Origin: Olleya sp. Hel_I_94
GTDB lineage: Bacteria; Bacteroidota; Bacteroidia; Flavobacteriales; Flavobacteriaceae
Direction: 5' to 3'
NCBI RefSeq assembly: GCF_007827365.1
Contig: NZ_VISI01000001.1
Coordinates: 498,501 to 562,500, forward strand
DNA length: 64,000 nt
Positions 1-64,000 of the stretch are shown piece after piece; the first letter of the stretch is position 1; every line of letters begins with the position of its first letter. The translations under genes and the position numbers were made by a program. The notes under the pieces were generated by a model that had not been told where the DNA came from, made no database searches, and worked only from the letters and a program-made list of their open reading frames with translations.

Positions 1-617
1 TTTTTCTTGTCACCAAGTAATTTTAAAATTGATTTCTTTTTCAATTTAAACTCTTCCGTAGTTACTCCATCTTTTGAAACAGCATAACTGTCATTAACAA
101 CATATTTATCTGGAGATGTTTTTTGCTTAGTCATTACATTAATCTGACCATCTTTAATTATCGCTTCATATCTTTTTAAAAGCTTAACCGTAGCATGTGG
201 CGTTAACTCAAAAAAGAATTTAGCTCTACTATCTTCATCTCTATAAATCTTAGCAACATACTTATCAAATTTAACAGACTCTATTGCTTTTGCGTCAAAA
301 ACAAAAGAAGAGTCTTTGGCAAAGTTTGAAACGATTTGGTTTGATTTAGCATTATAATTTCCGTTTGGTACTTTATAAACTTTACCTTCCTTTGAAGTAA
401 TTTCAATTGTAGCATCCTCAAATGCAAAAGGAGATCCTACAACAGCGCTTGATTTACCATTTGCTAAGTAAGCACCTTGGTAATTAACCGCATTAAACAT
501 ATTTTGCTGACTATTATCCATAGTTGCAGATGATAAGTTTGAGCTAAAACCGTTACTACCTTGCGCAAAGGATAAGGTTGATAATAATAAAGTAAAAATA
601 AATAAGTAGTTTTTCAT
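1..617 (-). CDS. Secreted protein of unknown function, paralogue of the next gene (3' end outside window)
   Basis: The reading frame opens with an ATG at 617 and runs through the left window edge, giving at least 205 residues without a stop. Residues 1-20 form a Sec signal peptide ending LSFAQ. The body closely resembles the protein encoded at 661-1401: both carry a FNAVNYQG motif, a GSPF-FEDA motif, the stretch VPNGNYNA, then SNFAKDSSFVF, FFELTPHA/FYFELTPHA and DGQINV-TKQKTS. The pair is therefore a tandem duplication. I do not recognise the family, and no catalytic motif is visible. A (CA)10 tract lies 16 nt upstream of the start codon and could affect expression. The protein is probably periplasmic or outer-membrane associated (inferred from the signal peptide only). 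Confidence 0.85.
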   Translation of the reverse strand, partial: MKNYLFIFTLLLSTLSFAQGSNGFSSNLSSATMDNSQQNMFNAVNYQGAYLANGKSSAVVGSPFAFEDATIEITSKEGKVYKVPNGNYNAKSNQIVSNFAKDSSFVFDAKAIESVKFDKYVAKIYRDEDSRAKFFFELTPHATVKLLKRYEAIIKDGQINVMTKQKTSPDKYVVNDSYAVSKDGVTTEEFKLKKKSILKLLGDKK

Positions 618-632
618 GTGTGTTTTTTTGAA

Positions 633-652
633 TGTGTGTGTGTGTGTGTGTG
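633..652. repeat. (TG)10 / (CA)10 dinucleotide repeat upstream of a secreted-protein gene
   Basis: Ten uninterrupted TG units on the plus strand, CA on the coding strand. The tract fills most of the 43-nt spacer between the two tandem secreted-protein genes and ends 16 nt before the ATG at 617. Tracts like this are prone to slipped-strand change of length; here that would alter leader or promoter spacing rather than reading frame. Confidence 0.95.
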
Positions 653-660
653 AATTATAT

Positions 661-1401
661 TTAATTTGATTTTGAAATAACACTATAATAATTTAGCATT
701 CTTATAACGTCATATTCTTCCTTGTAAGATAAATTTTCATTTTTAACAAAGTCTTGAATTAACTTTTTATGACTAGACAATAGTTTTAAAACAGACTTTT
801 TGTTAAGCTTAAATTCTGTTACTGTTTTATCATCAATAGTTATGCCATAGCTGTCTGATAAACTAAACATATCAGAAGACGTTTTTTGTTTTGTTAAAAC
901 ATTAATTTGACCATCAATAACTTTAGCTGAATACTTTTTTAACAACCTGATAGAAGCATGAGGTGTTAATTCAAAATAGAAACTAATTTTACTAGTAGTA
1001 TCACTATATGGCTTAGCAGTATATTTTTGAAACTTAACAGATTTAATAGTGTTAGATTGAAAAACAAAAGAAGAATCTTTAGCAAAATTAGAAACCACTT
1101 CATCTGTACTAGCATTATAATTACCATTAGGTACTTTATATGCTTTACCATCTGTAGTGTTAATTATAATAACAGCATCTTCAAAGGGAAATGGCGAGCC
1201 AGAAACATCAGGTAGACTAGCATTTGCCAAATAATAACCTTGATAGTTTACAGCATTAAATTTGTCTTGTAGTCTAGAATTAAGATCTACTAAAGGAAGA
1301 TGAGGATGTTTAGCTTGACCTGTAGAAACTTCGTTTTTAATAACTTGTGCTGACACCGAAGTCATAACAATAAAAGCAATAAGTAAAAAGATAGGTTTCA
1401 T
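661..1401 (-). CDS. Secreted protein of unknown function, tandem paralogue
   Basis: 246 residues starting with a signal peptide (about residues 1-18, ending SVSAQ), so exported to the periplasm or cell surface. The central 150 residues match the truncated gene to its left almost motif for motif (FNAVNYQG, VPNGNYNA, SNFAKDSSFVF, FELTPHA, DGQINVLTKQKTS). It carries a longer C-terminal tail rich in Lys, Asn and Tyr, ending KSN. No enzyme motif, lipobox or transmembrane helix beyond the signal is visible, and I do not recognise the family. Its start lies 23 nt from the terminator of the ribosomal operon. The only promoter-like sequence is TACATTTA, one base off the Bacteroidota -7 consensus, so this gene could also be reached by read-through. 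Confidence 0.85.
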   Translation of the reverse strand: MKPIFLLIAFIVMTSVSAQVIKNEVSTGQAKHPHLPLVDLNSRLQDKFNAVNYQGYYLANASLPDVSGSPFPFEDAVIIINTTDGKAYKVPNGNYNASTDEVVSNFAKDSSFVFQSNTIKSVKFQKYTAKPYSDTTSKISFYFELTPHASIRLLKKYSAKVIDGQINVLTKQKTSSDMFSLSDSYGITIDDKTVTEFKLNKKSVLKLLSSHKKLIQDFVKNENLSYKEEYDVIRMLNYYSVISKSN

Positions 1402-1423
1402 ATAAATATGTTTGCTTAAATGT

Positions 1424-1458
1424 AAAAAAAAAGAGATAAACTTATAAAGCTTATCTCT
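1424..1458 (-). terminator. Rho-independent terminator of the ribosomal protein operon
   Basis: Inverted repeat 1432-1443 / 1447-1458 (12 bp, one G-U wobble in the minus-strand RNA, 3-nt loop) followed in the minus direction by a run of nine T (1424-1432). It lies 34 nt after the rplQ stop and is the natural end of the long ribosomal operon. Confidence 0.85.
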
Positions 1459-1491
1459 CTTTTAATAATAATTTAACAGCAAATTAAGAAA

Positions 1492-1956
1492 CTATTCTTC
1501 TTCATTTGAAGCAACTGGAGGAGTAACAGTATTACTACTACCACCTCTACGACTTCTACGAGTAGTTTTCTTAGCTTTTTTATCTGCATTGTAGATTTCG
1601 TTGTAATCTACTAATTCAATCATTGCCATATCAGCGTTATCACCTAAACGGTTTCCTAACTTGATAATTCTAGTATATCCACCTGGACGATCACCAATTT
1701 TAGCAGCAACATCTCTAAAAAGTTCAGTTACAGCTTCTTTTTGACGTAATTTAGAAAATACAAGACGTCTGTTGTGCGTTGTATCATCTTTAGCCTTAGT
1801 GATTAATGGCTCAATAAATCCTTTTAAAGCTTTAGCTTTAGCAACAGTTGTATTAATACGTTTATGTTCTATTAAAGAACAACCCATATTTGCCAACATT
1901 GATTTTCTGTGAGCAGTTTTTCTACCTAAATGGTTTACTTTTTTTCCGTGTCTCAT
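1492..1956 (-). CDS. rplQ: 50S ribosomal protein L17
   Basis: 154 residues. The N-terminal part, [18 protein letters not shown], is the invariant L17 opening. The conserved core runs to about residue 120. A basic then acidic tail ([14 protein letters not shown], ending SNEEE) makes it about 25 residues longer than the E. coli protein. L17 binds 23S rRNA near the exit tunnel. It is the last gene of the ribosomal cluster, 60 nt after rpoA, and is followed by the terminator at 1424-1458. Confidence 0.98.
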
Positions 1957-1972
1957 GACATTTGTTTTTAAT

Positions 1973-2014
1973 CATCATCTTGCTCAAACTCTTTGTGAGG
2001 AGCAAAATATGATG
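1973..2014 (-). other. Imperfect hairpin in the rpoA-rplQ spacer
   Basis: Two 6-bp paired blocks (CATCAT 1973-1978 with ATGATG 2009-2014; TTGCTC 1980-1985 with GAGCAA 2000-2005) with a small internal bulge form a stem-loop in the spacer. There is no U-run after it in the transcribed direction, so it looks like a processing or stability element rather than a terminator. The assignment is tentative. Confidence 0.35.
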
Positions 2015-2016
2015 TA

Positions 2017-3009
2017 TTAGTCTTTATCTAGTTTGTATTTTGAAAGATCCATTCCGAAATTTAATCCTTTAACATTTACTAGCTCTTCAAGCTCTGTTAA
2101 AGATTTCTTTCCAAAATTACGGAACTTCATTAAATCATTTTTATTAAAAGATACTAAGTCACCTAAAGTATCTACCTCTGCTGCTTTTAAACAATTTAGA
2201 GCACGAACAGAAAGGTCCATATCTACTAATTTAGTTTTAAGTAACTGTCTCATGTGAAGTGATTCTTCATCATAAGTTTCAGTTTGAGCAATCTCATCAG
2301 CTTCTAATGTAATACGCTCATCAGAGAATAACATGAAGTGGTGAATCAGAGTTTTTGCAGCTTCTGTTAATGCATCTTGAGGCGTAATAGAACCATCAGT
2401 CTGAATTTCGAAAACTAATTTTTCGTAATCCGTTTTTTGTTCTACACGATAATTCTCAATGCTGTACTTAACATTTTTAATTGGTGTGTAAATTGAATCA
2501 GTAAAAATAGTCCCTATTGGTGCTGAAGCTTTTTTGTTTTCTTCTGCAGGAACATATCCTCTACCTTTTTCAACAGTAATTTCCATGTTGATATTTACTT
2601 TAGAATCTAAGTTACAAATCACTTGATCTGTATTTAATACTTGGAAACCTGAAATAAATTTCTGGAAATCTCCTGCTACAATTTTGTCTTGACCAGAAAT
2701 TGAAATCGAAATAGATTCGTTATCAACATCCTCTATTTGACGCTTAAAACGAACTTGTTTAAGATTTAAAATAATTTCTGTTACATCTTCAACAACACCT
2801 GCTATTGTTGAAAATTCGTGGTCTACACTTTCTATTCTAACAGATGTGATAGCAAACCCTTCTAGAGAAGATAATAAAACTCTTCTTAAAGCATTTCCTA
2901 CTGTTAGTCCATAACCTGGTTCTAGAGGTCTGAATTCGAATTTACCTTCGAAGTCAGTTGAATCAATCATTATTACCTTATCAGGCTTTTGGAAATTAAA
3001 TACTGCCAT
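2017..3009 (-). CDS. rpoA: DNA-directed RNA polymerase subunit alpha
   Basis: 330 residues, the normal length. The N-terminal assembly domain (about 1-230) contains [19 protein letters not shown] at residues 32-50, the helix used for dimerisation and for docking beta and beta-prime. After a short acidic linker, the C-terminal domain (about 255-330) shows the helix-hairpin-helix region [20 protein letters not shown] and [12 protein letters not shown], which in other bacteria contacts UP elements and activators. It is placed between rpsD and rplQ, as in the classical alpha operon. Confidence 0.98.
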
Positions 3010-3106
3010 AATTTTTCTTCGTTTTAATTGTTATTTAGTTGCGCGGTTTATAAGTTTGAAGAGATACAAATAAACCCTTTGGCTAAACACCAATGTTAAT
3101 AATTTA

Positions 3107-3712
3107 TTATTTAGAGTATAATTCTACGATGAATTGCTCATTAATATTTTCTGGGATTTGGATTCTAGCAGGAACAGAAACGTAAGTACCTTCCTTTTTC
3201 TCGCTATTCCAAGTAATCCACTCATATACATTGCTAGAGTTTGATAAAGATCTATCAATAGACTCCAAAGATTTAGACTTCTCTCTTACAGCAACAACAT
3301 CTCCAGCATTAAGTTGGTATGAAGGTATGTTTACTAACTCTCCATTAACAGTAATATGTCTGTGAGATACAAGTTGTCTTGCTCCGCTTCTAGAAGGAGA
3401 TAATCCCATTCTAAACACTACATTATCTAATCTAGATTCACAAATTTGAAGTAATACTTCACCTGTGATTCCTTGAGCTGCAGTTGCTCTTTTAAACATG
3501 TTTCTGAATTGACGCTCTAAAATACCGTAAGTATATTTAGCTTTTTGCTTCTCCATTAATTGGATTGCGTACTCAGATTTTTTACCACGTCTTCTGTTGT
3601 TTCCATGTTGACCTGGTGGGTAATTTCTTTTCTCAAAAGACTTATCGTCTCCGAATATAGCTTCACCAAATTTACGAGCTATTTTAGTTTTAGGACCAGT
3701 ATATCTTGCCAT
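3107..3712 (-). CDS. rpsD: 30S ribosomal protein S4
   Basis: 201 residues. A basic N-terminal domain with [18 protein letters not shown] at 31-48 precedes the S4 RNA-binding domain (about 92-155, starting [14 protein letters not shown]). The N-terminal cysteine cluster of zinc-binding S4 proteins is absent, so this is a zinc-free form. S4 is a primary 16S rRNA binder, and in several bacteria it represses its own operon. Here it is the first gene after an internal terminator and a -7 box, with a leader of roughly 95 nt that could host such control (inference). Confidence 0.98.
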
Positions 3713-3812
3713 TTTTAAATTGATTTAAGAGTGATTATGAATTAAGGTCTAAATCTTATCCTTCGATAATCGTTAATCTCTTTGTTGATACTTGTTTTAA
3801 ATTTTCAGTTTG

Positions 3813-3820
3813 CAAATTTA
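3813..3820 (-). promoter_or_regulatory. Candidate promoter -7 box for rpsD-rpoA-rplQ
   Basis: On the minus strand it reads TAAATTTG, an exact match to the Bacteroidota -7 consensus TAnnTTTG. It lies just downstream of the rpsK terminator and 101 nt before the rpsD start. No convincing TTTG box is seen 19 nt upstream, so confidence is moderate. Confidence 0.5.
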
Positions 3821-3823
3821 TAC

Positions 3824-3866
3824 AAAAAATTAATACCATCTGATAAACAGACGATATTAATTTTTT
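3824..3866 (-). terminator. Rho-independent terminator between rpsK and rpsD
   Basis: A 19-bp inverted repeat (3824-3842 / 3848-3866, 5-nt loop) whose only two mismatches become G-U wobbles in the minus-strand RNA. It ends in six U. It divides the ribosomal cluster into rpsL-to-rpsK and rpsD-rpoA-rplQ segments. Confidence 0.8.
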
Positions 3867-3897
3867 TCTTGCTTAAGTAAAGTACTATGTAGTAAAC

Positions 3898-4290
3898 TTA
3901 TACTCTTCTTCTTTTAGGTGGACGACAACCATTATGTGGTAATGGAGTAACATCAATTATTTCTGTTACTTCAATTCCTGCATTATGAATAGATCGTATA
4001 GCAGATTCTCTACCATTTCCAGGTCCTTTAACATAAACCTTTACCTTTTTTAATCCAGCTTCTTTAGCTACTTCAGAAGCATCTTCTGCTGCTAATTGTG
4101 CTGCGTAAGGTGTGTTTTTCTTAGAACCTCTAAATCCCATCTTACCAGCAGATGACCATGAAATGACATCTCCCTTTTTATTTGTAAGTGAAATAATGAT
4201 ATTGTTGAAAGAAGCAGTAATGTGAGCTTCTCCAACAGCGTCAATAATAACTTTACGTTTTTTTGTGCTTTTAGCGTTTGTCTTTGCCAT
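3898..4290 (-). CDS. rpsK: 30S ribosomal protein S11
   Basis: 130 residues, full length. It has the S11 core, with [20 protein letters not shown] in its C-terminal half, and the characteristic tail [15 protein letters not shown]. Within this tail, N120-G121 corresponds to the Asn-Gly step that becomes iso-aspartate in E. coli S11. The protein sits on the platform of the small subunit. It lies 8 nt after rpsM and is the last gene before the internal terminator at 3824-3866. Confidence 0.98.
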
Positions 4291-4298
4291 ACTACTTA

Positions 4299-4673
4299 TT
4301 ATTTAGTTGCTTTTTTCTTGTTAGCAACTGTTTTTCTTCTTCCTTTTCTTGTTCTAGAGTTATTCTTAGTACGTTGACCTCTTAAAGGTAAACCAACTCT
4401 ATGACGAATTCCTCTGTAACAACCAATATCCATTAAACGTTTAATGTTTAATTGTGTTTCAGAACGTAATTCACCTTCAATAGTATAAGTACCTACAGTT
4501 TCACGGATTGCTCCAATTTGATCATCTGTCCAGTCTTGTACTTTGATGTTTTCGTCCACTTTAGCCTCAGCTAAAATTTCTTGAGCTCTACTTCTACCTA
4601 CTCCGTAGATATAAGTTAATGAGATCACTCCTCTTTTTTGTTTTGGTATGTCTACACCTGCGATTCTTGCCAT
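4299..4673 (-). CDS. rpsM: 30S ribosomal protein S13
   Basis: 124 residues. It opens [20 protein letters not shown], followed by the helix-two-turns-helix region [14 protein letters not shown]. The basic tail [18 protein letters not shown] reaches between tRNAs at the A and P sites. S13 lies in the head of the 30S subunit and bridges to the large subunit. It follows rpmJ by 2 nt and precedes rpsK by 8 nt. Confidence 0.98.
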
Positions 4674-4675
4674 AA

Positions 4676-4792
4676 TTACCCTTGTCTTTGTTTGAATCTA
4701 GGATTCTTTTTGTTAATGACGTAAAGTCTACCTTTTCTGCGCACAATCTTACAATCTGCACTTCTCTTTTTAATTGATGCTCTTACTTTCAT
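4676..4792 (-). CDS. rpmJ: 50S ribosomal protein L36
   Basis: 38 residues, beginning [20 protein letters not shown] and ending RFKQRQG, an unmistakable L36. Only one cysteine is present; the usual C-x2-C...C...H zinc ligands are missing, so this is the zinc-independent type. The gene is tightly packed: its ATG lies 4 nt after the infA stop and its stop is 2 nt before the rpsM start. Confidence 0.95.
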
Positions 4793-4796
4793 CGTA

Positions 4797-5012
4797 TTAG
4801 TATCTATAGGTTATACGAGCCTTAGTTAAATCATAAGGACTCATTTCTAATTTAACTTTATCTCCTGGTAACAACTTAATATAATGCATACGCATCTTAC
4901 CCGAAATATGTGCGGTCACAATATGACCATTTTCTAATTCAACACGGAACATAGCATTTGATAATGCTTCAATGATAGTTCCGTCTTGTTCTATTGCTGC
5001 TTGTTTTGCCAT
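4797..5012 (-). CDS. infA: Translation initiation factor IF-1
   Basis: 71 residues, the normal size, a single OB-fold S1-like domain. It has the family signature [28 protein letters not shown] in its middle (residues 24-51), written here only as a range with its key [13 protein letters not shown] core. IF-1 occupies the A site during initiation. The gene lies 10 nt after secY; the adk and map genes that often sit between secY and infA are absent. Confidence 0.98.
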
Positions 5013-5022
5013 AGTTAAAATA

Positions 5023-6372
5023 TTAAGCTACTGCTTTTCTGTTTTTACCAGTCTTCATCAAGCCATCATAGTGTCTATTTAACAAGTAACTATTTACTTG
5101 TTGCATAGTGTCAATTGCAACTCCAACCATAATTAATAAAGATGTACCTCCGAAAAATAAAGCCCAACCAGATTGAACGTTAAGTAACTTAACAATAAAT
5201 GCTGGGAACACAGCTATTAATGCAAGAAAGATAGAACCTGGTAAAGTTATTTGAGACATAATTTTGTCTAGATATTCAGAAGTTTCTGATCCTGGACGAA
5301 TACCTGGAATAAATCCTCCGCTTCGTTTAAGATCATCAGCCATTTTATTTGTAGGAACGGTAATCGCAGTATAAAAATATGTAAATATAATAATCAATAA
5401 TGCAAATACTAAATTATACCAAAATCCGAAGATATCAGAGAAATTAGATTGTAACCACAATCCAGAAGCAGTATCTTTTAATAAAGATGAACCACCAATT
5501 AAACCAGGAACAAACATAATCGCTTGAGCAAAAATGATTGGCATTACACCAGAAGCATTAAGCTTTAAAGGAATATATTGTCTTGATCCAAATACATTTT
5601 TCTCGTAACCTCCAGTTGCTGAACGCCTAGCATATTGTACTGCAATCTTACGAACTGCCATTACTAATAAGATTGAAAGAAGAATAATAACAAACCAAAT
5701 AACGATTTCAAATAAAATCATCATTACATTATTACCCGTTTCTAATCTAGAAGCAGCATTTTGTAAGAAAGATTTAGGAAGTGTTGCAATAATACCCACC
5801 ATAATTAATAGAGAGATACCATTACCAATTCCTTTATCTGTTATTTTCTCACCTAACCACATTGCAAAAATACAACCAGTTACTAATATAACTATTGATG
5901 AGAAATAAAACATCCCACCTTGCCCTAATAAAAAGGCCGAGTTTGGAATACCAAACATAGGTTGTAAACTAGCTAAATAACCTGGTGCTTGAACTAAGCA
6001 TATTGCTATAGTCAACCAACGTGTTATTTGAGTAATCTTTTTCTGACCACTAGCGCCTTCTTTTTGTAGTTTTTGCAAATAAGGAATAGCAATTCCCATT
6101 AATTGAACTACAATAGAAGCAGAAATATATGGCATAATTCCAAGTGCAAATACAGAAGCATTAGCAAATGCACCTCCAGTGAAGGCATTTAATATCCCAA
6201 AAATACCTTCTGATGTTCCAGTTTGTAGGCTTTCTAATTGGGTTGCGTCAATACCTGGTAATACTACTTGTGCTCCGAAACGATAAACTAAAAGTAGACC
6301 TAGTGTAACTAGAATTCTATTTCTTAGTTCTTCAATTTTCCAAACATTTTTTAATGTCTCTATAAATTTCAT
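5023..6372 (-). CDS. secY: Protein translocase subunit SecY
   Basis: 449 residues with about ten hydrophobic segments, the channel-forming subunit of the SecYEG translocon in the inner membrane. Family motifs include [14 protein letters not shown] near residues 37-50, [15 protein letters not shown] after the first loop, the cytoplasmic loop [20 protein letters not shown] and the late loop GFIPGIRPG. It lies between rplO and infA in the spc part of the cluster. Confidence 0.98.
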
Positions 6373-6386
6373 GCGTTCGATTGTTC

Positions 6387-6839
6387 TTATAAAGTTACAG
6401 CTTCTCCTCCTGCAGCTTCAATAGCAGCTTTTGCAGTAGCAGTAAATTTATGAGCTGTGATACTTAATTTAGCTTTTAATTCTCCTCTTCCTAAAATCTT
6501 AACTAGCTCGTTTTTACCAGCTAAACCAAGACCTACTAAAGTATCAAAATCTAAAGTATCTTTAATTTTCTTATCGTCAACTAATTGTTGAATAACATCC
6601 AAGTTAACACCTTGATGCTCTATACGATTAATGTTAGTAAAACCAAACTTAGGTACTCTACGTTGAAGTGGCATTTGCCCTCCTTCGAAACCTACCTTCT
6701 TAGAATAACCAGATCTTGACTTAGCTCCTTTGTGACCACGTGTCGCAGTACCACCTTTACCAGAACCTTGTCCTCTTCCTATTCTTTTACCTTGATTTTT
6801 AACTGAACCTTCTGCAGGTTTTAAATTACTTAAATCCAT
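6387..6839 (-). CDS. rplO: 50S ribosomal protein L15
   Basis: 150 residues. The N-terminal half is the glycine- and basic-rich extension (GKRIGRGQGSGKGGTATRGH), which threads into 23S rRNA. The globular C-terminal domain ends AAGGEAVTL. Typical length. It is 11 nt from rpmD and 14 nt from secY. Confidence 0.98.
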   Translation of the reverse strand: MDLSNLKPAEGSVKNQGKRIGRGQGSGKGGTATRGHKGAKSRSGYSKKVGFEGGQMPLQRRVPKFGFTNINRIEHQGVNLDVIQQLVDDKKIKDTLDFDTLVGLGLAGKNELVKILGRGELKAKLSITAHKFTATAKAAIEAAGGEAVTL

Positions 6840-6850
6840 TTTCAGTATTA

Positions 6851-7033
6851 TTATTTAGTTTCTTCTACAGAAACTAAGTGGTTTACTTTTGCTACCATAC
6901 CTAAAATATTAGGAGTAGCCTCATGTTCTATAGTTTGTCCAATCTTCTTAAGACCAAGAGCTAATAAAGTTCTTTTTTGTCTTTGAGTTCTGTTGATTGC
7001 ACTTTTAACTTTTGTTACTTTTATCTTCGACAT
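6851..7033 (-). CDS. rpmD: 50S ribosomal protein L30
   Basis: 60 residues, the usual size for bacterial L30. It carries KVKSAINRTQRQKRTLLALG and GMVAKVNHLVSVEE, the two conserved blocks. It lies between rpsE and rplO, with spacers of 11 nt on each side. Confidence 0.97.
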   Translation of the reverse strand: MSKIKVTKVKSAINRTQRQKRTLLALGLKKIGQTIEHEATPNILGMVAKVNHLVSVEETK

Positions 7034-7044
7034 TGCTGTTGGGA

Positions 7045-7569
7045 TTATCCGTTAAAAACTTTTTCTAAAGAAACACCTCTTTCACGAGCAATCGTTTTAG
7101 GGTCTCTTAATTGTAATAAAGCATCAAAAGTAGCCTTAACAACATTATGTGGATTTGATGAACCTTGAGATTTAGATAAAACATCATGTACACCTACTGC
7201 CTCTAAAACTGTTCTCACAGCTCCACCGGCAATAACTCCTGTACCAGGAGCTGCAGGAATAATATTTACTCTTGCTCCACCAAATTTACCTTTTTGTTCA
7301 TGAGGTAATGTTCCTTTCATGATAGGGATACGAACTAGGTTTTTCTTAGCATCTTCTATTGCTTTTGCAATTGCACTAGCAACATCTTTTGATTTTCCTA
7401 AACCTTGACCTACAACACCTGCTTCATCTCCAACCACTACGATTGCAGAAAAACCAAATGCTCTACCTCCTTTAGTTACCTTAGTAACTCTTTGCACACC
7501 AACTAAACGATCTTTAAGATCTAATCCACTTGGTTTTACTAACTCTGCGCTTTTGTATTTTTGATACAT
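7045..7569 (-). CDS. rpsE: 30S ribosomal protein S5
   Basis: 174 residues. An N-terminal double-stranded-RNA-binding domain ([20 protein letters not shown], then [13 protein letters not shown]) is followed by the S5 C-terminal domain ([19 protein letters not shown]). S5 takes part in translational accuracy and mRNA unwinding at the entry channel. It is 6 nt from rplR. Confidence 0.98.
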
Positions 7570-7575
7570 AATTTC

Positions 7576-7929
7576 TTAGAATTTAAGTCCTCCTTCTCTA
7601 GCTCCTTCAGCTAACGATTTTACTCTACCATGATATAAATAACCACCTCTATCAAAAGCGATCGTTTCAACACCAGCCTTCAAGGCTTTTTCTGCGATAG
7701 ACTTACCTACTAATGCAGCTAGTTCTACTTTATTTCCTTTTGCAGCAATATCTTTATCTCTAGAAGATGAAGCAGCTAATGTTTTACCAGTAACGTCATC
7801 TACTAATTGAGCATAAATTTCTTTATTACTTCTAAAAACAGCTAATCTAGGTCTTGCTTCTGTACCAGAAACAACCTTACGGATTCTGTTTTTAATTCTT
7901 ATTCGTCTTTCGTTTTTTGTTAACGCCAT
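7576..7929 (-). CDS. rplR: 50S ribosomal protein L18
   Basis: 117 residues, normal length. The basic N-terminus [16 protein letters not shown] precedes the L18 core [19 protein letters not shown] and ends [19 protein letters not shown]18 binds 5S rRNA together with L5. It lies between rplF and rpsE. Confidence 0.98.
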
Positions 7930-7938
7930 AACTAATTA

Positions 7939-8481
7939 TTATGCTGATTTACCTGCTTTTCTTCTTAATACTTCTCCAACAAACTTAATACCTTTTCCTT
8001 TGTACGGTTCAGGTCTTCTAAATCCTCTGATTTTAGCAGCAACTTGTCCTACTAATTGTTTATCATGAGAAGTTAATTTGATTATTGGATTCTTACCCTT
8101 ATCAGAAACAGTTTCTACTTGTACTTCTGGTGCTAAACTTAAAATAATGTTGTGTGAAAAACCTAAAGCTAATTCAAGGACATTACCTTGATTAGAAGCT
8201 CTATAACCTACACCAACTAATTCTAATTGTTTAGTCCAACCTTTTGAAACACCTTCAATCATATTAAAAACTAATGAACGGTATAAACCATGCTTAGCTT
8301 TTTGATCTTTAGTATCTGTAGAACGTGTTACTAATACATTTCCATCTTCAACTTTTACTTCAACAGTATCAAAATCTTGAGTTAACTCACCTAATTTTCC
8401 TTTTACTGTTATTGTATTGTTATCAACTGTTACAGTTACTCCTTCTGGAATGGCAACTGGATTATTTCCTATTCTTGACAT
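7939..8481 (-). CDS. rplF: 50S ribosomal protein L6
   Basis: 180 residues made of two repeated alpha/beta domains. The C-terminal signature is PEPYKGKGIKFVGEVLRRK, followed by AGKSA. L6 sits near the factor-binding centre of the large subunit. Spacing is 9 nt to rplR and 18 nt from rpsH. Confidence 0.98.
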   Translation of the reverse strand: MSRIGNNPVAIPEGVTVTVDNNTITVKGKLGELTQDFDTVEVKVEDGNVLVTRSTDTKDQKAKHGLYRSLVFNMIEGVSKGWTKQLELVGVGYRASNQGNVLELALGFSHNIILSLAPEVQVETVSDKGKNPIIKLTSHDKQLVGQVAAKIRGFRRPEPYKGKGIKFVGEVLRRKAGKSA

Positions 8482-8499
8482 TTTCTTCTGGATTTTAAA

Positions 8500-8898
8500 T
8501 TAGTAAACGTAACATAAAACTTCACCACCAACGTTTTCTCTTTGCGCTTGCTTTCCAGTCATTACTCCGTGAGAAGTTGAAACGATTGCAATACCCAAAC
8601 CATTAAGTATACGTGGTAATTCTGTAGAACTAGAATATTTACGTAAACCAGGCTTACTGATTCTTTGCAATTTTCTAATTACAGGTTCTTTTGTTTCCTT
8701 ATTGTATTTTAAGGCAATTTTGATTGTACCTTGAACAGTAGAATCATCGAACTTATAACTTAAAACATATCCTTGATCGAATAATATTTTAGTAATATCC
8801 TTTTTTAAATTTGAAGCAGGAATTTCTACAACTCTGTGATTAGCACGCACTGCGTTTCTAATTCTAGTTAAGTAATCTGCTATTGGATCTGTATACAT
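8500..8898 (-). CDS. rpsH: 30S ribosomal protein S8
   Basis: 132 residues, normal length. It opens MYTDPIADYLTRIRNAVRAN and carries the C-terminal signature STSHGVMTGKQAQRENVGGE. S8 binds helix 21 of 16S rRNA and in E. coli represses the spc operon. A 59-nt spacer before the gene contains weak TTGGT/ACCAA pairing; I cannot tell whether it is an S8 target. Confidence 0.98.
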   Translation of the reverse strand: MYTDPIADYLTRIRNAVRANHRVVEIPASNLKKDITKILFDQGYVLSYKFDDSTVQGTIKIALKYNKETKEPVIRKLQRISKPGLRKYSSSTELPRILNGLGIAIVSTSHGVMTGKQAQRENVGGEVLCYVY

Positions 8899-8957
8899 AT
8901 GTATTTATTTGCGGACTTGGTTTTCAGAATATCCCGAACCTAAGACCAATTAAAATT

Positions 8958-9227
8958 TTACCAACTTGCTTTTTTAACACCTGGTATTAAACCTTGATTT
9001 GCCATTTCTCTAAACATAACACGAGAAAGTCCAAAGGTACGCATATATCCCTTTGGTCTACCTGTTAATTTACATCTATTATGTTGACGTATAGGCGATG
9101 CGTTTTTAGGTAACTTTTGTAATGCTTGATAATCTCCAGCTTCTTTAAGAGCTTTACGTTTTTCAGCATATTTAGCTACTGTCTTCGATCTTTTAACCTC
9201 GCGGGCTTTCATTGATTCTTTAGCCAT
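8958..9227 (-). CDS. rpsN: 30S ribosomal protein S14 (zinc-free type)
   Basis: 89 residues, the long form of S14. The signature is [19 protein letters not shown], followed by [18 protein letters not shown] at the end. Only a single cysteine is present, so it is the zinc-independent version rather than the short C-x2-C form. It is 3 nt from rplE. Confidence 0.98.
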
Positions 9228-9230
9228 AAC

Positions 9231-9782
9231 TTAGTTTTTTTGAAAAGGTAACCCTAATTCTGTTAATAATGATTTTGCTTCTTTATCTGTTTCAGCAGAA
9301 GTTACAAATGTAATATCCATTCCGTCAATTTTATTAACTTTGTCAATATTTATTTCTGGAAAGATAATTTGTTCAGTAACTCCTAGATTGTAGTTACCTC
9401 TTCCGTCAAAACCTGTCGCTTTTATTCCGTTAAAATCTCTAACACGTGGAAGTGCAGAAGTTATTAAACGATCTAAAAACTCATACATTCTTTCTCCTCT
9501 TAACGTAACTTTAGCACCAATTGGCATCCCTTTACGTAATTTGAAAGTTGCAACATCTTTTTTAGATAAAGTAGATACAGCTTTTTGACCTGTGATAGTT
9601 GTAAATTCATCAACTGCATGGTCAACCAATTTCTTATCAGCAACTGCAGCCCCAACACCTCTAGATAATACTATCTTTTGTAGTTTTGGCACTTGCATTA
9701 CATTACTGTATCCAAATTCTTCTGTAAGAGCAGCAATTACTTTGCTTTTATACTCTTCTTTTAGTCTCGGTGAATATTCCAT
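9231..9782 (-). CDS. rplE: 50S ribosomal protein L5
   Basis: 183 residues. The family block [20 protein letters not shown] lies near residue 32 and [17 protein letters not shown] near residue 130. L5 links 5S rRNA to the large subunit and contacts the P-site tRNA. It is almost abutting its neighbours (2 nt to rplX, 3 nt to rpsN). Confidence 0.98.
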
Positions 9783-9784
9783 AA

Positions 9785-10096
9785 CTATATTACTTCATTT
9801 GATTTTTTAGAAAATCTGACTTTTTTATCACCTTCCATTCTAAATCCTACTCTAGTCTCTTCTCCTTTAGAAGTTAATAAAGATAGGTTAGAAATGTTGA
9901 TAGATGCCTCTTTTTCTACAATACCACCTTGAGGATTTTGTGCACTTGGTTTAGTATGTTTCTTAACCATGTTTACTCCTTCAACTATAGCTTTGTTCCT
10001 CTCGATAAATACTTTTTGTACTTTACCTTCAGAACCTTTATGATCACCAGCTATAACCTTGACGATATCTCCTGTTTTTATTTTTAGCTTTGTCAT
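9785..10096 (-). CDS. rplX: 50S ribosomal protein L24
   Basis: 103 residues. It begins with a KOW motif ([20 protein letters not shown]) and continues [20 protein letters not shown], the usual L24 pattern. L24 is an assembly initiator for the large subunit. It is 11 nt after rplN. Confidence 0.98.
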
Positions 10097-10107
10097 TTTT
10101 TTATCAA

Positions 10108-10476
10108 TTAAAGCACCTCTGGTGCCAATGATACAATTTTCATGAATTGTTTATCACGAAGTTCTCTAGCTACAGGTCCAAAAACACGTGTACCTCTCAT
10201 TTCTCCGGTAGGATTTAAAAGGACACAAGCGTTATCATCAAATCTGATATAAGATCCGTCTGGACGTCTAACTTCTTTTTTAGTACGCACAACTACTGCT
10301 GTTGATACTGCTCCTTTTTTAATGTTTCCATTAGGAGTTGCATCTTTAACAGTGACAACAATTTTGTCACCTACAGAAGCATATCTTCTTTTAGTACCAC
10401 CTAAAACACGGATAGTTAATACTTCCTTTGCTCCAGTGTTATCTGCTACTCTTAGTCTTGATTCTTGTTGTACCAT
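10108..10476 (-). CDS. rplN: 50S ribosomal protein L14
   Basis: 122 residues, exactly the typical length. It opens [19 protein letters not shown]; conserved [20 protein letters not shown] and [23 protein letters not shown] blocks follow. L14 forms an inter-subunit bridge with 16S rRNA. It is 2 nt after rpsQ. Confidence 0.98.
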
Positions 10477-10478
10477 AA

Positions 10479-10736
10479 TTACTTCGCTCTTTCAATTATT
10501 TCAACTAATCTCCAACATTTAGATTTACTTAAAGGTCTTGTTTCCATGATCTTTACTGTATCTCCAATATTACAATCGTTTGTCTCATCGTGTGCAACAT
10601 ATTTTTTTGTTTTCAACACGAATTTTCCGTACATAGGGTGTTTTACTTTTTTAACTTCTGCAACAACAATTGATTTTTGCATCTTGTTACTAGTAACGAT
10701 CCCGATACGCTCTTTTCTTAAGTTTCTTTTTTCCAT
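10479..10736 (-). CDS. rpsQ: 30S ribosomal protein S17
   Basis: 85 residues, an OB fold. The signatures are [20 protein letters not shown] and [21 protein letters not shown]17 is an early 16S rRNA binder. It lies 13 nt from rpmC. Confidence 0.98.
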
Positions 10737-10749
10737 CTTGTAAGCAGAA

Positions 10750-10941
10750 TTATTTTAAATCTCTTTTAGTTAATTCTGTTGCAATTTTTGCAACCGTACG
10801 TCTTACTTGACGTAATTGAATAGGATTCTCTAAAGGAGAAACTGCATGAGCCATTTTTAAATCTGAATAGCTCTTCTTTGTTTCACTAAGTTTCTCTTGT
10901 AACTCAGCTACAGATAATTCTTTAATTTCTGATTGTTTCAT
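10750..10941 (-). CDS. rpmC: 50S ribosomal protein L29
   Basis: 63 residues forming two helices. It opens [18 protein letters not shown]; the conserved block [20 protein letters not shown] lies near the end. L29 is at the tunnel exit, where trigger factor and SRP dock. It is 13 nt from rplP. Confidence 0.97.
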
Positions 10942-10954
10942 AATATCAAATAAA

Positions 10955-11374
10955 TTATGCTTCGTAATCTCTAGCGATTACAAACTTAGTTTTTACTGGT
11001 AATTTTTGAGCTGCAAGTCTTAATGCTTCTTTAGCTACTTCTAAAGGCACTCCTCCAACTTCAAAAAGGATTCTTCCTGGTTTAACAACTGCTGCCCAAT
11101 ATTCTACTGCTCCTTTACCTTTACCCATACGTACTTCAAGAGGCTTTTTTGTAATCGGCTTATCTGGAAATATTTTAATCCAAAGTTGACCTTCTCTTTT
11201 CATGTAACGTGTAGCTGCAATACGAGCTGCTTCTATTTGACGTGATGTTAAAAAATTAGAATCCAATGATTTTATTCCAAAAGTTCCGTTTGAAAGTAAG
11301 TGACCTCTACCAGAGTTCCCTTTCATACGTCCCTTTTGCGTTTTTCTAAATTTTGTTCTTTTAGGCTGTAACAT
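10955..11374 (-). CDS. rplP: 50S ribosomal protein L16
   Basis: 139 residues, normal length. It opens [20 protein letters not shown]; the blocks [20 protein letters not shown] and [20 protein letters not shown] follow. L16 organises the A-site side of the large subunit. It lies between rpsC and rpmC. Confidence 0.98.
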
Positions 11375-11394
11375 TTTTTCTGTTCTTTAAAAAA

Positions 11395-12114
11395 TTACTT
11401 TCTACGACGTTGTTGTGGTTTTCCACCTCCTTGACGTCCACCTTTTCCTTGCTTCTTAGCTAAGCCAACAAGAGGAGAAAGCTCTCTTTTACCATATACT
11501 TCACCTTTCATGATCCATACTTTAACCCCTAATCTACCGTAAGTAGTATGAGATTCAACTAAAGCATAATCAATATCGGCTCTAAAAGTTGATAAAGGAA
11601 TACGTCCTTCCTTGTAGTGTTCTGAACGTGCCATTTCAGCTCCATTCAAACGACCACTAATCTGTACTTTAATTCCTTCAGCATTCATACGCATTGTTGC
11701 AGCAATAGCCATTTTAATTGCACGTCTATATGAAATTCTATTTTCAATTTGACGAGCAATACTAGTTGCTACTAAAAACGCATCAAGTTCAGGTCTCTTA
11801 ATTTCAAAGATGTTAATCTGAACTTCTTTACCTGTAATTTTCTTAAGTTCTTCTTTTAACTTGTCTACCTCTTGTCCACCTTTTCCGATAATAATACCAG
11901 GTCTAGCAGTAGTGATAGTAACGGTTACAAGTTTTAAAGTTCTCTCAATAATTACACGAGATACACTAGCTTTAGATAAACGCGCGTGAACGTATTTTCT
12001 AATCTTATCGTCTTCGGCAAGTTTATCACCATAATCGTTTCCTCCGTACCAGTTAGATTCCCATCCTCTGATAATTCCTAAGCGATTTCCGATTGGATTT
12101 GTCTTTTGTCCCAT
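11395..12114 (-). CDS. rpsC: 30S ribosomal protein S3
   Basis: 239 residues from the ATG at 12114, giving the universal N-terminus [20 protein letters not shown]. An in-frame start 12 codons further upstream exists, but it overlaps rplV and adds residues no S3 has. The KH domain has its GKGG loop at residues 77-80. The C-terminal S3 domain carries [20 protein letters not shown]. The end is an unusually Gly/Gln/Arg-rich tail ([15 protein letters not shown]). S3 forms part of the mRNA entry tunnel. Confidence 0.97.
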
Positions 12115-12121
12115 ATCTATC

Positions 12122-12529
12122 TTAGCTTTGTGTTTTATTATTAGCTCCAACCACGATAGTTACGTGGTTTGAGCGTTTTCTTATTCTGTGAGCACGTCCT
12201 TGTGGTGCTGGACGTAATCTTTTTAACATAGATCCACCATCTACTCTTATTTCTTGAACAAATAATTCAGCATCTTCGATACTTGCATCTTCATTCTTAG
12301 CTTGCCAATTAGCTATCGCAGAAAGTAATAATTTCTCTAAACGATTTGAAGCTTCTTTTTGACTAAACTTTAAAATATTAAGTGCCTTTTCTACGCGTTC
12401 ACCTCTTACTAAATCGGCTACTAAACGCATTTTTCTTGGTGACGTAGGACAGTTATTAAGTTTAGCGAAAGCTATTTGCTTTTTACCCTCCTTAATAGCG
12501 TCTGCCATTTGTTTTTTACGACTTCCCAT
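12122..12529 (-). CDS. rplV: 50S ribosomal protein L22
   Basis: 135 residues, somewhat longer than E. coli L22 because of a basic N-terminal stretch ([18 protein letters not shown]). The conserved part starts at [19 protein letters not shown]. The beta-hairpin that lines the exit tunnel ends at [20 protein letters not shown]. It is 3 nt after rpsS. Confidence 0.98.
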
Positions 12530-12532
12530 AGC

Positions 12533-12811
12533 TTACTTTTTACCTTTATTTTTAGCACCAGCGTGACCTCTAAAAGATCTTGTTGGTGAAAATTCTCCTA
12601 ACTTATGTCCAACCATGTTTTCTGTAACGTAAACTGGAACAAACTGACGACCGTTATGAACTGCAATTGTTTGCCCAACAAAATCAGGTGTTATCATACT
12701 TGCTCTTGACCAAGTTTTAATAACAGTCTTTTTGTTAGCTTCCACATTGTCAGCTACTTTTTTCTCTAATTTATAGTGAACGTAAGGTCCTTTTTTTAAT
12801 GATCTTGCCAT
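12533..12811 (-). CDS. rpsS: 30S ribosomal protein S19
   Basis: 92 residues, normal length. It opens [19 protein letters not shown], and the signature [20 protein letters not shown] is near the C-terminus. S19 is in the head of the 30S subunit next to S13. It lies 6 nt after rplB. Confidence 0.98.
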
Positions 12812-12817
12812 GATTTC

Positions 12818-13642
12818 TTATTTCTTTCTACGTTCTACAATATATTTATTACTCGCTTTAGTTTTAGAACGTGTTCTATATCCTTTAGCTGGTATACCGT
12901 TTCTAGAACGTGGATGTCCACCTGATGACTTACCTTCACCACCTCCCATTGGGTGATCAACTGGATTCATTACAACTGGTCTTGTTCTTGGTCTTCTACC
13001 TAACCATCTACTACGTCCAGCTTTACCTGAAACAAGTAATTGATGATCTGAATTAGAAACTGCTCCTATCGTTGCCATACATGTAACTAAAATTAATCTA
13101 GTTTCACCTGATGGTAATTTAATAGTAGCAAACTTACCATCTCTAGCCATTAACTGAGCAAAAGCTCCAGCACTTCTTGCCATTACAGCACCTTGTCCTG
13201 GTCTTAACTCAACACATGAGATAATTGTTCCTAATGGAATATTAGCTAATGGCATTGCATTTCCAATTTCCGGAGAAGAACCTTCACCTGAAACAACAGT
13301 TTGACCTACTTGTAAACCATTTTGAGCAATGATATAAGTTTTCTCACCATCTTGGTAATTCAATAATGCGATAAACGCTGTTCTGTTTGGATCGTATTGT
13401 ATTGATGCTACTTCAGCAGGAATACCTGCTTTAGATCTTTTGAAATCAATTATACGATATCTACGTTTGTGCCCACCACCTTTATAGCGCATGGTCATAC
13501 GTCCTTGACTGTTTCTACCACCTGATCGTTTTTTCGGAGCTAATAAGCTTTTTTCCGGCTTGTCAGTAGTAATGGCGTCAAATCCGTTTACTACTCTAAA
13601 TCGCTGACCTGGTGTGATTGGTTTTAATTTTCTTACTGACAT
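12818..13642 (-). CDS. rplB: 50S ribosomal protein L2
   Basis: 274 residues, normal length. It carries the RNA-binding core ([19 protein letters not shown]) and the conserved C-terminal block [20 protein letters not shown], which contains the histidine important for the peptidyl transferase region. L2 is required for subunit association and catalysis. It is 10 nt after rplW. Confidence 0.98.
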
Positions 13643-13652
13643 TTGTCTTTAA

Positions 13653-13943
13653 TTACATGTTAGTGTATAAATCAATCATTTCACCTTCCGCCAGTTGTAC
13701 AATTGCTTTTTTCTTAGCATTTGTTTTACCATGTTGAATACCAGTTTTAGTAAACTTGGTACTTCTATCTGGACGGACATTTATAGTACGAACTTTTTCA
13801 ACAGAAACTCCATAAGCAGCTTCCACTGCTTTTTTGATTTCTACCTTGTTCGCCTTAGTGTTCACAAAGAAACTATAGCAGTTGTTTAACTCGCTATTAG
13901 CAGTTGCCTTTTCTGTGATTATAGGTTTAATTAAGATATTCAT
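13653..13943 (-). CDS. rplW: 50S ribosomal protein L23
   Basis: 96 residues. It opens MNILIKPIITEKATANSELN; the conserved FFVNTKANKVEIKKAVEAAY and VRTINVRP blocks follow. L23 at the exit tunnel is the docking site for trigger factor and SRP. It lies between rplD and rplB. Confidence 0.98.
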   Translation of the reverse strand: MNILIKPIITEKATANSELNNCYSFFVNTKANKVEIKKAVEAAYGVSVEKVRTINVRPDRSTKFTKTGIQHGKTNAKKKAIVQLAEGEMIDLYTNM

Positions 13944-13950
13944 TTTGCTT

Positions 13951-14580
13951 CTATTTACTTAAATTCGACTCAATTCCTTCTAAAGAGCTCTCTAAAAGGA
14001 CAACTTGATTTGCATTTAATATTTTGTAAGTACTTAATTCTGAGGCGATTATGACTTCTGAGCCTTTCAAATTACGTGACGACAAATATACATTATTATT
14101 TGACGTACCCAACACAAACAGTGATTTTTTGTTTTGTAGGTCTAACGCATTTAATACAGCTGTAAAGTTTTTAGTCTTTGGAGCATCAAAATTAAAGTCC
14201 TCTAGGACGATAATAGACTTTTCATTTGCCTTAATACTTAAAGCTGATTTACGCGCTAAACGTTTTAAGCTTTTATTAAGTTTGAATGAATAGTTTCTAG
14301 GTCTTGGTCCGAACATACGTCCTCCACCTCTAAAAACTCCTGACTTAATACTACCTGCTCTGGCAGTACCTGTACCTTTTTGTTTTTTAATCTTACGTGT
14401 ACTTCCAGTAATCTCAGCACGCTCTTTAGCTTTGTGAGTTCCCTGTCTTTGATTTGCTAAGTATTGCTTAACATCCAAATATACAGCATGATTATTAGGT
14501 TCAATAGCAAAAACACCATCAGAAAGGTCTGCCTTTCTACCTGTTTCTTTTCCGTTTATATCTAAAACTGCTACTTTCAT
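13951..14580 (-). CDS. rplD: 50S ribosomal protein L4
   Basis: 209 residues. The extended tunnel loop (about residues 40-100) is basic and glycine-rich, with [20 protein letters not shown] and [21 protein letters not shown]4 is the autoregulator of the S10 operon in E. coli. Its ATG shares a base with the rplC stop codon (TAATG), implying translational coupling. Confidence 0.98.
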
Positions 14581-15197
14581 TATTTTCTGATAATTACATA
14601 AGCGTTTTTATGTCCAGGTACACAACCTTTAACAACTAGTAAGTTCTTTTCAGGAACTACTTTTAAAACTCTTAAATTTTCAACTTTAACTGAATCTGTT
14701 CCCATTCTACCTGCCATACGCATTCCTTTGAATACTCTTGCTGGATAAGATGCTGCTCCAATAGATCCTGGTGCTCTTAAACGGTTATGTTGTCCGTGAG
14801 TAGCTTGACCTACACCACCAAACCCATGACGTTTTACAACCCCTTGGAATCCTTTTCCTTTTGATGTACCTGATACATCAACAAATTCACCTTCTACAAA
14901 GTGCTCTACAGTGATTGCATCACCTAACTTGTACTCCGCATCAAAACCTTTAAATTCAACGATTTTGCGTTTTACAGAAGTCCCTGCTTTTTTAGCGTGA
15001 CCTAAGTCAGCTTTAGTAGCACTTTTTTCTGTCGCGTCATCGAAACCAAGTTGCACAGCATTATAACCGTCAACTTCTTCAGTTCTGACTTGGGTAACGA
15101 TACATGGTCCAGCTTCGATTACTGTACATGGTACATTCTTACCATTTTCATCGAAAATGCTGGTCATACCGATTTTTTTTCCAATTAACCCAGACAT
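14580..15197 (-). CDS. rplC: 50S ribosomal protein L3
   Basis: 205 residues. It opens [20 protein letters not shown] and carries the family signature [20 protein letters not shown], which includes the glutamine methylated in other bacteria. L3 reaches toward the peptidyl transferase centre. It is separated from rpsJ by 145 nt containing a strong hairpin terminator, and overlaps rplD by one base. Confidence 0.98.
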
Positions 15198-15228
15198 AAT
15201 TATTATTTATTTATTATTACTATTTATT

Positions 15229-15267
15229 AAAAAATATTCAAGGCTGAAAATACGTTTCAGCCTTGAA
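15229..15267 (-). terminator. Hairpin terminator or attenuator between rpsJ and rplC
   Basis: A perfect 13-bp inverted repeat (15237-15249 / 15255-15267, 5-nt loop) is followed in the minus direction by TATTTTTT. This is a full intrinsic-terminator signature placed inside the ribosomal operon, about 76 nt after the rpsJ stop and 32 nt before rplC. It would end or attenuate transcription before the L3-L4-L23 genes. I see no clear TAnnTTTG promoter in the remaining spacer. Confidence 0.75.
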
Positions 15268-15342
15268 TTGTATTTTTACCGTTTTTCCTTCGCTCGAAGC
15301 TTAGGACATGTTTCGCTTAAAATCTTTAAACGAATAAATTAC

Positions 15343-15648
15343 TTATACTTTAATTTCAACTTCTACTCCACTTGGTAATTCAAGTTTCATTAAAGCATCA
15401 ATAGTCTTTGAAGATGAAGAGTAAATATCTAATAATCTCTTGTAAGAGCTTAATTGAAATTGTTCTCTAGACTTCTTATTTACGTGTGGTGAACGTAATA
15501 CAGTAAAGATTTTTTTATGAGTTGGTAATGGAATTGGTCCAGTTACTACAGCTCCAGTACTTTTTACTGTCTTTACAATCTTCTCAGCAGATTTATCTAC
15601 TAAATTGTGATCGTAAGATTTTAATTTTATTCTAATTTTTTGACTCAT
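15343..15648 (-). CDS. rpsJ: 30S ribosomal protein S10
   Basis: 101 residues, normal length. It carries the S10 signature [20 protein letters not shown] and ends [15 protein letters not shown]10 is in the 30S head and, in E. coli, also partners NusB in antitermination. It lies only 11 nt after fusA, so the str and S10 gene groups are joined here, but it is separated from rplC by a terminator. Confidence 0.98.
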
Positions 15649-15659
15649 TTCTTTAAGAT

Positions 15660-17786
15660 TTACGATTCAACGCCTTTAGCAGCTTTAATTACTTCTTCTG
15701 AAATATTAGAAGGAGTTTCAGCATAATGTGAAAATTCCATTGTAGAAGTTGCTCTACCAGAAGATAATGTTCTTAATGTTGTAACATAACCAAACATTTC
15801 AGATAATGGCACAGTAGCTTTAATTGTCTTAGCTCCAGCACGATCACCCATACCTTCCATCATACCTCTTCTTCTATTTAAATCTCCAACAATGTCACCC
15901 ATATTTTCTTCAGGAGTAATTACCTCAAGCTTCATGATAGGCTCCATTATTACAGCTTTAGCAGCTTTAGCACAGTTTTTAAATCCTAGCTTAGCAGCCA
16001 ACTCAAAAGATAATTGATCAGAATCCACATCATGGTAAGATCCATCTTTTAAAGTAACTTTCATTGAGTCGATTTCATAACCTGCTAATGGACCGTTAAC
16101 CATTGCCATCTTAAATCCTTTTTCAATTGAAGGGATAAATTCCTTAGGAACGTTACCACCTTTAATTACAGATTCAAACTGTAATCCAACAACACCTTCG
16201 TCTGCTGGTTCAACAGTAAATACGATATCGGCAAATTTACCACGTCCACCTGATTGTTTCTTATAAACTTCTCTATGATCTGCCGATGCAGTAATAGCTT
16301 CTTTATATTCAACTTGAGGTTGACCTTGATTAACTTCTACTTTAAACTCACGTCTTAAACGATCTACAATTACATCTAAGTGAAGCTCTCCCATTCCAGA
16401 AATAATAGTCTGACCTGAAGCTTCATCTGAACGCACTGTAAACGTCGGATCTTCTTCTGCTAATTTAGCTAAACCAATACCTAATTTATCAACATCAGCT
16501 TTAGTTTTAGGCTCAACCGCGATACCAATTACTGGATCTGGGAAGTCCATAGACTCTAAAATGATTGGATGATCTTGGTCTGATAAAGTATCTCCTGTTT
16601 TGATAGATTTAAATCCAACAGCAGCTCCAATATCTCCAGCCTCGATAAAATCAATTGCATTTTGCTTGTTAGCATGCATTTGATAAATACGAGAGATACG
16701 TTCTTTTTTACCAGAACGATTATTTAACACATAAGAACCTGCATCTAAACGACCAGAGTAAGCTCTAAAAAATGCTAAACGTCCTACGAAAGGATCTGTT
16801 GCAATTTTAAACGCTAATGCTGCAAAAGGTTCGTCAACACTTGGCTTACGTAATTCTTCTTTTTCAGTATCTGGATTCATCCCTTTAATACCTTCCTTGT
16901 CCATTGGAGAAGGCAAGTAACGACATACAGCATCTAACAAGAATTGTACACCTTTATTTTTAAAAGCTGAACCACAAATCATAGGAATGATTGCCATATC
17001 CATTACAGCAGCTCTAAGTGCAGCATGCACTTCTTCTTCTGTAATTGAATCTTCATCTTCCATGAATTTTTCTAAAAGATTCTCGTCATAACTTGCTACT
17101 TCTTCAATTAAAAGTGCACGGTATTTACGAGCTTCTTCTTTCATATCCTCAGGAATTTCGATAACATCGAAAGTTGCTCCTTGAGTTTCATCGTGCCAAA
17201 CAATAGCACGGTTTTTTACTAAATCTATGATACCTTTAAAATCTTCTTCATCACCAATGTTTAAAACAATTGGCACTGCGTTAGACTTTAACATATCTTT
17301 TACTTGTTGACAAACAGCTAAAAAGTCAGATCCTTGACGGTCCATCTTATTAACAAAACCAATTCTTGGTACTTTATAATTGTCTGCAAGTCTCCAGTTA
17401 GTTTCAGATTGAGGCTCAACACCATCAACTGCACTAAACAAGAATACTAAACCATCTAATACACGTAAAGATCTATTTACCTCTACAGTAAAATCAACGT
17501 GACCTGGAGTATCAATAATATTAAAGTGATAATCCTTTGTTGTTGGTGTAGGTTCTGCATTTTCTAATGGGAACTTCCAAGTACAAGTTGTAGCTGCAGA
17601 CGTAATAGTAATACCACGTTCCTGCTCTTGCTCCATCCAGTCCATTGTAGCAGCACCATCATGCACTTCTCCAATTTTATGCGAAACACCTGTATAATAA
17701 AGAACACGCTCTGTTGTTGTAGTTTTACCTGCATCAATATGAGCTGCAATTCCAATGTTTCTTGTATATTTTAAATCTCTAGCCAT
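15660..17786 (-). CDS. fusA: Translation elongation factor G
   Basis: 708 residues. GTPase motifs: AHIDAGKT at 15-22, DTPGH at 92-96 and NKMD at 146-149, followed by domains II-V, including the late signature [20 protein letters not shown] drives ribosomal translocation. A short Pro/Thr-rich insertion precedes the DTPGH motif. It lies between rpsG (6 nt) and rpsJ (11 nt). No tuf gene follows, unlike the E. coli str operon. Confidence 0.98.
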
Positions 17787-17792
17787 GTCTTA

Positions 17793-18269
17793 TTAAAATC
17801 TAAAGTGAGAGAATGCTTTGTTTGCTTCAGCCATCTTGTGAGTATCTACACGTTTTTTAACTGCTGCTCCTTCTTCTTTAGCTGCTGCTAAAATTTCTGA
17901 TGCTAAACGCAATGCCATAGATTTTTCGTTTCTCTTACGAGAATAACTAATTAACCATTTCATTGCAGTTGAAACCTTACGATCTGCACGTATTGGATTA
18001 GGTATTTGAAATGTTGCTCCTCCAACTCTACGACTACGTACTTCTACGTGAGGCATAACGTTTGATAACGCATCTTTCCAAATTTCTAAAGCTGTTTTTT
18101 CTTCGTCTGTCTTCTTTGTATCTACGATGTCAATAGCATCATAAAACACTTTAAAGGCTACAGACTTCTTTCCGTCCCACATCATCATGTTAACAAATCT
18201 AGTTACTAACTGATCGTTAAAGCGAGGATCTGGTAAAAGCGGTCTTTTTTTCGCTGCTCTTTTTCTCAT
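17793..18269 (-). CDS. rpsG: 30S ribosomal protein S7
   Basis: 158 residues. It opens [20 protein letters not shown]; the signature [20 protein letters not shown] is central, and it ends [16 protein letters not shown]7 starts assembly of the 30S head and lies near the E site. It is 6 nt from fusA and 21 nt from rpsL. Confidence 0.98.
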
Positions 18270-18290
18270 GTCTTCTTCTTAAGTTTTTAA

Positions 18291-18665
18291 TTAACTTTTA
18301 GGGCGTTTTGCACCATACTTAGATCTACGTTGTGTTCCTCCTGCAACACCTGCTGTGTCTAAAGCACCACGAACGATGTGATATCTAACTCCTGGTAAAT
18401 CTTTTACCCTTCCACCTCTAACCAATACTATCGAGTGCTCTTGTAAATTGTGACCTTCTCCACCGATGTATGCATTTACTTCGTTTCCGTTTGTTAAACG
18501 AACCCTTGCCACCTTACGCATTGCTGAGTTAGGTTTTTTAGGTGTCGTTGTATAAACACGAGTACACACACCACGTCTTTGAGGACACGAATCTAAAGCA
18601 GCCGATTTACTCTTCTTGGTTATTTTGGCTCTTCCTTTTCGTACTAATTGTGAAATTGTTGGCAT
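18291..18665 (-). CDS. rpsL: 30S ribosomal protein S12
   Basis: 124 residues, normal length, first gene of the great ribosomal operon. It has the S12 core [20 protein letters not shown] and [20 protein letters not shown]. Lysines at 43 and 88, the classic streptomycin-resistance positions, are both the wild-type residue, so no resistance mutation is present at those sites. S12 governs decoding accuracy. The promoter lies at 18710-18740. Confidence 0.98.
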
Positions 18666-18709
18666 ATAACTTTAATATAATTTTATGTTACCTCTCTTTA
18701 AGAGGGGTG

Positions 18710-18740
18710 CAAATGTAGTGATTATATTTAATTAATCAAA
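18710..18740 (-). promoter_or_regulatory. Main promoter of the ribosomal protein operon
   Basis: On the minus strand a TTTG box (18737-18740) and a TACATTTG box (18710-18717) are separated by exactly 19 nt, the canonical Bacteroidota housekeeping sigma promoter. It lies 45 nt before the rpsL start. The leader begins with a CCTCT/AGAGG hairpin at about 18691-18705, which may stabilise or regulate the mRNA. Confidence 0.85.
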
Positions 18741-18845
18741 TCATAACACATTAATTTTCAATAGAATTTAAAAATAAATCAAAGCACCATATTATATAGT
18801 AAGAATTTTGCGTTATTTTATCCTCTAAAACATAATTATCACATC

Positions 18846-20540
18846 TTGAATCTAAAAACAGCAACATCAATACTTTTTATTCTTCTATTTCAATTTAGTT
18901 GGAGCCAAGAATTAGTTTTAAATATTTCTGGAGTTGATTCAAATGATGATAAAATAATTTCATTTTATGATTACACTAAAAAACACGAAACCTTACAGTC
19001 TTTAGAGGATGAAATAACACTATTTCAAAATAAACTTAAGAAGAACGGTTATATTAATAACACACTTTTTAGTATTACAGAAAATAAAGACTCAGTTTTT
19101 TCAGTTTTACTACAATTAAATAACAAAATAGAATTTTTAGCTATAACACTAGATAGCTCTATTACTGAGCAAAACTATTATTCAAAATTGAATTTAAAAA
19201 TAACCAAAGACAACGAGGTCATAATTCCCTATAGCAATATAGAGAACGAACTTATAAAGTATAATAAAATAATAGCCTCAGCAGGCAACCCCTTTTCCAC
19301 ATTAAAACTAAGCGACATTATTAGTCGTGATCAAAACACATTAACAGCTAAACTTATGATTAGTGATGACGACAATAAAAGAAGTCTTGATAAAATAGTA
19401 ATTAAAGGATACGAAAAATTTCCGAAGTCCTTTTTAAAACGTTTTTTGAAAATTAATAAAAACAAGATCTTCAATATTGAGGCCATTAATAAAAAAACAA
19501 AATCACTAAACAATTTAAGTTTTGCAAGACAATCAAAAAGTCCTGAAATATTATTTACTAAAGATTCAACTCACCTGTACCTTTATTTAGAAAAACTAAC
19601 CAGCAACAATTTTGATGGATACATTGGATTTACCACAAACGAAAACACAGATAAAATTGAATTTAACGGATACCTTGATTTAAGCTTAAATAATAATTTA
19701 AATTACGGAGAAACCTTGTACCTAAATTACAAGAGCGATGAAAGTGACCAAAAAAATTTCAATCTTACAACCACTCTACCTTACATATTTTCATCGCCAA
19801 TAGGCATTGAAGCATCGTTACAAATCATAAAACGAGACTCCTCTTTTATAAATACAAAACAAAAAGGAAACCTTTACTACCAATTAAACGACGCTAATCG
19901 CATATATGCAGGGATTGAATCCACCGAATCGAGCAACTTATCAAACACCGAAGATTTTACTAACATCACCGACTTTAATAGCCAACTTTTCACCATAAAA
20001 CATCAATACAAAACATTACAAAACGCAGAAAGAATTTTCAAAACAAAAACCGATTTAAGTTTAGAGTTTGGAACAGGCTCTAGAAAAACAACCACAAACA
20101 ACACTAAGCAAACCTTAATAACCATTATTGGAGAGCACATATTTAAATTAAATCACACCAACAGTATTTATACTAAAGCACTAATACATAGACTTGAATC
20201 TGATAATTATTTTGACAACGAACTATATAGGTTTGGAGGAATAAATAACATTAGAGGTTTTACAGAAAACAGCCTAAGTGCAAACAGCCTTAATATGCTA
20301 ACGACAGAATATAGGTACACGTTAAGCGAAGGCGTGTTTGTAAATACAGTTTTAGACTATGCAAACTTTAAAAACCAACTACTAAACCAAAATGAAAATA
20401 TTATAGGTTTTGGCTTTGGATTTGGCGTATTAACAAACAGCGGATTACTACGTTTTATATACGCTAATGGTAAGACAGAAAATGAAACAGTAAAATTCTC
20501 AAATTCTAAGATACACCTAAGTTTAACTGCTAATTTTTAG
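18846..20540 (+). CDS. Omp85-family outer-membrane protein (BamA/TamA-like)
   Basis: 564 residues from a TTG start; no ATG lies upstream of the signal peptide (about residues 1-20, ending FSWSQ). Residues about 171-245 look like a POTRA domain: a KIVIKGYEKFPKSFLKRFLK opening and an ILFTKDSTHLYLYLE strand. From about 250 on, alternating strands build a barrel, with the Omp85 hallmark IRGF in GGINNIRGFTENS near residue 467 and a final strand ending LSLTANF. The first 170 residues may hold further divergent POTRA units. It is shorter than BamA, which has five POTRAs, so an accessory assembly or secretion pore is more likely. It is divergent from rpsL and unlinked to bam genes. Confidence 0.7.
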   Translation: MNLKTATSILFILLFQFSWSQELVLNISGVDSNDDKIISFYDYTKKHETLQSLEDEITLFQNKLKKNGYINNTLFSITENKDSVFSVLLQLNNKIEFLAITLDSSITEQNYYSKLNLKITKDNEVIIPYSNIENELIKYNKIIASAGNPFSTLKLSDIISRDQNTLTAKLMISDDDNKRSLDKIVIKGYEKFPKSFLKRFLKINKNKIFNIEAINKKTKSLNNLSFARQSKSPEILFTKDSTHLYLYLEKLTSNNFDGYIGFTTNENTDKIEFNGYLDLSLNNNLNYGETLYLNYKSDESDQKNFNLTTTLPYIFSSPIGIEASLQIIKRDSSFINTKQKGNLYYQLNDANRIYAGIESTESSNLSNTEDFTNITDFNSQLFTIKHQYKTLQNAERIFKTKTDLSLEFGTGSRKTTTNNTKQTLITIIGEHIFKLNHTNSIYTKALIHRLESDNYFDNELYRFGGINNIRGFTENSLSANSLNMLTTEYRYTLSEGVFVNTVLDYANFKNQLLNQNENIIGFGFGFGVLTNSGLLRFIYANGKTENETVKFSNSKIHLSLTANF

Positions 20541-20659
20541 GTAAAACTTATGTTATTATTGAATATTTCAAAAAAAAAATGAAATTTTAACCAATAAATA
20601 TTGTTTAATTAACTTTTTATTATGATTTTTGGCATAGACTAATTCAAATAAATTATAAA

Positions 20660-23600
20660 ATGAAAACAAAGTTTAGTGGAATTTTAACGCTATTTCTAGC
20701 GTTTGTTGTGCAACTATCGTTCGCACAAGACAAAACAGTTTCAGGAGTTGTTTCTGACGAAAATGGGTTGCCTTTACCTTCGGCAACTATTGTAGTTAAA
20801 GGAACTTCTCAAGGAACGACAACAGATTTTGATGGTAATTACTCTATTGGTGTAACAACTGGTGGTGTTTTAACATTTAGTTATGTTGGTTACGGTACTA
20901 AGGAAGTAAAAGTTGGTGCTAGTAACAGTATTAATGTAAGCCTTGAGCCTGATAATGCTCTTGACGAAGTAGTAATTACCGTTTTAGGTATTGAAAGAAA
21001 AGCGGATGAGCTTACTGCTGCTACTGAAACTGTAGACGCAGAAGTGCTGACACAGGCTTCTAACCCTAACGTAATACAGAGTTTAGCTGGTAAAGTATCA
21101 GGATTAAAAATTAACACAACTAATAACGGTGTTAATCAATCAACTCGTATTGTATTAAGAGGTAACAGATCGTTAACAGGTAGTAACGAAGCGTTAATTG
21201 TAATTGATGGAGCGATTTCTTCAGCAAATACTTTAGCAAATCTTTCGCCTGAGATCATTGCATCTACAAACGTTATTAAAGGAGCTGGAGGTAGTGCACT
21301 TTACGGTTCTCAAGGAGCAAATGGTGTAATCATCGTTACTACTAAAAGAGGAACTAGTGATGAAAAAATCAAAATTGATTTTAACAGCTCAATTCAATTT
21401 GAGTCAGTTTCTTTCTTACCAAAAAGACAGACTAAGTACGGTCAAGGTTGGAATGGTGGTCACGTAGCATATGAAAATGGAGGATGGGGTCCAGAATTTG
21501 ATGGATCAATAATGCCTGTAGGTTTAGCGCAAGCTGATGGATCTTACATTATGGCACCATATTCTGCTATTGAAGACAATATTAAAGATTTCTTTAAAAC
21601 AGGTACAATTAAGCAAACAGGAGTTTCTATCTCAGGTGGAGATGCAACATCTTACGCTTTATTATCTGTTAACAGACAAAACACTGATTTTGTTGTAGAT
21701 GGAGATGAATTAGGTAGAACAAACATCTTATTTAAGGCTGGTAAAACAATCGGAAAATGGGAATTAGGTGGTAACATTAACTATGTTAACTCTAAAACAA
21801 GTACTACTACTTCTGCTTTATTTACTGAGTTATTACAAACTGCAACTAACATTCCTGTTGGACAGTTTTCTCAACCTTTAAATCAATACCACTGGACATC
21901 ATATTACAGAAGTCCATACTGGATGAGAGATAACATCAGAAACAATGATGAGTCTGATCGTTTTAACGGTATCATCAATTTAAAATACCAAATTAACGAT
22001 AACATTAACGTAAGTTCTCTTTCAAGTTTAAGAACTTTTAGCAGCAACTTTTTAGGATATACTAATGGATATACTGACCTTTTAGGTGTTGGTGGTGGAG
22101 ATCACTCTACTGTATCTAACTTTAGTACAAACAATCAAGAATCTAAGAATATCTATAACGATATCTTCTTAAACTTTGATTATATGTTAAATGATGATGT
22201 TTCATTAAAAGCAACATTAGGTAACAACATACAAGATAACTTATCTACATTCACAAGTGTTGCAGGTAGTAACTTAACTATCCCTGGTTTTTATAACATT
22301 GACAACATTACAGGAACACCAACAGTATCTAACAGTTCTTCTAGAAACAGAAGTTATGCTGTATTTGCAAGTGTGGATTTAGGATATAAAGATTTCTTAT
22401 TTGCTACTTTAACAGGTAGAAATGACTGGACTTCAAGATTAAATAGTGATAACAACTCTTTCTTCTACCCAAGTGCAGGTTTATCTTTTATCCCAACTAA
22501 AGCATTCCCAGAATTAAAAGGAGATGTTTTAAACTACGCTAAAATATCAGCTAACTACGCAAGAGTAGGTAATGATCGTGTAGGAACTTATGAAATCAAC
22601 AATACTTACAACCAAGTTAGTGGATTCCCTTTTGGAGGTCTTAACTCTTTTGGTGTAGACACAAGTGTAGCAGATCCAAACTTAGTTAATGAGTTTATTA
22701 CAAACAAAGAGATAGGTTTAAACTTAGCATTCTTTAAAGGAGACCGTGTAACAATTGGAGCTTCTTACTATGTAACAAATAACACTGACTTAGTAACAAA
22801 CGTTACTTCATCTACAGCTTCTGGATTAACTCAATCTACAATTAACATTGGAGAAACAGAAACTAAAGGTTACGAAGTTGATTTAGGTATTACACCAATC
22901 AGAAATGATAACTTTAGATGGGACTTAAACTTTAACATTGCTTCTGATGAAACAATCGTTAAGAAAGTATCTGATAACACTGATGAAGTTTCATTAGGAA
23001 ACGGAAACGCAGATGTAGGTATCTTCGCTACAGTAGGTGAAGCTTTCCCTTTAATTAAAGGTACAGGTTACCAAAGAGATCCTAATGGACGTGTCTTAAT
23101 TGACCCTTCTACAGGAAACCCATTAAAAACGTCTGAGTTTATTAATTTAGGAGTTGCAAACCCTGACTATGTATTAGGATTAAGTACTTCTTTAACTTAT
23201 AAAGGATTTAGATTAGCTGGTGTATTTGATTACAGAACAGGAGGTCAATTCTGGGCTGGTACTAAAGACTGGTTATCATGGAGTGGACACTTAGTAGAAT
23301 CTGCTGAAAACGGAAGAAGAGGATTTATTTTCCCTAACTCTGCTATCGAAACTTCTCCAGGAGTTTATGCTGCTAACACAAACGTTGTTACAGGTGGAAC
23401 TACTTACGCTAACTACTTAGATTATTTCTCTAATGAATATAGAGATGTATCAGAAAACTTTGTATTAGATGCAACTGCATTTAAAGTAAGAGAGCTTTCA
23501 TTAAGTTATAGCCTTAACCAAAAAGCATTAGATGCTATTGGATTTAGCTCAGTAAGAGTAGGTGTAAATGCAAGAAACCCGTTTGTTGTATTACCTAAAG

Positions 23601-23722
23601 AAAACAGAGGATACGCTGATCCAGAATTCTCTAACACTACAGGAAATGCTCAAGGTTTAAGTGTATCTGGACAATATCCAGCAACTAGAAGTTACGGACT
23701 AAGTGTTAATTTAACTTTTTAA
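20660..23722 (+). CDS. SusC/RagA-family TonB-linked outer-membrane transporter
   Basis: 1020 residues. The signal peptide ends LSFAQ (residue 23). Residues about 26-100 are a carboxypeptidase-regulatory-like beta domain (SGVVSDENGLPLPSATIVVK, then TTDFDGNYSI). LDEVVITVLG marks the TonB-box region near 101-110, followed by the plug (NPNVIQSLAGKVSGLKI, then SNEALIVIDG and GSALYGSQGANGVIIVTTKR) and a long barrel ending YGLSVNLTF. SusC proteins import oligosaccharides or peptides bound by the SusD lipoprotein on top. It is followed after 12 nt by the susD-like gene; the cargo cannot be inferred because no glycoside hydrolase or peptidase gene accompanies the locus. Confidence 0.93.
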   Translation: MKTKFSGILTLFLAFVVQLSFAQDKTVSGVVSDENGLPLPSATIVVKGTSQGTTTDFDGNYSIGVTTGGVLTFSYVGYGTKEVKVGASNSINVSLEPDNALDEVVITVLGIERKADELTAATETVDAEVLTQASNPNVIQSLAGKVSGLKINTTNNGVNQSTRIVLRGNRSLTGSNEALIVIDGAISSANTLANLSPEIIASTNVIKGAGGSALYGSQGANGVIIVTTKRGTSDEKIKIDFNSSIQFESVSFLPKRQTKYGQGWNGGHVAYENGGWGPEFDGSIMPVGLAQADGSYIMAPYSAIEDNIKDFFKTGTIKQTGVSISGGDATSYALLSVNRQNTDFVVDGDELGRTNILFKAGKTIGKWELGGNINYVNSKTSTTTSALFTELLQTATNIPVGQFSQPLNQYHWTSYYRSPYWMRDNIRNNDESDRFNGIINLKYQINDNINVSSLSSLRTFSSNFLGYTNGYTDLLGVGGGDHSTVSNFSTNNQESKNIYNDIFLNFDYMLNDDVSLKATLGNNIQDNLSTFTSVAGSNLTIPGFYNIDNITGTPTVSNSSSRNRSYAVFASVDLGYKDFLFATLTGRNDWTSRLNSDNNSFFYPSAGLSFIPTKAFPELKGDVLNYAKISANYARVGNDRVGTYEINNTYNQVSGFPFGGLNSFGVDTSVADPNLVNEFITNKEIGLNLAFFKGDRVTIGASYYVTNNTDLVTNVTSSTASGLTQSTINIGETETKGYEVDLGITPIRNDNFRWDLNFNIASDETIVKKVSDNTDEVSLGNGNADVGIFATVGEAFPLIKGTGYQRDPNGRVLIDPSTGNPLKTSEFINLGVANPDYVLGLSTSLTYKGFRLAGVFDYRTGGQFWAGTKDWLSWSGHLVESAENGRRGFIFPNSAIETSPGVYAANTNVVTGGTTYANYLDYFSNEYRDVSENFVLDATAFKVRELSLSYSLNQKALDAIGFSSVRVGVNARNPFVVLPKENRGYADPEFSNTTGNAQGLSVSGQYPATRSYGLSVNLTF

Positions 23723-23734
23723 TAAAATTCAAAG

Positions 23735-25223
23735 ATGAAAACAAAATTTAATATTATATTATTAGTAATTCTTACAATTACTATGTCATGTAGTAATTAT
23801 TTGGATATCAATGACAATCCAAATAGTCCATCTGCAGATGTTGTAACGCCTGATTTAGTATTAGCAGGTGCATTAGCATCAACATACAGACAACAAGCTA
23901 GAAGAATGAACATTCTAGGAAACGTAATGATGAACAGATGGGGAGCTAACGTAAATGCTTTTACAGGTGGTTTCTCTGAAGAATTCTCATTAGCGATCGA
24001 CAATGGATTTTACGATGACATTTACGATGGTCTTTATTTAACGACTGCTAACTTTCAAGCAATCATAGATTACGATGGTAGTGAGTATAACAACCATAAA
24101 GCGATTGCTAAAATTATGAAAGCATATTACTTTCAGTATTTAGTAGATTTATATGGTGATATTCCTTACACAGAAGCACATAAAGGTATTGATAACTTAA
24201 CACCTTCTTATGATGATGATGCTACGATTTACAGATCTTTAGTAACTGAAATTGATGAAGCAATTGCTTTAATAGCTTCTTCTGGATCAGCAACAGCTGT
24301 AGGATCAGAGGATATCGTTTACGGTGGAGCAATGTCAAATTGGGCTACTTGTAGGTAACACAATTAAATTAAGACTATTATTAAGACAAGCAACTAAAGC
24401 TTATACTTTAGGAAATGACGCTGAATTAGCAACGTATTTAGATGCACAATTTGCTGCACTAGATGGTAGTAACTTTATTGCAGTTGATGCTGTAATTAAT
24501 CCAGGATATTCTGATGGACAAGTTGCACAACAAAATCCATTTTACGCTTTAATGTTCTCTAATGATGAGTCTACTTCAGTAAGTTATAATTTTTACAGAG
24601 GATCTGATTACGCAATTGAATTCTTAAAAGGTAACTTCCCTGGAGCTGTACCAGATGCTAGATTAAGTGCACTTTACGGATTAAATGATGATGACCAATA
24701 TGTTGGACATACACAAGGTTTTGATGGTACTCAATCTCCAGAAAGTCTTTCTCCAATTGGACCAGGTTTAGTAATAAACTCTGCTCAAGATGGTTATTTA
24801 ATGACAGCTGCTGAATCTTTCTTATTACAAGCTGAAGCACAATTATTAAGTAAATTAAGTGGTGATGCTCAAACATCATTTCAAGCTGGTATTGATGCGT
24901 CTTTCAACTTATTTGGATTAGATTCTTCTACTTATAACCCAACTGCTCCAACTATTGGATGGGCTGGAACAGATGCTGAGAAAACTGAAGCTATCATGAG
25001 ACAAAAATGGGTTGCTTTAAATGGAATTAATGGTTTAGAATCTTATATCGAGTTTACAAGAACTGGATATCCTTCAGGAATACCTTTAGCTACAACAGCG
25101 CAATCATCAACTAGACCAAAAAGATTATTATATCCTTCGTCTGAGTTAATATCAAATGCTTCTAATGTTCCTCCAGTAAGCAGTGCACAAGCATTTGCAA
25201 CAGGACCATTCTGGGCACAATAA
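23735..25223 (+). pseudogene. SusD/RagB-family lipoprotein gene, split by a one-base frameshift
   Basis: The first frame (207 residues, to the stop at 24356) has a lipoprotein signal with Cys19 (TITMSC) and the SusD N-terminal half (NDNPNSP, FQYLVDLYGDIPYTEAHKG), ending abruptly at GGAMSNWATCR. The second frame continues from about 24348 with LVGNTIKLRLLLRQ to the stop at 25221-25223. Removing one base near 24347 joins them as MSNWALVGNTIKLRL, which matches the W-x4-N spacing I know for this family (as in KWIKFANSLKLR). The joined product would be about 495 residues, a normal SusD length. Either the gene is disrupted or there is a sequence error; the rest of the locus looks intact. SusD caps SusC and binds the cargo. 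Confidence 0.85.
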
Positions 25224-25242
25224 ACTATAAAAAAGAAAAGAA

Positions 25243-26142
25243 ATGAAAAATTTAAGAACTTATTTGTTAGCAGTTTTAAGCTGCTCGCTTTTAGCATCAT
25301 GTATCGTTGATGACGAAATTGATGTAGACAATGAAACATTTAACGGTCCTTTAGTAGTTGGTTTTAAAACTGACGATAACTTAGGGAACTTTGTTGAAGA
25401 GCCAGGTGCTCAGTTTGATTTTGATATTCCTGTTCACCTTATTGGTGGACAATCAGGACAACCTTCAGGATCAACGATCACTATGTCTTATGAAATTGGA
25501 ACATTTGCAGATTTAAAAATATCTGACGATGAATTAGCTGATTTAGAAACAATGTTAGATATTAATAATACACCACTTGATCCAAGTGATGATGTTAGAA
25601 AATATCCTATAGCTGTTCCTGGAACACATTTTGACTGGGTTGATACAACTTTAGAAACAACTATACCTGCTAACTCAACATTTGATTTAATTCCAATTAA
25701 AGTTAATAACGATGCTTTAGATAATGCAAAAACTACTGTTTTTGTAGTTAACCTAAAAACATTAGTAACAGTAGATAACGTAGTAATTTCTGAGCAATTA
25801 GAATCTACTTTAGTAAGATTACAATTATGTCGTACTGATTTAGCTGGAACGTATAGTGTAAACTATGCAACACCTGCTAACCACACGATTGTACACTTAG
25901 GAGCTGGTAACTATGAATTAAATAGTATGTTTGGATGGCCAAACAACACTTACAAGTCTTACTTCTATGCTTGTGCTGGTAACTTAATCTTTACTGAATG
26001 GCAATTTTCTAACGAAATTATCCAAGGTAGTCCAGGTTATGTTGACCAAGCTACAGGACAATTAGTATTCCCTGAATTTGGTATTGGTGGATCTGCTGGA
26101 CCTATATATTCTGGAAGTACTTGGATATTAACTTTACAATAA
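25243..26142 (+). CDS. Surface lipoprotein of a SusCD locus, unknown family
   Basis: 299 residues with a lipoprotein signal peptide and lipobox LLASC (Cys20). The acidic run after the cysteine (IVDDEID) resembles the surface-export signal of Bacteroidota lipoproteins. The first half looks like an immunoglobulin-like beta domain (FDFDIPVHLIGG, later TTIPANSTFDLIPIKVN); the second half is rich in Gly, Tyr and Trp. It lies 19 nt after the susD-like gene and 13 nt before another lipoprotein gene, the position where accessory SusE/SusF-type binding lipoproteins occur. I infer a role in binding the locus cargo but do not recognise the family. Confidence 0.75.
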   Translation: MKNLRTYLLAVLSCSLLASCIVDDEIDVDNETFNGPLVVGFKTDDNLGNFVEEPGAQFDFDIPVHLIGGQSGQPSGSTITMSYEIGTFADLKISDDELADLETMLDINNTPLDPSDDVRKYPIAVPGTHFDWVDTTLETTIPANSTFDLIPIKVNNDALDNAKTTVFVVNLKTLVTVDNVVISEQLESTLVRLQLCRTDLAGTYSVNYATPANHTIVHLGAGNYELNSMFGWPNNTYKSYFYACAGNLIFTEWQFSNEIIQGSPGYVDQATGQLVFPEFGIGGSAGPIYSGSTWILTLQ

Positions 26143-26155
26143 AAAATATAAGACG

Positions 26156-27169
26156 ATGAAATACATTAAAAATATATTATTATCATGTACTGTTGTAGCG
26201 CTTACATCATGTGTTAATGATGATGTAAATTACACTACTACAGATAAGCCTACTGTATCTATGACAGGGCAATCTGCTACTAGTATAATGGAAGGAGAAA
26301 CAATTACTGTTTCTTTAACAACAGATGCTACTTATAAAGAAGAAATGGACTTTAAACTAGAATTAGTTTCTGGTGGTTCTAACTCTGACTATATTGTTAG
26401 CGATGCTGACGGATTAGCTACTGGTGCAACATCTGTGGATGATGGTTTTGGAGCGTTTGGTTACAAAATTGAATTTCCTGCATATGCAGAAAACCATACT
26501 TTTAACATTACTGCTGTACAAGACGTTCTAAAAGAAGGTACTGAAAATTTAAGATTTAAATTAACAAGTGCTGACAACAAAAATGGATTAGCTGCAGGTG
26601 GAGCTATCTTTATTGACCTAGAGGTGACTAACTTTGTTAGTGATTTACCATCTATCGTTGTTGATTGGGATATCCCTGTAACATATGTTACATTAGAACA
26701 AAACATACTTGAAACAACTTTAGATGATGTAGAGGTTTCTCATACTGAAAGTTTATGTGGTATTGCAGATTTCGACTTTTATTTAAACTCTTTTGATGCT
26801 TATGCATTTACAGGTGATTGTCCTGAAGTTGTTGATCAAAACACAGTTAATAGTGGTAGTATCGGAAACGGTGTATTAGCTGATGGTACATATGACTTAG
26901 TAGTTGACTTATGGGATTTCGACTTAGGTTTAGATGCTGATGTTAATGAAGTGTTAACTGGAGATTTTGCATTTCCTTTTAACGTTGAAATTTCTCATAT
27001 TGGAACTTTTAACTCTGGAGTAATAAATATTCCTGCATTATATTTTTCAAATTCTTCAACTAGCGCAGCTGCTGGAGGATCGGGAGAAACTGTAGTTGCT
27101 ACGATTGAAGTAGTAGGTGGAAAATATAAAGTTTACGATATGTTAGGTGAACTAGTTGCTGCTGAGTAA
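26156..27169 (+). CDS. Surface lipoprotein with Calx-beta-like domain, last gene of the SusCD locus
   Basis: 337 residues. The lipobox is LTSC (Cys19), followed by VNDDVN, again an acidic surface-export-like stretch. Residues about 30-165 resemble a Calx-beta or cadherin-like beta sandwich (SIMEGETITVSLTTDATYKE, then DVLKEGTENLRFKLTSADNK). The C-terminal half, rich in Asp and Val with a cysteine pair (LCGIADFDF and GDCPEV), has no match I recognise. It ends just before a strong terminator at 27200-27230, so the four-gene SusC-to-here unit is one operon (inferred from spacings of 12, 19 and 13 nt). Confidence 0.75.
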   Translation: MKYIKNILLSCTVVALTSCVNDDVNYTTTDKPTVSMTGQSATSIMEGETITVSLTTDATYKEEMDFKLELVSGGSNSDYIVSDADGLATGATSVDDGFGAFGYKIEFPAYAENHTFNITAVQDVLKEGTENLRFKLTSADNKNGLAAGGAIFIDLEVTNFVSDLPSIVVDWDIPVTYVTLEQNILETTLDDVEVSHTESLCGIADFDFYLNSFDAYAFTGDCPEVVDQNTVNSGSIGNGVLADGTYDLVVDLWDFDLGLDADVNEVLTGDFAFPFNVEISHIGTFNSGVINIPALYFSNSSTSAAAGGSGETVVATIEVVGGKYKVYDMLGELVAAE

Positions 27170-27199
27170 TTATTATATTTCTTTTACAAGAAACTCATT

Positions 27200-27230
27200 A
27201 AAGAGCCTGCAATTTGCAGGCTCTTTTTTT
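27200..27230 (+). terminator. Rho-independent terminator of the SusCD locus
   Basis: A 13-bp inverted repeat (27200-27212 / 27214-27226) with the palindromic core AGCCTGCA...TGCAGGCT, followed by a T-run to 27230. The rlmB -7 box begins only 2 nt later. Confidence 0.92.
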
Positions 27231-27231
27231 A

Positions 27232-27239
27232 TACCTTTG
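27232..27239 (+). promoter_or_regulatory. Promoter -7 box of rlmB, implying a near-leaderless mRNA
   Basis: TACCTTTG, an exact TAnnTTTG match, lies only 4 nt before the ATG at 27244. The transcription start expected a few bases downstream would fall at or next to the start codon. No TTTG box is seen at the ideal spacing; the nearest, at 27213-27216, is inside the terminator. Confidence 0.55.
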
Positions 27240-27243
27240 CGTC

Positions 27244-27978
27244 ATGGATAAAACAACTCAAATATTTGGACTTAGAGCTATTATTGAAGCTTTAAATGCT
27301 GGCGAACATGTAGATAAAGTCTTTTTGCAAAAAGGACTTAAAGGCGACTTGTTTCAAGAATTAGAAACGGTATTAAAAGACAAGAGAATTAACTCGTCTT
27401 ACGTTCCGGTTGAAAAATTAAATAGATTAACAAAAAACAATCACCAAGGTGCTGTTGCACAAATTGCTCCTGTTAAGTTTTATGATATTGAGGAATTGTT
27501 TGACATGGTGTCTAAAAAAAATACAACTCCGCTTTTTTTATTATTAGATCAACTTAGTGATGTTAGAAACTTTGGTGCTATAATACGTACTGCAGAATGT
27601 ACTGGAGTAGACGGAATAATAATACAAAGTAAAGGTGCTGCTCCTGTAAATGGTGATACTATTAAAACAAGTGCTGGTGCAGTATTTAAAGTGCCTATTT
27701 GTAGAGTGGATCACATTAAAGACGCTGTGTTTTTTCTGCAAGCGTCAGATATTAAAGTTATTGCTGCGACAGAGAAAACGGATAATACATTATTTGATGT
27801 TTCGTTTAAAGAGCCCTGTGCTATTATAATGGGATCTGAAGGTCGTGGTATAAATCCATCTATATTAAAAATAGCTAATGAGAAAGCTAAACTACCTTTA
27901 TTAGGTGAAATAGAATCTTTAAATGTTAGTGTTGCTTGTGGTGCCTTTTTATATGAAGCGGTAAGACAACGTCTATAA
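27244..27978 (+). CDS. rlmB: 23S rRNA (guanosine-2'-O)-methyltransferase, RlmB/TrmH family
   Basis: 244 residues from ATG 27244 (MDKTTQIFGL). An upstream in-frame start would lie inside the terminator and adds a non-family extension. The N-terminal substrate-binding domain (about 1-75) is followed by the SPOUT knot with all three motifs: NFGAIIRTAECTGVDGI near 109-125, IIMGSEGRGI, and SLNVSVACGAFLYEAVRQR near the end. It uses S-adenosylmethionine to methylate a 23S rRNA ribose, G2251 in E. coli. The 3' end overlaps the convergent rhomboid gene by 6 nt. Confidence 0.9.
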   Translation: MDKTTQIFGLRAIIEALNAGEHVDKVFLQKGLKGDLFQELETVLKDKRINSSYVPVEKLNRLTKNNHQGAVAQIAPVKFYDIEELFDMVSKKNTTPLFLLLDQLSDVRNFGAIIRTAECTGVDGIIIQSKGAAPVNGDTIKTSAGAVFKVPICRVDHIKDAVFFLQASDIKVIAATEKTDNTLFDVSFKEPCAIIMGSEGRGINPSILKIANEKAKLPLLGEIESLNVSVACGAFLYEAVRQRL

Positions 27979-28725
27979 CTCTTTATTTTTTTTATAAGTA
28001 TAACTAATAGTAACAGGAAGCGTTACTTCTGGAAGATTATTTTCAGGTAACTCCTCCTCTACTGTGGTTTCGATAAAATTACCGTTTTCATCAAAATGTT
28101 TTAAAAACTCGTCATCGTCTTCGTTGTAATCGGGTTCTTCCCAAACATACCTTTTTGGTTTTGCTATTTGTTTTCTAAAAAATAAAGCAAATACTAATCC
28201 CACGATTAAACCACTTAAATGACCTTCCCAAGAGATACCTTCCTCCAAAGGAATAGTATTCCATATCATACTACCATATAAAAAAGCGACTAGTAAGGAC
28301 AATGCAATTAGCCTATAGTGTTTGGCAAAAACACCTTTAAAAAAAACAAAACTAGCTAATACATATATTAATCCGCTTGCTCCTATGTGGTAAGATGGTC
28401 TACCAATGCACCAAGTTAAAAAACCAGATAATAGTATGCCATACAACAGTACTTTAAATGCGATAGGTCTATAAAAATAAAACAAGGCTGTACTTAACAC
28501 AAATAAAGGTATGGTATTATGCCATAAATGGGAAATCCCAGAATGTATAAACGGACTGCAAATCACGCCTATTAACCCTGTTATTTTTTGAGGATAGATG
28601 CCTAAAAAATTAAGGGAAAATCCAAACCTAATTTCGATAGCAAAAATTAACCATAGCAATATTACAAACCCTATTGGATAAGCAATAACGTCTATGGTAA
28701 ACTTAAAAGGTTCTTGTTGTTTCAT
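27973..28725 (-). CDS. Rhomboid family intramembrane serine protease
   Basis: 250 residues from the ATG at 28725 (MKQQEPFKFT); an in-frame ATG 10 codons upstream is also possible. About six membrane helices end near residue 186 and are followed by a 60-residue acidic cytoplasmic tail. The catalytic dyad is visible: Ser117 in GASG and His169 in WEGHLSG, with the oxyanion-type HLWHN at 66-70. Such enzymes cleave transmembrane helices of client proteins in the inner membrane. It stands alone, convergent with rlmB; the substrate is unknown. Confidence 0.85.
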   Translation of the reverse strand: MKQQEPFKFTIDVIAYPIGFVILLWLIFAIEIRFGFSLNFLGIYPQKITGLIGVICSPFIHSGISHLWHNTIPLFVLSTALFYFYRPIAFKVLLYGILLSGFLTWCIGRPSYHIGASGLIYVLASFVFFKGVFAKHYRLIALSLLVAFLYGSMIWNTIPLEEGISWEGHLSGLIVGLVFALFFRKQIAKPKRYVWEEPDYNEDDDEFLKHFDENGNFIETTVEEELPENNLPEVTLPVTISYTYKKNKEL

Positions 28726-28862
28726 TTGCAATACATATAGCAAATAGTTAACCACTTTTAATGTCTTGCAATAATGTCAGTCGGTTACTGCGTGAAGGAT
28801 TACTCATGAATACTATTTAGAAAGAAATCGTGATGACTTCGTAATTGAATGATTTGTCTAAA

Positions 28863-28906
28863 ATCCTTTTTGCCTTAGCAAAAAGATTGAGTAATGAAAG
28901 CCAGAC
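28863..28906. repeat. Intergenic hairpin element, copy A
   Basis: In the 243-nt gap before rarA. ATC-C-TTTTTGC and GCAAAAAGAT (28863-28873 / 28878-28887, loop CTTA) form a hairpin with one bulged C, followed by a tail AATGAAAGCCAGAC. Copy B at 36948-37001 has the same layout (same bulged C, longer T/A runs, similar tail), so the two belong to one dispersed intergenic family. The rest of this gap shows no gene. Confidence 0.6.
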
Positions 28907-28968
28907 TTTTTTGTTAAGAATGCGCAAAAAAGACACGCCTAAACAAAATTTAATTTAATTTTACAGTT

Positions 28969-30246
28969 ATGAACACGCCTTTAGCAGAACGATTACGTCC
29001 ACAAACTTTAGACGACTATATAAGTCAGTCACATTTAGTAGGTCCAAACGGGACTTTAACCAGTCATATTAATCAAGGCATTATACCTAGTATGATACTT
29101 TGGGGACCTCCTGGTATTGGAAAAACAACGTTGGCTAATATTATTGCGCAAACCTCTAAGCGTCCTTTTTATACTTTAAGCGCAATTAGCTCTGGTGTTA
29201 AAGATGTGCGAGAGGTTATTGAGAAGGCTAAAAATAGTGGTGGTTTATTTACTGCTAAAAACCCAATTTTGTTTATTGATGAGATTCATAGATTTAGCAA
29301 ATCACAGCAAGATAGTTTATTACAAGCTGTAGAAAAGGGTTGGGTAACGCTAATTGGTGCAACGACTGAAAATCCAAGTTTTGAGGTAATATCGGCATTA
29401 TTGTCACGCTGTCAGGTTTATATTTTAAAAGCTTTTGAAAAAAGTGATTTAGAGGACCTTTTAAAGCGTGCGATTGAAAAAGACGAATACTTATCTAAAA
29501 AGACTATAAAACTTAATGAAACGAGTGCCTTATTGCGTTTGTCAGGTGGTGATGCTAGAAAACTTTTAAACATCTTTGAACTAGTTGTTAATAGTGAGGA
29601 TAAACCTATTATTACAATAACAGATGCTATGGTTTTAGACAAGGTACAAAATAATACTGTGCGTTATGATAAAACTGGAGAGCAGCATTATGATATTGTG
29701 TCTGCTTTTATAAAATCCATTAGAGGTAGCGACCCAAATGCTGCTGTGTATTATTTGGCTAGAATGGTTGAAGGTGGTGAGGATGTAAAATTTATTGCTA
29801 GACGTATGCTAATTTTAGCTAGTGAAGATATTGGTAATGCTAATCCAACTGCATTGGTTATGGCTAATACAACGTTTCAGGCTGTAAGCACGATTGGTTA
29901 CCCTGAGTCTAGAATTATATTAAGTCAGTGTGCCACTTATTTAGCAAGTTCGCCAAAAAGTAATGCTGCTTATATGGCTATTAACCATGCTCAACAATTG
30001 GTTAAACAAACAGGAGATTTAAGTGTGCCTTTAAATATTAGAAATGCACCAACTAAATTAATGAAAGAGATTGGTTATGGCGAAGACTACAAGTACAGTC
30101 ATAATTATGAAAATAATTTTGCTAGTCAAGAGTTTTTACCAAAAGAGGTTAGTAATACTAAGTTATACGACCCAGGAAATAATGCTAGGGAAAATGCCCA
30201 ACGCGACTTTTTAAGGTCACGTTGGAAGGAAAAATATGGTTACTAA
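28969..30246 (+). CDS. rarA: Replication-associated recombination protein A (AAA+ ATPase)
   Basis: 425 residues, full length for the RarA/MgsA/WRNIP1 family. It starts PLAERLRPQTLDDYISQSHL; Walker A GPPGIGKT is at 46-53 and Walker B DEIH at 104-107. The sensor region is GATTENPSFEVISALLSRCQ. The C-terminal clamp-loader-like part includes DPNAAVYYLARMVEGGED. RarA acts at stalled replication forks. It overlaps the convergent secreted-protein gene by 4 nt. Confidence 0.95.
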   Translation: MNTPLAERLRPQTLDDYISQSHLVGPNGTLTSHINQGIIPSMILWGPPGIGKTTLANIIAQTSKRPFYTLSAISSGVKDVREVIEKAKNSGGLFTAKNPILFIDEIHRFSKSQQDSLLQAVEKGWVTLIGATTENPSFEVISALLSRCQVYILKAFEKSDLEDLLKRAIEKDEYLSKKTIKLNETSALLRLSGGDARKLLNIFELVVNSEDKPIITITDAMVLDKVQNNTVRYDKTGEQHYDIVSAFIKSIRGSDPNAAVYYLARMVEGGEDVKFIARRMLILASEDIGNANPTALVMANTTFQAVSTIGYPESRIILSQCATYLASSPKSNAAYMAINHAQQLVKQTGDLSVPLNIRNAPTKLMKEIGYGEDYKYSHNYENNFASQEFLPKEVSNTKLYDPGNNARENAQRDFLRSRWKEKYGY

Positions 30247-31094
30247 AACTTAATATTAATTGCCTTTATCTGTAAGTCATTATTAACGTAGTGTGCCAAT
30301 ACCCATTGATTATTCATTTTATAGATTAAAGCGTCTTGTCCTTTTACAATGTAATAATCCTCTTTACCTGAAAATAGAATAGTATAAACAACAGTGTTAT
30401 TTGCGTCTAATAGATTATAACTAAATACAGATCCTGTTATTAATTGGGCTTTTAAGGTGTTATCTGCTGTAGTAGCTGCCTCTAAATTACTATTGGATTT
30501 GACAGCTGTATTGGTTGCTTTAACAACCTCATCTTTAGTTTTATCTATAGCTGTTACTTTAGGACTCTCTTCAGTTACTTTATTAGCTTTTAAAGTTTCT
30601 ATTTCTTGTTTTAGCGCTTCCACTTGCGTTGTTGTACTATTTTCTGTTGTCGCTTTATAGGTGTGCTCAAAACTTGAAAAGGTATTAAATGCATTACGTG
30701 TTGCTTCGTTATAGGCTACGATGTACTTTTTATCTCTAGACTCGCCAATATCCGAAGTAAAGACAATTTCTTTTTTACAGTTTTCAAATTGGACGTTTAC
30801 TTTGGTCTTAAATAATGAAGATGAATTTTTTAATGTTGCATACAATACTAAACAACCATTTGCTATAGCATCGTCTGGTAAAACATCGGTATTACTAAAT
30901 ACAGTGAAATTTTGTTTTTGTAATAAAAACGTAGTCAAACCATTTAATCTATATTGATCAGGTTCTGACTGAAAATCAAATTGATTAGCAACTACAACAT
31001 ACTTGTAATTATTTAACTTGTCTTGTGCGTTGACACTTGTTAGTAAGCTTACTAACATAATAACAATTACACTTACTTTATTTGAAATTTTCAT
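30243..31094 (-). CDS. Secreted or periplasmic protein of unknown function
   Basis: 283 residues. A signal peptide ends LTSVNAQ (residue 24). The N-terminal half (about 28-145) is a mixed alpha/beta region with VVVANQFDFQSEPDQYRLNG, reminiscent of small periplasmic domains that handle protein folding in this phylum. A helical, probably coiled-coil segment rich in Glu/Lys/Thr (about 155-205) follows. A C-terminal domain near 215-283 contains TGSVFSYNLLDANNTVVYTI. It is 2 nt after the nucleotidase gene, so it probably closes the radC operon. I do not recognise the family. Confidence 0.75.
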   Translation of the reverse strand: MKISNKVSVIVIMLVSLLTSVNAQDKLNNYKYVVVANQFDFQSEPDQYRLNGLTTFLLQKQNFTVFSNTDVLPDDAIANGCLVLYATLKNSSSLFKTKVNVQFENCKKEIVFTSDIGESRDKKYIVAYNEATRNAFNTFSSFEHTYKATTENSTTTQVEALKQEIETLKANKVTEESPKVTAIDKTKDEVVKATNTAVKSNSNLEAATTADNTLKAQLITGSVFSYNLLDANNTVVYTILFSGKEDYYIVKGQDALIYKMNNQWVLAHYVNNDLQIKAINIKF

Positions 31095-31096
31095 AA

Positions 31097-31789
31097 TTAT
31101 AAATATTTTTTAATGTCTAATAAATGATTAACAACCTTAATTTCTGGACTAATTTCTGCTTTGTGGTAATTAAAACAAATGGCATCCAATCCAATATCTA
31201 ATGCGCCTAAAATATCTGCTTCATAATTATCTCCTATCATGATACTGTTAGCTGAATTGGCATTAGCTAACTTTAATGCAAAATTAAAAATTTGAGGGTT
31301 AGGTTTTTTAACACCTGCAACCTCTGCACTTGTAACTGTAGTAAAATAATGATCTAACTTAGATCCTTTTAATTTATTGTTTTGTGCTTCCTTAAATCCA
31401 TTTGTAATAATATGTAAATTATATTTGGTTTTTAGGTAATCCAACAACTCTACAGTGCCATCAAATACATGATTAAAACTGCTTAGATGGTTAATATAAT
31501 CTTCAGACAATGTGTTAATCAAATCATCTTCAATGCTAAATTGTAAAGCATCGAAGGTTTCTTTTAATCTATTGTAACGCAAATTGTCTTTAGATACTTT
31601 TTCATCTCTATATAATTTCCAATATTTAAGATTTATGGGTTCGTAAAATTTTAAAAAATCGGCTAATTTAGTATTAACCTCATGTTTCTTAAAAAGAAAA
31701 TCAAAGGTTAAAGCAGAGTTTTTGTCAAAGTCCCAAAGCGTATGATCTAAATCAAAAAATATATGTTCTACTTTATTTTTTTTTAACAT
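31097..31789 (-). CDS. HAD-superfamily noncanonical pyrimidine nucleotidase, YjjG family
   Basis: 230 residues. HAD motif I is FFDLDHTLWD, with Asp13 and Asp15 as nucleophile and acid. Motif II is ITNGF, and the motif III-IV region contains KKPNPQIF and MIGDNYEADILGA. The large helical cap (about 20-95) is of the YjjG type, which removes phosphate from damaged or non-standard nucleoside monophosphates. Its start overlaps the end of the deacetylase gene by 17 nt, implying translational coupling. Confidence 0.87.
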   Translation of the reverse strand: MLKKNKVEHIFFDLDHTLWDFDKNSALTFDFLFKKHEVNTKLADFLKFYEPINLKYWKLYRDEKVSKDNLRYNRLKETFDALQFSIEDDLINTLSEDYINHLSSFNHVFDGTVELLDYLKTKYNLHIITNGFKEAQNNKLKGSKLDHYFTTVTSAEVAGVKKPNPQIFNFALKLANANSANSIMIGDNYEADILGALDIGLDAICFNYHKAEISPEIKVVNHLLDIKKYL

Positions 31790-33071
31790 CTAACATAATA
31801 TTGAATAAGGTTTTAAAATGTTTCCAACGTTCTTGTTTATTAAAGGTGTAGTTATGAAACACAGGTACAAAAGTACCATTTACATTTTTGATACTTTTAA
31901 TTAATCTTTTTAAAGATTGTTGTTTATCTAATAACGAGTGATATTTTAAAAATGCAAAATCTAATGCTTGATAAGGGACAATTTTAAGCGGTGTTTGCAC
32001 TTCAAAATCTACATCATAAAATAAAAATGGAGTACACGTTCCGGCTCTAAACCCTAAATGATTAACGTAACCCATGGTATAGTCTTCAGGAATTTCTAAC
32101 TCCACTAAATTACGATATGATTCTGGCAAATTAACTTTAGAAAACGAGTGTCTAGAACCCACTATAGCATTGTTTATAATACCCTCCATTCTTGTTTTTT
32201 CTTCTTTTAATAATTCCAAATTAGTTAAAGCAAAAAAAGAGGTCTTGATACCTATTTTGCAATAATCTGCAATGTGTTTGATTAACGAAATAAACTTTTG
32301 CTTTTGAGGATTGATATTTTTATCATAGGTTGAAAAATCGCCTAATAAAAAGAAAAACACAAACTTATATTTTGAAGCTTTTTGCTTATTAATAATATAC
32401 TTGTAATTATCCAATGGATCACGCTTAAAACCGGTTAAAACCGAATAACGCTCGTACAAGCGTCTAAATTTAAAAGTAAAAAAATCTTTAAACGTACCTC
32501 CTACAGTGCGCATTATTCCTTTTAATTTATACTCGTAAGCCATAGGAACATCAATAACAGGAATTACAGTATACTTTTGTTCTGGAAAGCTAAAATCTGG
32601 ATAAGTGGCTTGTAAAATAGCTTTAAATTTGTATGCCCAAATATCTACTACAGGTTGGTCTAAAAAATTGTTTTTATATGCTAAACTCTCTTCTGCTGTG
32701 TAGCGTCCAAACTCGTCTTTAAGATGTGGTAAATATTCTTCATACCTACTAATTAAATAAAAAGAGGCTGCAAAAATATCAAATGGCACTGCACTTTTAT
32801 CTCCTGTTGGAAAAAAACATTTTGTGTATTCCCAAGGTAAGACTGTTATGTCAATATCTGATAATCCTTGCTCAAATAGCAACTCATTGCTACGCACAAA
32901 AATCTCGTTACTTAAAGGCTGTCTTGTATAAGACATTTTTAAACTATCATGTGCAATAAACTCTTCAATAACAGTAGTAAAACTAACAGGCACTCCTAAA
33001 ATTCTAGTACAAATTTGTTTAAAAACATACTTTACTCTAGGTGTTATTTTATGTGTATAAACTAATAGCAT
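31773..33071 (-). CDS. Polysaccharide-deacetylase-like protein (DUF7033-type N-terminus)
   Basis: 432 residues from the ATG at 33071, 1 nt after the radC stop; an earlier in-frame ATG would overlap radC. The N-terminal part (about 1-120) ends in the block PFDIFAASFYLISRYEEYLP, which I associate with the DUF7033 domain. The C-terminal half has VIPVIDVPMAYEYK, FFLLGDFSTYDKN, and SRHSFSKVNLPESYRNLVEL. This resembles the NodB-like deacetylase barrel used on cell-surface glycans. Classical HxxxH zinc ligands are not obvious, so activity is unproven. Cytoplasmic; no signal peptide is seen. Confidence 0.65.
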   Translation of the reverse strand: MLLVYTHKITPRVKYVFKQICTRILGVPVSFTTVIEEFIAHDSLKMSYTRQPLSNEIFVRSNELLFEQGLSDIDITVLPWEYTKCFFPTGDKSAVPFDIFAASFYLISRYEEYLPHLKDEFGRYTAEESLAYKNNFLDQPVVDIWAYKFKAILQATYPDFSFPEQKYTVIPVIDVPMAYEYKLKGIMRTVGGTFKDFFTFKFRRLYERYSVLTGFKRDPLDNYKYIINKQKASKYKFVFFFLLGDFSTYDKNINPQKQKFISLIKHIADYCKIGIKTSFFALTNLELLKEEKTRMEGIINNAIVGSRHSFSKVNLPESYRNLVELEIPEDYTMGYVNHLGFRAGTCTPFLFYDVDFEVQTPLKIVPYQALDFAFLKYHSLLDKQQSLKRLIKSIKNVNGTFVPVFHNYTFNKQERWKHFKTLFNIMLDVKKK

Positions 33072-33072
33072 A

Positions 33073-33771
33073 TTACAGTATAGATTGATCTGCAAAGCTA
33101 AAATAACTTTGCTCTGTAATGATTAAATGATCTAAAACTTTTATATCTAAACTTTGTGCTGCTAATTTTAATTTTAAGGTCACATCCTTATCTGCTTGAC
33201 TAGGTTTTAAAGTTCCTGAAGGATGATTGTGTGTTAATATTAAGCCTACTGCTCCAACCTCTAAAGCTGTTTTTAAAACCAATCTAGTGTCTACTAATGT
33301 ACCTGTTATTCCACCTTTACTTAGTTGACTTTTGTGAATTACTTTATTTGAATTATTTAAATAAATTATCCAAAACTCTTCATGTGGTAACTCGCCAATA
33401 ATAGGTTGCATCAATTCAAATACAGATTTACTAGAGGTTATCTTCTTTCTTTCTAGTGCTTCTCCTCCTCTACGTCTACGTCCTAGCTCCAAAGCTGCAA
33501 TAATAGTTATTGCTTTGGCTTCCCCAATTCCCTTAAACTCCATTAATTGTTTTATGGTCAGTTTTCCTAATTGGCTTAAATTATTGTCTGTAGACGCCAG
33601 AATACGCTTACATAAAGCAACAGCACTTTCTTGTCTATTACCAGATCCTATTAAAATGGCAACCAACTCGGCATCACTTAAGGCGACTTTACCTTTGTAA
33701 AGTAGTTTTTCTCTAGGTTGATCGTCCTGAGACCAGTTTTTTATTGAAAATGAAGTACTTTTATCAGACAT
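33073..33771 (-). CDS. radC: RadC family protein (JAMM metalloprotease-like)
   Basis: 232 residues. An N-terminal helix-hairpin-helix unit (LMEFKGIGEAKAITI, 77-91) precedes the JAMM domain. Metal-binding motif H181-x-H183...D194 sits in THNHPSGTLKPSQADKD, with the acidic partner in HEEFW at 130-134. Despite its name, the family is not firmly shown to act in recombination; the JAMM fold suggests hydrolase activity. It is the first gene of a three- or four-gene minus-strand operon with the deacetylase-like and nucleotidase genes. Confidence 0.93.
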   Translation of the reverse strand: MSDKSTSFSIKNWSQDDQPREKLLYKGKVALSDAELVAILIGSGNRQESAVALCKRILASTDNNLSQLGKLTIKQLMEFKGIGEAKAITIIAALELGRRRRGGEALERKKITSSKSVFELMQPIIGELPHEEFWIIYLNNSNKVIHKSQLSKGGITGTLVDTRLVLKTALEVGAVGLILTHNHPSGTLKPSQADKDVTLKLKLAAQSLDIKVLDHLIITEQSYFSFADQSIL

Positions 33772-33845
33772 TTTATAAATCTACACAATATTTAGTAAAT
33801 TTTAAATGAAATAAAATACTTTGAACTTATAACCTTATAAATCTA

Positions 33846-34439
33846 TTGTATCCTCCAGCAAAACATCAAGAAAATGATAAAGGACACTTATTAGAAGTGA
33901 TAAAAACATATCCTTTAGCAACTATTATATCTGTAAAGGATAACACTCCTTTAATTACACATTTACCATTAATATATCGTGAAACTGATGGTAAATTAAT
34001 TGGCCACATTGATATATATAATCCACAGACTAATCTTTTAAAGGATGAAAACGAAGTCACTATCCTTTTTTATGGCCCACAATGCTATATATCGCCTAGC
34101 ATATATACAACTACTCAATTACCAACTTGGAATTATATTAGAGTACATTTAACTGGAAAAGTGACTAAAATTGAAAGTACTGAAGCTTTAAAACAATCTT
34201 TGATTACCATGACTGAATTTTTAGAAGCTCCAGAACACAACTATGTTTTGGAGTCCGACAATCCTAGATTAGATAAAAATTTAGAGTATATTAAAATGTT
34301 TGAAATCACAATAGACACTTGGGAAGGTAAGTTTAAATTGTCTCAGGATAAAAAACCAAAGGATAAGGAAAATGCACGCGAAGCCTTAATAAAAGCTAAC
34401 CAAGAAAGCATTAAACAATTTTTAGATTCAATTTTTTAA
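33846..34439 (+). CDS. PaiB-like FMN-binding family protein (TTG start)
   Basis: 197 residues from a TTG start. The first residues YPPAKHQENDKGHLLEVIKT align with the conserved start of PaiB proteins, and there is no ATG at an equivalent place. The split-barrel flavin-binding fold is suggested by PLATIISVKDNTPLITHLPL, the block VTILFYGPQCYISPSIYTTT and PTWNYIRVHLTG. Relatives were first described as transcriptional repressors in Bacillus and resemble FMN flavoproteins. It is 10 nt from the DUF1304 gene, probably co-transcribed. Confidence 0.8.
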   Translation: MYPPAKHQENDKGHLLEVIKTYPLATIISVKDNTPLITHLPLIYRETDGKLIGHIDIYNPQTNLLKDENEVTILFYGPQCYISPSIYTTTQLPTWNYIRVHLTGKVTKIESTEALKQSLITMTEFLEAPEHNYVLESDNPRLDKNLEYIKMFEITIDTWEGKFKLSQDKKPKDKENAREALIKANQESIKQFLDSIF

Positions 34440-34449
34440 AAAGATAATT

Positions 34450-34818
34450 ATGGATATACTATTAAACCTTGTTATTGGATTTGTAACGTTGTTACACGTA
34501 TACTTTTTATATTTTGAAATGTTTGCTTGGGAAACTACAGGTCGTAAAGTTTTTAAAACTTTTCCAAAAGCGCTTTTTAAACCTACTAAAAGCATGGCTG
34601 CCAACCAAGGTTTGTATAATGGGTTTTTAGCTGCTGGATTATTATGGACTTTTTTTATAACTGATCAATACTGGCAATCCAATATTAGATTGTTTTTTTT
34701 AAGTTGTGTCGCTATTGCTGGTATTTATGGAGCGATGAGTGTTTCTAAAAAAATATTTTTTGTACAAGCACTTCCTGCTATAATAGGCATCCTATTGGTA
34801 CTATTTATTAATTACTAA
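34450..34818 (+). CDS. DUF1304 family membrane protein
   Basis: 122 residues with four predicted helices filling most of the length. The family pattern is visible: LHVYFLYFEMFAWETTGRKV near residues 15-34, and AANQGLYNGFLAAGLLW near 55-71. The function of the family is unknown. It follows the PaiB-like gene directly and overlaps the convergent glycosylase-like gene by 4 nt. Confidence 0.85.
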   Translation: MDILLNLVIGFVTLLHVYFLYFEMFAWETTGRKVFKTFPKALFKPTKSMAANQGLYNGFLAAGLLWTFFITDQYWQSNIRLFFLSCVAIAGIYGAMSVSKKIFFVQALPAIIGILLVLFINY

Positions 34819-35522
34819 AAATACTCACTATACTGCATGACCCTAAAATCAAAAGTATTAAAACTTGGGTCTTTAGCTTTTAACTGCTTATATAATGGAT
34901 TGCTACCAATAGCGATATTTGCTGCTCCAGATCCTGAGGTTAATGATACAGTTTTAATTAATCGCTCTTTTTTATTACTGAATAAATCAGCTTTAATGTT
35001 ATCAACTGTGTTTACAGCATTTGGTAGCATAAATTGATGAATTTTAGGCGTGATTTTGGATACCAACTTTAAAGAAATATTATAGTCTTTAATATGTTTT
35101 CTAAAAAAATATTCAGGTCCATTTTTGCTGTTACCTCCTGTAAATAATAAGGTGTCAATATTTGGATACTTTAGTAAATAACCAATTAAATCGCGTAGAT
35201 GTATATTGGTCATGCCTAGGTCTGAAGCATCTATTTTTTCTCGTTCTGCACTAGCTACAATATCACAAACACCAATTTTATTTTGAATTAAAAAACGCTT
35301 TCGTTGTTGGATGGCTTCTTGAGAGTTATCATAACGTAAACCTAAACTGTGAATTTTATCAATATATAACCACAAACTGTTATAATAGCTTCCATAGCAA
35401 AAGTCTACATCTTTTTCTAATAACTGTCCAGTAGTAAAACGTGGTGGTGGTAAAGTACCGACTATTAGCTTGGTGGTATCTTTTTTAATAAATGGTGGAT
35501 ATGGATGTATATGTTTAAACAT
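34815..35522 (-). CDS. Uracil-DNA-glycosylase-like fold protein
   Basis: 235 residues from the ATG at 35522 (MFKHIHPYPPFIKKDTTKLI); an earlier ATG adds 10 atypical residues. KLIVGTLPPPRFT near residues 18-30 occupies the place of the GxxPG water-activating loop of the superfamily. DTLLFTGGNSKNGPEYFF lies in the middle. The SLTSGSGAANIAIG segment near 195-208 may correspond to the DNA-minor-groove loop. The catalytic residues differ from the well-known classes, so the substrate is unclear. Single gene between convergent and divergent neighbours. Confidence 0.55.
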   Translation of the reverse strand: MFKHIHPYPPFIKKDTTKLIVGTLPPPRFTTGQLLEKDVDFCYGSYYNSLWLYIDKIHSLGLRYDNSQEAIQQRKRFLIQNKIGVCDIVASAEREKIDASDLGMTNIHLRDLIGYLLKYPNIDTLLFTGGNSKNGPEYFFRKHIKDYNISLKLVSKITPKIHQFMLPNAVNTVDNIKADLFSNKKERLIKTVSLTSGSGAANIAIGSNPLYKQLKAKDPSFNTFDFRVMQYSEYF

Positions 35523-35640
35523 CGTATAATTTAAGTATAAAATAAAGTCCAAATAAATTTTATAACAACTTTAATAATATAACCTTGTTTAAAAATAGTG
35601 CTTTTACTACCTTATACTATAATTTTAAAATAAAAAAAAC

Positions 35641-35778
35641 ATGGGTAAAGGAGATAAAAAATCCAAACGAGGAAAAATTAATAGAGGTACATTTGGTACT
35701 AGACGTCCACGAATTAAAAAACGTGTAAAACCGGAAACCAAAATTAATGTGGACAAAAAAGATACGGTTAAACCTTAA
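35641..35778 (+). CDS. Small 30S ribosomal protein bTHX
   Basis: 45 residues, too short for most length cut-offs. MGKGDKKSKRGKINRGTFGT followed by a basic RRPRIKKRVKP tail is the Thx pattern (the start GKGDKKSKRGKI is near invariant). In Thermus this peptide sits in a cavity in the 30S head and stabilises rRNA. The longer Lys-rich tail beyond residue 30 is normal for Bacteroidota versions. The 3' end overlaps the convergent membrane-protein gene by 11 nt. The 118-nt spacer before it has no clear promoter box. Confidence 0.88.
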   Translation: MGKGDKKSKRGKINRGTFGTRRPRIKKRVKPETKINVDKKDTVKP

Positions 35779-36106
35779 ACCGTTCTCCTATTTTTTTACC
35801 AACTACATAAGCACCATAAATTGCTAAAATCAATATTACTATAGTACAAAAAATATACAGTGGATATAGTATAAAGTTATGCTCTGAATTTAAACAGATA
35901 GTGTCTGTTATACAAACAGTAATTACCTGATCGTATAATTTAGGCAACACAAAGCTAACTAACAATAAAGCTGCTATTACAGAAAGTAAATACGTTACAT
36001 TCTTATTTTTTTTTGGCTTCCCTGTTGCTTTAAATAAATCGCGTTCTGATTGAGTACGTTTATTATCTTGTAAAGACCAAGTCTTTTTGGGTTGAGAGGT
36101 TTCCAT
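35768..36106 (-). CDS. Small membrane protein of unknown function
   Basis: 112 residues from the ATG at 36106 (a TTG codon just before it is possible). A hydrophilic basic N-terminus (about 1-37) is followed by two membrane helices (about 40-60 and 80-103) joined by a loop with two cysteines ([12 protein letters not shown]). It overlaps the 3' end of yaaA by 44 nt, so the two are probably co-transcribed. No family recognised. Confidence 0.65.
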
Positions 36107-36821
36107 CAAATTGATAATTATTGTAGTTAAACTGTTTTAAATCTTCTATGGTTTGAGCGTTAGTATCAATAACGTATTTGGCCATTAAACCTCTAGCCTC
36201 TTTGGCATAAAACGATATTATTTTAAGTTTACCGTTTTTAAATTCTTTAAAATTTGCTGTTACGACTGGTACTTTAAGTGCTTTTGTATCTACTGCTTTA
36301 AAATACTCGTTACTGGCTAAATTAAGAAACACTTCGTCGTCTTCTAGCTCTTGGTTTAAGGCTTTGACTATATCTTTTTTCCAAAATTCATATAGATTTT
36401 TATTGCTTCCTACTGGCATTTTTGTTCCCATTTCTAATCTGTAGGGTTGTATTAGGTCTAACGGTTTTAAAACACCATATAAACCAGATAAAATCCTGAT
36501 AGTATCTTGGGCAAGGTCTAACTTGTCTGCTGCAATATTATAAGCGTCTAACCCTTTATACACATCTCCATTAAAAGCATACATTGCTGGTCTAGCATTA
36601 TCCTTTGTAAAAGGTAGTGCCCAATCTTGATTACGGTTATAATTTAATTGTGCTAAATTATCGCTAATACTCATTAATTGAGATAGGTCTTTAGGCTTTT
36701 GCTTTTTTAATACCTTATTTAGTTTTGTGGATTGCTCTAAAAAAAGAGGTTGTGTCGCTTTTACTGTAGGTAATTTGCTTTCAAAATCAAGCGATTTTGC
36801 TGGAGATATAACTAGTTTCAT
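36063..36821 (-). CDS. yaaA: Peroxide stress protein YaaA (DUF328)
   Basis: 252 residues from ATG 36821 ([20 protein letters not shown], the invariant family start); a further upstream ATG adds non-family residues. Family blocks: [50 protein letters not shown], and [13 protein letters not shown]. In E. coli YaaA lowers free iron during peroxide stress and binds DNA. Next to the small membrane-protein gene. Confidence 0.95.
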
Positions 36822-36909
36822 TGTGTTTTTATTTCTGATATAAAAATACAAATTATATGACCTTTATAAAAGCTGAAACTATAGTAATTTTATATATTAA
36901 AATGTGTGT

Positions 36910-36943
36910 TTACTATCGCTAGTCTTTGCGTTAGCGATAGTAA
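36910..36943. repeat. Perfect 12-bp inverted repeat in the yaaA-rluD gap
   Basis: Arms 36910-36921 and 36932-36943 (TTACTATCGCTA and its complement) enclose a 10-nt loop. No T-run follows on either strand, so it is not a standard terminator; it lies 5 nt from copy B of the dispersed element and may be part of the same unit. Confidence 0.7.
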
Positions 36944-36947
36944 TGAC

Positions 36948-37001
36948 ATCCTTTTTTTGCTGCCATATATGGCAAAAAAAGATATAATGGATAGCGCGAC
37001 C
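36948..37001. repeat. Intergenic hairpin element, copy B
   Basis: ATC-C-TTTTTTTGC and GCAAAAAAAGAT (36948-36960 / 36972-36983) form a hairpin with one bulged C around the palindrome TGCCATATATGGCA, followed by a tail AATGGATAGCGCGACC. The same architecture appears at 28863-28906. It lies between two minus-strand genes (yaaA and rluD). No gene is seen in this 212-nt gap. Confidence 0.65.
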
Positions 37002-37033
37002 CTTGTGGTAACGCCCAAATTATATTTTATAAC

Positions 37034-38071
37034 TTATTCCATGTGTTTGGAATAGCCTCTCCACTTTTCAATACATTCCTGAATATCGTCTGGAATTTCA
37101 GACTCAAAACTCATAAATTTATTTGTTGTAGGATGCACAAAGCCAAGTGTTTTTGCGTGTAGTGCTTGACGAGGTAATACTTTAAAACAGTTGTCTACAA
37201 ATTGCTTGTATTTGGTAAACGTGGTTCCTTTTAGTATAAGGTTTCCGCCATAACGCTCGTCATTAAATAAGGTATGTCCAATATGCTTCATGTGGACGCG
37301 TATTTGGTGTGTGCGTCCTGTTTCTAGCTTACAGCTGACTAAAGTTACATAGCCTAAACGCTCTAAAACCTTATAGTGTGTTACTGCTGGTTTACCTTTG
37401 TCTGCATCGTCGTCTAAGTATACTGTGTTTTGCAGTCTGTTTTTTGGGTGACGTCCAATGTTACCTTCTATGGTACCTTCTTCCTCATCCATGTTACCCC
37501 AAACTATTGCGACGTATTCACGCTCACTTGTTTTAGCTTTAAACTGTGCTGACAAATGTGCCATAGCAACTTCCGTTTTTGCTACAACTAATAAACCTGA
37601 TGTGTCTTTATCTATCCTATGGACTAATCCTGGACGATCGCTAGAGTTGTTAGGTAAATTATCAAAATGAAATATTAATGCATTGATTAATGTCCCAGAA
37701 TAATTACCATGTCCTGGATGAACAACCATACCTGCTGGTTTGTTAACGACTAGTAATTGGTCGTCTTCATAAACAACATCTAATGGTAAATCTTCTCCTA
37801 CCAATAGGTTTTCATGTGGTGGATGCTCAAAACGTACCGCAATAACGTCTTCCGGTTTAACCTTATAATTAGATTTAACTGGTACGTCGTTTACAAATAT
37901 ACTTCCGTTTTTGGCTGCATCTTGTATTTTATTACGTGTTGCGTTTTCTATTTTGTTCATTAACCATTTGTCTATACGTAATGGTTTTTGACCTTTATCT
38001 GCTGTAAAAGAATGATGTTCAAATAATCCATCTGCATCTTCCTCTTGTAATTCTGGTGTGTAGTCCTCCAT
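37034..38071 (-). CDS. rluD: 23S rRNA pseudouridine synthase, RluD family
   Basis: 345 residues. An S4 RNA-binding domain (about 31-80, LRIDKWLMNKIENATRNKIQ) precedes the catalytic domain with the motif HRIDKDTSGL at 151-160, in which Asp154 is the nucleophile. Late blocks include LETGRTHQIRVHMKHIGHTL. RluD makes pseudouridines 1911, 1915 and 1917 in helix 69 in E. coli. It lies 3 nt after the PASTA-protein gene and is probably co-transcribed with it. Confidence 0.93.
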   Translation of the reverse strand: MEDYTPELQEEDADGLFEHHSFTADKGQKPLRIDKWLMNKIENATRNKIQDAAKNGSIFVNDVPVKSNYKVKPEDVIAVRFEHPPHENLLVGEDLPLDVVYEDDQLLVVNKPAGMVVHPGHGNYSGTLINALIFHFDNLPNNSSDRPGLVHRIDKDTSGLLVVAKTEVAMAHLSAQFKAKTSEREYVAIVWGNMDEEEGTIEGNIGRHPKNRLQNTVYLDDDADKGKPAVTHYKVLERLGYVTLVSCKLETGRTHQIRVHMKHIGHTLFNDERYGGNLILKGTTFTKYKQFVDNCFKVLPRQALHAKTLGFVHPTTNKFMSFESEIPDDIQECIEKWRGYSKHME

Positions 38072-38074
38072 AAT

Positions 38075-38638
38075 TTAATTGCCTCCAGGACGGTTACCGT
38101 TACCTAACACGACATCTATTACTGCTGTTTTAGGCAGTTTTGTATTAGGTTTTAATGTTTCTCCTTTATGACGTAATTCTCTAACCATATCTTTACCAAT
38201 ATGATCAACATATATTGTTTTTCCTATTTTAAAGCCTAATGCTTCAATTGTTGGTTTTGCTTGTCTAAAACTTTTATGACTTAAATCAGGCACTGCTATT
38301 TTACGGTATCCTGACGGATTTAATGTAATGTATATTTTGCGGTTTTCTTTAACTTTAGCGCTAGCTTTTGGGTCCTGCTCTATTACAGAAAACTTTGGGT
38401 AATCGGGATTAAAATTAGCCGAGTCCTGAATTTGCATTACCAAGTTGTTTTTTTCTAACTCTATTTTTGCAACTTCTATCGATTTTCCTGTCAAATCCGG
38501 AACCGTTTCAAACTCGTTATTATTTGTAGTAATGTTTAACCACTTAAGCATTAAAAACACTAAAACAACCACAGCGACTACTGCTATTGCTAATTGCTTA
38601 AAAAACACTTTACTTTTAAGAAAATTGATGACACTCAT
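38075..38638 (-). CDS. PASTA-domain membrane protein
   Basis: 187 residues. One membrane helix (about 14-34) is followed by two PASTA domains: residues about 43-108 (VPDLTGKSIEVAKIELEKNN) and about 113-183 (VPDLSHKSFRQAKPTIEALG). A short Gly/Asn/Pro-rich tail ends the protein. PASTA units usually bind peptidoglycan or penicillin-like groups outside the membrane. Here there is no kinase or transpeptidase domain attached, so it may be an anchoring or sensing protein of the envelope (inferred). It heads the operon with rluD, divergent from ddl (peptidoglycan precursor synthesis). Confidence 0.85.
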   Translation of the reverse strand: MSVINFLKSKVFFKQLAIAVVAVVVLVFLMLKWLNITTNNNEFETVPDLTGKSIEVAKIELEKNNLVMQIQDSANFNPDYPKFSVIEQDPKASAKVKENRKIYITLNPSGYRKIAVPDLSHKSFRQAKPTIEALGFKIGKTIYVDHIGKDMVRELRHKGETLKPNTKLPKTAVIDVVLGNGNRPGGN

Positions 38639-38656
38639 TTAACTAATTTTTGTAGG

Positions 38657-38664
38657 CAAATATA
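38657..38664 (-). promoter_or_regulatory. Candidate -7 box for the PASTA-rluD operon
   Basis: On the minus strand it reads TATATTTG (exact TAnnTTTG), 19 nt before the start codon of the PASTA gene. The upstream TTG box at the expected spacing is not clear. Confidence 0.45.
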
Positions 38665-38764
38665 TAAAAACTAAAAGGTTTTATCTTCGGAATAAAATAA
38701 ATGATATTTTTACAAAACGAATATTTTAATGGTTTATTGAATATCTGAAATAATTTAGATTTAA

Positions 38765-39739
38765 ATGAAAAAAAACATTGCCATAATAATGGGAGGTTAT
38801 TCTAGTGAATATAAGATCTCTCTTACCAGCGGAAACGTGGTATATCAAAATTTAGATAAGGTTAAATATAATGCCTATCGCATACATATCTTTAAAGACA
38901 AATGGGTTTATGTAGACGATGCAGATCAAGAATTTGCTATTGATAAAAACGATTTTTCTGTAACTATAGATAATAATAAAATTACTTTTGATTGTGTTTT
39001 TAATGCTATTCATGGTAGTCCTGGAGAGGATGGTTATATGCAAGGCTATTTTAAATTACTAAACTTACCGCATACCAGTTGTGGGATGTATCAAGCTGCT
39101 GTTACTTTTAACAAAAGAGATTGCTTAAGTATTTTAAAGCCTTACGGTATTTTAACTGCTGAAAGCTATTACCTAAATTTAGGTGATCCCGTAAATGAGG
39201 AGGATATTATTACTAAAGTTGGATTACCCTGTTTTGTAAAGGCTAATAAAGCTGGAAGTAGTTTTGGTATTACAAAAGTGCACAAAAAAGAAGACCTACA
39301 ACATGCAATTAACCATGCCTTTAAAGAAGATGACGAAATAATTATAGAGTCTTTTTTAGATGGTACTGAGGTATCTGTAGGTGTTATTACTTATAAAGGC
39401 GAAACTAAAGTTTTACCAATTACAGAGATTGTTAGCGAAAATGATTTTTTTGATTACGAAGCTAAATACCTTGGTAAATCTCAAGAAATTACGCCTGCAA
39501 GATTAACTAAAACACAAGAAGCCAAAGTAAATACTGTAGCTAAAAAGGTCTATGAGGTTTTAAGAATGACTGGTTTTTCTAGAAGTGAATTTATTTTTAA
39601 AAATAACGAACCTCATTTATTAGAAATGAATACCATTCCTGGTCTTACTAACGCTAGTATTTTACCACAACAAGCGCAAGCTGCAGGAATTAGTATGCCT
39701 GATTTATTTGGAAATGCTATTGAAGAAGCTTTAAAATAA
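38765..39739 (+). CDS. ddl: D-alanine-D-alanine ligase
   Basis: 324 residues, an ATP-grasp ligase that joins two D-alanines for peptidoglycan. It opens IAIIMGGYSSEYKISLTSGN; the substrate motif HGSPGEDGYMQGYF lies near residue 83. The ATP-grasp core has LPCFVKANKAGSSFGITKV, and the end LEMNTIPGLTNASILPQQAQ carries the metal-binding Glu/Asn pair. Divergent from the PASTA gene and probably co-transcribed with the next two genes. Confidence 0.96.
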   Translation: MKKNIAIIMGGYSSEYKISLTSGNVVYQNLDKVKYNAYRIHIFKDKWVYVDDADQEFAIDKNDFSVTIDNNKITFDCVFNAIHGSPGEDGYMQGYFKLLNLPHTSCGMYQAAVTFNKRDCLSILKPYGILTAESYYLNLGDPVNEEDIITKVGLPCFVKANKAGSSFGITKVHKKEDLQHAINHAFKEDDEIIIESFLDGTEVSVGVITYKGETKVLPITEIVSENDFFDYEAKYLGKSQEITPARLTKTQEAKVNTVAKKVYEVLRMTGFSRSEFIFKNNEPHLLEMNTIPGLTNASILPQQAQAAGISMPDLFGNAIEEALK

Positions 39740-39778
39740 ATAGCCTATATTTAATAATTAACCAAATCCCCAAACACT

Positions 39779-40387
39779 ATGGTTTTTTACGGAAGTAAAG
39801 CTAGCAAACTTAAAGAAGGTCAACTTATAAATGTAAAATGTCCCAATTGCACAGAAGGACAAACCATGCATTATGCTATTTATGGTAAATATGCTTACGT
39901 ATATTGGATCCCTTTATTTCCTATAGGTAAAACTTATGTTTTAGAATGCAACCATTGTAAACGCACGTACAGCCTAAAAGAACTACCTGAACAAATAAAA
40001 CAAAAGTTTGAACTAGAAAAAACAGGCGTTAGGTTTCCGTTATGGTATTTTAGTGGATTGATAATTATTACTCTTGCTATTTTAGTTGCAACATACTTAA
40101 GTAAAAAAGATGACGAAAATGACACCTTGTACATTAACAATCCTAGGATTGGAGATGTGTATTCCGTTAAGGCATCACAAACTGGATATTACACATCTAT
40201 GAAGGTTACTACAATCACATCAGATAGTATTTACGTCATTTTTAATGATTATGAAATAGATAGAAAATCTAAAATTTATAAAATAAATAAAACAGAAAAT
40301 TATACCACAGAGCTAGATGGCTACTCAAAACAGGAAATAAAAACCCTTTTTGAGCAAGAGTACATTTACGAAGTGGATAGAGATTAA
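39779..40387 (+). CDS. Zinc-ribbon membrane protein of unknown function
   Basis: 202 residues. An N-terminal zinc ribbon (C21-P-N-C24 and C57-N-H-C60) precedes one membrane helix (about 88-107, PLWYFSGLIIITLAILVATY) and a C-terminal domain (about 120-200) likely outside the membrane, with PRIGDVYSVKASQTGYYTSM. No enzyme motif is seen. It lies between ddl (39 nt) and coaD (12 nt); that neighbourhood does not give a clear role. Confidence 0.75.
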   Translation: MVFYGSKASKLKEGQLINVKCPNCTEGQTMHYAIYGKYAYVYWIPLFPIGKTYVLECNHCKRTYSLKELPEQIKQKFELEKTGVRFPLWYFSGLIIITLAILVATYLSKKDDENDTLYINNPRIGDVYSVKASQTGYYTSMKVTTITSDSIYVIFNDYEIDRKSKIYKINKTENYTTELDGYSKQEIKTLFEQEYIYEVDRD

Positions 40388-40399
40388 ACTAAGATAATT

Positions 40400-40855
40400 A
40401 TGAAACGAGCACTTTTTCCTGGATCCTTTGATCCTATCACATTAGGTCATTTGGATATAATAAAACGTGGCGTAAAACTTTTTGATGAAGTAGTTGTGGC
40501 TATAGGTGTTAACTCTGAAAAAAAATATATGTTTTCTTTAGAAGACCGAAAACGTTTTTTAGAAGACACCTTTAAAGATGAACCTAAAGTAAAAATAATG
40601 ACCTATAAAGGTCTGACTATTGATTTTTGTAAAGAGATTAATGCTCAATTTATTTTACGTGGTTTACGTAATCCTGCTGATTTTGAGTTTGAAAAAGCAA
40701 TTGCACATACTAACAGAAAACTATCAAAAATAGAAACTGTATTTTTATTAACTGCTGCCAGAACATCTTATATAAGTTCTAGCATTGTTAGAGAAGTAAT
40801 AAGAAACAATGGTGATTACACTGTTTTAGTACCAGATAGTGTTAGGGTTAAATAA
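40400..40855 (+). CDS. coaD: Phosphopantetheine adenylyltransferase
   Basis: 151 residues, normal length. The nucleotidyltransferase signature is GSFDPITLGHLDII (8-21), and the C-terminal ISSSIVREVIRN block completes the ATP site. Substrate residues lie in RGLRNPADFEFEKAIAHTNR. It converts 4'-phosphopantetheine to dephospho-CoA. It is the last gene of the ddl cluster, ended by a strong bidirectional terminator. Confidence 0.97.
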   Translation: MKRALFPGSFDPITLGHLDIIKRGVKLFDEVVVAIGVNSEKKYMFSLEDRKRFLEDTFKDEPKVKIMTYKGLTIDFCKEINAQFILRGLRNPADFEFEKAIAHTNRKLSKIETVFLLTAARTSYISSSIVREVIRNNGDYTVLVPDSVRVK

Positions 40856-40864
40856 CCTCACAAT

Positions 40865-40899
40865 AAAAAAAGGCGAGCATCAAATGCTCGCCTTTTTTT
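40865..40899. terminator. Bidirectional terminator between coaD and the SulP gene
   Basis: A perfect 16-bp inverted repeat (40865-40880 / 40884-40899) with loop CAA; GC-rich core GGCGAGCAT flanked by A7 and T7, so it can terminate transcription from both directions. Confidence 0.95.
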
Positions 40900-40901
40900 A
40901 T

Positions 40902-42563
40902 TTAAAATTTATACTCTGATAGTGGTTTAGGAAAATCTTCTGGATTAGCTGCTAAATGATACCTAGGATCATCAATAGCCTCTACAACAACCTCTCTAAA
41001 CTTAGGACTAGATTTATATAGTAATACTTTACAATCTTCGCTTAAATGCTTTAAACGTATCTGCTTTCCTTCTTTCTCATACTTTTCAACTAAATTAAAA
41101 ATAGCCTCTAATGCAGAATGATCACTCACACGAGATTCAACAAAATCTATTTCTATTTTCTCGGGATCGTTTTTAGCGTCAAACTTATCATTAAACGCTT
41201 GAATGCTTCCAAAAAATAATGGTCCCCAAATTTCGTAAACTTTAGTACCATCTTCTTTAATACGCTTTCTAGCTCTAATTTTTGTTGCGTTTTCCCAAGC
41301 AAATACTAAAGCCGAAATTATTACACCAATAAACACTGCTACTGCTAAATCAACAAATACTGTAACTAAGGATACCGTTATTAGTACCACTGCATCAGAC
41401 ATTGGTATTTTCTTTAATATTCTAAAACTAGACCATGCAAAAGTTTCGATTACCATCATAAACATTACACCTACTAAAGCTGCAATTGGCACCATTTCTA
41501 TTAACTTATCTGCAAACAAAATAAAGGACAATAAAGTCACAGCCATCATAATTCCTGATAATCTACCACGTCCACCTGCATTAATATTAATAACCGTTTG
41601 ACCAATCATACCACAGCCACCTGTACCACCAAACAATCCTGACACAATGTTTCCTGCACCTTGCGCAACACATTCTCGGTTTCCGTTTCCTCTGGTTTCT
41701 GTTAATTCATCAACTAAATTCATAGTCATTAAAGACTCAATTAACCCAACAGATGCTGCTAAAAATGCAGGTAAAGCAATAAATTTTAAAGTATCTAAAT
41801 TAAATGGTAATTTTTCCCAAAGCTCCATATTTGGTGTTGGAAATTCTCCTTTTAATCCTGTTCCTCCACCTTCAATAATATAAGATCCTACAGTAGACAC
41901 GTCCATATTAAAGCCAATAACAATTAAGCTGGTTACTAAAATAGCAGTTAATGCTGCAGGCAACTTTTTGGTTATTTTAGGTAATCCCCAAATAATTCCC
42001 ATAGTTAATAATACCAATCCAATCATGGTATATAACTCAGAGCCTTGCATGTAGGTACTAACATATTCGTTTACTCCTGCATCAGATACTTTTAAGGATT
42101 TATGAGAAAACATTTTTACTTGAGCCATAAAAATAACGATAGACAAACCGTTTACAAATCCCATCATTACAGGATGCGGAATCAATCTAACAAATCGTCC
42201 TAATTTAAAAACACCTGCAAAAATTTGTATAATTCCCATTAAGACCACACAAGCCATCAGATAGAAAAACCCCATGTTTTCAATAGGTGTATCCATTAAC
42301 ATCCCTTTGGTATGACCATCCGCAATCATAGTTACAAAAATAACTGCTACAGCTCCTGCTGCTCCAGATATCAAACCTGGTCTACCACCAAAAATAGCTG
42401 TTATCAATCCAATAATAAAGGCACCTGATAATGCCATTAAAGGATCTATTTGCGCTACAAAAGCAAAAGCCACTACTTCTGGGATCATTGCTAAAGACAC
42501 GGTTATTCCTGCTAATACATCATCTTTTGCGTTCGGAACTATTTTTCTAATAAACTCTGTCAT
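40902..42563 (-). CDS. SulP family inorganic anion transporter
   Basis: 553 residues. The transmembrane part (about 1-420, ten or more helices) has the SulP signatures ISLAMIPEVVAFAFVAQIDP-like start (VSLAMIPEVVAFAFVAQIDP), FIIGLITAIFGGRPGLISGA and GGTGGCGMIGQTVININAGG. The C-terminal STAS domain (about 445-535) includes DFVESRVSDHSALEAIFNLV. SulP carriers move sulfate, bicarbonate or related anions; no carbonic anhydrase or sulfate gene is adjacent, so the ion cannot be named. Its promoter lies at 42584-42614, back-to-back with that of the M14 peptidase. Confidence 0.92.
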   Translation of the reverse strand: MTEFIRKIVPNAKDDVLAGITVSLAMIPEVVAFAFVAQIDPLMALSGAFIIGLITAIFGGRPGLISGAAGAVAVIFVTMIADGHTKGMLMDTPIENMGFFYLMACVVLMGIIQIFAGVFKLGRFVRLIPHPVMMGFVNGLSIVIFMAQVKMFSHKSLKVSDAGVNEYVSTYMQGSELYTMIGLVLLTMGIIWGLPKITKKLPAALTAILVTSLIVIGFNMDVSTVGSYIIEGGGTGLKGEFPTPNMELWEKLPFNLDTLKFIALPAFLAASVGLIESLMTMNLVDELTETRGNGNRECVAQGAGNIVSGLFGGTGGCGMIGQTVININAGGRGRLSGIMMAVTLLSFILFADKLIEMVPIAALVGVMFMMVIETFAWSSFRILKKIPMSDAVVLITVSLVTVFVDLAVAVFIGVIISALVFAWENATKIRARKRIKEDGTKVYEIWGPLFFGSIQAFNDKFDAKNDPEKIEIDFVESRVSDHSALEAIFNLVEKYEKEGKQIRLKHLSEDCKVLLYKSSPKFREVVVEAIDDPRYHLAANPEDFPKPLSEYKF

Positions 42564-42583
42564 TTCTTCAATTTTTCAAGCTG

Positions 42584-42614
42584 CAAAAGTACGTTTAATT
42601 ACAACAATCACAAG
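42584..42614 (-). promoter_or_regulatory. Promoter of the SulP gene
   Basis: On the minus strand TTG (within 42611-42614) and TACTTTTG (42584-42591) are 19 nt apart, a good Bacteroidota promoter. The 5' leader would be roughly 15 nt. Confidence 0.7.
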
Positions 42615-42624
42615 TCTATAGTAT

Positions 42625-42632
42625 TATATTTG
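42625..42632 (+). promoter_or_regulatory. Candidate -7 box for the M14 peptidase gene
   Basis: TATATTTG (exact TAnnTTTG) 27 nt before the ATG at 42660. It lies next to the divergent SulP promoter, so polymerase binding at the two may compete. Confidence 0.5.
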
Positions 42633-42659
42633 TGTAACCGTTATTTAAAATTACAATCA

Positions 42660-44390
42660 ATGAAAAAAATATTAGTCTTATTAATTTTAGTGGTTTCGTG
42701 TAAATCTACAACTAAAAAGGATTTTGATTTTGAAACTGTTTTTGAAAAATCTCAAGGATTAGAAACTGCCACTTACCAACAAACGATTCAGTATTACAAA
42801 GATTTAGCAACAGCTTATAATTCAATATCTATAGACTCTATTGGCAGTACGGATTCCGGAAAACCATTGCATTTAATCACATTAAATCCTGATGGAAATT
42901 TTGATTTTAAAACGATTAGAAACGATAAGCGTATTTTACTAATTAATAACGGAATACATCCAGGAGAATCTGATGGCATTGATGCCACTATGATACTATT
43001 TAGAGATATTGCTTCCGGTAAAATTGAAGCACCTAAACATACTGTATTAGTCACAATTCCTGTTTATAATGTTGGAGGTAGTTTAAATCGAAACACTTCT
43101 ACAAGAACAAACCAAAATGGCCCTAAAGCTTATGGGTTTAGAGGTAACGCTAGAAACTTTGATTTAAACAGAGATTTTATTAAAAGTGATACCAAAAATG
43201 CTAAGACTTTTGCTCAAATTTTTCACTTGGTAAAGCCTGATGTTTTTATAGACAATCACGTAAGTAATGGCGCAGATTACCAATATACTTTAACGCATTT
43301 ATTTACGCAACACAATAAGCTTGGTGGTACTTTAGGTAATTATTTACACACCAAAATGCAACCTAACTTAGAAGCTAAGTTAGCAACTAAACAATGGGAC
43401 ATTACGCCATATGTTAACGTATTTAATAAAGTGCCAGAAGCTGGATTTAGTCAATTTATGGATAGTCCAAGATATTCTACGGGTTACACTACTTTGTTTA
43501 ACACCTTAGGTATGATGGTTGAAACACACATGCTTAAACCATACAAACAACGTGTAGAAGGCACCTTTGAGTTAATGAAATCCATGATTGAAATTATAGA
43601 AGAAGACCATGAACAAATTAAATCTTTACGTCAAAACTACAACCAACAACTTATTGCAAAAAAGACTTACCCATTGCAATGGGAAATAGATACCACACAA
43701 ACCACATCCTTAAATTTTAAAGGTTTTGAAGGTAACATGATACCTAGCAACATTACAGATGCAGACCGTTTAAAATTTGACAGAAGCAAGCCTTTTACAA
43801 AGCAAATTACCTACCAAAATTATTTTAAGCCTAGTTTAGAAATCAACATACCACAAGCCTATATCATTCCTCAAGGTTGGTGGAATGTAATTGAACTTTT
43901 AAAATTGAATGATGTTAACATGACACCTTTAAGTAAAGATTCTACAATAACGGTACAGTCCTATAAAATTGACAACTACCAAACAAGGTCTCAAGCTTAT
44001 GAAGGACATTACCAGCATTTTAATACAAGTATAAAAGTTTCGGAAGACGCCATTACATTTAATAAAGGCGATTATATTATTAAAACTAATCAAGAGGCTT
44101 TTAGATACCTAATTGAAACTTTAGAACCGCAAGCTCCTGATTCATTTTTTAACTGGAATTTTTTCGATACAATACTGCAACAAAAGGAAGGATTCTCGCC
44201 TTATGTTTGGGAAGATAAAGCCGAATTAATTTTAAGACAAGACCCAAAATTAAGAATCAATTTTAACCTTAAAAAATCTTACGACAAAGACTTTGCCTCA
44301 AATTGGTATGCTCAGCTTGACTGGATTCATAAACAGAGTGTTAATTACGAAAAATCACATTTACAATACCCTGTTTATAGACTAAAATAA
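42660..44390 (+). CDS. M14-family zinc carboxypeptidase-like lipoprotein
   Basis: 576 residues from ATG 42660; an in-frame start 10 codons earlier would destroy the lipoprotein signal. The lipobox LVVSC (Cys14) places it on a membrane surface outside the cytoplasm. The zinc site is visible as H-P-G-E in NNGIHPGESDG and the later His in DNHVSNGADY, with the probable catalytic Glu in MMVETHML. Neighbouring M14 blocks include GGSLNRNTSTRTNQNGP and RNFDLNRDFIK. It probably trims peptides in the periplasm or at the surface. It is followed after 79 nt by the GNAT-nitrilase gene. Confidence 0.85.
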   Translation: MKKILVLLILVVSCKSTTKKDFDFETVFEKSQGLETATYQQTIQYYKDLATAYNSISIDSIGSTDSGKPLHLITLNPDGNFDFKTIRNDKRILLINNGIHPGESDGIDATMILFRDIASGKIEAPKHTVLVTIPVYNVGGSLNRNTSTRTNQNGPKAYGFRGNARNFDLNRDFIKSDTKNAKTFAQIFHLVKPDVFIDNHVSNGADYQYTLTHLFTQHNKLGGTLGNYLHTKMQPNLEAKLATKQWDITPYVNVFNKVPEAGFSQFMDSPRYSTGYTTLFNTLGMMVETHMLKPYKQRVEGTFELMKSMIEIIEEDHEQIKSLRQNYNQQLIAKKTYPLQWEIDTTQTTSLNFKGFEGNMIPSNITDADRLKFDRSKPFTKQITYQNYFKPSLEINIPQAYIIPQGWWNVIELLKLNDVNMTPLSKDSTITVQSYKIDNYQTRSQAYEGHYQHFNTSIKVSEDAITFNKGDYIIKTNQEAFRYLIETLEPQAPDSFFNWNFFDTILQQKEGFSPYVWEDKAELILRQDPKLRINFNLKKSYDKDFASNWYAQLDWIHKQSVNYEKSHLQYPVYRLK

Positions 44391-44469
44391 TGTCTGAAAA
44401 ATAATTTTTATTGTTGATTATTGGATAAATTTTTATATTACATTTACTTAAAATTTCAAGTAAATAAAA

Positions 44470-45996
44470 ATGAATCCACAAGACATTGAAAATATAGAAT
44501 TAGCATATCTAACTTTAGATGATTATCAAGAGTTAAAAGAAGCAATGCAAGAAGCATATAAATCTATGCCTAATCTATATTGGAGAGAAAATCAAATTAA
44601 AACTTTAATTGACAAGTTTCCGGAAGGACAAGTTGTTATTAAAATTAACAATCAAATCGCTGGTTGTGCTTTGTCTATAATAGTTGATTATGACAGGATT
44701 GAAGCAGAGCATACCTACGAGGATATTACTGGTAACTATACTTTTAATACACACACAAAATCTGGTGATGTATTATATGGTATTGATGTATTTATTAAAC
44801 CTAAATTTAGAGGTTTACGCTTAGGTAGACGTTTATATGATTACAGAAAAGAGTTATGTGAAAAACTTAACTTAAGAGGTATTGTTTTTGGCGGTCGTAT
44901 TCCTAATTTTCATAATTACCAAAACGAAATGACACCTAAGGAGTACATGGATAAGGTAAAAAGAAAAGAAATTCATGACTCAGTTTTAAATTTTCAAATC
45001 TCAAACGACTTTCACCCATTAAGAGTTTTGAAAGGCTATTTAGAAGGTGACAAAGATTCTGGCGAGTTTGCTGTACTATTAGAATGGGATAATATTTATT
45101 ATCAAAAACCATCTAAAAAAGCTGCTACCAAGAAAAAAGTGGTACGATTAGGTCTTATACAATGGCAAATGCGCTTGTATAAAGATTTAGAAGAATTAAT
45201 GCAACAAGCAGAATACTTTGTTGACGCAGTATCTGGATATAGATCTGACTTTGCATTATTTCCAGAGTTTTTTAATGCGCCTTTAATGGCAGATAATAAC
45301 CATTTGCCAGAGTCTGAAGCAATTAGAGAACTAGCAAAACACACAGAAGAAATCGTTCAGAAATTTTCAGAATTAGCCATATCATACAACATCAACATCA
45401 TTACAGGAAGTTTTCCAGAAATGAAAGGGGATTTACTATACAACGTAGGCTATTTATGTAGACGTGATGGTACTTTGGAGCGTTATGAAAAACTTCATGT
45501 CACTCCTGACGAAGCTAAAGTTTGGGGAATGCAAGGTGGTACTAAATTAGAGGCTTTTGATACCGACTGTGGTAAAATAGGAATTTTGATATGTTACGAT
45601 TCTGAGTTTCCAGAGTTAAGTAGACTTTTAGCAGACGAAGGTATGGACATCCTATTTGTTCCGTTTTTAACAGACACACAAAATGGATACTCTAGAGTAC
45701 GCAATTGTGCACAAGCAAGAGCGATTGAAAACGAATGCTATGTAGCTATCGCAGGAAGCGTAGGTAATTTACCTAAAGTGCATAACATGGACATCCAATA
45801 TGCGCAATCCATGGTATTTACACCATGTGATTTTGCCTTTCCAGCAAATGGAATAAAAGCAGAAGCAACAACCAACACAGAGATGATATTAATCGCAGAT
45901 GTTGACATAGATTTACTACGCGAACTTAACCAGTTTGGTAGCGTTAGAAACCTAAGAGACAGACGTAAAGACATCTTTAGCTTAACTAAAAAATAA
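44470..45996 (+). CDS. GNAT acetyltransferase-nitrilase fusion protein
   Basis: 508 residues in two domains. Residues about 8-215 are a GNAT acyltransferase with the acyl-CoA loop KFRGLRLGRRLYD at 112-124 and GIVFGGRIPNFHNY after it. Residues about 224-505 are a carbon-nitrogen hydrolase with the full catalytic triad: Glu266 (FPEFF), Lys341 (YEKLHV) and Cys375 (ICYDSEFPE). The nitrilase part hydrolyses amides or transfers acyl groups. The fusion is known in several bacterial phyla but its substrate is unknown to me. It lies 107 nt upstream of the ATP-grasp/GCS2/amidohydrolase operon, same strand, with a hairpin between, so a shared pathway is plausible, not shown. Confidence 0.9.
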   Translation: MNPQDIENIELAYLTLDDYQELKEAMQEAYKSMPNLYWRENQIKTLIDKFPEGQVVIKINNQIAGCALSIIVDYDRIEAEHTYEDITGNYTFNTHTKSGDVLYGIDVFIKPKFRGLRLGRRLYDYRKELCEKLNLRGIVFGGRIPNFHNYQNEMTPKEYMDKVKRKEIHDSVLNFQISNDFHPLRVLKGYLEGDKDSGEFAVLLEWDNIYYQKPSKKAATKKKVVRLGLIQWQMRLYKDLEELMQQAEYFVDAVSGYRSDFALFPEFFNAPLMADNNHLPESEAIRELAKHTEEIVQKFSELAISYNINIITGSFPEMKGDLLYNVGYLCRRDGTLERYEKLHVTPDEAKVWGMQGGTKLEAFDTDCGKIGILICYDSEFPELSRLLADEGMDILFVPFLTDTQNGYSRVRNCAQARAIENECYVAIAGSVGNLPKVHNMDIQYAQSMVFTPCDFAFPANGIKAEATTNTEMILIADVDIDLLRELNQFGSVRNLRDRRKDIFSLTKK

Positions 45997-46023
45997 GCCA
46001 AAATTATTTATTAAAAATTTAAC

Positions 46024-46056
46024 TAAACTGGTTTTACATTTTGTAAAACCAGTTTA
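46024..46056 (+). other. Perfect 14-bp inverted repeat after the GNAT-nitrilase gene
   Basis: Arms 46024-46037 and 46043-46056 with a 5-nt loop (ATTTT). The plus-strand RNA has A-rich, not U-rich, sequence after the stem, so it is a stem-loop of uncertain effect: processing site, weak terminator, or a barrier between this gene and the next operon. Confidence 0.7.
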
Positions 46057-46103
46057 AAAATAATATAACTTTACATAAATTAATATCGCGATCTTCGCAT
46101 AAA

Positions 46104-47549
46104 ATGAACAAATACATTGTTGTCAATCAACCAGAAAAATGGCATTTTTCGATTGAGAATATTACGGTAATTTCATCGCAAGATTATCTTACCAATCCTA
46201 AATTTTCGCTTTTAAAAAAAGCAAGAATATTTAATCTTTGCAAAGATTATAGTTACCAATCCAAAGGTTACTACGTCTCGCTTTTAGCCGAAGCTAGAGG
46301 TCATTTAGCCATTCCAACAGTAAGAAACATTGTAGATTTAAAAACACTTAAACTAGTCAAAATAGTTTCCGACGAGTTTGACGATGTTATACAACAAAGC
46401 CTAAAAAGCATTAAGTCTAGAGAGTTTACTTTAAGTATATACTTTGGTCAAAATGTGGCACAAAAATATAAAGAGCTAAGTAGTTTGTTTTACAAACATT
46501 TTCAAGTTCCTTTTTTACGCGTAAAGTTTCATCATAATAATAAATGGAACATACAAAGTATTAAAGCTATTTCAGAATCAGAAATTCCTTTAGACCATCT
46601 AGAAAGTGTTAACCTATTTGCTAATCAGTATTTTGCAAAAAAACGTTATGATACTCCAAAATTGACTACCTCAGATTTTGACTTAGCCATTTTGGTAAAC
46701 CCAAACGATCCTGCTCCTCCTAGCAATACAAAAGCTTTAAAAAAGTTTATAGACATTGCTGAAAAGATGAATATTTATGCTGAAATTATAGAGCCTAAAG
46801 ATTTAAGTCGTTTGTCCTCTTTTGACGCTTTATTTATAAGACAAAGTACAGAGGTTAATAATGAAGCCTATGCATTTGCGCGTAAAGCACAGCAAGAAGG
46901 TATCGCTATTATTGATTACCCAGAAGCAATTTTAAAATGTTGCAACAAAGTGTACATGGCAGAAGCGTTAAACAATGCTCATATTGCGACTCCAAAAACA
47001 GTAATTGTCCACAAGGAAAACAGAGCCTTAGTATTAGAACAAGTTGGTTTACCTTGTGTATTAAAAGCACCAGATAGCACGTTCTCATTTGGAGTAAAAA
47101 AGGCTAAAACAGCTAAAGAATATGACACCTTGGTAACAGATATGCTAAAAGAGTCCGATTTAATTATTGCACAAGAGTTTTGTCCTTCAGATTATGATTG
47201 GCGCATTGGCATTATCGACGATGTCCCATTTTATGCTTGTAAATATTATATGGCTAAAGGACATTGGCAAATCTATAACTGGAATGCTGACAAAAAAAAT
47301 GATCAAGATGGTGACGCTGATTGCCTGCCTATAGAAGACGTCCCAAAGGATGTAATTACTATGGCAATAAAATCTGCAAAACTAATGGGTAAAGGCTTGT
47401 ATGGTATTGATATAAAAGTGGTCAATAACAAACCAATGGTTATTGAAATAAATGACAATCCAAATATAGACTATGGCGTGGAGGATGCCTATTATGGCGA
47501 TTTAGTTTACACTAAAATACTACAGGCTTTAAAAACTAGATTAGAATAA
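46104..47549 (+). CDS. RimK-like ATP-grasp ligase
   Basis: 481 residues. The N-terminal region (about 20-160, with ARIFNLCKDYSYQSKGYYVS and LLAEARGHLAIPTVRNI) matches the RimK-like ATP-grasp N-terminal domain. The C-terminal ATP-grasp domain (about 275-480) shows GLPCVLKAPDSTFSFGVKKA, AQEFCPSDYDWRIGIID and the Mg2+ site VIEINDNPNID (Glu448, Asn450/452). Enzymes of this type make an amide bond between a carboxylate (via acyl phosphate) and an amine, often adding glutamate or a related amino acid to a peptide or protein. It is followed after 2 nt by the GCS2-type gene, so the two are translationally linked. Confidence 0.88.
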   Translation: MNKYIVVNQPEKWHFSIENITVISSQDYLTNPKFSLLKKARIFNLCKDYSYQSKGYYVSLLAEARGHLAIPTVRNIVDLKTLKLVKIVSDEFDDVIQQSLKSIKSREFTLSIYFGQNVAQKYKELSSLFYKHFQVPFLRVKFHHNNKWNIQSIKAISESEIPLDHLESVNLFANQYFAKKRYDTPKLTTSDFDLAILVNPNDPAPPSNTKALKKFIDIAEKMNIYAEIIEPKDLSRLSSFDALFIRQSTEVNNEAYAFARKAQQEGIAIIDYPEAILKCCNKVYMAEALNNAHIATPKTVIVHKENRALVLEQVGLPCVLKAPDSTFSFGVKKAKTAKEYDTLVTDMLKESDLIIAQEFCPSDYDWRIGIIDDVPFYACKYYMAKGHWQIYNWNADKKNDQDGDADCLPIEDVPKDVITMAIKSAKLMGKGLYGIDIKVVNNKPMVIEINDNPNIDYGVEDAYYGDLVYTKILQALKTRLE

Positions 47550-47551
47550 TT

Positions 47552-48784
47552 ATGTCTAAAAAATATCACTTATTTGAAGTTTACGGAATAGAGCTAGAAT
47601 ATATGTTAGTAAACACTAACAGCTTTAAAGTTGCTCCTATTGTGGATGTATTACTTACTAAAAAAAATGGTAAAATAACTTCTGATATCGAAAACGGATC
47701 TATCGCATGGAGCAATGAATTGGTTGGACATGTTGTTGAAATTAAAACGAATGGACCAACTAATGATTTAAATAATCTTGCAGAAGCATTTCATCAAAAC
47801 ATCATAGAAATAAATGGTTTATTAAAACCTTTAAATACAAAACTACTACCTACAGCGTCTCATCCTACAATGAATCCTTTAAAGGATACACAACTATGGA
47901 AACACAGTTATAGTGAAGTTTACGAGTTGTACAACAGGATTTTTGATTGTAAAGGTCATGGTTGGAGTAATGTGCAAAGTACACACATTAACTTACCCTT
48001 TTATGATGATAAAGAGTTTGAAAAACTACATGCAGCCATCAGGATAATTTTACCACTAATCCCTGGTTTATGTGCAAGTTCGCCAATTTTAGATGGTAAA
48101 ATTACAGGATTTAAAGACACTAGATTAGAATATTATAAAACCAATCAAAAAGAAATTCCAGAAATGACTGGATTGGTTATACCAGAGCGTGTTTTTACAA
48201 AAGCGGATTACTACGCTACCATTTTTGAACCCATAAAACAAGTCATTAAAAAGTATGACACAAATAATATTTTAGATCATCATTTTTTAAATAGTCGTGG
48301 TGCAATTGCAAGGTTTGATCGAAATGCTATAGAAATTAGACTAGTCGACATTCAAGAGTGTCCAAAAGCTGACATTGCTATTTGCGCATTAATAATTGAA
48401 GTCTTAAAGCTTTTAGCTAATGAAGATACAACAAGTCTTAAAAAGCAAAAAAAATGGTTAAAGCAGGATTTGTTTTCTATTTTAAACGCAGTAATTAAAG
48501 ATGGCGAAGCATATAATATCTCTAACTTAGACTACCTTGAGTTATTTGGAATAAAGCAAGCCTCTAATGTTAAAAACGTGTGGCAACAACTATATATATT
48601 AGTAAAAGATCATATTTCTAAGGACTACCAAAACGCATTAGAAGTCATTTTTAATCATGGTACGCTTTCAACCAGAATTGTTAACGCGTTGAATCATGAT
48701 GTTTCGGTTAAAAACATTGAATTGGTTTATAAACAATTAGCAACATGTTTGGAGGAAAACAAAATGTTTATTCCTATAAGTTAA
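47552..48784 (+). CDS. GCS2-type carboxylate-amine ligase
   Basis: 410 residues, the glutamate-cysteine ligase 2 fold (glutamine-synthetase-like). Family blocks: YGIELEYMLVN at the start, NELVGHVVEIKTNGP, then THINLPF, and FLNSRGAIARFDRNAIEIRL in the ATP/Mg region. Members join an amino acid to a carboxylate, as YbdK does for glutamate and cysteine. No second step enzyme of glutathione synthesis is linked, so a metabolite other than glutathione is likely (inference). It lies 2 nt after the ATP-grasp gene and 1 nt before the amidohydrolase gene. Confidence 0.87.
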   Translation: MSKKYHLFEVYGIELEYMLVNTNSFKVAPIVDVLLTKKNGKITSDIENGSIAWSNELVGHVVEIKTNGPTNDLNNLAEAFHQNIIEINGLLKPLNTKLLPTASHPTMNPLKDTQLWKHSYSEVYELYNRIFDCKGHGWSNVQSTHINLPFYDDKEFEKLHAAIRIILPLIPGLCASSPILDGKITGFKDTRLEYYKTNQKEIPEMTGLVIPERVFTKADYYATIFEPIKQVIKKYDTNNILDHHFLNSRGAIARFDRNAIEIRLVDIQECPKADIAICALIIEVLKLLANEDTTSLKKQKKWLKQDLFSILNAVIKDGEAYNISNLDYLELFGIKQASNVKNVWQQLYILVKDHISKDYQNALEVIFNHGTLSTRIVNALNHDVSVKNIELVYKQLATCLEENKMFIPIS

Positions 48785-48785
48785 A

Positions 48786-49460
48786 ATGAAATTAGTCATT
48801 ACTTGTGAACATGGTGGCAATGCTATTCCTTTAGAATATAAACCCTATTTTTTAGATACTTTAGTTTTAGAAACACACAAAGGTTATGACTTAGGTGCAT
48901 TGGATGTATTTAATTATTTAAAGCCTATTGCTGATTATTCAAATTTTAGTACTACAAGTCGTTTATTAATAGAATTAAATAGGTCTACTAATAATAAAAA
49001 TTTATTTTCAGCATACACAAAAACACTGACAACAAAACAAAAACAAAGCCTAATTAACACGTATTATAATGACTACAGGCAAGCTGTAACAAAGTATATA
49101 GCATCAATCATAAACAACAATTTAAGTGTCATACATCTGTCTATTCATTCTTTTACACCTGTTTTAAACAATGCTATAAGAGACTGTGACATTGGTCTTT
49201 TATACGACTCTAGAAGGATTCAAGAAAAGCAATATGCAATGTCATTCAAAAAAAATATTTTAGCTTTAAATCCGGAGTATCGTGTCAGATTTAATTATCC
49301 CTATTTAGGAAAAGCCGATGGCTTTACAACTGCATTAAGACAACAATTTAAAAACAATTATATAGGCATTGAGGTAGAAATAAATCAGTCTTTTGCTGTA
49401 AATAATAAAATGCCAGAAAAGCTAAAACATGTTTTAAAGCAAAGCATTATTAATTTTTAA
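48786..49460 (+). CDS. N-formylglutamate amidohydrolase-like enzyme
   Basis: 224 residues. Family signatures: VITCEHGGNAIP near residues 4-15 (metal-binding His/Glu), LIELNRSTNN near 62-71 and LSIHSFTPVL near 119-128. Such enzymes cleave the amide of N-formylglutamate in histidine breakdown, but here no hut genes are present. Next to two amide-forming ligases it more likely cleaves or edits the ligase product or removes a blocking group (inference). It is the last gene of the operon, ended by the terminator at 49465-49497. Confidence 0.85.
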   Translation: MKLVITCEHGGNAIPLEYKPYFLDTLVLETHKGYDLGALDVFNYLKPIADYSNFSTTSRLLIELNRSTNNKNLFSAYTKTLTTKQKQSLINTYYNDYRQAVTKYIASIINNNLSVIHLSIHSFTPVLNNAIRDCDIGLLYDSRRIQEKQYAMSFKKNILALNPEYRVRFNYPYLGKADGFTTALRQQFKNNYIGIEVEINQSFAVNNKMPEKLKHVLKQSIINF

Positions 49461-49464
49461 ACAT

Positions 49465-49497
49465 AAAAAAACCGTTACAATTTGTAACGGTTTTTTT
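49465..49497. terminator. Bidirectional terminator between the ligase operon and the repeat-protein gene
   Basis: A 16-bp inverted repeat (49465-49480 / 49482-49497) with core CCGTTACAA and its complement, flanked by A7 and T7; serves both converging genes. Confidence 0.92.
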
Positions 49498-49515
49498 ATT
49501 ATTTAATGTAATTGG

Positions 49516-51687
49516 TTATTTTCTAACCATTATCTTTTTAGTAAGTTGTCTTACTTCCGAGTTTAACTTAAGGATATAAAAACCTGCTTCTAAATCTGAG
49601 GTATTAATAGTATTACTATTATTAGATAGCTTACCTGTAAGTATTATTTTACCATTAACATCAATCATAGCGTAGTTAAGGACTTCATTTTTAAGTAAAT
49701 CCACGTTAATATTTAATTGTGTTACAACTGGATTAGGGAACAATCTAATATCTGCAGATAATTGTGCTTCAATAGCTTGATTACCTTTTACCTGATCAAC
49801 AGTTATACTACTATTTCTGTCTGTAGACCCAGTTACAATCACCATTAATTGACTACCAACAGTATCAAGATCTGCGCATATTTGGTTGCTTTCAATTAAA
49901 TCTAAAACATCAAAAGCAGTTGATGTACCCAATACTAAATCGTTTAAATCTAATGTCTCTGGATCAAAAGCTAGAGTATGTACTGTGTAAAAACCTCCCA
50001 TTTCTGGAATATCTAATACTAAGTTTTCACTAAATCCAACAATTGTTAAATCATCTCCTTTAGTAATTACTGTTGCTAAGCTATAGCCATCAGGTAAAAT
50101 AGCATCGTTATTTAAATTAACTGTTACAGTAGACGCAACACCAGGAATAATTATAGCTAATCCACTAGAGATCGTTGAAGTTCCTGCAAATGTAGCTTGA
50201 CAAGCTAATACATCAACTAAAGTAAAGTTAATGGATTGCGTATCACATTGTGTACCTGAAGCATTATCCTCTGAAAATAATTGAGATACTATTTGGTAAG
50301 AACCTGCTTCTAAATCCCAAGCAGCTGCTGTAGGATAAGAATATGGTAATGTGTTATCTGTTACCACAACAGAAGCACCTGTGGTTACATTAGTAATTGT
50401 AGTAGAAACACTTTGTGAAGCTCCTGTAATTAAAGTTGCTATTGCAAATCCTGCTGGTAAATCTGTAACATTATATGTTTGACCTTCAGTGATTGTTAAA
50501 TCATCAGTTCCATTTGAGAAAGCAAACGCATCAATCGTACCACAAGGCTCTTCACAATTAATTGTAAATGTTACACAAGTGTTATCACATGCTGTTCCAC
50601 TAGCATAGTTTTCTTGAAAAATACTAGCACATATTTTAAATGTACCGCAACCATGTGACCAAACTGAATTAGTTGCACCTGGATAAGTGTATGGAATTGC
50701 ATTTTCTGTTTTAGTAAATACCTCTCCAGTATCTAAGTTAGTTAAAGTAAAAAATGCACTTTCTAAATTTCCTGAGGTTAATAACTTGATATTAAAATCT
50801 GCTGGAAGATTATCTAAATCATAATTTGCTTCATCTACAATCGCTACAGTAGCGTCAGCAAAATTTGAAAACTCATATCCTACAATTTGACTACACGTTG
50901 TTTCATCAATTGTAAAATAGATAACCTCTTCATCACATAAAGTCCCTTGAAAATAATTGTTTTCAAATATTTTTCCTATTAATTTAAAGTCTCCTGTTCC
51001 GTAACACCATGCTGCATTTCCCCCTGGAATTGTATAAGGTGTATAGTTTTCACCAACATTAAATGTTTGACCAGTTGTTAAGTTTACTAATATTAAATTA
51101 GCACTTTCCGACGCTCCATCAACTAATAAGTCAACATAAAAGTTATTTGGTAGGGCATCTAATGCATAAGTTTCATTATTTGTTATTGTCACATCTTGAG
51201 ATCCATTTGTAAACTGAAATCCAGAAATTTCTCCACATGTTTCCTCTGGCTGACAAGTAATAGTAAATCTAATAGTTTCACTATCGCAATATGTCCCACA
51301 GCTATCGTATTTGTACAATTTAGCTTTAACTTCAAAATTACCACAACCATAGTTCCATGCGCCATTTCCTCCTGGAAAAGTATAAGGCAAATGATTTTCG
51401 TTTACGTTATAACATTGTCCTGTGTCTAAATTTCTAACATAAAATTTAGCACTTTGTGAGTAACCACTAACTAATAAGTTAACGTAAAAGTTATTTGGAA
51501 GATCGTTAATGTAGTAAGATTGGTTATGGCTAATTGCTGTAGTCGTCGATCCGTTAGAGAATTCAAAGCCAGCAATAGAACCACAATAGGTGTCTTCTAA
51601 GGCAAATGATTGAAAAGAAAAAGTCATTGCTAACAAGACTAGCATTGCTTTAAAATTAACCAATCGGTTAAGTAATTTTGTATACAT
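49516..51687 (-). CDS. Secreted repeat protein with type IX secretion sorting domain
   Basis: 723 residues. A signal peptide (about 1-29, ending SFA) is followed by four tandem repeats of about 115 residues starting near 35, 152, 265 and 382. Each begins C-G-x-I-x-x-F-x-F-S-N-G or a variant, and carries DLPNNFYV-like, TGQ and ENxxPYTxPGG motifs, then GTxCDxExIxFTI. Conserved cysteines at both ends suggest one disulfide per repeat. A region of unknown fold (about 490-640) precedes the Por sorting domain (RLFPNPVVTQLNINVDL to the end LTKKIMVRK). The protein should be exported by the type IX system and attached to the surface or released. Function is likely adhesion or binding (inference). Confidence 0.88.
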   Translation of the reverse strand: MYTKLLNRLVNFKAMLVLLAMTFSFQSFALEDTYCGSIAGFEFSNGSTTTAISHNQSYYINDLPNNFYVNLLVSGYSQSAKFYVRNLDTGQCYNVNENHLPYTFPGGNGAWNYGCGNFEVKAKLYKYDSCGTYCDSETIRFTITCQPEETCGEISGFQFTNGSQDVTITNNETYALDALPNNFYVDLLVDGASESANLILVNLTTGQTFNVGENYTPYTIPGGNAAWCYGTGDFKLIGKIFENNYFQGTLCDEEVIYFTIDETTCSQIVGYEFSNFADATVAIVDEANYDLDNLPADFNIKLLTSGNLESAFFTLTNLDTGEVFTKTENAIPYTYPGATNSVWSHGCGTFKICASIFQENYASGTACDNTCVTFTINCEEPCGTIDAFAFSNGTDDLTITEGQTYNVTDLPAGFAIATLITGASQSVSTTITNVTTGASVVVTDNTLPYSYPTAAAWDLEAGSYQIVSQLFSEDNASGTQCDTQSINFTLVDVLACQATFAGTSTISSGLAIIIPGVASTVTVNLNNDAILPDGYSLATVITKGDDLTIVGFSENLVLDIPEMGGFYTVHTLAFDPETLDLNDLVLGTSTAFDVLDLIESNQICADLDTVGSQLMVIVTGSTDRNSSITVDQVKGNQAIEAQLSADIRLFPNPVVTQLNINVDLLKNEVLNYAMIDVNGKIILTGKLSNNSNTINTSDLEAGFYILKLNSEVRQLTKKIMVRK

Positions 51688-51723
51688 ACTGTGAGGGTTT
51701 TAAATTAATTACATTTACAAGTG

Positions 51724-51752
51724 CGAAAATAATTAACTGAATTCTCCTACAA
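51724..51752 (-). promoter_or_regulatory. Candidate promoter of the repeat-protein gene
   Basis: On the minus strand TTG (51750-51752) and TATTTTCG (51724-51731) are 18 nt apart. The -7 box differs from consensus by one base (TTCG for TTTG). It lies 37 nt before the start codon. Confidence 0.4.
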
Positions 51753-51815
51753 TAAAATATTGGCTAAAGTGTATAAAATTAACCATTAAAAGATAAAATG
51801 CTAAATACCTAGGAC

Positions 51816-51838
51816 AAAACACACTACTGTGTTTTTTT
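51816..51838 (-). terminator. Weak hairpin terminator after the Nudix gene
   Basis: An 8-bp inverted repeat (AAAACACA / TGTGTTTT, 51816-51823 / 51828-51835) lies 18 nt after the Nudix stop. On the minus strand the U-run is only four bases; it is stronger on the plus strand, where no gene needs it. Confidence 0.4.
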
Positions 51839-51855
51839 TATAAAAAAATATGGTT

Positions 51856-52437
51856 TTAAAATAATAATTTAATATTGGCATAAGATTTTTTTAAAGCTTC
51901 AGATGCAGCCTCCTGATCCAACCACTCTACTTTTGTTATTCCTTCGTTTAATTGCGGAAATAAATTACCTTCAAATGAAGAATGCATTTCAAACCAATAC
52001 GTAATTTTAAGTTTAGACTTACCATTTCGTTTAAAAATGTGGTAAGTAATAGGTAACGGTTTTATAATTTTTAATTTGGATACACCAGTTTCTTCAGCGA
52101 CTTCTCTAATCGCTGTTTCTTCTATAGTTTCTCTTTTTTCTGTTTTACCTTTTGGCAAATCCCATTTATCATTTCTGTATATAAAAAGTATTTCACCTTT
52201 ATCATTAAAGACTTTACCACCTCCTGCAACTACATTTGGTAATTTTTTCTTGAAGGATTTTAATAATTTATCGTCACTATGTCCAATTAATCTAACAGAA
52301 TTTATCGATTTTTTGGACAGCGTATGGAGTACTAAATCCAAATCCACATCCTTAAGTAAAAAGTTTTTAAAATCAGTTTCTTTTTCCACCTTAGTAGTCA
52401 AAAAGATAGGCTTATCGTTTACAAAAATGCATTGCAT
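51856..52437 (-). CDS. Nudix hydrolase
   Basis: 193 residues. The complete Nudix box lies near the middle (G-x5-E-x7-REVAEETGV, beginning GKTEKRE), so it can hydrolyse a nucleoside diphosphate linked to another group. The first 65 residues form an extra N-terminal domain (CIFVNDKPIFLTTKVEKETD). The substrate cannot be told. Divergent from pyrE; no TAnnTTTG box found in the spacer on its strand. Confidence 0.9.
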   Translation of the reverse strand: MQCIFVNDKPIFLTTKVEKETDFKNFLLKDVDLDLVLHTLSKKSINSVRLIGHSDDKLLKSFKKKLPNVVAGGGKVFNDKGEILFIYRNDKWDLPKGKTEKRETIEETAIREVAEETGVSKLKIIKPLPITYHIFKRNGKSKLKITYWFEMHSSFEGNLFPQLNEGITKVEWLDQEAASEALKKSYANIKLLF

Positions 52438-52545
52438 AAAAAATAGTAGCTAGTTATAAATAGGTAAAAATATTAAAATTAATGACATTGAGACTTTATG
52501 CTAATTTATTTTAAAATTAATTTTAAGTAAAATTAAATAAATCTG

Positions 52546-52553
52546 TACTTTTG
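52546..52553 (+). promoter_or_regulatory. Promoter -7 box of pyrE, implying a near-leaderless mRNA
   Basis: TACTTTTG (exact TAnnTTTG) ends 4 nt before the pyrE ATG at 52558, so the transcription start should be at or next to the start codon. Confidence 0.55.
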
Positions 52554-52557
52554 CCAT

Positions 52558-53202
52558 ATGATTTTTAACAAGCAAACTGCCAGACAAACAGCACAAGTTT
52601 TATTACAAATAAATGCAATAAAACTACAACCTAGCAATCCATTTACTTGGGCTTCAGGTTGGAAATCGCCAATCTATTGTGACAATCGTGTTGTACTATC
52701 CTATCCTCCAATAAGAAATTATATTAGAGAGGAAATGAGTAAATTTATTGAAGAACATTACGGAAAACCAGATGTTATTGCAGGTGTTGCAACAGGAGCT
52801 ATTGGGATTGGGATGTTAGTGGCTGAATATTTAGGACTACCTTTTATATATGTTAGACCTGAAGCCAAAGGACATGGTCGTAAAAACCAAATAGAAGGTC
52901 ATATAGAAAGTGGTCAAAATGTAGTCGTTGTTGAAGATTTAATTAGTACCGGAAAAAGCAGTCTTAATGCTGTCAAAGCGTTAAAAGAAGCTAATGTAAA
53001 TGTAAAAGGAATGATTGCAATATTTTCCTATGGGTTTGACGTAGCAAAAGAAAATTTTGAAAAAGAAAATATCACTTTACACACCTTAAGTAATTACGAA
53101 AGTTTACTAACGGAAGCTGCATCTAGCAACTATATCTCTGAAAAAGAAATTGAGACATTAGGTCGCTGGAATGCCAATCCAAGCGTTTGGAACGTTAATT
53201 GA
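52558..53202 (+). CDS. pyrE: Orotate phosphoribosyltransferase
   Basis: 214 residues, normal length. The PRPP-binding loop is visible as VVVVEDLISTGKSSLNAVKA. Before it lie FTWASGWKSPIYCDNR and GVATGAIGIGMLVAEYLGLP. It forms OMP from orotate and PRPP in pyrimidine synthesis. It is followed after 59 nt by an SRPBCC gene on the same strand. Confidence 0.96.
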   Translation: MIFNKQTARQTAQVLLQINAIKLQPSNPFTWASGWKSPIYCDNRVVLSYPPIRNYIREEMSKFIEEHYGKPDVIAGVATGAIGIGMLVAEYLGLPFIYVRPEAKGHGRKNQIEGHIESGQNVVVVEDLISTGKSSLNAVKALKEANVNVKGMIAIFSYGFDVAKENFEKENITLHTLSNYESLLTEAASSNYISEKEIETLGRWNANPSVWNVN

Positions 53203-53261
53203 TATTAAATTAATAGCAATACTATAAAACACTATTAATTTTAAATAACTTAAATACAAAT

Positions 53262-53669
53262 ATGAAACTAGAAAGCCCTAAAGTAACTTTAGATAAATCT
53301 CCAGAAGAGACCTTTATTTTTTTAAGCGATGTCAAAAACTTTAAAAACTTAATGCCTGAAAACATAAGTAAATTTGAAGTTTTAGGTGAAGACAAATTTT
53401 TATTTGCACTTAAAGGAATGCCAGAAATTGTCTTAAAAAAGAAAGAAATGACACCAAACAGCAAAATTGTTTTAGGTGCAGCTGGTGGAAAAATAGATTT
53501 TTCGTTAACAGGAAATATCACTGAAGTTGAAGCTAATAAAAGTGAAGTACAATTAACTTTTGAAGGCGAATTTAATGCCATGATGGCTATGATGATAAAA
53601 GGACCTATCAATAAATTTATTGAAACCTTAGCTACCAACATGCCTCAAGCCATTAATACAATAGCTTAA
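53262..53669 (+). CDS. SRPBCC (START-like) superfamily protein
   Basis: 135 residues. The pattern LDKSPEETFIFLSDVKNFKN opening, a central sheet with KIVLGAAGGKIDFSLTGNIT, and the C-terminal helix IKGPINKFIETLATNMPQAI fit the helix-grip fold of small SRPBCC proteins, which bind hydrophobic ligands. No catalytic residues recognised. It follows pyrE on the same strand and overlaps the 3' end of birA by 17 nt. Confidence 0.75.
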   Translation: MKLESPKVTLDKSPEETFIFLSDVKNFKNLMPENISKFEVLGEDKFLFALKGMPEIVLKKKEMTPNSKIVLGAAGGKIDFSLTGNITEVEANKSEVQLTFEGEFNAMMAMMIKGPINKFIETLATNMPQAINTIA

Positions 53670-54378
53670 TCGTTTTTAAATCATAGGTTTTTAAAACTTG
53701 ATCTTCTATTAAGACCTCAAGTAAACCATGCTCAGAAACACCTTTTATAATACCAGAAAACAAACCTTCGGCAGTTTTAAATGTTGAAGGTTTTTCTTTT
53801 CTAAATAAATAAGATTCGTATTGCGATTTTATCCTATTAGTATCCTTGCATAAAAGGTCTAATTGTATTTCTAGCTGTTTTAGGATTATATGTAATATTT
53901 CATCTAAATCATAATTAACTCCTGTTACATTTTTTAAAGAGCTTGCTTGAGGTAAGCCATTAAAATCTAACTGATTCACATTAAGTCCAATACCAATTAT
54001 TGAAGATTCAATAACGCTTTGTTTTATGACATTTTCAATCAAAACACCACACACTTTTTGATTAGCTGACAAAATGTCGTTAGGCCATTTTATGCTTAAT
54101 TTAGGAATATTTAACTGCTCTAACACTTTAATAATAGATAAAGCTACAGACATGCTAATATAAAATTGAGACTCAAACGGAAAGAAATTTAATTTTTTAT
54201 AAACACTAAACGTAAGGTTTTTAAAGGGTTGAGATTGCCAAAGTGTACCCATTTGACCACGACCATTTGTTTGATGACTAGTCACAATTGTAGTAAAATC
54301 TTGCACTGGACTGTCCAAACTAAGATTGCGAAGAAACCTATTTGTAGAATCGGTGGCATTAAGTTTGATTATACGCAT
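53653..54378 (-). CDS. birA: Biotin-[acetyl-CoA-carboxylase] ligase
   Basis: 241 residues. The signature TNGRGQMGTLWQS (residues about 37-49) forms the biotinyl-adenylate loop, and SIKWPNDILSANQKVCGVLI provides the lysine that binds biotin. A small C-terminal beta domain ends the protein. The N-terminal DNA-binding domain of E. coli BirA is missing, so it is an enzyme without repressor function. Divergent from rsfS. Confidence 0.94.
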   Translation of the reverse strand: MRIIKLNATDSTNRFLRNLSLDSPVQDFTTIVTSHQTNGRGQMGTLWQSQPFKNLTFSVYKKLNFFPFESQFYISMSVALSIIKVLEQLNIPKLSIKWPNDILSANQKVCGVLIENVIKQSVIESSIIGIGLNVNQLDFNGLPQASSLKNVTGVNYDLDEILHIILKQLEIQLDLLCKDTNRIKSQYESYLFRKEKPSTFKTAEGLFSGIIKGVSEHGLLEVLIEDQVLKTYDLKTIKLLY

Positions 54379-54445
54379 ATTAAATAATTATCTTCGTATT
54401 GTAAAATCTTATGATTTTTTTAGAGTATAAAGAACTTAAAAATAA

Positions 54446-54453
54446 TAACTTTG
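54446..54453 (+). promoter_or_regulatory. Candidate -7 box of the rsfS-ftsH operon
   Basis: TAACTTTG (exact TAnnTTTG) 20 nt before the rsfS ATG at 54474; the leader would be short. No clear TTTG box at 19 nt upstream. Confidence 0.55.
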
Positions 54454-54473
54454 CACAAATTTAAATTAAATTA

Positions 54474-54845
54474 ATGGCGAAACAACAACCAAATATTGAT
54501 GCCCTAATCGCTACAGTGATAGAAGGTATTGAAGATGTAAAAGGAAAAGAAATAAATATTCTTGATTTAAGAGAAATTGAAAATACGGTTTGTGACTACT
54601 TCGTAATTTGCGAAGGTACTTCTAACACTCAAGTAAACGCTATTGTTAATTCCATACAAAAAAAAGTTAGTAAAACACTTAAGGATAAGCCTTGGCACAT
54701 AGAAGGAGAAGATAATGCTGAGTGGATACTTATGGATTATGTTAACGTTGTGGTACACGTTTTTCAAAAACATATCAGAGAATATTACGATATAGAAAGT
54801 CTTTGGGGTGATGCTAAAGTTACTGTTATCGAAACAAACTATTAA
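54474..54845 (+). CDS. rsfS: Ribosome silencing factor RsfS
   Basis: 123 residues. The signature is VCDYFVICEGTSNTQVNAIV near 38-57 and EGEDNAEWILMDYVNVVVHVFQ in the second half (key WILMDY). RsfS binds L14 and keeps the subunits apart in slow growth. It is followed after 9 nt by ftsH, and the pair shares one promoter. Confidence 0.95.
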   Translation: MAKQQPNIDALIATVIEGIEDVKGKEINILDLREIENTVCDYFVICEGTSNTQVNAIVNSIQKKVSKTLKDKPWHIEGEDNAEWILMDYVNVVVHVFQKHIREYYDIESLWGDAKVTVIETNY

Positions 54846-54854
54846 ACACATTAC

Positions 54855-56819
54855 ATGGCAGATAAAAATAAAAAAGCAGCACCTAAAAAACCTAAATTTA
54901 GTCCATACTGGATTTATGGAGGAATTATAATTTTCTTTATTGCTCTTCAAATTTTTGGAAGTAGTGCTAGTACAGAAAATAAAACCTCGCCTTCACAGTT
55001 TTTTGAATTTTTAAAAGAAGGTGATGTAGAAAAGGTAGATATTGTAAACGAAACAACAGCTAAAATCTATTTAAGAAAAGAAGCTGAAAGTAAGGAAGTG
55101 CACAAAAAATCTAAACCTACTTCTATTTTTCCATCAACAACAAAAATGCCAAATTACTCATTTCAATTTGGAGACTTAGCGTTGTTTCAGGAATCAATCG
55201 AGAATATCAACAAGGATTTAGACCAAGATAAAAAAGCACAAGTAACCTTTACAATAGAGAGCAATCCTTGGGGAGAATTACTTTTTAGCTTACTTCCATT
55301 TATACTATTAATTGGTGTATGGATTTTTATAATGCGTCGTATGTCTTCTGGAGGTGGTGGAGGTGCTGGTGGACAGATTTTTAATATTGGAAAATCTAAA
55401 GCTAAGCTATTTGACGAAAACTCTGAAGTTAAGACAACATTTAAAGATGTAGCTGGATTAGAAGGTGCAAAAGAAGAAGTTCAAGAAATTGTAGACTTCC
55501 TTAAAAACCCTTCAAAATACACAAACTTAGGTGGTAAAATACCAAAAGGAGCCTTATTAGTAGGACCTCCAGGAACAGGTAAAACATTATTAGCAAAAGC
55601 AGTTGCAGGAGAAGCAAAAGTACCTTTCTTCTCATTATCTGGATCTGACTTTGTCGAAATGTTTGTTGGTGTTGGTGCTTCTAGAGTAAGAGACCTTTTT
55701 AAACAAGCTAAAGAAAAATCTCCAGCAATAATATTTATTGACGAGATTGATGCTATTGGTAGAGCTAGAGGTAAAAACGCAATGTCAGGAAGTAACGACG
55801 AGCGTGAAAACACACTTAACCAACTATTAACAGAAATGGATGGTTTTGGTACTAATACAAATGTAATTGTATTAGCTGCCACTAACAGAGCAGATATATT
55901 AGACAACGCATTAATGCGTGCAGGTAGATTTGACAGACAAATACATGTTGATTTACCTAACCTAACAGAACGTAAAGCAATATTTGAAGTTCACCTTAAG
56001 CCACTTAAAAAGGCAGAAGGATTAGATATTGAATTTTTATCAAAACAAACACCTGGATTTTCTGGTGCTGACATAGCTAATTTATGTAATGAAGCTGCTT
56101 TAATCGCTGCAAGAAAAGATAAAAAAGCAGTTGAAAAACAAGACTTTTTAGACGCAGTTGACCGTATTGTAGGAGGTTTAGAAAAACGAAGCAATTTATT
56201 CTCTGTAGAAGAGAAAAAGACCATTGCTTATCACGAAGCTGGACACGCAACAGTTAGTTGGTTTTTAGAACACGCAGATCCATTAGTAAAAGTAACTATA
56301 GTACCTAGAGGTCGTAGTTTAGGAGCTGCTTGGTACCTTCCTCAAGAAGCATACATTACAAGAACAAGCAAGTTTTTAGACGAGATTTGTGTTACAATGG
56401 GTGGACGTGCTGCCGAGAAAATAATCTTTGATCAAATTTCTACTGGAGCTTTAAGTGACCTAGAAAACGTAACCAAAAAAGCTAAAGCTATGGTTATGAT
56501 ATATGGATTAAATGAAAAGGTTGGTAACATTACATTTTATGATCCAGCAGGAGAAAATGGCTTTGTTAAACCATATAGTGAAAAGACTGCAGAGTTAATA
56601 GATAACGAAATTAAAAATATCGTTGAAACTGAATTCCAAAGAGCTTTAACACTATTAGAATCTAAAAAAGATGTTCTTAAAAAATTAGCAGAAAGACTAA
56701 TTGAAAGAGAAGTTATTTTTAAAGATGACCTTGAAGAAATCCTTGGTAAACGCCCATTTGATAACCATGAAACTAAACTTGTTATTGAAGAAGCAGCAAC
56801 CAACAACGAAGAGGAATAG
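54855..56819 (+). CDS. ftsH: ATP-dependent zinc metalloprotease FtsH
   Basis: 654 residues. Two membrane helices (about 18-34 and 142-160) flank a periplasmic region. The AAA domain has Walker A GPPGTGKT at 237-244 and Walker B IIFIDEIDAIG. The peptidase motif HEAGH is at about 460-464. It degrades misassembled membrane proteins and selected soluble factors from the cytoplasmic side. The gene ends with acidic residues EEAATNNEEE and is followed by a strong terminator. Confidence 0.97.
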   Translation: MADKNKKAAPKKPKFSPYWIYGGIIIFFIALQIFGSSASTENKTSPSQFFEFLKEGDVEKVDIVNETTAKIYLRKEAESKEVHKKSKPTSIFPSTTKMPNYSFQFGDLALFQESIENINKDLDQDKKAQVTFTIESNPWGELLFSLLPFILLIGVWIFIMRRMSSGGGGGAGGQIFNIGKSKAKLFDENSEVKTTFKDVAGLEGAKEEVQEIVDFLKNPSKYTNLGGKIPKGALLVGPPGTGKTLLAKAVAGEAKVPFFSLSGSDFVEMFVGVGASRVRDLFKQAKEKSPAIIFIDEIDAIGRARGKNAMSGSNDERENTLNQLLTEMDGFGTNTNVIVLAATNRADILDNALMRAGRFDRQIHVDLPNLTERKAIFEVHLKPLKKAEGLDIEFLSKQTPGFSGADIANLCNEAALIAARKDKKAVEKQDFLDAVDRIVGGLEKRSNLFSVEEKKTIAYHEAGHATVSWFLEHADPLVKVTIVPRGRSLGAAWYLPQEAYITRTSKFLDEICVTMGGRAAEKIIFDQISTGALSDLENVTKKAKAMVMIYGLNEKVGNITFYDPAGENGFVKPYSEKTAELIDNEIKNIVETEFQRALTLLESKKDVLKKLAERLIEREVIFKDDLEEILGKRPFDNHETKLVIEEAATNNEEE

Positions 56820-56842
56820 TATATAAAACATAAATAAGTATT

Positions 56843-56883
56843 AAAAATCTTAGATTATCTCGTTTGATAGTCTAAGATTTTTT
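56843..56883 (+). terminator. Rho-independent terminator of rsfS-ftsH
   Basis: A 17-bp inverted repeat with one G-U wobble (56843-56859 / 56866-56882, 6-nt loop) ending in a T6 run. The next promoter box begins at its last base. Confidence 0.88.
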
Positions 56884-56890
56884 ATATTTG
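56883..56890 (+). promoter_or_regulatory. Candidate -7 box of the LUD-cdsA-psd operon
   Basis: TATATTTG (exact TAnnTTTG) starting at the last T of the ftsH terminator, 40 nt before the next ATG. Confidence 0.5.
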
Positions 56891-56930
56891 ATATTCCCAT
56901 TAACGTAATTCTGATTATAGCAAAGTGTAA

Positions 56931-57539
56931 ATGAGCCTTTTTAGAAAATTATTTAGTTCTAAATCTCAAGTAGAAAAGGAGGATCTAAAGTCCGACGACA
57001 GAGGCAAATATATGCCTAAAGAAGAGCTACCTATTGACGAAAGTTTTACTATAAACTTTAAAGAAAATGGTGGTAAATTCCTATATTGTGACTCTTTAGA
57101 CGAAGTTTACGACAACTTAAATAATATAATACTAGAAAATAACTGGGAAGATCATTCTGCTTATTTTTATGACAATAACTTGAAAGATAAATTTAAATCT
57201 TCTCAACTTAAAATCAGTGACAAACTATCAGAATGCACTTATTTTATAACCACTTGCGAAAACCTAATAGCTAATGATGGCTCTTTATTGGTTAGCTCTA
57301 ACCAGCTAGCTGAAAAAAAACTTAACGAATTCCCTAATAACGTTATAGTATTTGCAACTACAAGTCAAATAATATCAAACATAGGCGAAGGATTAAGAGA
57401 AATAAAGCATAAGAATAGTGTAAAAATACCTACTAACATCACAACTATTAAACATTTTAAGCTACAAGAGGAAAAAGACTTTTTATCTTACGGAAGCAGT
57501 ACAAAAAACTTATATTTGCTGCTTTTAGAAGACCTTTAG
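56931..57539 (+). CDS. LUD-domain protein
   Basis: 202 residues, containing one LUD (lactate utilisation, LutC-type) fold with ECTYFITTCENLIANDGSLL, VIVFATTSQIISNIGEGLRE and a C-terminal LYLLLLEDL. LutC proteins act in lactate oxidation with LutA and LutB, which are absent here, so its role is different or unknown. It is 4 nt from cdsA and leads the phospholipid genes. Confidence 0.8.
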   Translation: MSLFRKLFSSKSQVEKEDLKSDDRGKYMPKEELPIDESFTINFKENGGKFLYCDSLDEVYDNLNNIILENNWEDHSAYFYDNNLKDKFKSSQLKISDKLSECTYFITTCENLIANDGSLLVSSNQLAEKKLNEFPNNVIVFATTSQIISNIGEGLREIKHKNSVKIPTNITTIKHFKLQEEKDFLSYGSSTKNLYLLLLEDL

Positions 57540-57543
57540 TTTT

Positions 57544-58365
57544 ATGAACGAAACCCTTACAAGAGCGCTATCAGGATTCTTATACGTAAGTTTACTTGTT
57601 GCATCATTATTAAACCAGCACGCATTTATCGTGTTGTTTTTTGTGTTTGGGCTAATTTGTTTAATAGAGTTTTGTAAACTTATACAGCTTAAAAGCGTCG
57701 CACCTTATATAATATTCACAATTCTATATTTTGTATTTGGCTATTGGCAATTTGTAATGAACTCTAACAAAGGACTAGATGAAGCCACGCAAATATTACA
57801 GGTACTTACCATTTTTGTGCAGTTAATTTTAATAAAGGATTTATTTTCCGAAAAGAAAATTCCGTTATTTAGCTCAAAACGTTTTATAATCACCACCTTT
57901 TATTTAACTAGTGGTTTTGTGTTTTTAGTATTAATAGCTAACCACAAAGGATCGTTTACACCAGAGTACATTTTAGGATCCTTTATATTGGTTTGGATTA
58001 ACGATACCTTTGCTTATTTGGTTGGTAAAAATTTTGGAAAACAAAAACTGTTTCCAAGTATATCACCTAAAAAAACGGTTGAAGGCTTTTTAGGCGGACT
58101 ATTTTTCGCTTCAATTGCCAGCTATTTTATTCATATATTTACAGAAACTTTAACCTTTACTAATTGGTTAATTCTAAGCATTATAATTAGTGTATTTGGC
58201 ACACTTGGAGACTTAATTGAATCCAAATTTAAACGTCAAGCAAACGTAAAGGACAGTGGTGTAATCATGCCAGGACATGGAGGTTTAATGGACCGTTTTG
58301 ACAGTATGATTTTTGCAGCTCCTTTTATTTATTTATTTCTAAGAATTTTAAAATATGTTTCATAA
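57544..58365 (+). CDS. cdsA: Phosphatidate cytidylyltransferase
   Basis: 273 residues with seven or eight membrane helices. The CDP-diglyceride synthetase signature sits near the C-terminus (GDLIESKFKRQANVKDSGVI followed by PGHGGLMDRFDS). It makes CDP-diacylglycerol, the precursor of all phospholipids. The 3' end overlaps psd by 11 nt. Confidence 0.95.
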   Translation: MNETLTRALSGFLYVSLLVASLLNQHAFIVLFFVFGLICLIEFCKLIQLKSVAPYIIFTILYFVFGYWQFVMNSNKGLDEATQILQVLTIFVQLILIKDLFSEKKIPLFSSKRFIITTFYLTSGFVFLVLIANHKGSFTPEYILGSFILVWINDTFAYLVGKNFGKQKLFPSISPKKTVEGFLGGLFFASIASYFIHIFTETLTFTNWLILSIIISVFGTLGDLIESKFKRQANVKDSGVIMPGHGGLMDRFDSMIFAAPFIYLFLRILKYVS

Positions 58366-59005
58366 AGAAGGCTTTAAAATAATTGCAATCACTTTCCTAT
58401 TAGTGGCAATTTTAGCGGTTGTTGTTGATAAATTTGTAGCATTACAATGGTTACAATATTTACTATTTTTCACACTTTTTGTTTTTCTATTCCTTATCCT
58501 ACAGTTTTTTAGAAATCCAAAAAGATTAACCGTATTAAATGACAACACAGTCGTTTCTCCTGTTGATGGAAAAGTAGTTGTTATTGAAGAAGTATATGAA
58601 CCTGAATATTTTAAAGAAAAACGCTTACAAGTAAGTGTATTTATGTCTCCAATTAACGTGCATGTTACACGCTACCCTATTGGTGGACAAGTAGCTTATA
58701 GTAAGTATCATCCAGGAAAATACCTTGTAGCTTGGCATCCAAAAGCAAGCACAGAAAACGAACGTACAACAGTGGTAGTAGATAACCCATTATACGGTAA
58801 AGTTTTATATAGACAAATTGCTGGAGCATTAGCTAAGCGAATTGTAAATTATGCTAAAGAAGGAGACGCTGCTAACCAAGGAGAAGACTCTGGGTTTATT
58901 AAATTTGGTTCGAGAGTAGATTTATTTTTACCTTTGGACACTAACATTAAGGTTGCCTTAAACCAAAAAGTAAAAGGAGGCGAAAGTATTATTGCCGAAA
59001 TTTAA
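58355..59005 (+). CDS. psd: Phosphatidylserine decarboxylase
   Basis: 216 residues, the short bacterial form. Two hydrophobic helices at the N-terminus anchor it. VSPVDGKVVVIEEV lies near 65-78, and FMSPINVHVTRYPIGGQVAY in the middle. The pyruvoyl group forms by self-cleavage between Gly185 and Ser186 in IKFGSRVDLFLP. It makes phosphatidylethanolamine, using the product of the cdsA pathway. It is followed after 4 nt by an ACBP-like gene. Confidence 0.95.
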   Translation: MFHKEGFKIIAITFLLVAILAVVVDKFVALQWLQYLLFFTLFVFLFLILQFFRNPKRLTVLNDNTVVSPVDGKVVVIEEVYEPEYFKEKRLQVSVFMSPINVHVTRYPIGGQVAYSKYHPGKYLVAWHPKASTENERTTVVVDNPLYGKVLYRQIAGALAKRIVNYAKEGDAANQGEDSGFIKFGSRVDLFLPLDTNIKVALNQKVKGGESIIAEI

Positions 59006-59009
59006 TAGT

Positions 59010-59276
59010 ATGACTACAGAGGAATTAAATAAAACTTTTGAAGATGCTGTGGACCGCATTAACGCACATACAGAACCTTTCCCTGCAGATTTCTTGCTTC
59101 GATTGTACGCTTATTACAAAAAAGCTACTAATAACTACGAAAGACCTAGTAGCAAAAAGCCTATAATTAACGCTTTTAAAACAAATGCTCTTTTTCAAAT
59201 TAAAGACATTACTACTGACGAAGCTAAAGAAACCTATATAGAGTTAGTCAACAATTACTTTTTATACCGAAAATAA
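59010..59276 (+). CDS. Acyl-CoA-binding protein (ACBP) family
   Basis: 88 residues from the ATG at 59010; an in-frame TTG inside psd is also open but adds six residues with no family match. The ACBP helices are recognisable: LLRLYAYYKKATNN near 26-39 (the YxxYKQAT ligand region) and the final helix AKETYIELVNNYFLYRK. The KPG-type loop is diverged. In eukaryotes ACBP carries long-chain acyl-CoA between enzymes; here its place directly after cdsA and psd suggests delivery of acyl-CoA to phospholipid synthesis (inference). This family is patchy in bacteria but known from Bacteroidota. Confidence 0.75.
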   Translation: MTTEELNKTFEDAVDRINAHTEPFPADFLLRLYAYYKKATNNYERPSSKKPIINAFKTNALFQIKDITTDEAKETYIELVNNYFLYRK

Positions 59277-59283
59277 AATAGGT

Positions 59284-59631
59284 ATGCCTTCTTCCTTTGA
59301 GAGCATATTACTCCCTAGTTTTATATCTGGAATAGTTTTTATTATTGCCAGTGTGATTACACTTACTTATCCTCCTAAAAAAATTAATTGGTATTATGGT
59401 TATCGCACAGATTTATCCATGAAAAATCAAAATAGTTGGGATTTTGCACAAAAGTATTCCTCTGTACAATTAATTATTGCTGGCTGTTTAATTATGATAT
59501 TCAGCTGTATTGGTTTAGTCATACAGTTTAGTAAAATGGCACGTATTAGTATTAGTTTAATACTAATTTTTAGTGCCATTCTATTTATGTGGTTAAAAAC
59601 CGAACGTGCTTTAAAAGCTAAGTTTAATTAA
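59284..59631 (+). CDS. SdpI-family membrane protein
   Basis: 115 residues with three membrane helices. The motif INWYYGYRTDLSMKNQNSWD at about residues 34-53 is the SdpI hallmark. In Bacillus, SdpI gives immunity to the SdpC toxin; here no toxin gene is near, so a general membrane role is more likely. It is 7 nt from the ACBP gene and overlaps the convergent phosphatase gene by 4 nt. Confidence 0.8.
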   Translation: MPSSFESILLPSFISGIVFIIASVITLTYPPKKINWYYGYRTDLSMKNQNSWDFAQKYSSVQLIIAGCLIMIFSCIGLVIQFSKMARISISLILIFSAILFMWLKTERALKAKFN

Positions 59632-61283
59632 TTTTCTAAAACAAACTCAAGCGGTTTACCTGTGGCTCCATTTGGAAAGCTAATCCCTAACAACGCAGAC
59701 ATTGTTGGTGCTATGTCAGGAATATTAGTATGTTGCATTGTGCTTCCTGTTTTTATTCCTTTTCCAAAAAACAGTAATGGAATATGCGTATCATAGTTTA
59801 AAGCAGATCCATGCGTAGATCCTGTTTTACTATAACTTATTACTGCTGGATCTAGCACAAATAAAACATCTCCAGAACGCTTTTGATTAAATCCATTTTG
59901 CAACAAGCTTTCAACACCTCCAGAAAACTCGGTAGTAGTCATGCTAGTTGCTGTATAAGCTTTTGAAATATGAGGATAGTCTATTATTGTATTTACAATT
60001 TCTTGTTGCACACTAGCTAAATTTAAACCATAGCTTTTAATCAATGCTCTATCCAAAAATATCTGGTTATTACTTATGTTTTTAATTAAATTTTCCGCTT
60101 TATAATTTAAAATGGTAGTTTCATTTAAGTTAGTTTTAAACCCATCTGTATCAAAATATCCTGAAGGAATTTTCACTGATTCTAGATAAGCAGGTACCTC
60201 AACAGCTCCATGATCTGACGATAAAAACAAGGTGTAGTTACCTTCTCCAACTTTTGCATCTAATGCTTCTAAGATACGTTGTATATCTTTATCTAATCTA
60301 ATGTAAGTATCTTCTACTTCTTTACTATTAACACCAAAATTATGTCCTACGTAATCTGTACTAGAAAAACTAACGGTTAGCACATCTGTAATATTATCTT
60401 TACCTAACTGCTCACCATCAATAGCTGCAATTGCAAAATCTGCTACAATACTGTTTCCGTAAGGTGTTGCTTTAATAATGTCATAACCTCTATTCTCTTT
60501 ACTTAAAGCCTTTAAATCATAAGGAAACGTTGCTGTGTCTTTTCCTTTAAAACCGCCTTCAAAAGCATTTAAATCGCTTCCACTTTCCGTGTACGTGTTT
60601 ATATCGTATAATGTATTCCATTCCTTTAAATAACTTTCAGCAGCAGCTGTATTATTAAAATCTTGTACCCAACTAGGTAATGTATTTAAATAAAAAGTAC
60701 TAGTTATAAAACGACCTTCATCTGCACCATGAAACCAATAAGCAGCATTTGCTGTATGTCCTGCTGGTAAAATGGCACCTCTATCCTTTACCGAAATCCC
60801 AATAGTCTTACCTTTCATTTGCGTAAATAATCTGTTTTCGTCCGCAAAAGTTGTAGTTTTAAGTCTATGTGGAGACATTTGACCTGCATTATTTAAAGTC
60901 CCTACAGGCTGTACCAAAGTATCTCCTGCACAGTAAACATAACTATCAGATACTTTGTCATACCAATTATTAGAAATAATACCGTGAGTTTTTGGTGTAG
61001 TACCTGTAAATATTGAAGCATGTCCTGGTCCAGTATAAGTTGGTACGTAATTAAAGTGATTATTTTTACAATTAAAACCGTCGTTTATTAATCGTTTAAA
61101 TCCACCATCTCCATACTTATTATAAAATCTAGTTAAATAATCGTATCTCATCTGGTCTACTACAATTCCAACCACTAACTTTGGTTGCGAATTTAACTTA
61201 GTACTGTTTGATATTATAGTGCTTTTTTGTGATTGGCAACTAAGAAGAAAACAAATAATAAATAACGATAGAATAGCTCTCAT
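59628..61283 (-). CDS. PafA-like alkaline phosphatase lipoprotein
   Basis: 551 residues from the ATG at 61283, which restores a lipoprotein signal with lipobox LLSC (Cys16); an ATG nine codons upstream adds residues before it. Alkaline-phosphatase superfamily motifs: VVDQMRYDYL (metal-binding Asp43), the nucleophile region YTGPGHASIFTG with Thr82/Thr84 (Thr in this subfamily, where E. coli PhoA has Ser), and LSSDHGAVEVPAYL. The family releases phosphate from a broad range of phosphomonoesters in the periplasm. Confidence 0.9.
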   Translation of the reverse strand: MRAILSLFIICFLLSCQSQKSTIISNSTKLNSQPKLVVGIVVDQMRYDYLTRFYNKYGDGGFKRLINDGFNCKNNHFNYVPTYTGPGHASIFTGTTPKTHGIISNNWYDKVSDSYVYCAGDTLVQPVGTLNNAGQMSPHRLKTTTFADENRLFTQMKGKTIGISVKDRGAILPAGHTANAAYWFHGADEGRFITSTFYLNTLPSWVQDFNNTAAAESYLKEWNTLYDINTYTESGSDLNAFEGGFKGKDTATFPYDLKALSKENRGYDIIKATPYGNSIVADFAIAAIDGEQLGKDNITDVLTVSFSSTDYVGHNFGVNSKEVEDTYIRLDKDIQRILEALDAKVGEGNYTLFLSSDHGAVEVPAYLESVKIPSGYFDTDGFKTNLNETTILNYKAENLIKNISNNQIFLDRALIKSYGLNLASVQQEIVNTIIDYPHISKAYTATSMTTTEFSGGVESLLQNGFNQKRSGDVLFVLDPAVISYSKTGSTHGSALNYDTHIPLLFFGKGIKTGSTMQHTNIPDIAPTMSALLGISFPNGATGKPLEFVLEN

Positions 61284-61288
61284 TGTGA

Positions 61289-61315
61289 CAAATTTAATTT
61301 TGAACCCCAAAAATA
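61289..61315 (-). promoter_or_regulatory. Two overlapping -7 boxes for the PafA-like gene
   Basis: On the minus strand TATTTTTG (61308-61315) and TAAATTTG (61289-61296), both exact TAnnTTTG, lie 24 and 5 nt before the ATG. The nearer one would give an almost leaderless transcript. No -33 box is clear. Confidence 0.4.
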
Positions 61316-61393
61316 CAGCTTTTAAAACATCTAATTTGAAATTAACATTAAATACGTGCTATAATTTTATATTTTAGCAGTAACAAATAACTA

Positions 61394-62134
61394 ATGAATT
61401 ACCTACACTATATTGGAACCTACTTTTTAATGGTTGTCGAAATGTTTCGAAAGCCCACAAAGTGGTCTGTAATGAAAAAATTAATACTTAAAGATATAGA
61501 CGATTTAATTATCGGATCTTTAGGTATCGTTGCCTTTATATCATTTTTTGTTGGTGGTGTTGTTACCATACAAACCGCTTTAAATATTGACAACCCATTA
61601 ATCCCAAAAAACTTAGTTGGATTTGCAACTAGACAATCTATTATTTTAGAGTTTGCACCAACTTTTATGTCCATAATTATGGCTGGTAAAGTAGGCTCTT
61701 TTATTACTTCTAGCATTGGTACAATGCGTGTGACAGAGCAAATTGACGCTTTAGAAGTTATGGGAATAAACAGTTTAAATTATTTAGTGTTTCCTAAATT
61801 TATAGCATTAACACTGTATCCTTTTGTAATTTCAATATCTATGTTTTTAGGAATCATGGGTGGATTAGCTGCTTGTGTTTATGGTGGTTATGCTACTATG
61901 CCAGATTATATTGAAGGAATACAACTTGACTTTAAGCCTTTTCATATGGCTTATGCCTTTATTAAAACATTACTATTTGCCTTTATATTAGCTACAGTAC
62001 CATCATACCATGGATATTACATGAAAGGTGGCGCATTGGAAGTTGGTAAAGCTAGTACAACCTCTTTTGTTTGGACCAGTGTCATGATTATCCTTTTAAA
62101 CTATATTTTAACTCAACTCCTGCTAAGTCAATGA
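61394..62134 (+). CDS. mlaE: Lipid-transport ABC permease, MlaE family
   Basis: 246 residues with five or six membrane helices. The family block GSFITSSIGTMRVTEQIDALE near 97-117 includes the conserved EQIDAL turn, and PKFIALTLYPFVISISMFLG follows. MlaE is the inner-membrane permease of systems that move phospholipids between inner and outer membranes. Its stop overlaps the start of the ATPase gene (ATGA). The substrate-binding MlaD-like partner is not in this window after the ATPase gene. Confidence 0.88.
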   Translation: MNYLHYIGTYFLMVVEMFRKPTKWSVMKKLILKDIDDLIIGSLGIVAFISFFVGGVVTIQTALNIDNPLIPKNLVGFATRQSIILEFAPTFMSIIMAGKVGSFITSSIGTMRVTEQIDALEVMGINSLNYLVFPKFIALTLYPFVISISMFLGIMGGLAACVYGGYATMPDYIEGIQLDFKPFHMAYAFIKTLLFAFILATVPSYHGYYMKGGALEVGKASTTSFVWTSVMIILLNYILTQLLLSQ

Positions 62135-62898
62135 TAGAAGTAAAAAAACTACACAAATCGTTTGGAGATGCGCACATTTTAAAAGGCGTTACTACCACTT
62201 TTGAAAAAGGAAAAACTAACCTTATTATTGGGCAAAGTGGTTCTGGTAAAACCGTATTTTTAAAATGTCTTTTAGGTCTTTTTGATTACGAAGAAGGTAG
62301 TATTGCATACAATGGTAAAATCTTTGCTAAATTAAGTGAAGACGAAAAACGTGATATTAGAGCTGATATTGGTATGGTGTTTCAAGGAAGCGCGTTGTTT
62401 GACTCGATGACTATTGCCGAAAACGTTATGTTTCCTCTAAAAATGTTTACCAAACAAAGTAAAAGCGAAATGGAAGATCGTGTAAACTTTGTTTTAAAAA
62501 GGGTTAATCTTGGAGATGCACATAATAAAAAACCAAGTGAAGCCTCTGGAGGTATGCAAAAACGTGTTGCAATTGCACGTGCGATTGTTAATAAGCCAAA
62601 ATATTTATTTTGTGACGAACCTAATTCTGGATTAGATCCCAAAACATCGATTGTTATTGACGACTTAATTAAAGAAATTACTGAAGAATATCAGATTACA
62701 ACTGTAATTAACTCACATGATATGAACTCAGTTATGCAAATTGGAGAAAAAATTATTTTTCTTAAAAATGGTTTAAAAGAATGGGAAGGGTCTCGCTACG
62801 ACATTTTTAAAACAGATAATGAAGCGGTTACAGACTTTGTATACTCTTCAGAATTGTTTAAAAAAGTACGTCAAATGTACCTAGAGGAACGCAGTTAA
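62131..62898 (+). CDS. mlaF: Lipid-transport ABC ATPase, MlaF family
   Basis: 255 residues from ATG 62131 (MIEVKKLHKSFGDAHILKGV). Walker A is GQSGSGKT at 34-41. The signature is ASGGMQKRVAIARA, Walker B is LFCDEPNSGLDP, and the H-loop is VINSHDM. It powers the MlaE permease, with which it overlaps by 4 nt. Confidence 0.92.
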   Translation: MIEVKKLHKSFGDAHILKGVTTTFEKGKTNLIIGQSGSGKTVFLKCLLGLFDYEEGSIAYNGKIFAKLSEDEKRDIRADIGMVFQGSALFDSMTIAENVMFPLKMFTKQSKSEMEDRVNFVLKRVNLGDAHNKKPSEASGGMQKRVAIARAIVNKPKYLFCDEPNSGLDPKTSIVIDDLIKEITEEYQITTVINSHDMNSVMQIGEKIIFLKNGLKEWEGSRYDIFKTDNEAVTDFVYSSELFKKVRQMYLEERS

Positions 62899-62986
62899 AC
62901 ACTCTATTATTTAAAGTCAAACTTAACTTCTCCAATAATATATTTTCAACTAAATTAATAGCTAAACTTATTGCTATACGTGATTT

Positions 62987-64000
62987 TTAGTTATTAGTTT
63001 GCTTAACAACCAAGGTGTCTAGTTTCAGCTTTAGCTTTAACCAACGATATAACTTATCTTTCTCTTTAGACAATTGATTAGCGTCTACTATAGTATCATT
63101 CCATTTAACAGTAAAAACAGCTAGCGTGTCAATGCTTTTAAAATTAGAGTTTACAACACTAGCATAAGATAAGGATTCAATATTTTCATAATTAATATTA
63201 ACCTCTTTAGATAATTCTTCAAAAGGAATATAACCACGCTCTAGCTTAGATAACTCTTTTACTTTTTCTTCTAAAAATGTGATTTTTTGTTGCTGAGTCA
63301 TTAAGTCTAAAGAGTCTCTTGTACGTAACTCTTCCATATATTCTAGATTATTGATCTCTCTGTTTTTAGTTTGATTAATTAATAATTTAGAATTTTTTAA
63401 GTACGTGTACTCTTGTAATCTATTTTCTAAAAAATGCTTCATGTCATCTGAAATTACATCTGTTCCAAATGTTGTTAACTCAATGTTAGAGTCACCATTT
63501 GGCGTGTAATTAGGCGTCGCATATTTTTGGATATAACTTGCATTAGGTAAAGACTTAAGCTCATTAGTAATAAAGTCTTTAGCATCTACTTTAAATTGAC
63601 TCTCTCTTAATACGCTTAAAAAAGTAAACATAGCAGGAATCATTACAATAATAGCAACTAAAGAGGCAATTCTTGCAGTACGTTTACGCTTAGCAGAATT
63701 AGCATATTTAAGCATTGGAAAACGTAAAATTTTAAGTACTAAAAAAGTTGCTAAAGCAATAAATATTGTATTAATGGTAAACAAATACATGGCTTGACCA
63801 AAGTAAGTCCAATTACCTTTGGCTAATCCATAACCTGCGGTACATAAAGGAGGCATTAAAGCAGTCGCGATAGCTACACCAAAAATTACAGAAGCAATAG
63901 TCCCACGTTTAGTACGTGCAATAATTAAAGCTAAACCTCCAAAAAAGGCTATTAAAACATCACGTATATCTGGTTGTACACGACCTAGTAACTCTGAAGT
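62987..64000 (-). CDS. DUF389 membrane protein (5' end outside window)
   Basis: The frame is open through the right edge, giving 337 residues before the stop. The N-terminal part seen here (residues DVLIAFFGGLALIIARTKRG and IFGVAIATALMPPLCTAGYG) is the hydrophobic DUF389 core with several membrane helices. An internal helix (RIASLVAIIVMIPAMFTFLS) follows. The C-terminal part is a soluble region with a likely coiled coil (near QKITFLEEKVKELSKLERGY). The family function is unknown. Confidence 0.85.
   Translation of the reverse strand, partial: TSELLGRVQPDIRDVLIAFFGGLALIIARTKRGTIASVIFGVAIATALMPPLCTAGYGLAKGNWTYFGQAMYLFTINTIFIALATFLVLKILRFPMLKYANSAKRKRTARIASLVAIIVMIPAMFTFLSVLRESQFKVDAKDFITNELKSLPNASYIQKYATPNYTPNGDSNIELTTFGTDVISDDMKHFLENRLQEYTYLKNSKLLINQTKNREINNLEYMEELRTRDSLDLMTQQQKITFLEEKVKELSKLERGYIPFEELSKEVNINYENIESLSYASVVNSNFKSIDTLAVFTVKWNDTIVDANQLSKEKDKLYRWLKLKLKLDTLVVKQTNN

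Follow-up and report, generated by a model that had tools for sequence, protein, structure and literature searches.

In the genome of Olleya sp. Hel_I_94 (Flavobacteriaceae), two putative amide-forming ligases and a putative amide hydrolase are encoded almost end to end within a 64,000-nucleotide stretch of contig NZ_VISI01000001.1 (positions 498,501 to 562,500 of the forward strand, hereafter the window), and this arrangement raises the question of whether the three genes work together and, if so, what they make. A sequence-only reading had placed them in a pathway of amide making and trimming, to which a GNAT-nitrilase encoded upstream would supply an acyltransferase and an amidase. In the present work, the identity and family of each gene, its conserved motifs, the linkage of the three and their partner swaps are established, and a model for the cassette is put forward. 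The literature and databases searched yielded no activity, metabolite or structure for any cassette member, and the accessible portions of PMC4431377 and PMC3597751 contain nothing on this trio.

The three genes and their protein families

The cassette spans positions 46104-49460 of the window, on the + strand, with intergenic gaps of 2 nt and 1 nt. Its first gene (46104..47549) encodes a 481-residue ligase, which belongs to the RLAN family, since an RLAN domain scoring above its cut-off (PF14401, 163.4 bits, cut-off 25) is followed by a RimK-type ATP-grasp domain (PF08443, 34.5 bits, cut-off 21). The second (47552..48784) encodes a 410-residue carboxylate-amine ligase of the GCS2 family (PF04107, 89.4 bits, cut-off 21), and the third (48786..49460) a 224-residue putative amide hydrolase, similar to N-formylglutamate amidohydrolase and assigned to the FGase family both by score (PF05013, 64.0 bits, cut-off 28.9) and by its conserved His/Glu positions. 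Directly 3' of the FGase gene lies an intrinsic-terminator-like hairpin (49463..49499, + strand), with 17 pairs and a T tail.

Among 33 aligned sequences, the RLAN ligase has 75 invariant columns, including D436 and, within the motif VIEINDNPNID, E448, N450 and N452. In the GCS2 protein (29 aligned sequences), invariance extends from G12, E14, E16 and Y17 of the motif GIELEY to W53-S54-N55-E56, H60, E63, N140, H145, N147, R254 and R263, while the FGase protein (20 aligned sequences) keeps C7-E8-H9, R59, E63, N65, R66, H117 and H121. The gene coordinates, strands, gaps (including the 107 nt that separate the cassette from the GNAT-nitrilase gene) and motifs are all as the sequence-only reading had described them.

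Assignment to families of narrower function gave negative results. The RLAN ligase scores 58.6 against the LysX/amino-group carrier ligase model TIGR02144 (cut-off 275.6) and 31.5 against the RimK equivalog NF007764 (cut-off 331); a separate, true RimK (374 bits) is encoded elsewhere in the genome, its gene being directly followed by one for an AstE/aspartoacylase-type hydrolase. Every NCBIfam model matched by the GCS2 protein scores under its cut-off (52.9 against 176.4 for the YbdK-type carboxylate-amine ligase model TIGR02050), and the FGase protein matches no NCBIfam model. In PDB searches, the ATP-grasp part of the RLAN ligase finds RimK- and LysX-type ligases as its best matches; the GCS2 single sequence retrieves no GCS relative, and its profile reaches plant GCS and 1tt4 only below significance. 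The nearest solved structure to the FGase protein is 2odf (Atu2144; profile search, E 3.9e-30), whose title, "hypothetical protein", gives no substrate.

Conservation and linkage of the trio

RLAN, GCS2 and FGase form a true conserved unit, inherited together in many flavobacteria. Of 199 genomes of the host family (our own included), 27 carry RLAN, 24 carry a strong homologue of GCS2 (one further match scores 18 bits) and 23 carry FGase, and every strong GCS2 homologue and every FGase adjoins RLAN by coordinates. From 210 confirmed relatives, 80 fetched loci were kept (64 of them with full 10 kb flanks): GCS2 is present in all 80, and FGase, and with it the full trio, in 77. The sequence-only reading held that its proposal would fail if the genes were rarely adjacent in relatives, and these counts bear out the conserved neighbourhood that it expected. 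Since co-occurrence and gene order hold across the family, the trio is more than a chance assembly. Spacing is also tight, the open reading frames lying -40 to +10 nt apart in 77/84 and 78/84 cases at the two junctions. Over 77 loci, the three proteins have correlated pairwise distances (r of 0.88, 0.69 and 0.72, with 0 of 999 permutations as high), a pattern that common ancestry alone could also produce; FGase is the fastest-changing member, with a median distance of 0.44 against 0.16 for RLAN.

Variants of the unit occur. A Legionella adelaidensis record carries the same three genes, overlapping, and one locus (L066) has RLAN and FGase with the GCS2 frame split in two. Brumimicrobium (L104, G387) keeps RLAN and GCS2 with no FGase match genome-wide and no C39-type enzyme (see below) in the locus, so the hydrolase may be dispensable. 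For these analyses, L130, in which both ligases are frame-broken, was excluded from two alignments, the tree and the spacing and distance analysis; L134 was excluded from the alignments and the tree, and L116, with its FGase frame cut short, from the spacing and distance analysis. The tree was built from 46 rows after the initial 140 residues had been trimmed from the GNAT fusions, and the homologue searches (best 120 of 7250 and best 120 of 7996 matches) served for names and Pfam domains only.

The GNAT-nitrilase gene and the region upstream of RLAN

The GNAT-nitrilase gene (44470..45996, + strand; CN_hydrolase 131.6 bits, GNAT 27.8 bits) was an obvious candidate for a fourth member, and a four-gene operon is what the sequence-only reading implied. 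The shared strand and the 107 nt distance favour it, as does the distribution of full-length GNAT-nitrilases, present in 91 of the 199 host-family genomes and enriched in those with RLAN (23/27, against 68/172 of those without); in one genome (G382), the gene adjoins the opposite side of the cassette. However, it lies within 10 kb of the cassette in just 14 of the 80 loci and at most 350 nt upstream in 11, and within 500 bp in 3 of the 27 RLAN-bearing host-family genomes, our own included. Furthermore, a promoter-like element precedes RLAN in most loci, despite differing upstream genes. In the window this element, TAACTTTA (46066..46073, + strand), is of the relaxed form and lies 38 nt before the RLAN start; the form TAnnTT(T/C)G, which we take to be the consensus of such elements, begins 38-44 nt upstream of the start codon in 51/79 loci, and the relaxed form in 69/79, compared with means of 0.6 and 2.6 in mononucleotide shuffles, these loci being related to each other. 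A hairpin of 16 pairs (46023..46057; -17.9 kcal/mol for the surrounding 50 nt) also separates the two genes, although it is terminator-like on the - strand only. We therefore reject the GNAT-nitrilase as a fixed fourth member, a four-gene operon being very improbable, and its supposed role as supplier of acyltransferase and amidase finds no support, given its scarcity near the cassette and its wide spread without RLAN. Because of the enrichment in RLAN genomes, a looser link may still exist. Further upstream, a gene for an M14-like lipoprotein (42630-44390), found in the fetched locus of 39/80, was taken as local synteny.

Exchange of partners outside the family

In all 15 genomes with RLAN and GCS2 outside the host family, a papain-like C39-type enzyme is encoded directly upstream. 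These true C39 enzymes score 311-396 bits, C15, H172 and D190 are shared by all 13 sequences aligned, and the best PDB matches of their profile are the peptidase domains of ComA-type transporters. FGase accompanies them in 8 of the 15 genomes and is absent genome-wide from the other 7; in a search of 18 genomes it was found in none of the 17 that belong to the FGase-less set, the 18th (G031) being the positive control. Within the host family the hydrolase differs: carriers of RLAN and GCS2 are without C39 and almost always have FGase. The only C39 match among those 24 genomes (in G324) scores 22 bits in a frame of 735 aa, and across the 199 genomes matches occur in 23, none above 28.9 bits, with 19 of the 23 in frames of 728-751 aa resembling peptidase-transporters. 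The Olleya genome has no C39 match.

A second exchange concerns the other ligase. In eight genomes a GNAT domain, in every case above the Pfam cut-off, is fused to RLAN, and these genomes have neither FGase nor a strong C39 match; GCS2 is absent from the fetched locus in six of them and genome-wide in the other two. What is new here is the upstream C39 enzyme outside the family, which the family's carriers lack while nearly always having FGase, and the GNAT fusions with neither.

Comparison with known systems and alternative explanations

Neighbourhoods in which RLAN/RimK-like ATP-grasp ligases stand with a GNAT and a papain-like peptidase were reportedly predicted by Iyer et al. in 2009, and the cassette is therefore a variant of an already predicted, uncharacterised kind. 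We take RLAN in those neighbourhoods to be PF14401 and the papain-like peptidase, DUF3335, to be PF11814. The RLAN and ATP-grasp ligase is common to these systems and the window, but the window has GCS2 instead of GNAT and FGase instead of the papain-like enzyme; the genome lacks C39, and the nearby GNAT is part of the unlinked nitrilase fusion, so the cassette falls outside that group. In an Azospirillum record a GNAT-DUF3335 gene runs up to the start of RLAN, and a split form occurs in G155 (L134); GNAT-DUF3335 fusions are also mentioned, with credit to Iyer et al. 2009, in a review (PMC10318531). A further likeness is to the NAGGN osmoprotectant operon (AsnO, Ngg and a peptidase), in which Ngg transfers an acetyl group to one glutamine and attaches another (PMC8070244); serial N-capping and ligation of small amino acids beside an operon peptidase parallels the GNAT-RLAN fusion. 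The two differ in that the NAGGN synthetase model TIGR03103 is absent among the window ligase matches and that no cassette gene encodes an asparagine synthase.

Three other explanations have to be weighed. The presence of HutH and HutU in the genome implies an enzyme for the last steps of histidine degradation, which FGase, incidentally placed beside two ligases, might provide as HutG. This is hardly credible, since HutH and HutU lie on another contig, FGase matches no NCBIfam model, and its homologues are confined to genomes with RLAN and GCS2 (23/199); because it tracks these two ligases and has no hut linkage, we reject the HutG identity. The histidine genes, which the sequence-only reading had reported as absent, are indeed missing from the window, but not from the genome. 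Cyanobacteria make glutathione with a GCS2 ligase and an ATP-grasp ligase, and by analogy GCS2 could form gamma-glutamylcysteine and RLAN act as second synthetase for a glutathione-like thiol, the more so as the genome has no other glutathione synthetase match (the sole PF02955 match is the true RimK, in keeping with the second glutathione gene noted earlier as missing). Nevertheless, both ligases score far under the equivalog cut-offs (40.4 against 249 for cyanobacterial gshA, 18.3 against 272 for glutathione synthase), which speaks against canonical glutathione synthesis and agrees with the misfit already suspected from the sequence; with GNAT replacing GCS2 in sister systems, and a patchy spread (27/199 genomes) that would be odd for a main thiol, even a related thiol is quite unlikely.

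We consider it rather unlikely, too, that the ligases add amino acids to a protein or peptide terminus from which FGase or C39 would remove them. The PDB matches of the ATP-grasp part to RimK- and LysX-type ligases point that way, as does the hydrolase gene beside the true RimK of this genome, and a precedent exists in RimK and RimB, which act on ribosomal protein S6: in ribosome glutamylation (PMC11957791 and PMC12239564), the glutamates attached by RimK are taken off again by RimB (PMC11957791). Like these two, the cassette would couple an ATP-grasp ligase to a hydrolase by which the product is broken down again, but the window ligase is distant from RimK by score, coexists with a true RimK and has a hydrolase of another family. 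Moreover, no conserved target gene lies beside the cassette (among frames of at least 100 aa or with a window match), and GNAT and GCS2 as alternative partners suit a capped free peptide better.

A model for the cassette and its implications

The reading that we prefer, to which we give a probability of about 45%, is that the three genes form a self-contained cassette for making and unmaking a small capped glutamyl peptide. We infer its catalysis, its glutamate substrate, the order of its steps and its product as follows. Glutamate, or a closely related compound, would be activated by GCS2 at its gamma-carboxylate and joined to an amine, producing a gamma-glutamyl cap; the RLAN/ATP-grasp enzyme would then couple the free carboxylate to an amino acid, and FGase would hydrolyse an amide beside a glutamyl residue, so that the product is trimmed or recycled. 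In other Bacteroidota the role of hydrolase may fall to the papain-like C39 enzyme, with or without FGase next to it, and the GNAT fused to RLAN may replace GCS2 as the capping enzyme in a sister lineage. The pathway of amide making and trimming proposed earlier is thus retained insofar as the conserved trio looks like one, while the arguments from the GNAT-nitrilase and the missing histidine genes fail.

A broader proposal, which we regard as tentative and somewhat doubtful, is that of a family of exchangeable modules with a conserved RLAN-ATP-grasp core, in which the cap is set by GCS2 or GNAT and the hydrolase is papain-like or FGase; the flavobacterial form would make a gamma-glutamyl-capped peptide, perhaps a stress solute, with its level set by built-in synthesis and hydrolysis. 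The literature searched (mostly without subscription papers) holds no description of such a metabolite, and, if the proposal is true, the ligase cassettes of many Bacteroidota, and of at least one gammaproteobacterial record, would be making it. With GCS2 or GNAT, and C39 or FGase, as the alternatives in the pattern of swaps, what was a vague "peptide pathway" becomes a model that can be tested, embodied in a small, cloneable three-gene unit.

Results

Conservation and linkage of the cassette

The RLAN gene (a RLAN domain plus a RimK-type ATP-grasp ligase), a GCS2-family ligase gene (GCS2) and a gene of the N-formylglutamate-amidohydrolase family (FGase) occupy positions 46104-49460 (+ strand), in a 3.56 Mb genome of two contigs, and the window coordinates bear out the compact three-gene run described in the sequence-only reading (intergenic gaps of 2 and 1 nt). 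Every Pfam assignment (RLAN and RimK ATP-grasp, GCS2, FGase) lies above cut-off; in NCBIfam, both ligases fall below the cut-off of each model matched and FGase matches none. RLAN is 99% identical to its O. marilimosa counterpart and GCS2, among the matches listed, 98% identical to that of Olleya sp. UBA1516. The putative key residues are largely conserved in the alignments (window included): E448, N450 and N452 of VIEINDNPNID in RLAN (33/33), G12, E14, E16 and Y17 of GIELEY in GCS2 (29/29), and C7-E8-H9, E63, H117 and H121 of FGase (20/20).

The three genes form one unit. In a single sample of 199 Flavobacteriaceae genomes (own included), RLAN is found above cut-off in 27, a GCS2 homologue in 25 (24 strong; the match in genome G292 reaches just 18.4 bits) and FGase in 23, with every FGase match and every strong GCS2 match adjoining RLAN by coordinates. 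The RLAN genomes devoid of GCS2 are G293 and G353, which carry fusions of GNAT to RLAN, and G211 (holding a fragment, at 84% completeness); FGase is the sole member missing from G359 (77% complete). In a separate locus collection (the best 80 of 210), GCS2 is present in 80/80, one copy being cut at the locus end (L039) and one split into two frames (L066), and FGase in 77/80, the others being L039 (ending inside GCS2), L101 (ending just past GCS2) and L104 (Brumimicrobium glaciale). Among the 84 cassettes that are complete, ORF spacing lies between -40 and +10 nt for RLAN-GCS2 in 77 and for GCS2-FGase in 78. Pairwise distances, compared between the three proteins, are correlated, a pattern that common descent would produce as well. 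Rare adjacency in relatives, which would have counted against the earlier reading, is not what the 199 genomes and the 80 loci show. In L066, from an Algicola MAG, the two GCS2 pieces (11449-12616; window-protein residues 1-121 and 189-408) are flanked by RLAN and FGase, and reflect either a disrupted gene or a misassembly.

The upstream region

The GNAT-nitrilase gene upstream of RLAN had also been counted in the pathway, which its distribution does not support: 14 of the 80 loci carry it at most 10 kb away, and 11 have it no more than 350 nt upstream; its full-length form, present in 91/199 family genomes, is common without RLAN (68/172; 23/27 with RLAN). Within 500 bp of the cassette it occurs in our genome, G233 and G382 (in the last, past FGase). 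We conclude that it is a neighbour; a loose functional tie is possible. A hairpin between the two genes in the window scores as terminator-like on the - strand only. Starting 38-44 nt ahead of RLAN, the promoter-like consensus TAnnTT(T/C)G is found in 51/79 loci and its relaxed form in 69/79 (shuffled-sequence means of 0.6 and 2.6), an excess that is partly ancestry, since the loci are related. At 42630-44390, a 586 aa lipoprotein-like protein lacking a Pfam match, with a homologue in 39/80 fetched loci, contains what are presumably M14-like carboxypeptidase motifs (HPGE, NRD).

Exchange of partners

In a phylum sample of 198 genomes, long RLAN-ligase matches occur in 22 besides our own, and all 22 loci (L113-L134) were fetched. 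GCS2 is present in 15 (frame-broken in L130), always with a papain-like C39-type enzyme directly upstream (15/15; 311-396 bits), whose Cys, His and Asp are invariant (13 aligned); 8 of these 15 genomes also have FGase, and a genome-wide search found none in the other 7. Six of the 22 loci hold a GNAT-RLAN fusion, with no GCS2 within the fetched stretch, and neither FGase nor a strong C39 match was found in these six genomes, G293 or G353, the last having one C39 hit of 26 bits whose frame is 736 aa long. In L134, RLAN is in split parts alongside a GNAT-DUF3335 fusion, and in an Azospirillum record a GNAT-DUF3335 gene abuts the RLAN start. Members of the family with RLAN and GCS2 carry FGase instead of C39, no C39 gene of the upstream type being found in their genomes or in the 80 loci (0/80). 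Therefore, each RLAN+GCS2 genome searched in full has a hydrolase (C39, FGase or both), the exception being the incomplete G359.

In the midpoint-rooted RLAN-ligase tree, 5/6 GNAT rows form one clade (100/100) nested among Bacteroidota GCS2 rows, the fork above it having support of 92/93, short of full; one family (f22) includes both types. A single origin of the GNAT form is possible. In L121, L124 and L127, an inositol-monophosphatase-like gene is found close to GNAT-RLAN, as is a downstream gene that by eye resembles BshB1 (bacillithiol deacetylase).

Spread beyond the family

The Brumimicrobium RLAN (L104, 10001-12666) shares a three-row group (support 100/94) with Winogradskyella and a MAG bearing the label Lacinutrix, and this tree position suggests a transfer from one family to another. 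FGase is absent from this genome and C39 from the locus. Taken with the tree position, the missing FGase looks like horizontal transfer plus hydrolase loss. A 9 kb record labelled plasmid from the gammaproteobacterium Legionella adelaidensis (NZ_LR134436.1; L147, 41-3232) has the same RLAN-GCS2-FGase order, with overlapping genes, RLAN seemingly truncated by the record start and a DUF4332 gene after the cassette. On a Pseudomonas aeruginosa plasmid record (L148, 3899-5488), whose gene table may be incomplete, the RLAN ligase has no annotated GCS2, FGase, GNAT or C39 within 4 kb and is possibly a stand-alone form.

Histidine and glutathione genes

The reported absence of histidine-degradation genes holds within the window but fails genome-wide: the second contig encodes HutH (398827; equivalog TIGR01225, 595.5 against a cut-off of 539) and a three-domain urocanase (2890853). 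The single PF02955 match of the genome is a true RimK (374 against 331). On the same contig (locus L151, 2522-4942), the genes immediately after rimK (S6 glutamate ligase) encode an AstE/aspartoacylase-type hydrolase and a 5-FTHF cyclo-ligase; RimK and the AstE/aspartoacylase-type enzyme are a second ligase-hydrolase pair of this genome.

Discussion

RLAN and DUF3335 are families already named in Pfam, and Iyer et al. 2009 reportedly covers RLAN neighbourhoods. According to a review passage citing that work, fusions of DUF3335 to GNAT domains are frequent (PMC10318531). Our literature search, to which most subscription journals were closed, returned no paper on the cassette families. The GCS2+FGase form is hence a variant among already known, uncharacterised RLAN systems.

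In the mechanism we propose, RLAN-ATP-grasp would be the constant component, an amide ligase; GCS2 or GNAT, interchangeable and best read as acyl-capping enzymes, would place a gamma-glutamyl or acetyl cap onto an amine; and C39 or FGase would serve as the interchangeable hydrolase. The nearest tested logic is that of Ngg, where one glutamine is acetylated, a second is joined, the operon includes a peptidase and the product is an osmoprotectant (PMC8070244), and of RimK-RimB, where a hydrolase takes off the ligase's addition (PMC11957791). We therefore favour a free, capped glutamyl peptide as the product (probability 0.45) over a protein tag, which appears unlikely, and over a thiol, which appears distinctly more improbable still. 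Marine genera probably make up most of those represented in the 80 loci, which would suit a stress-solute role of such a peptide.
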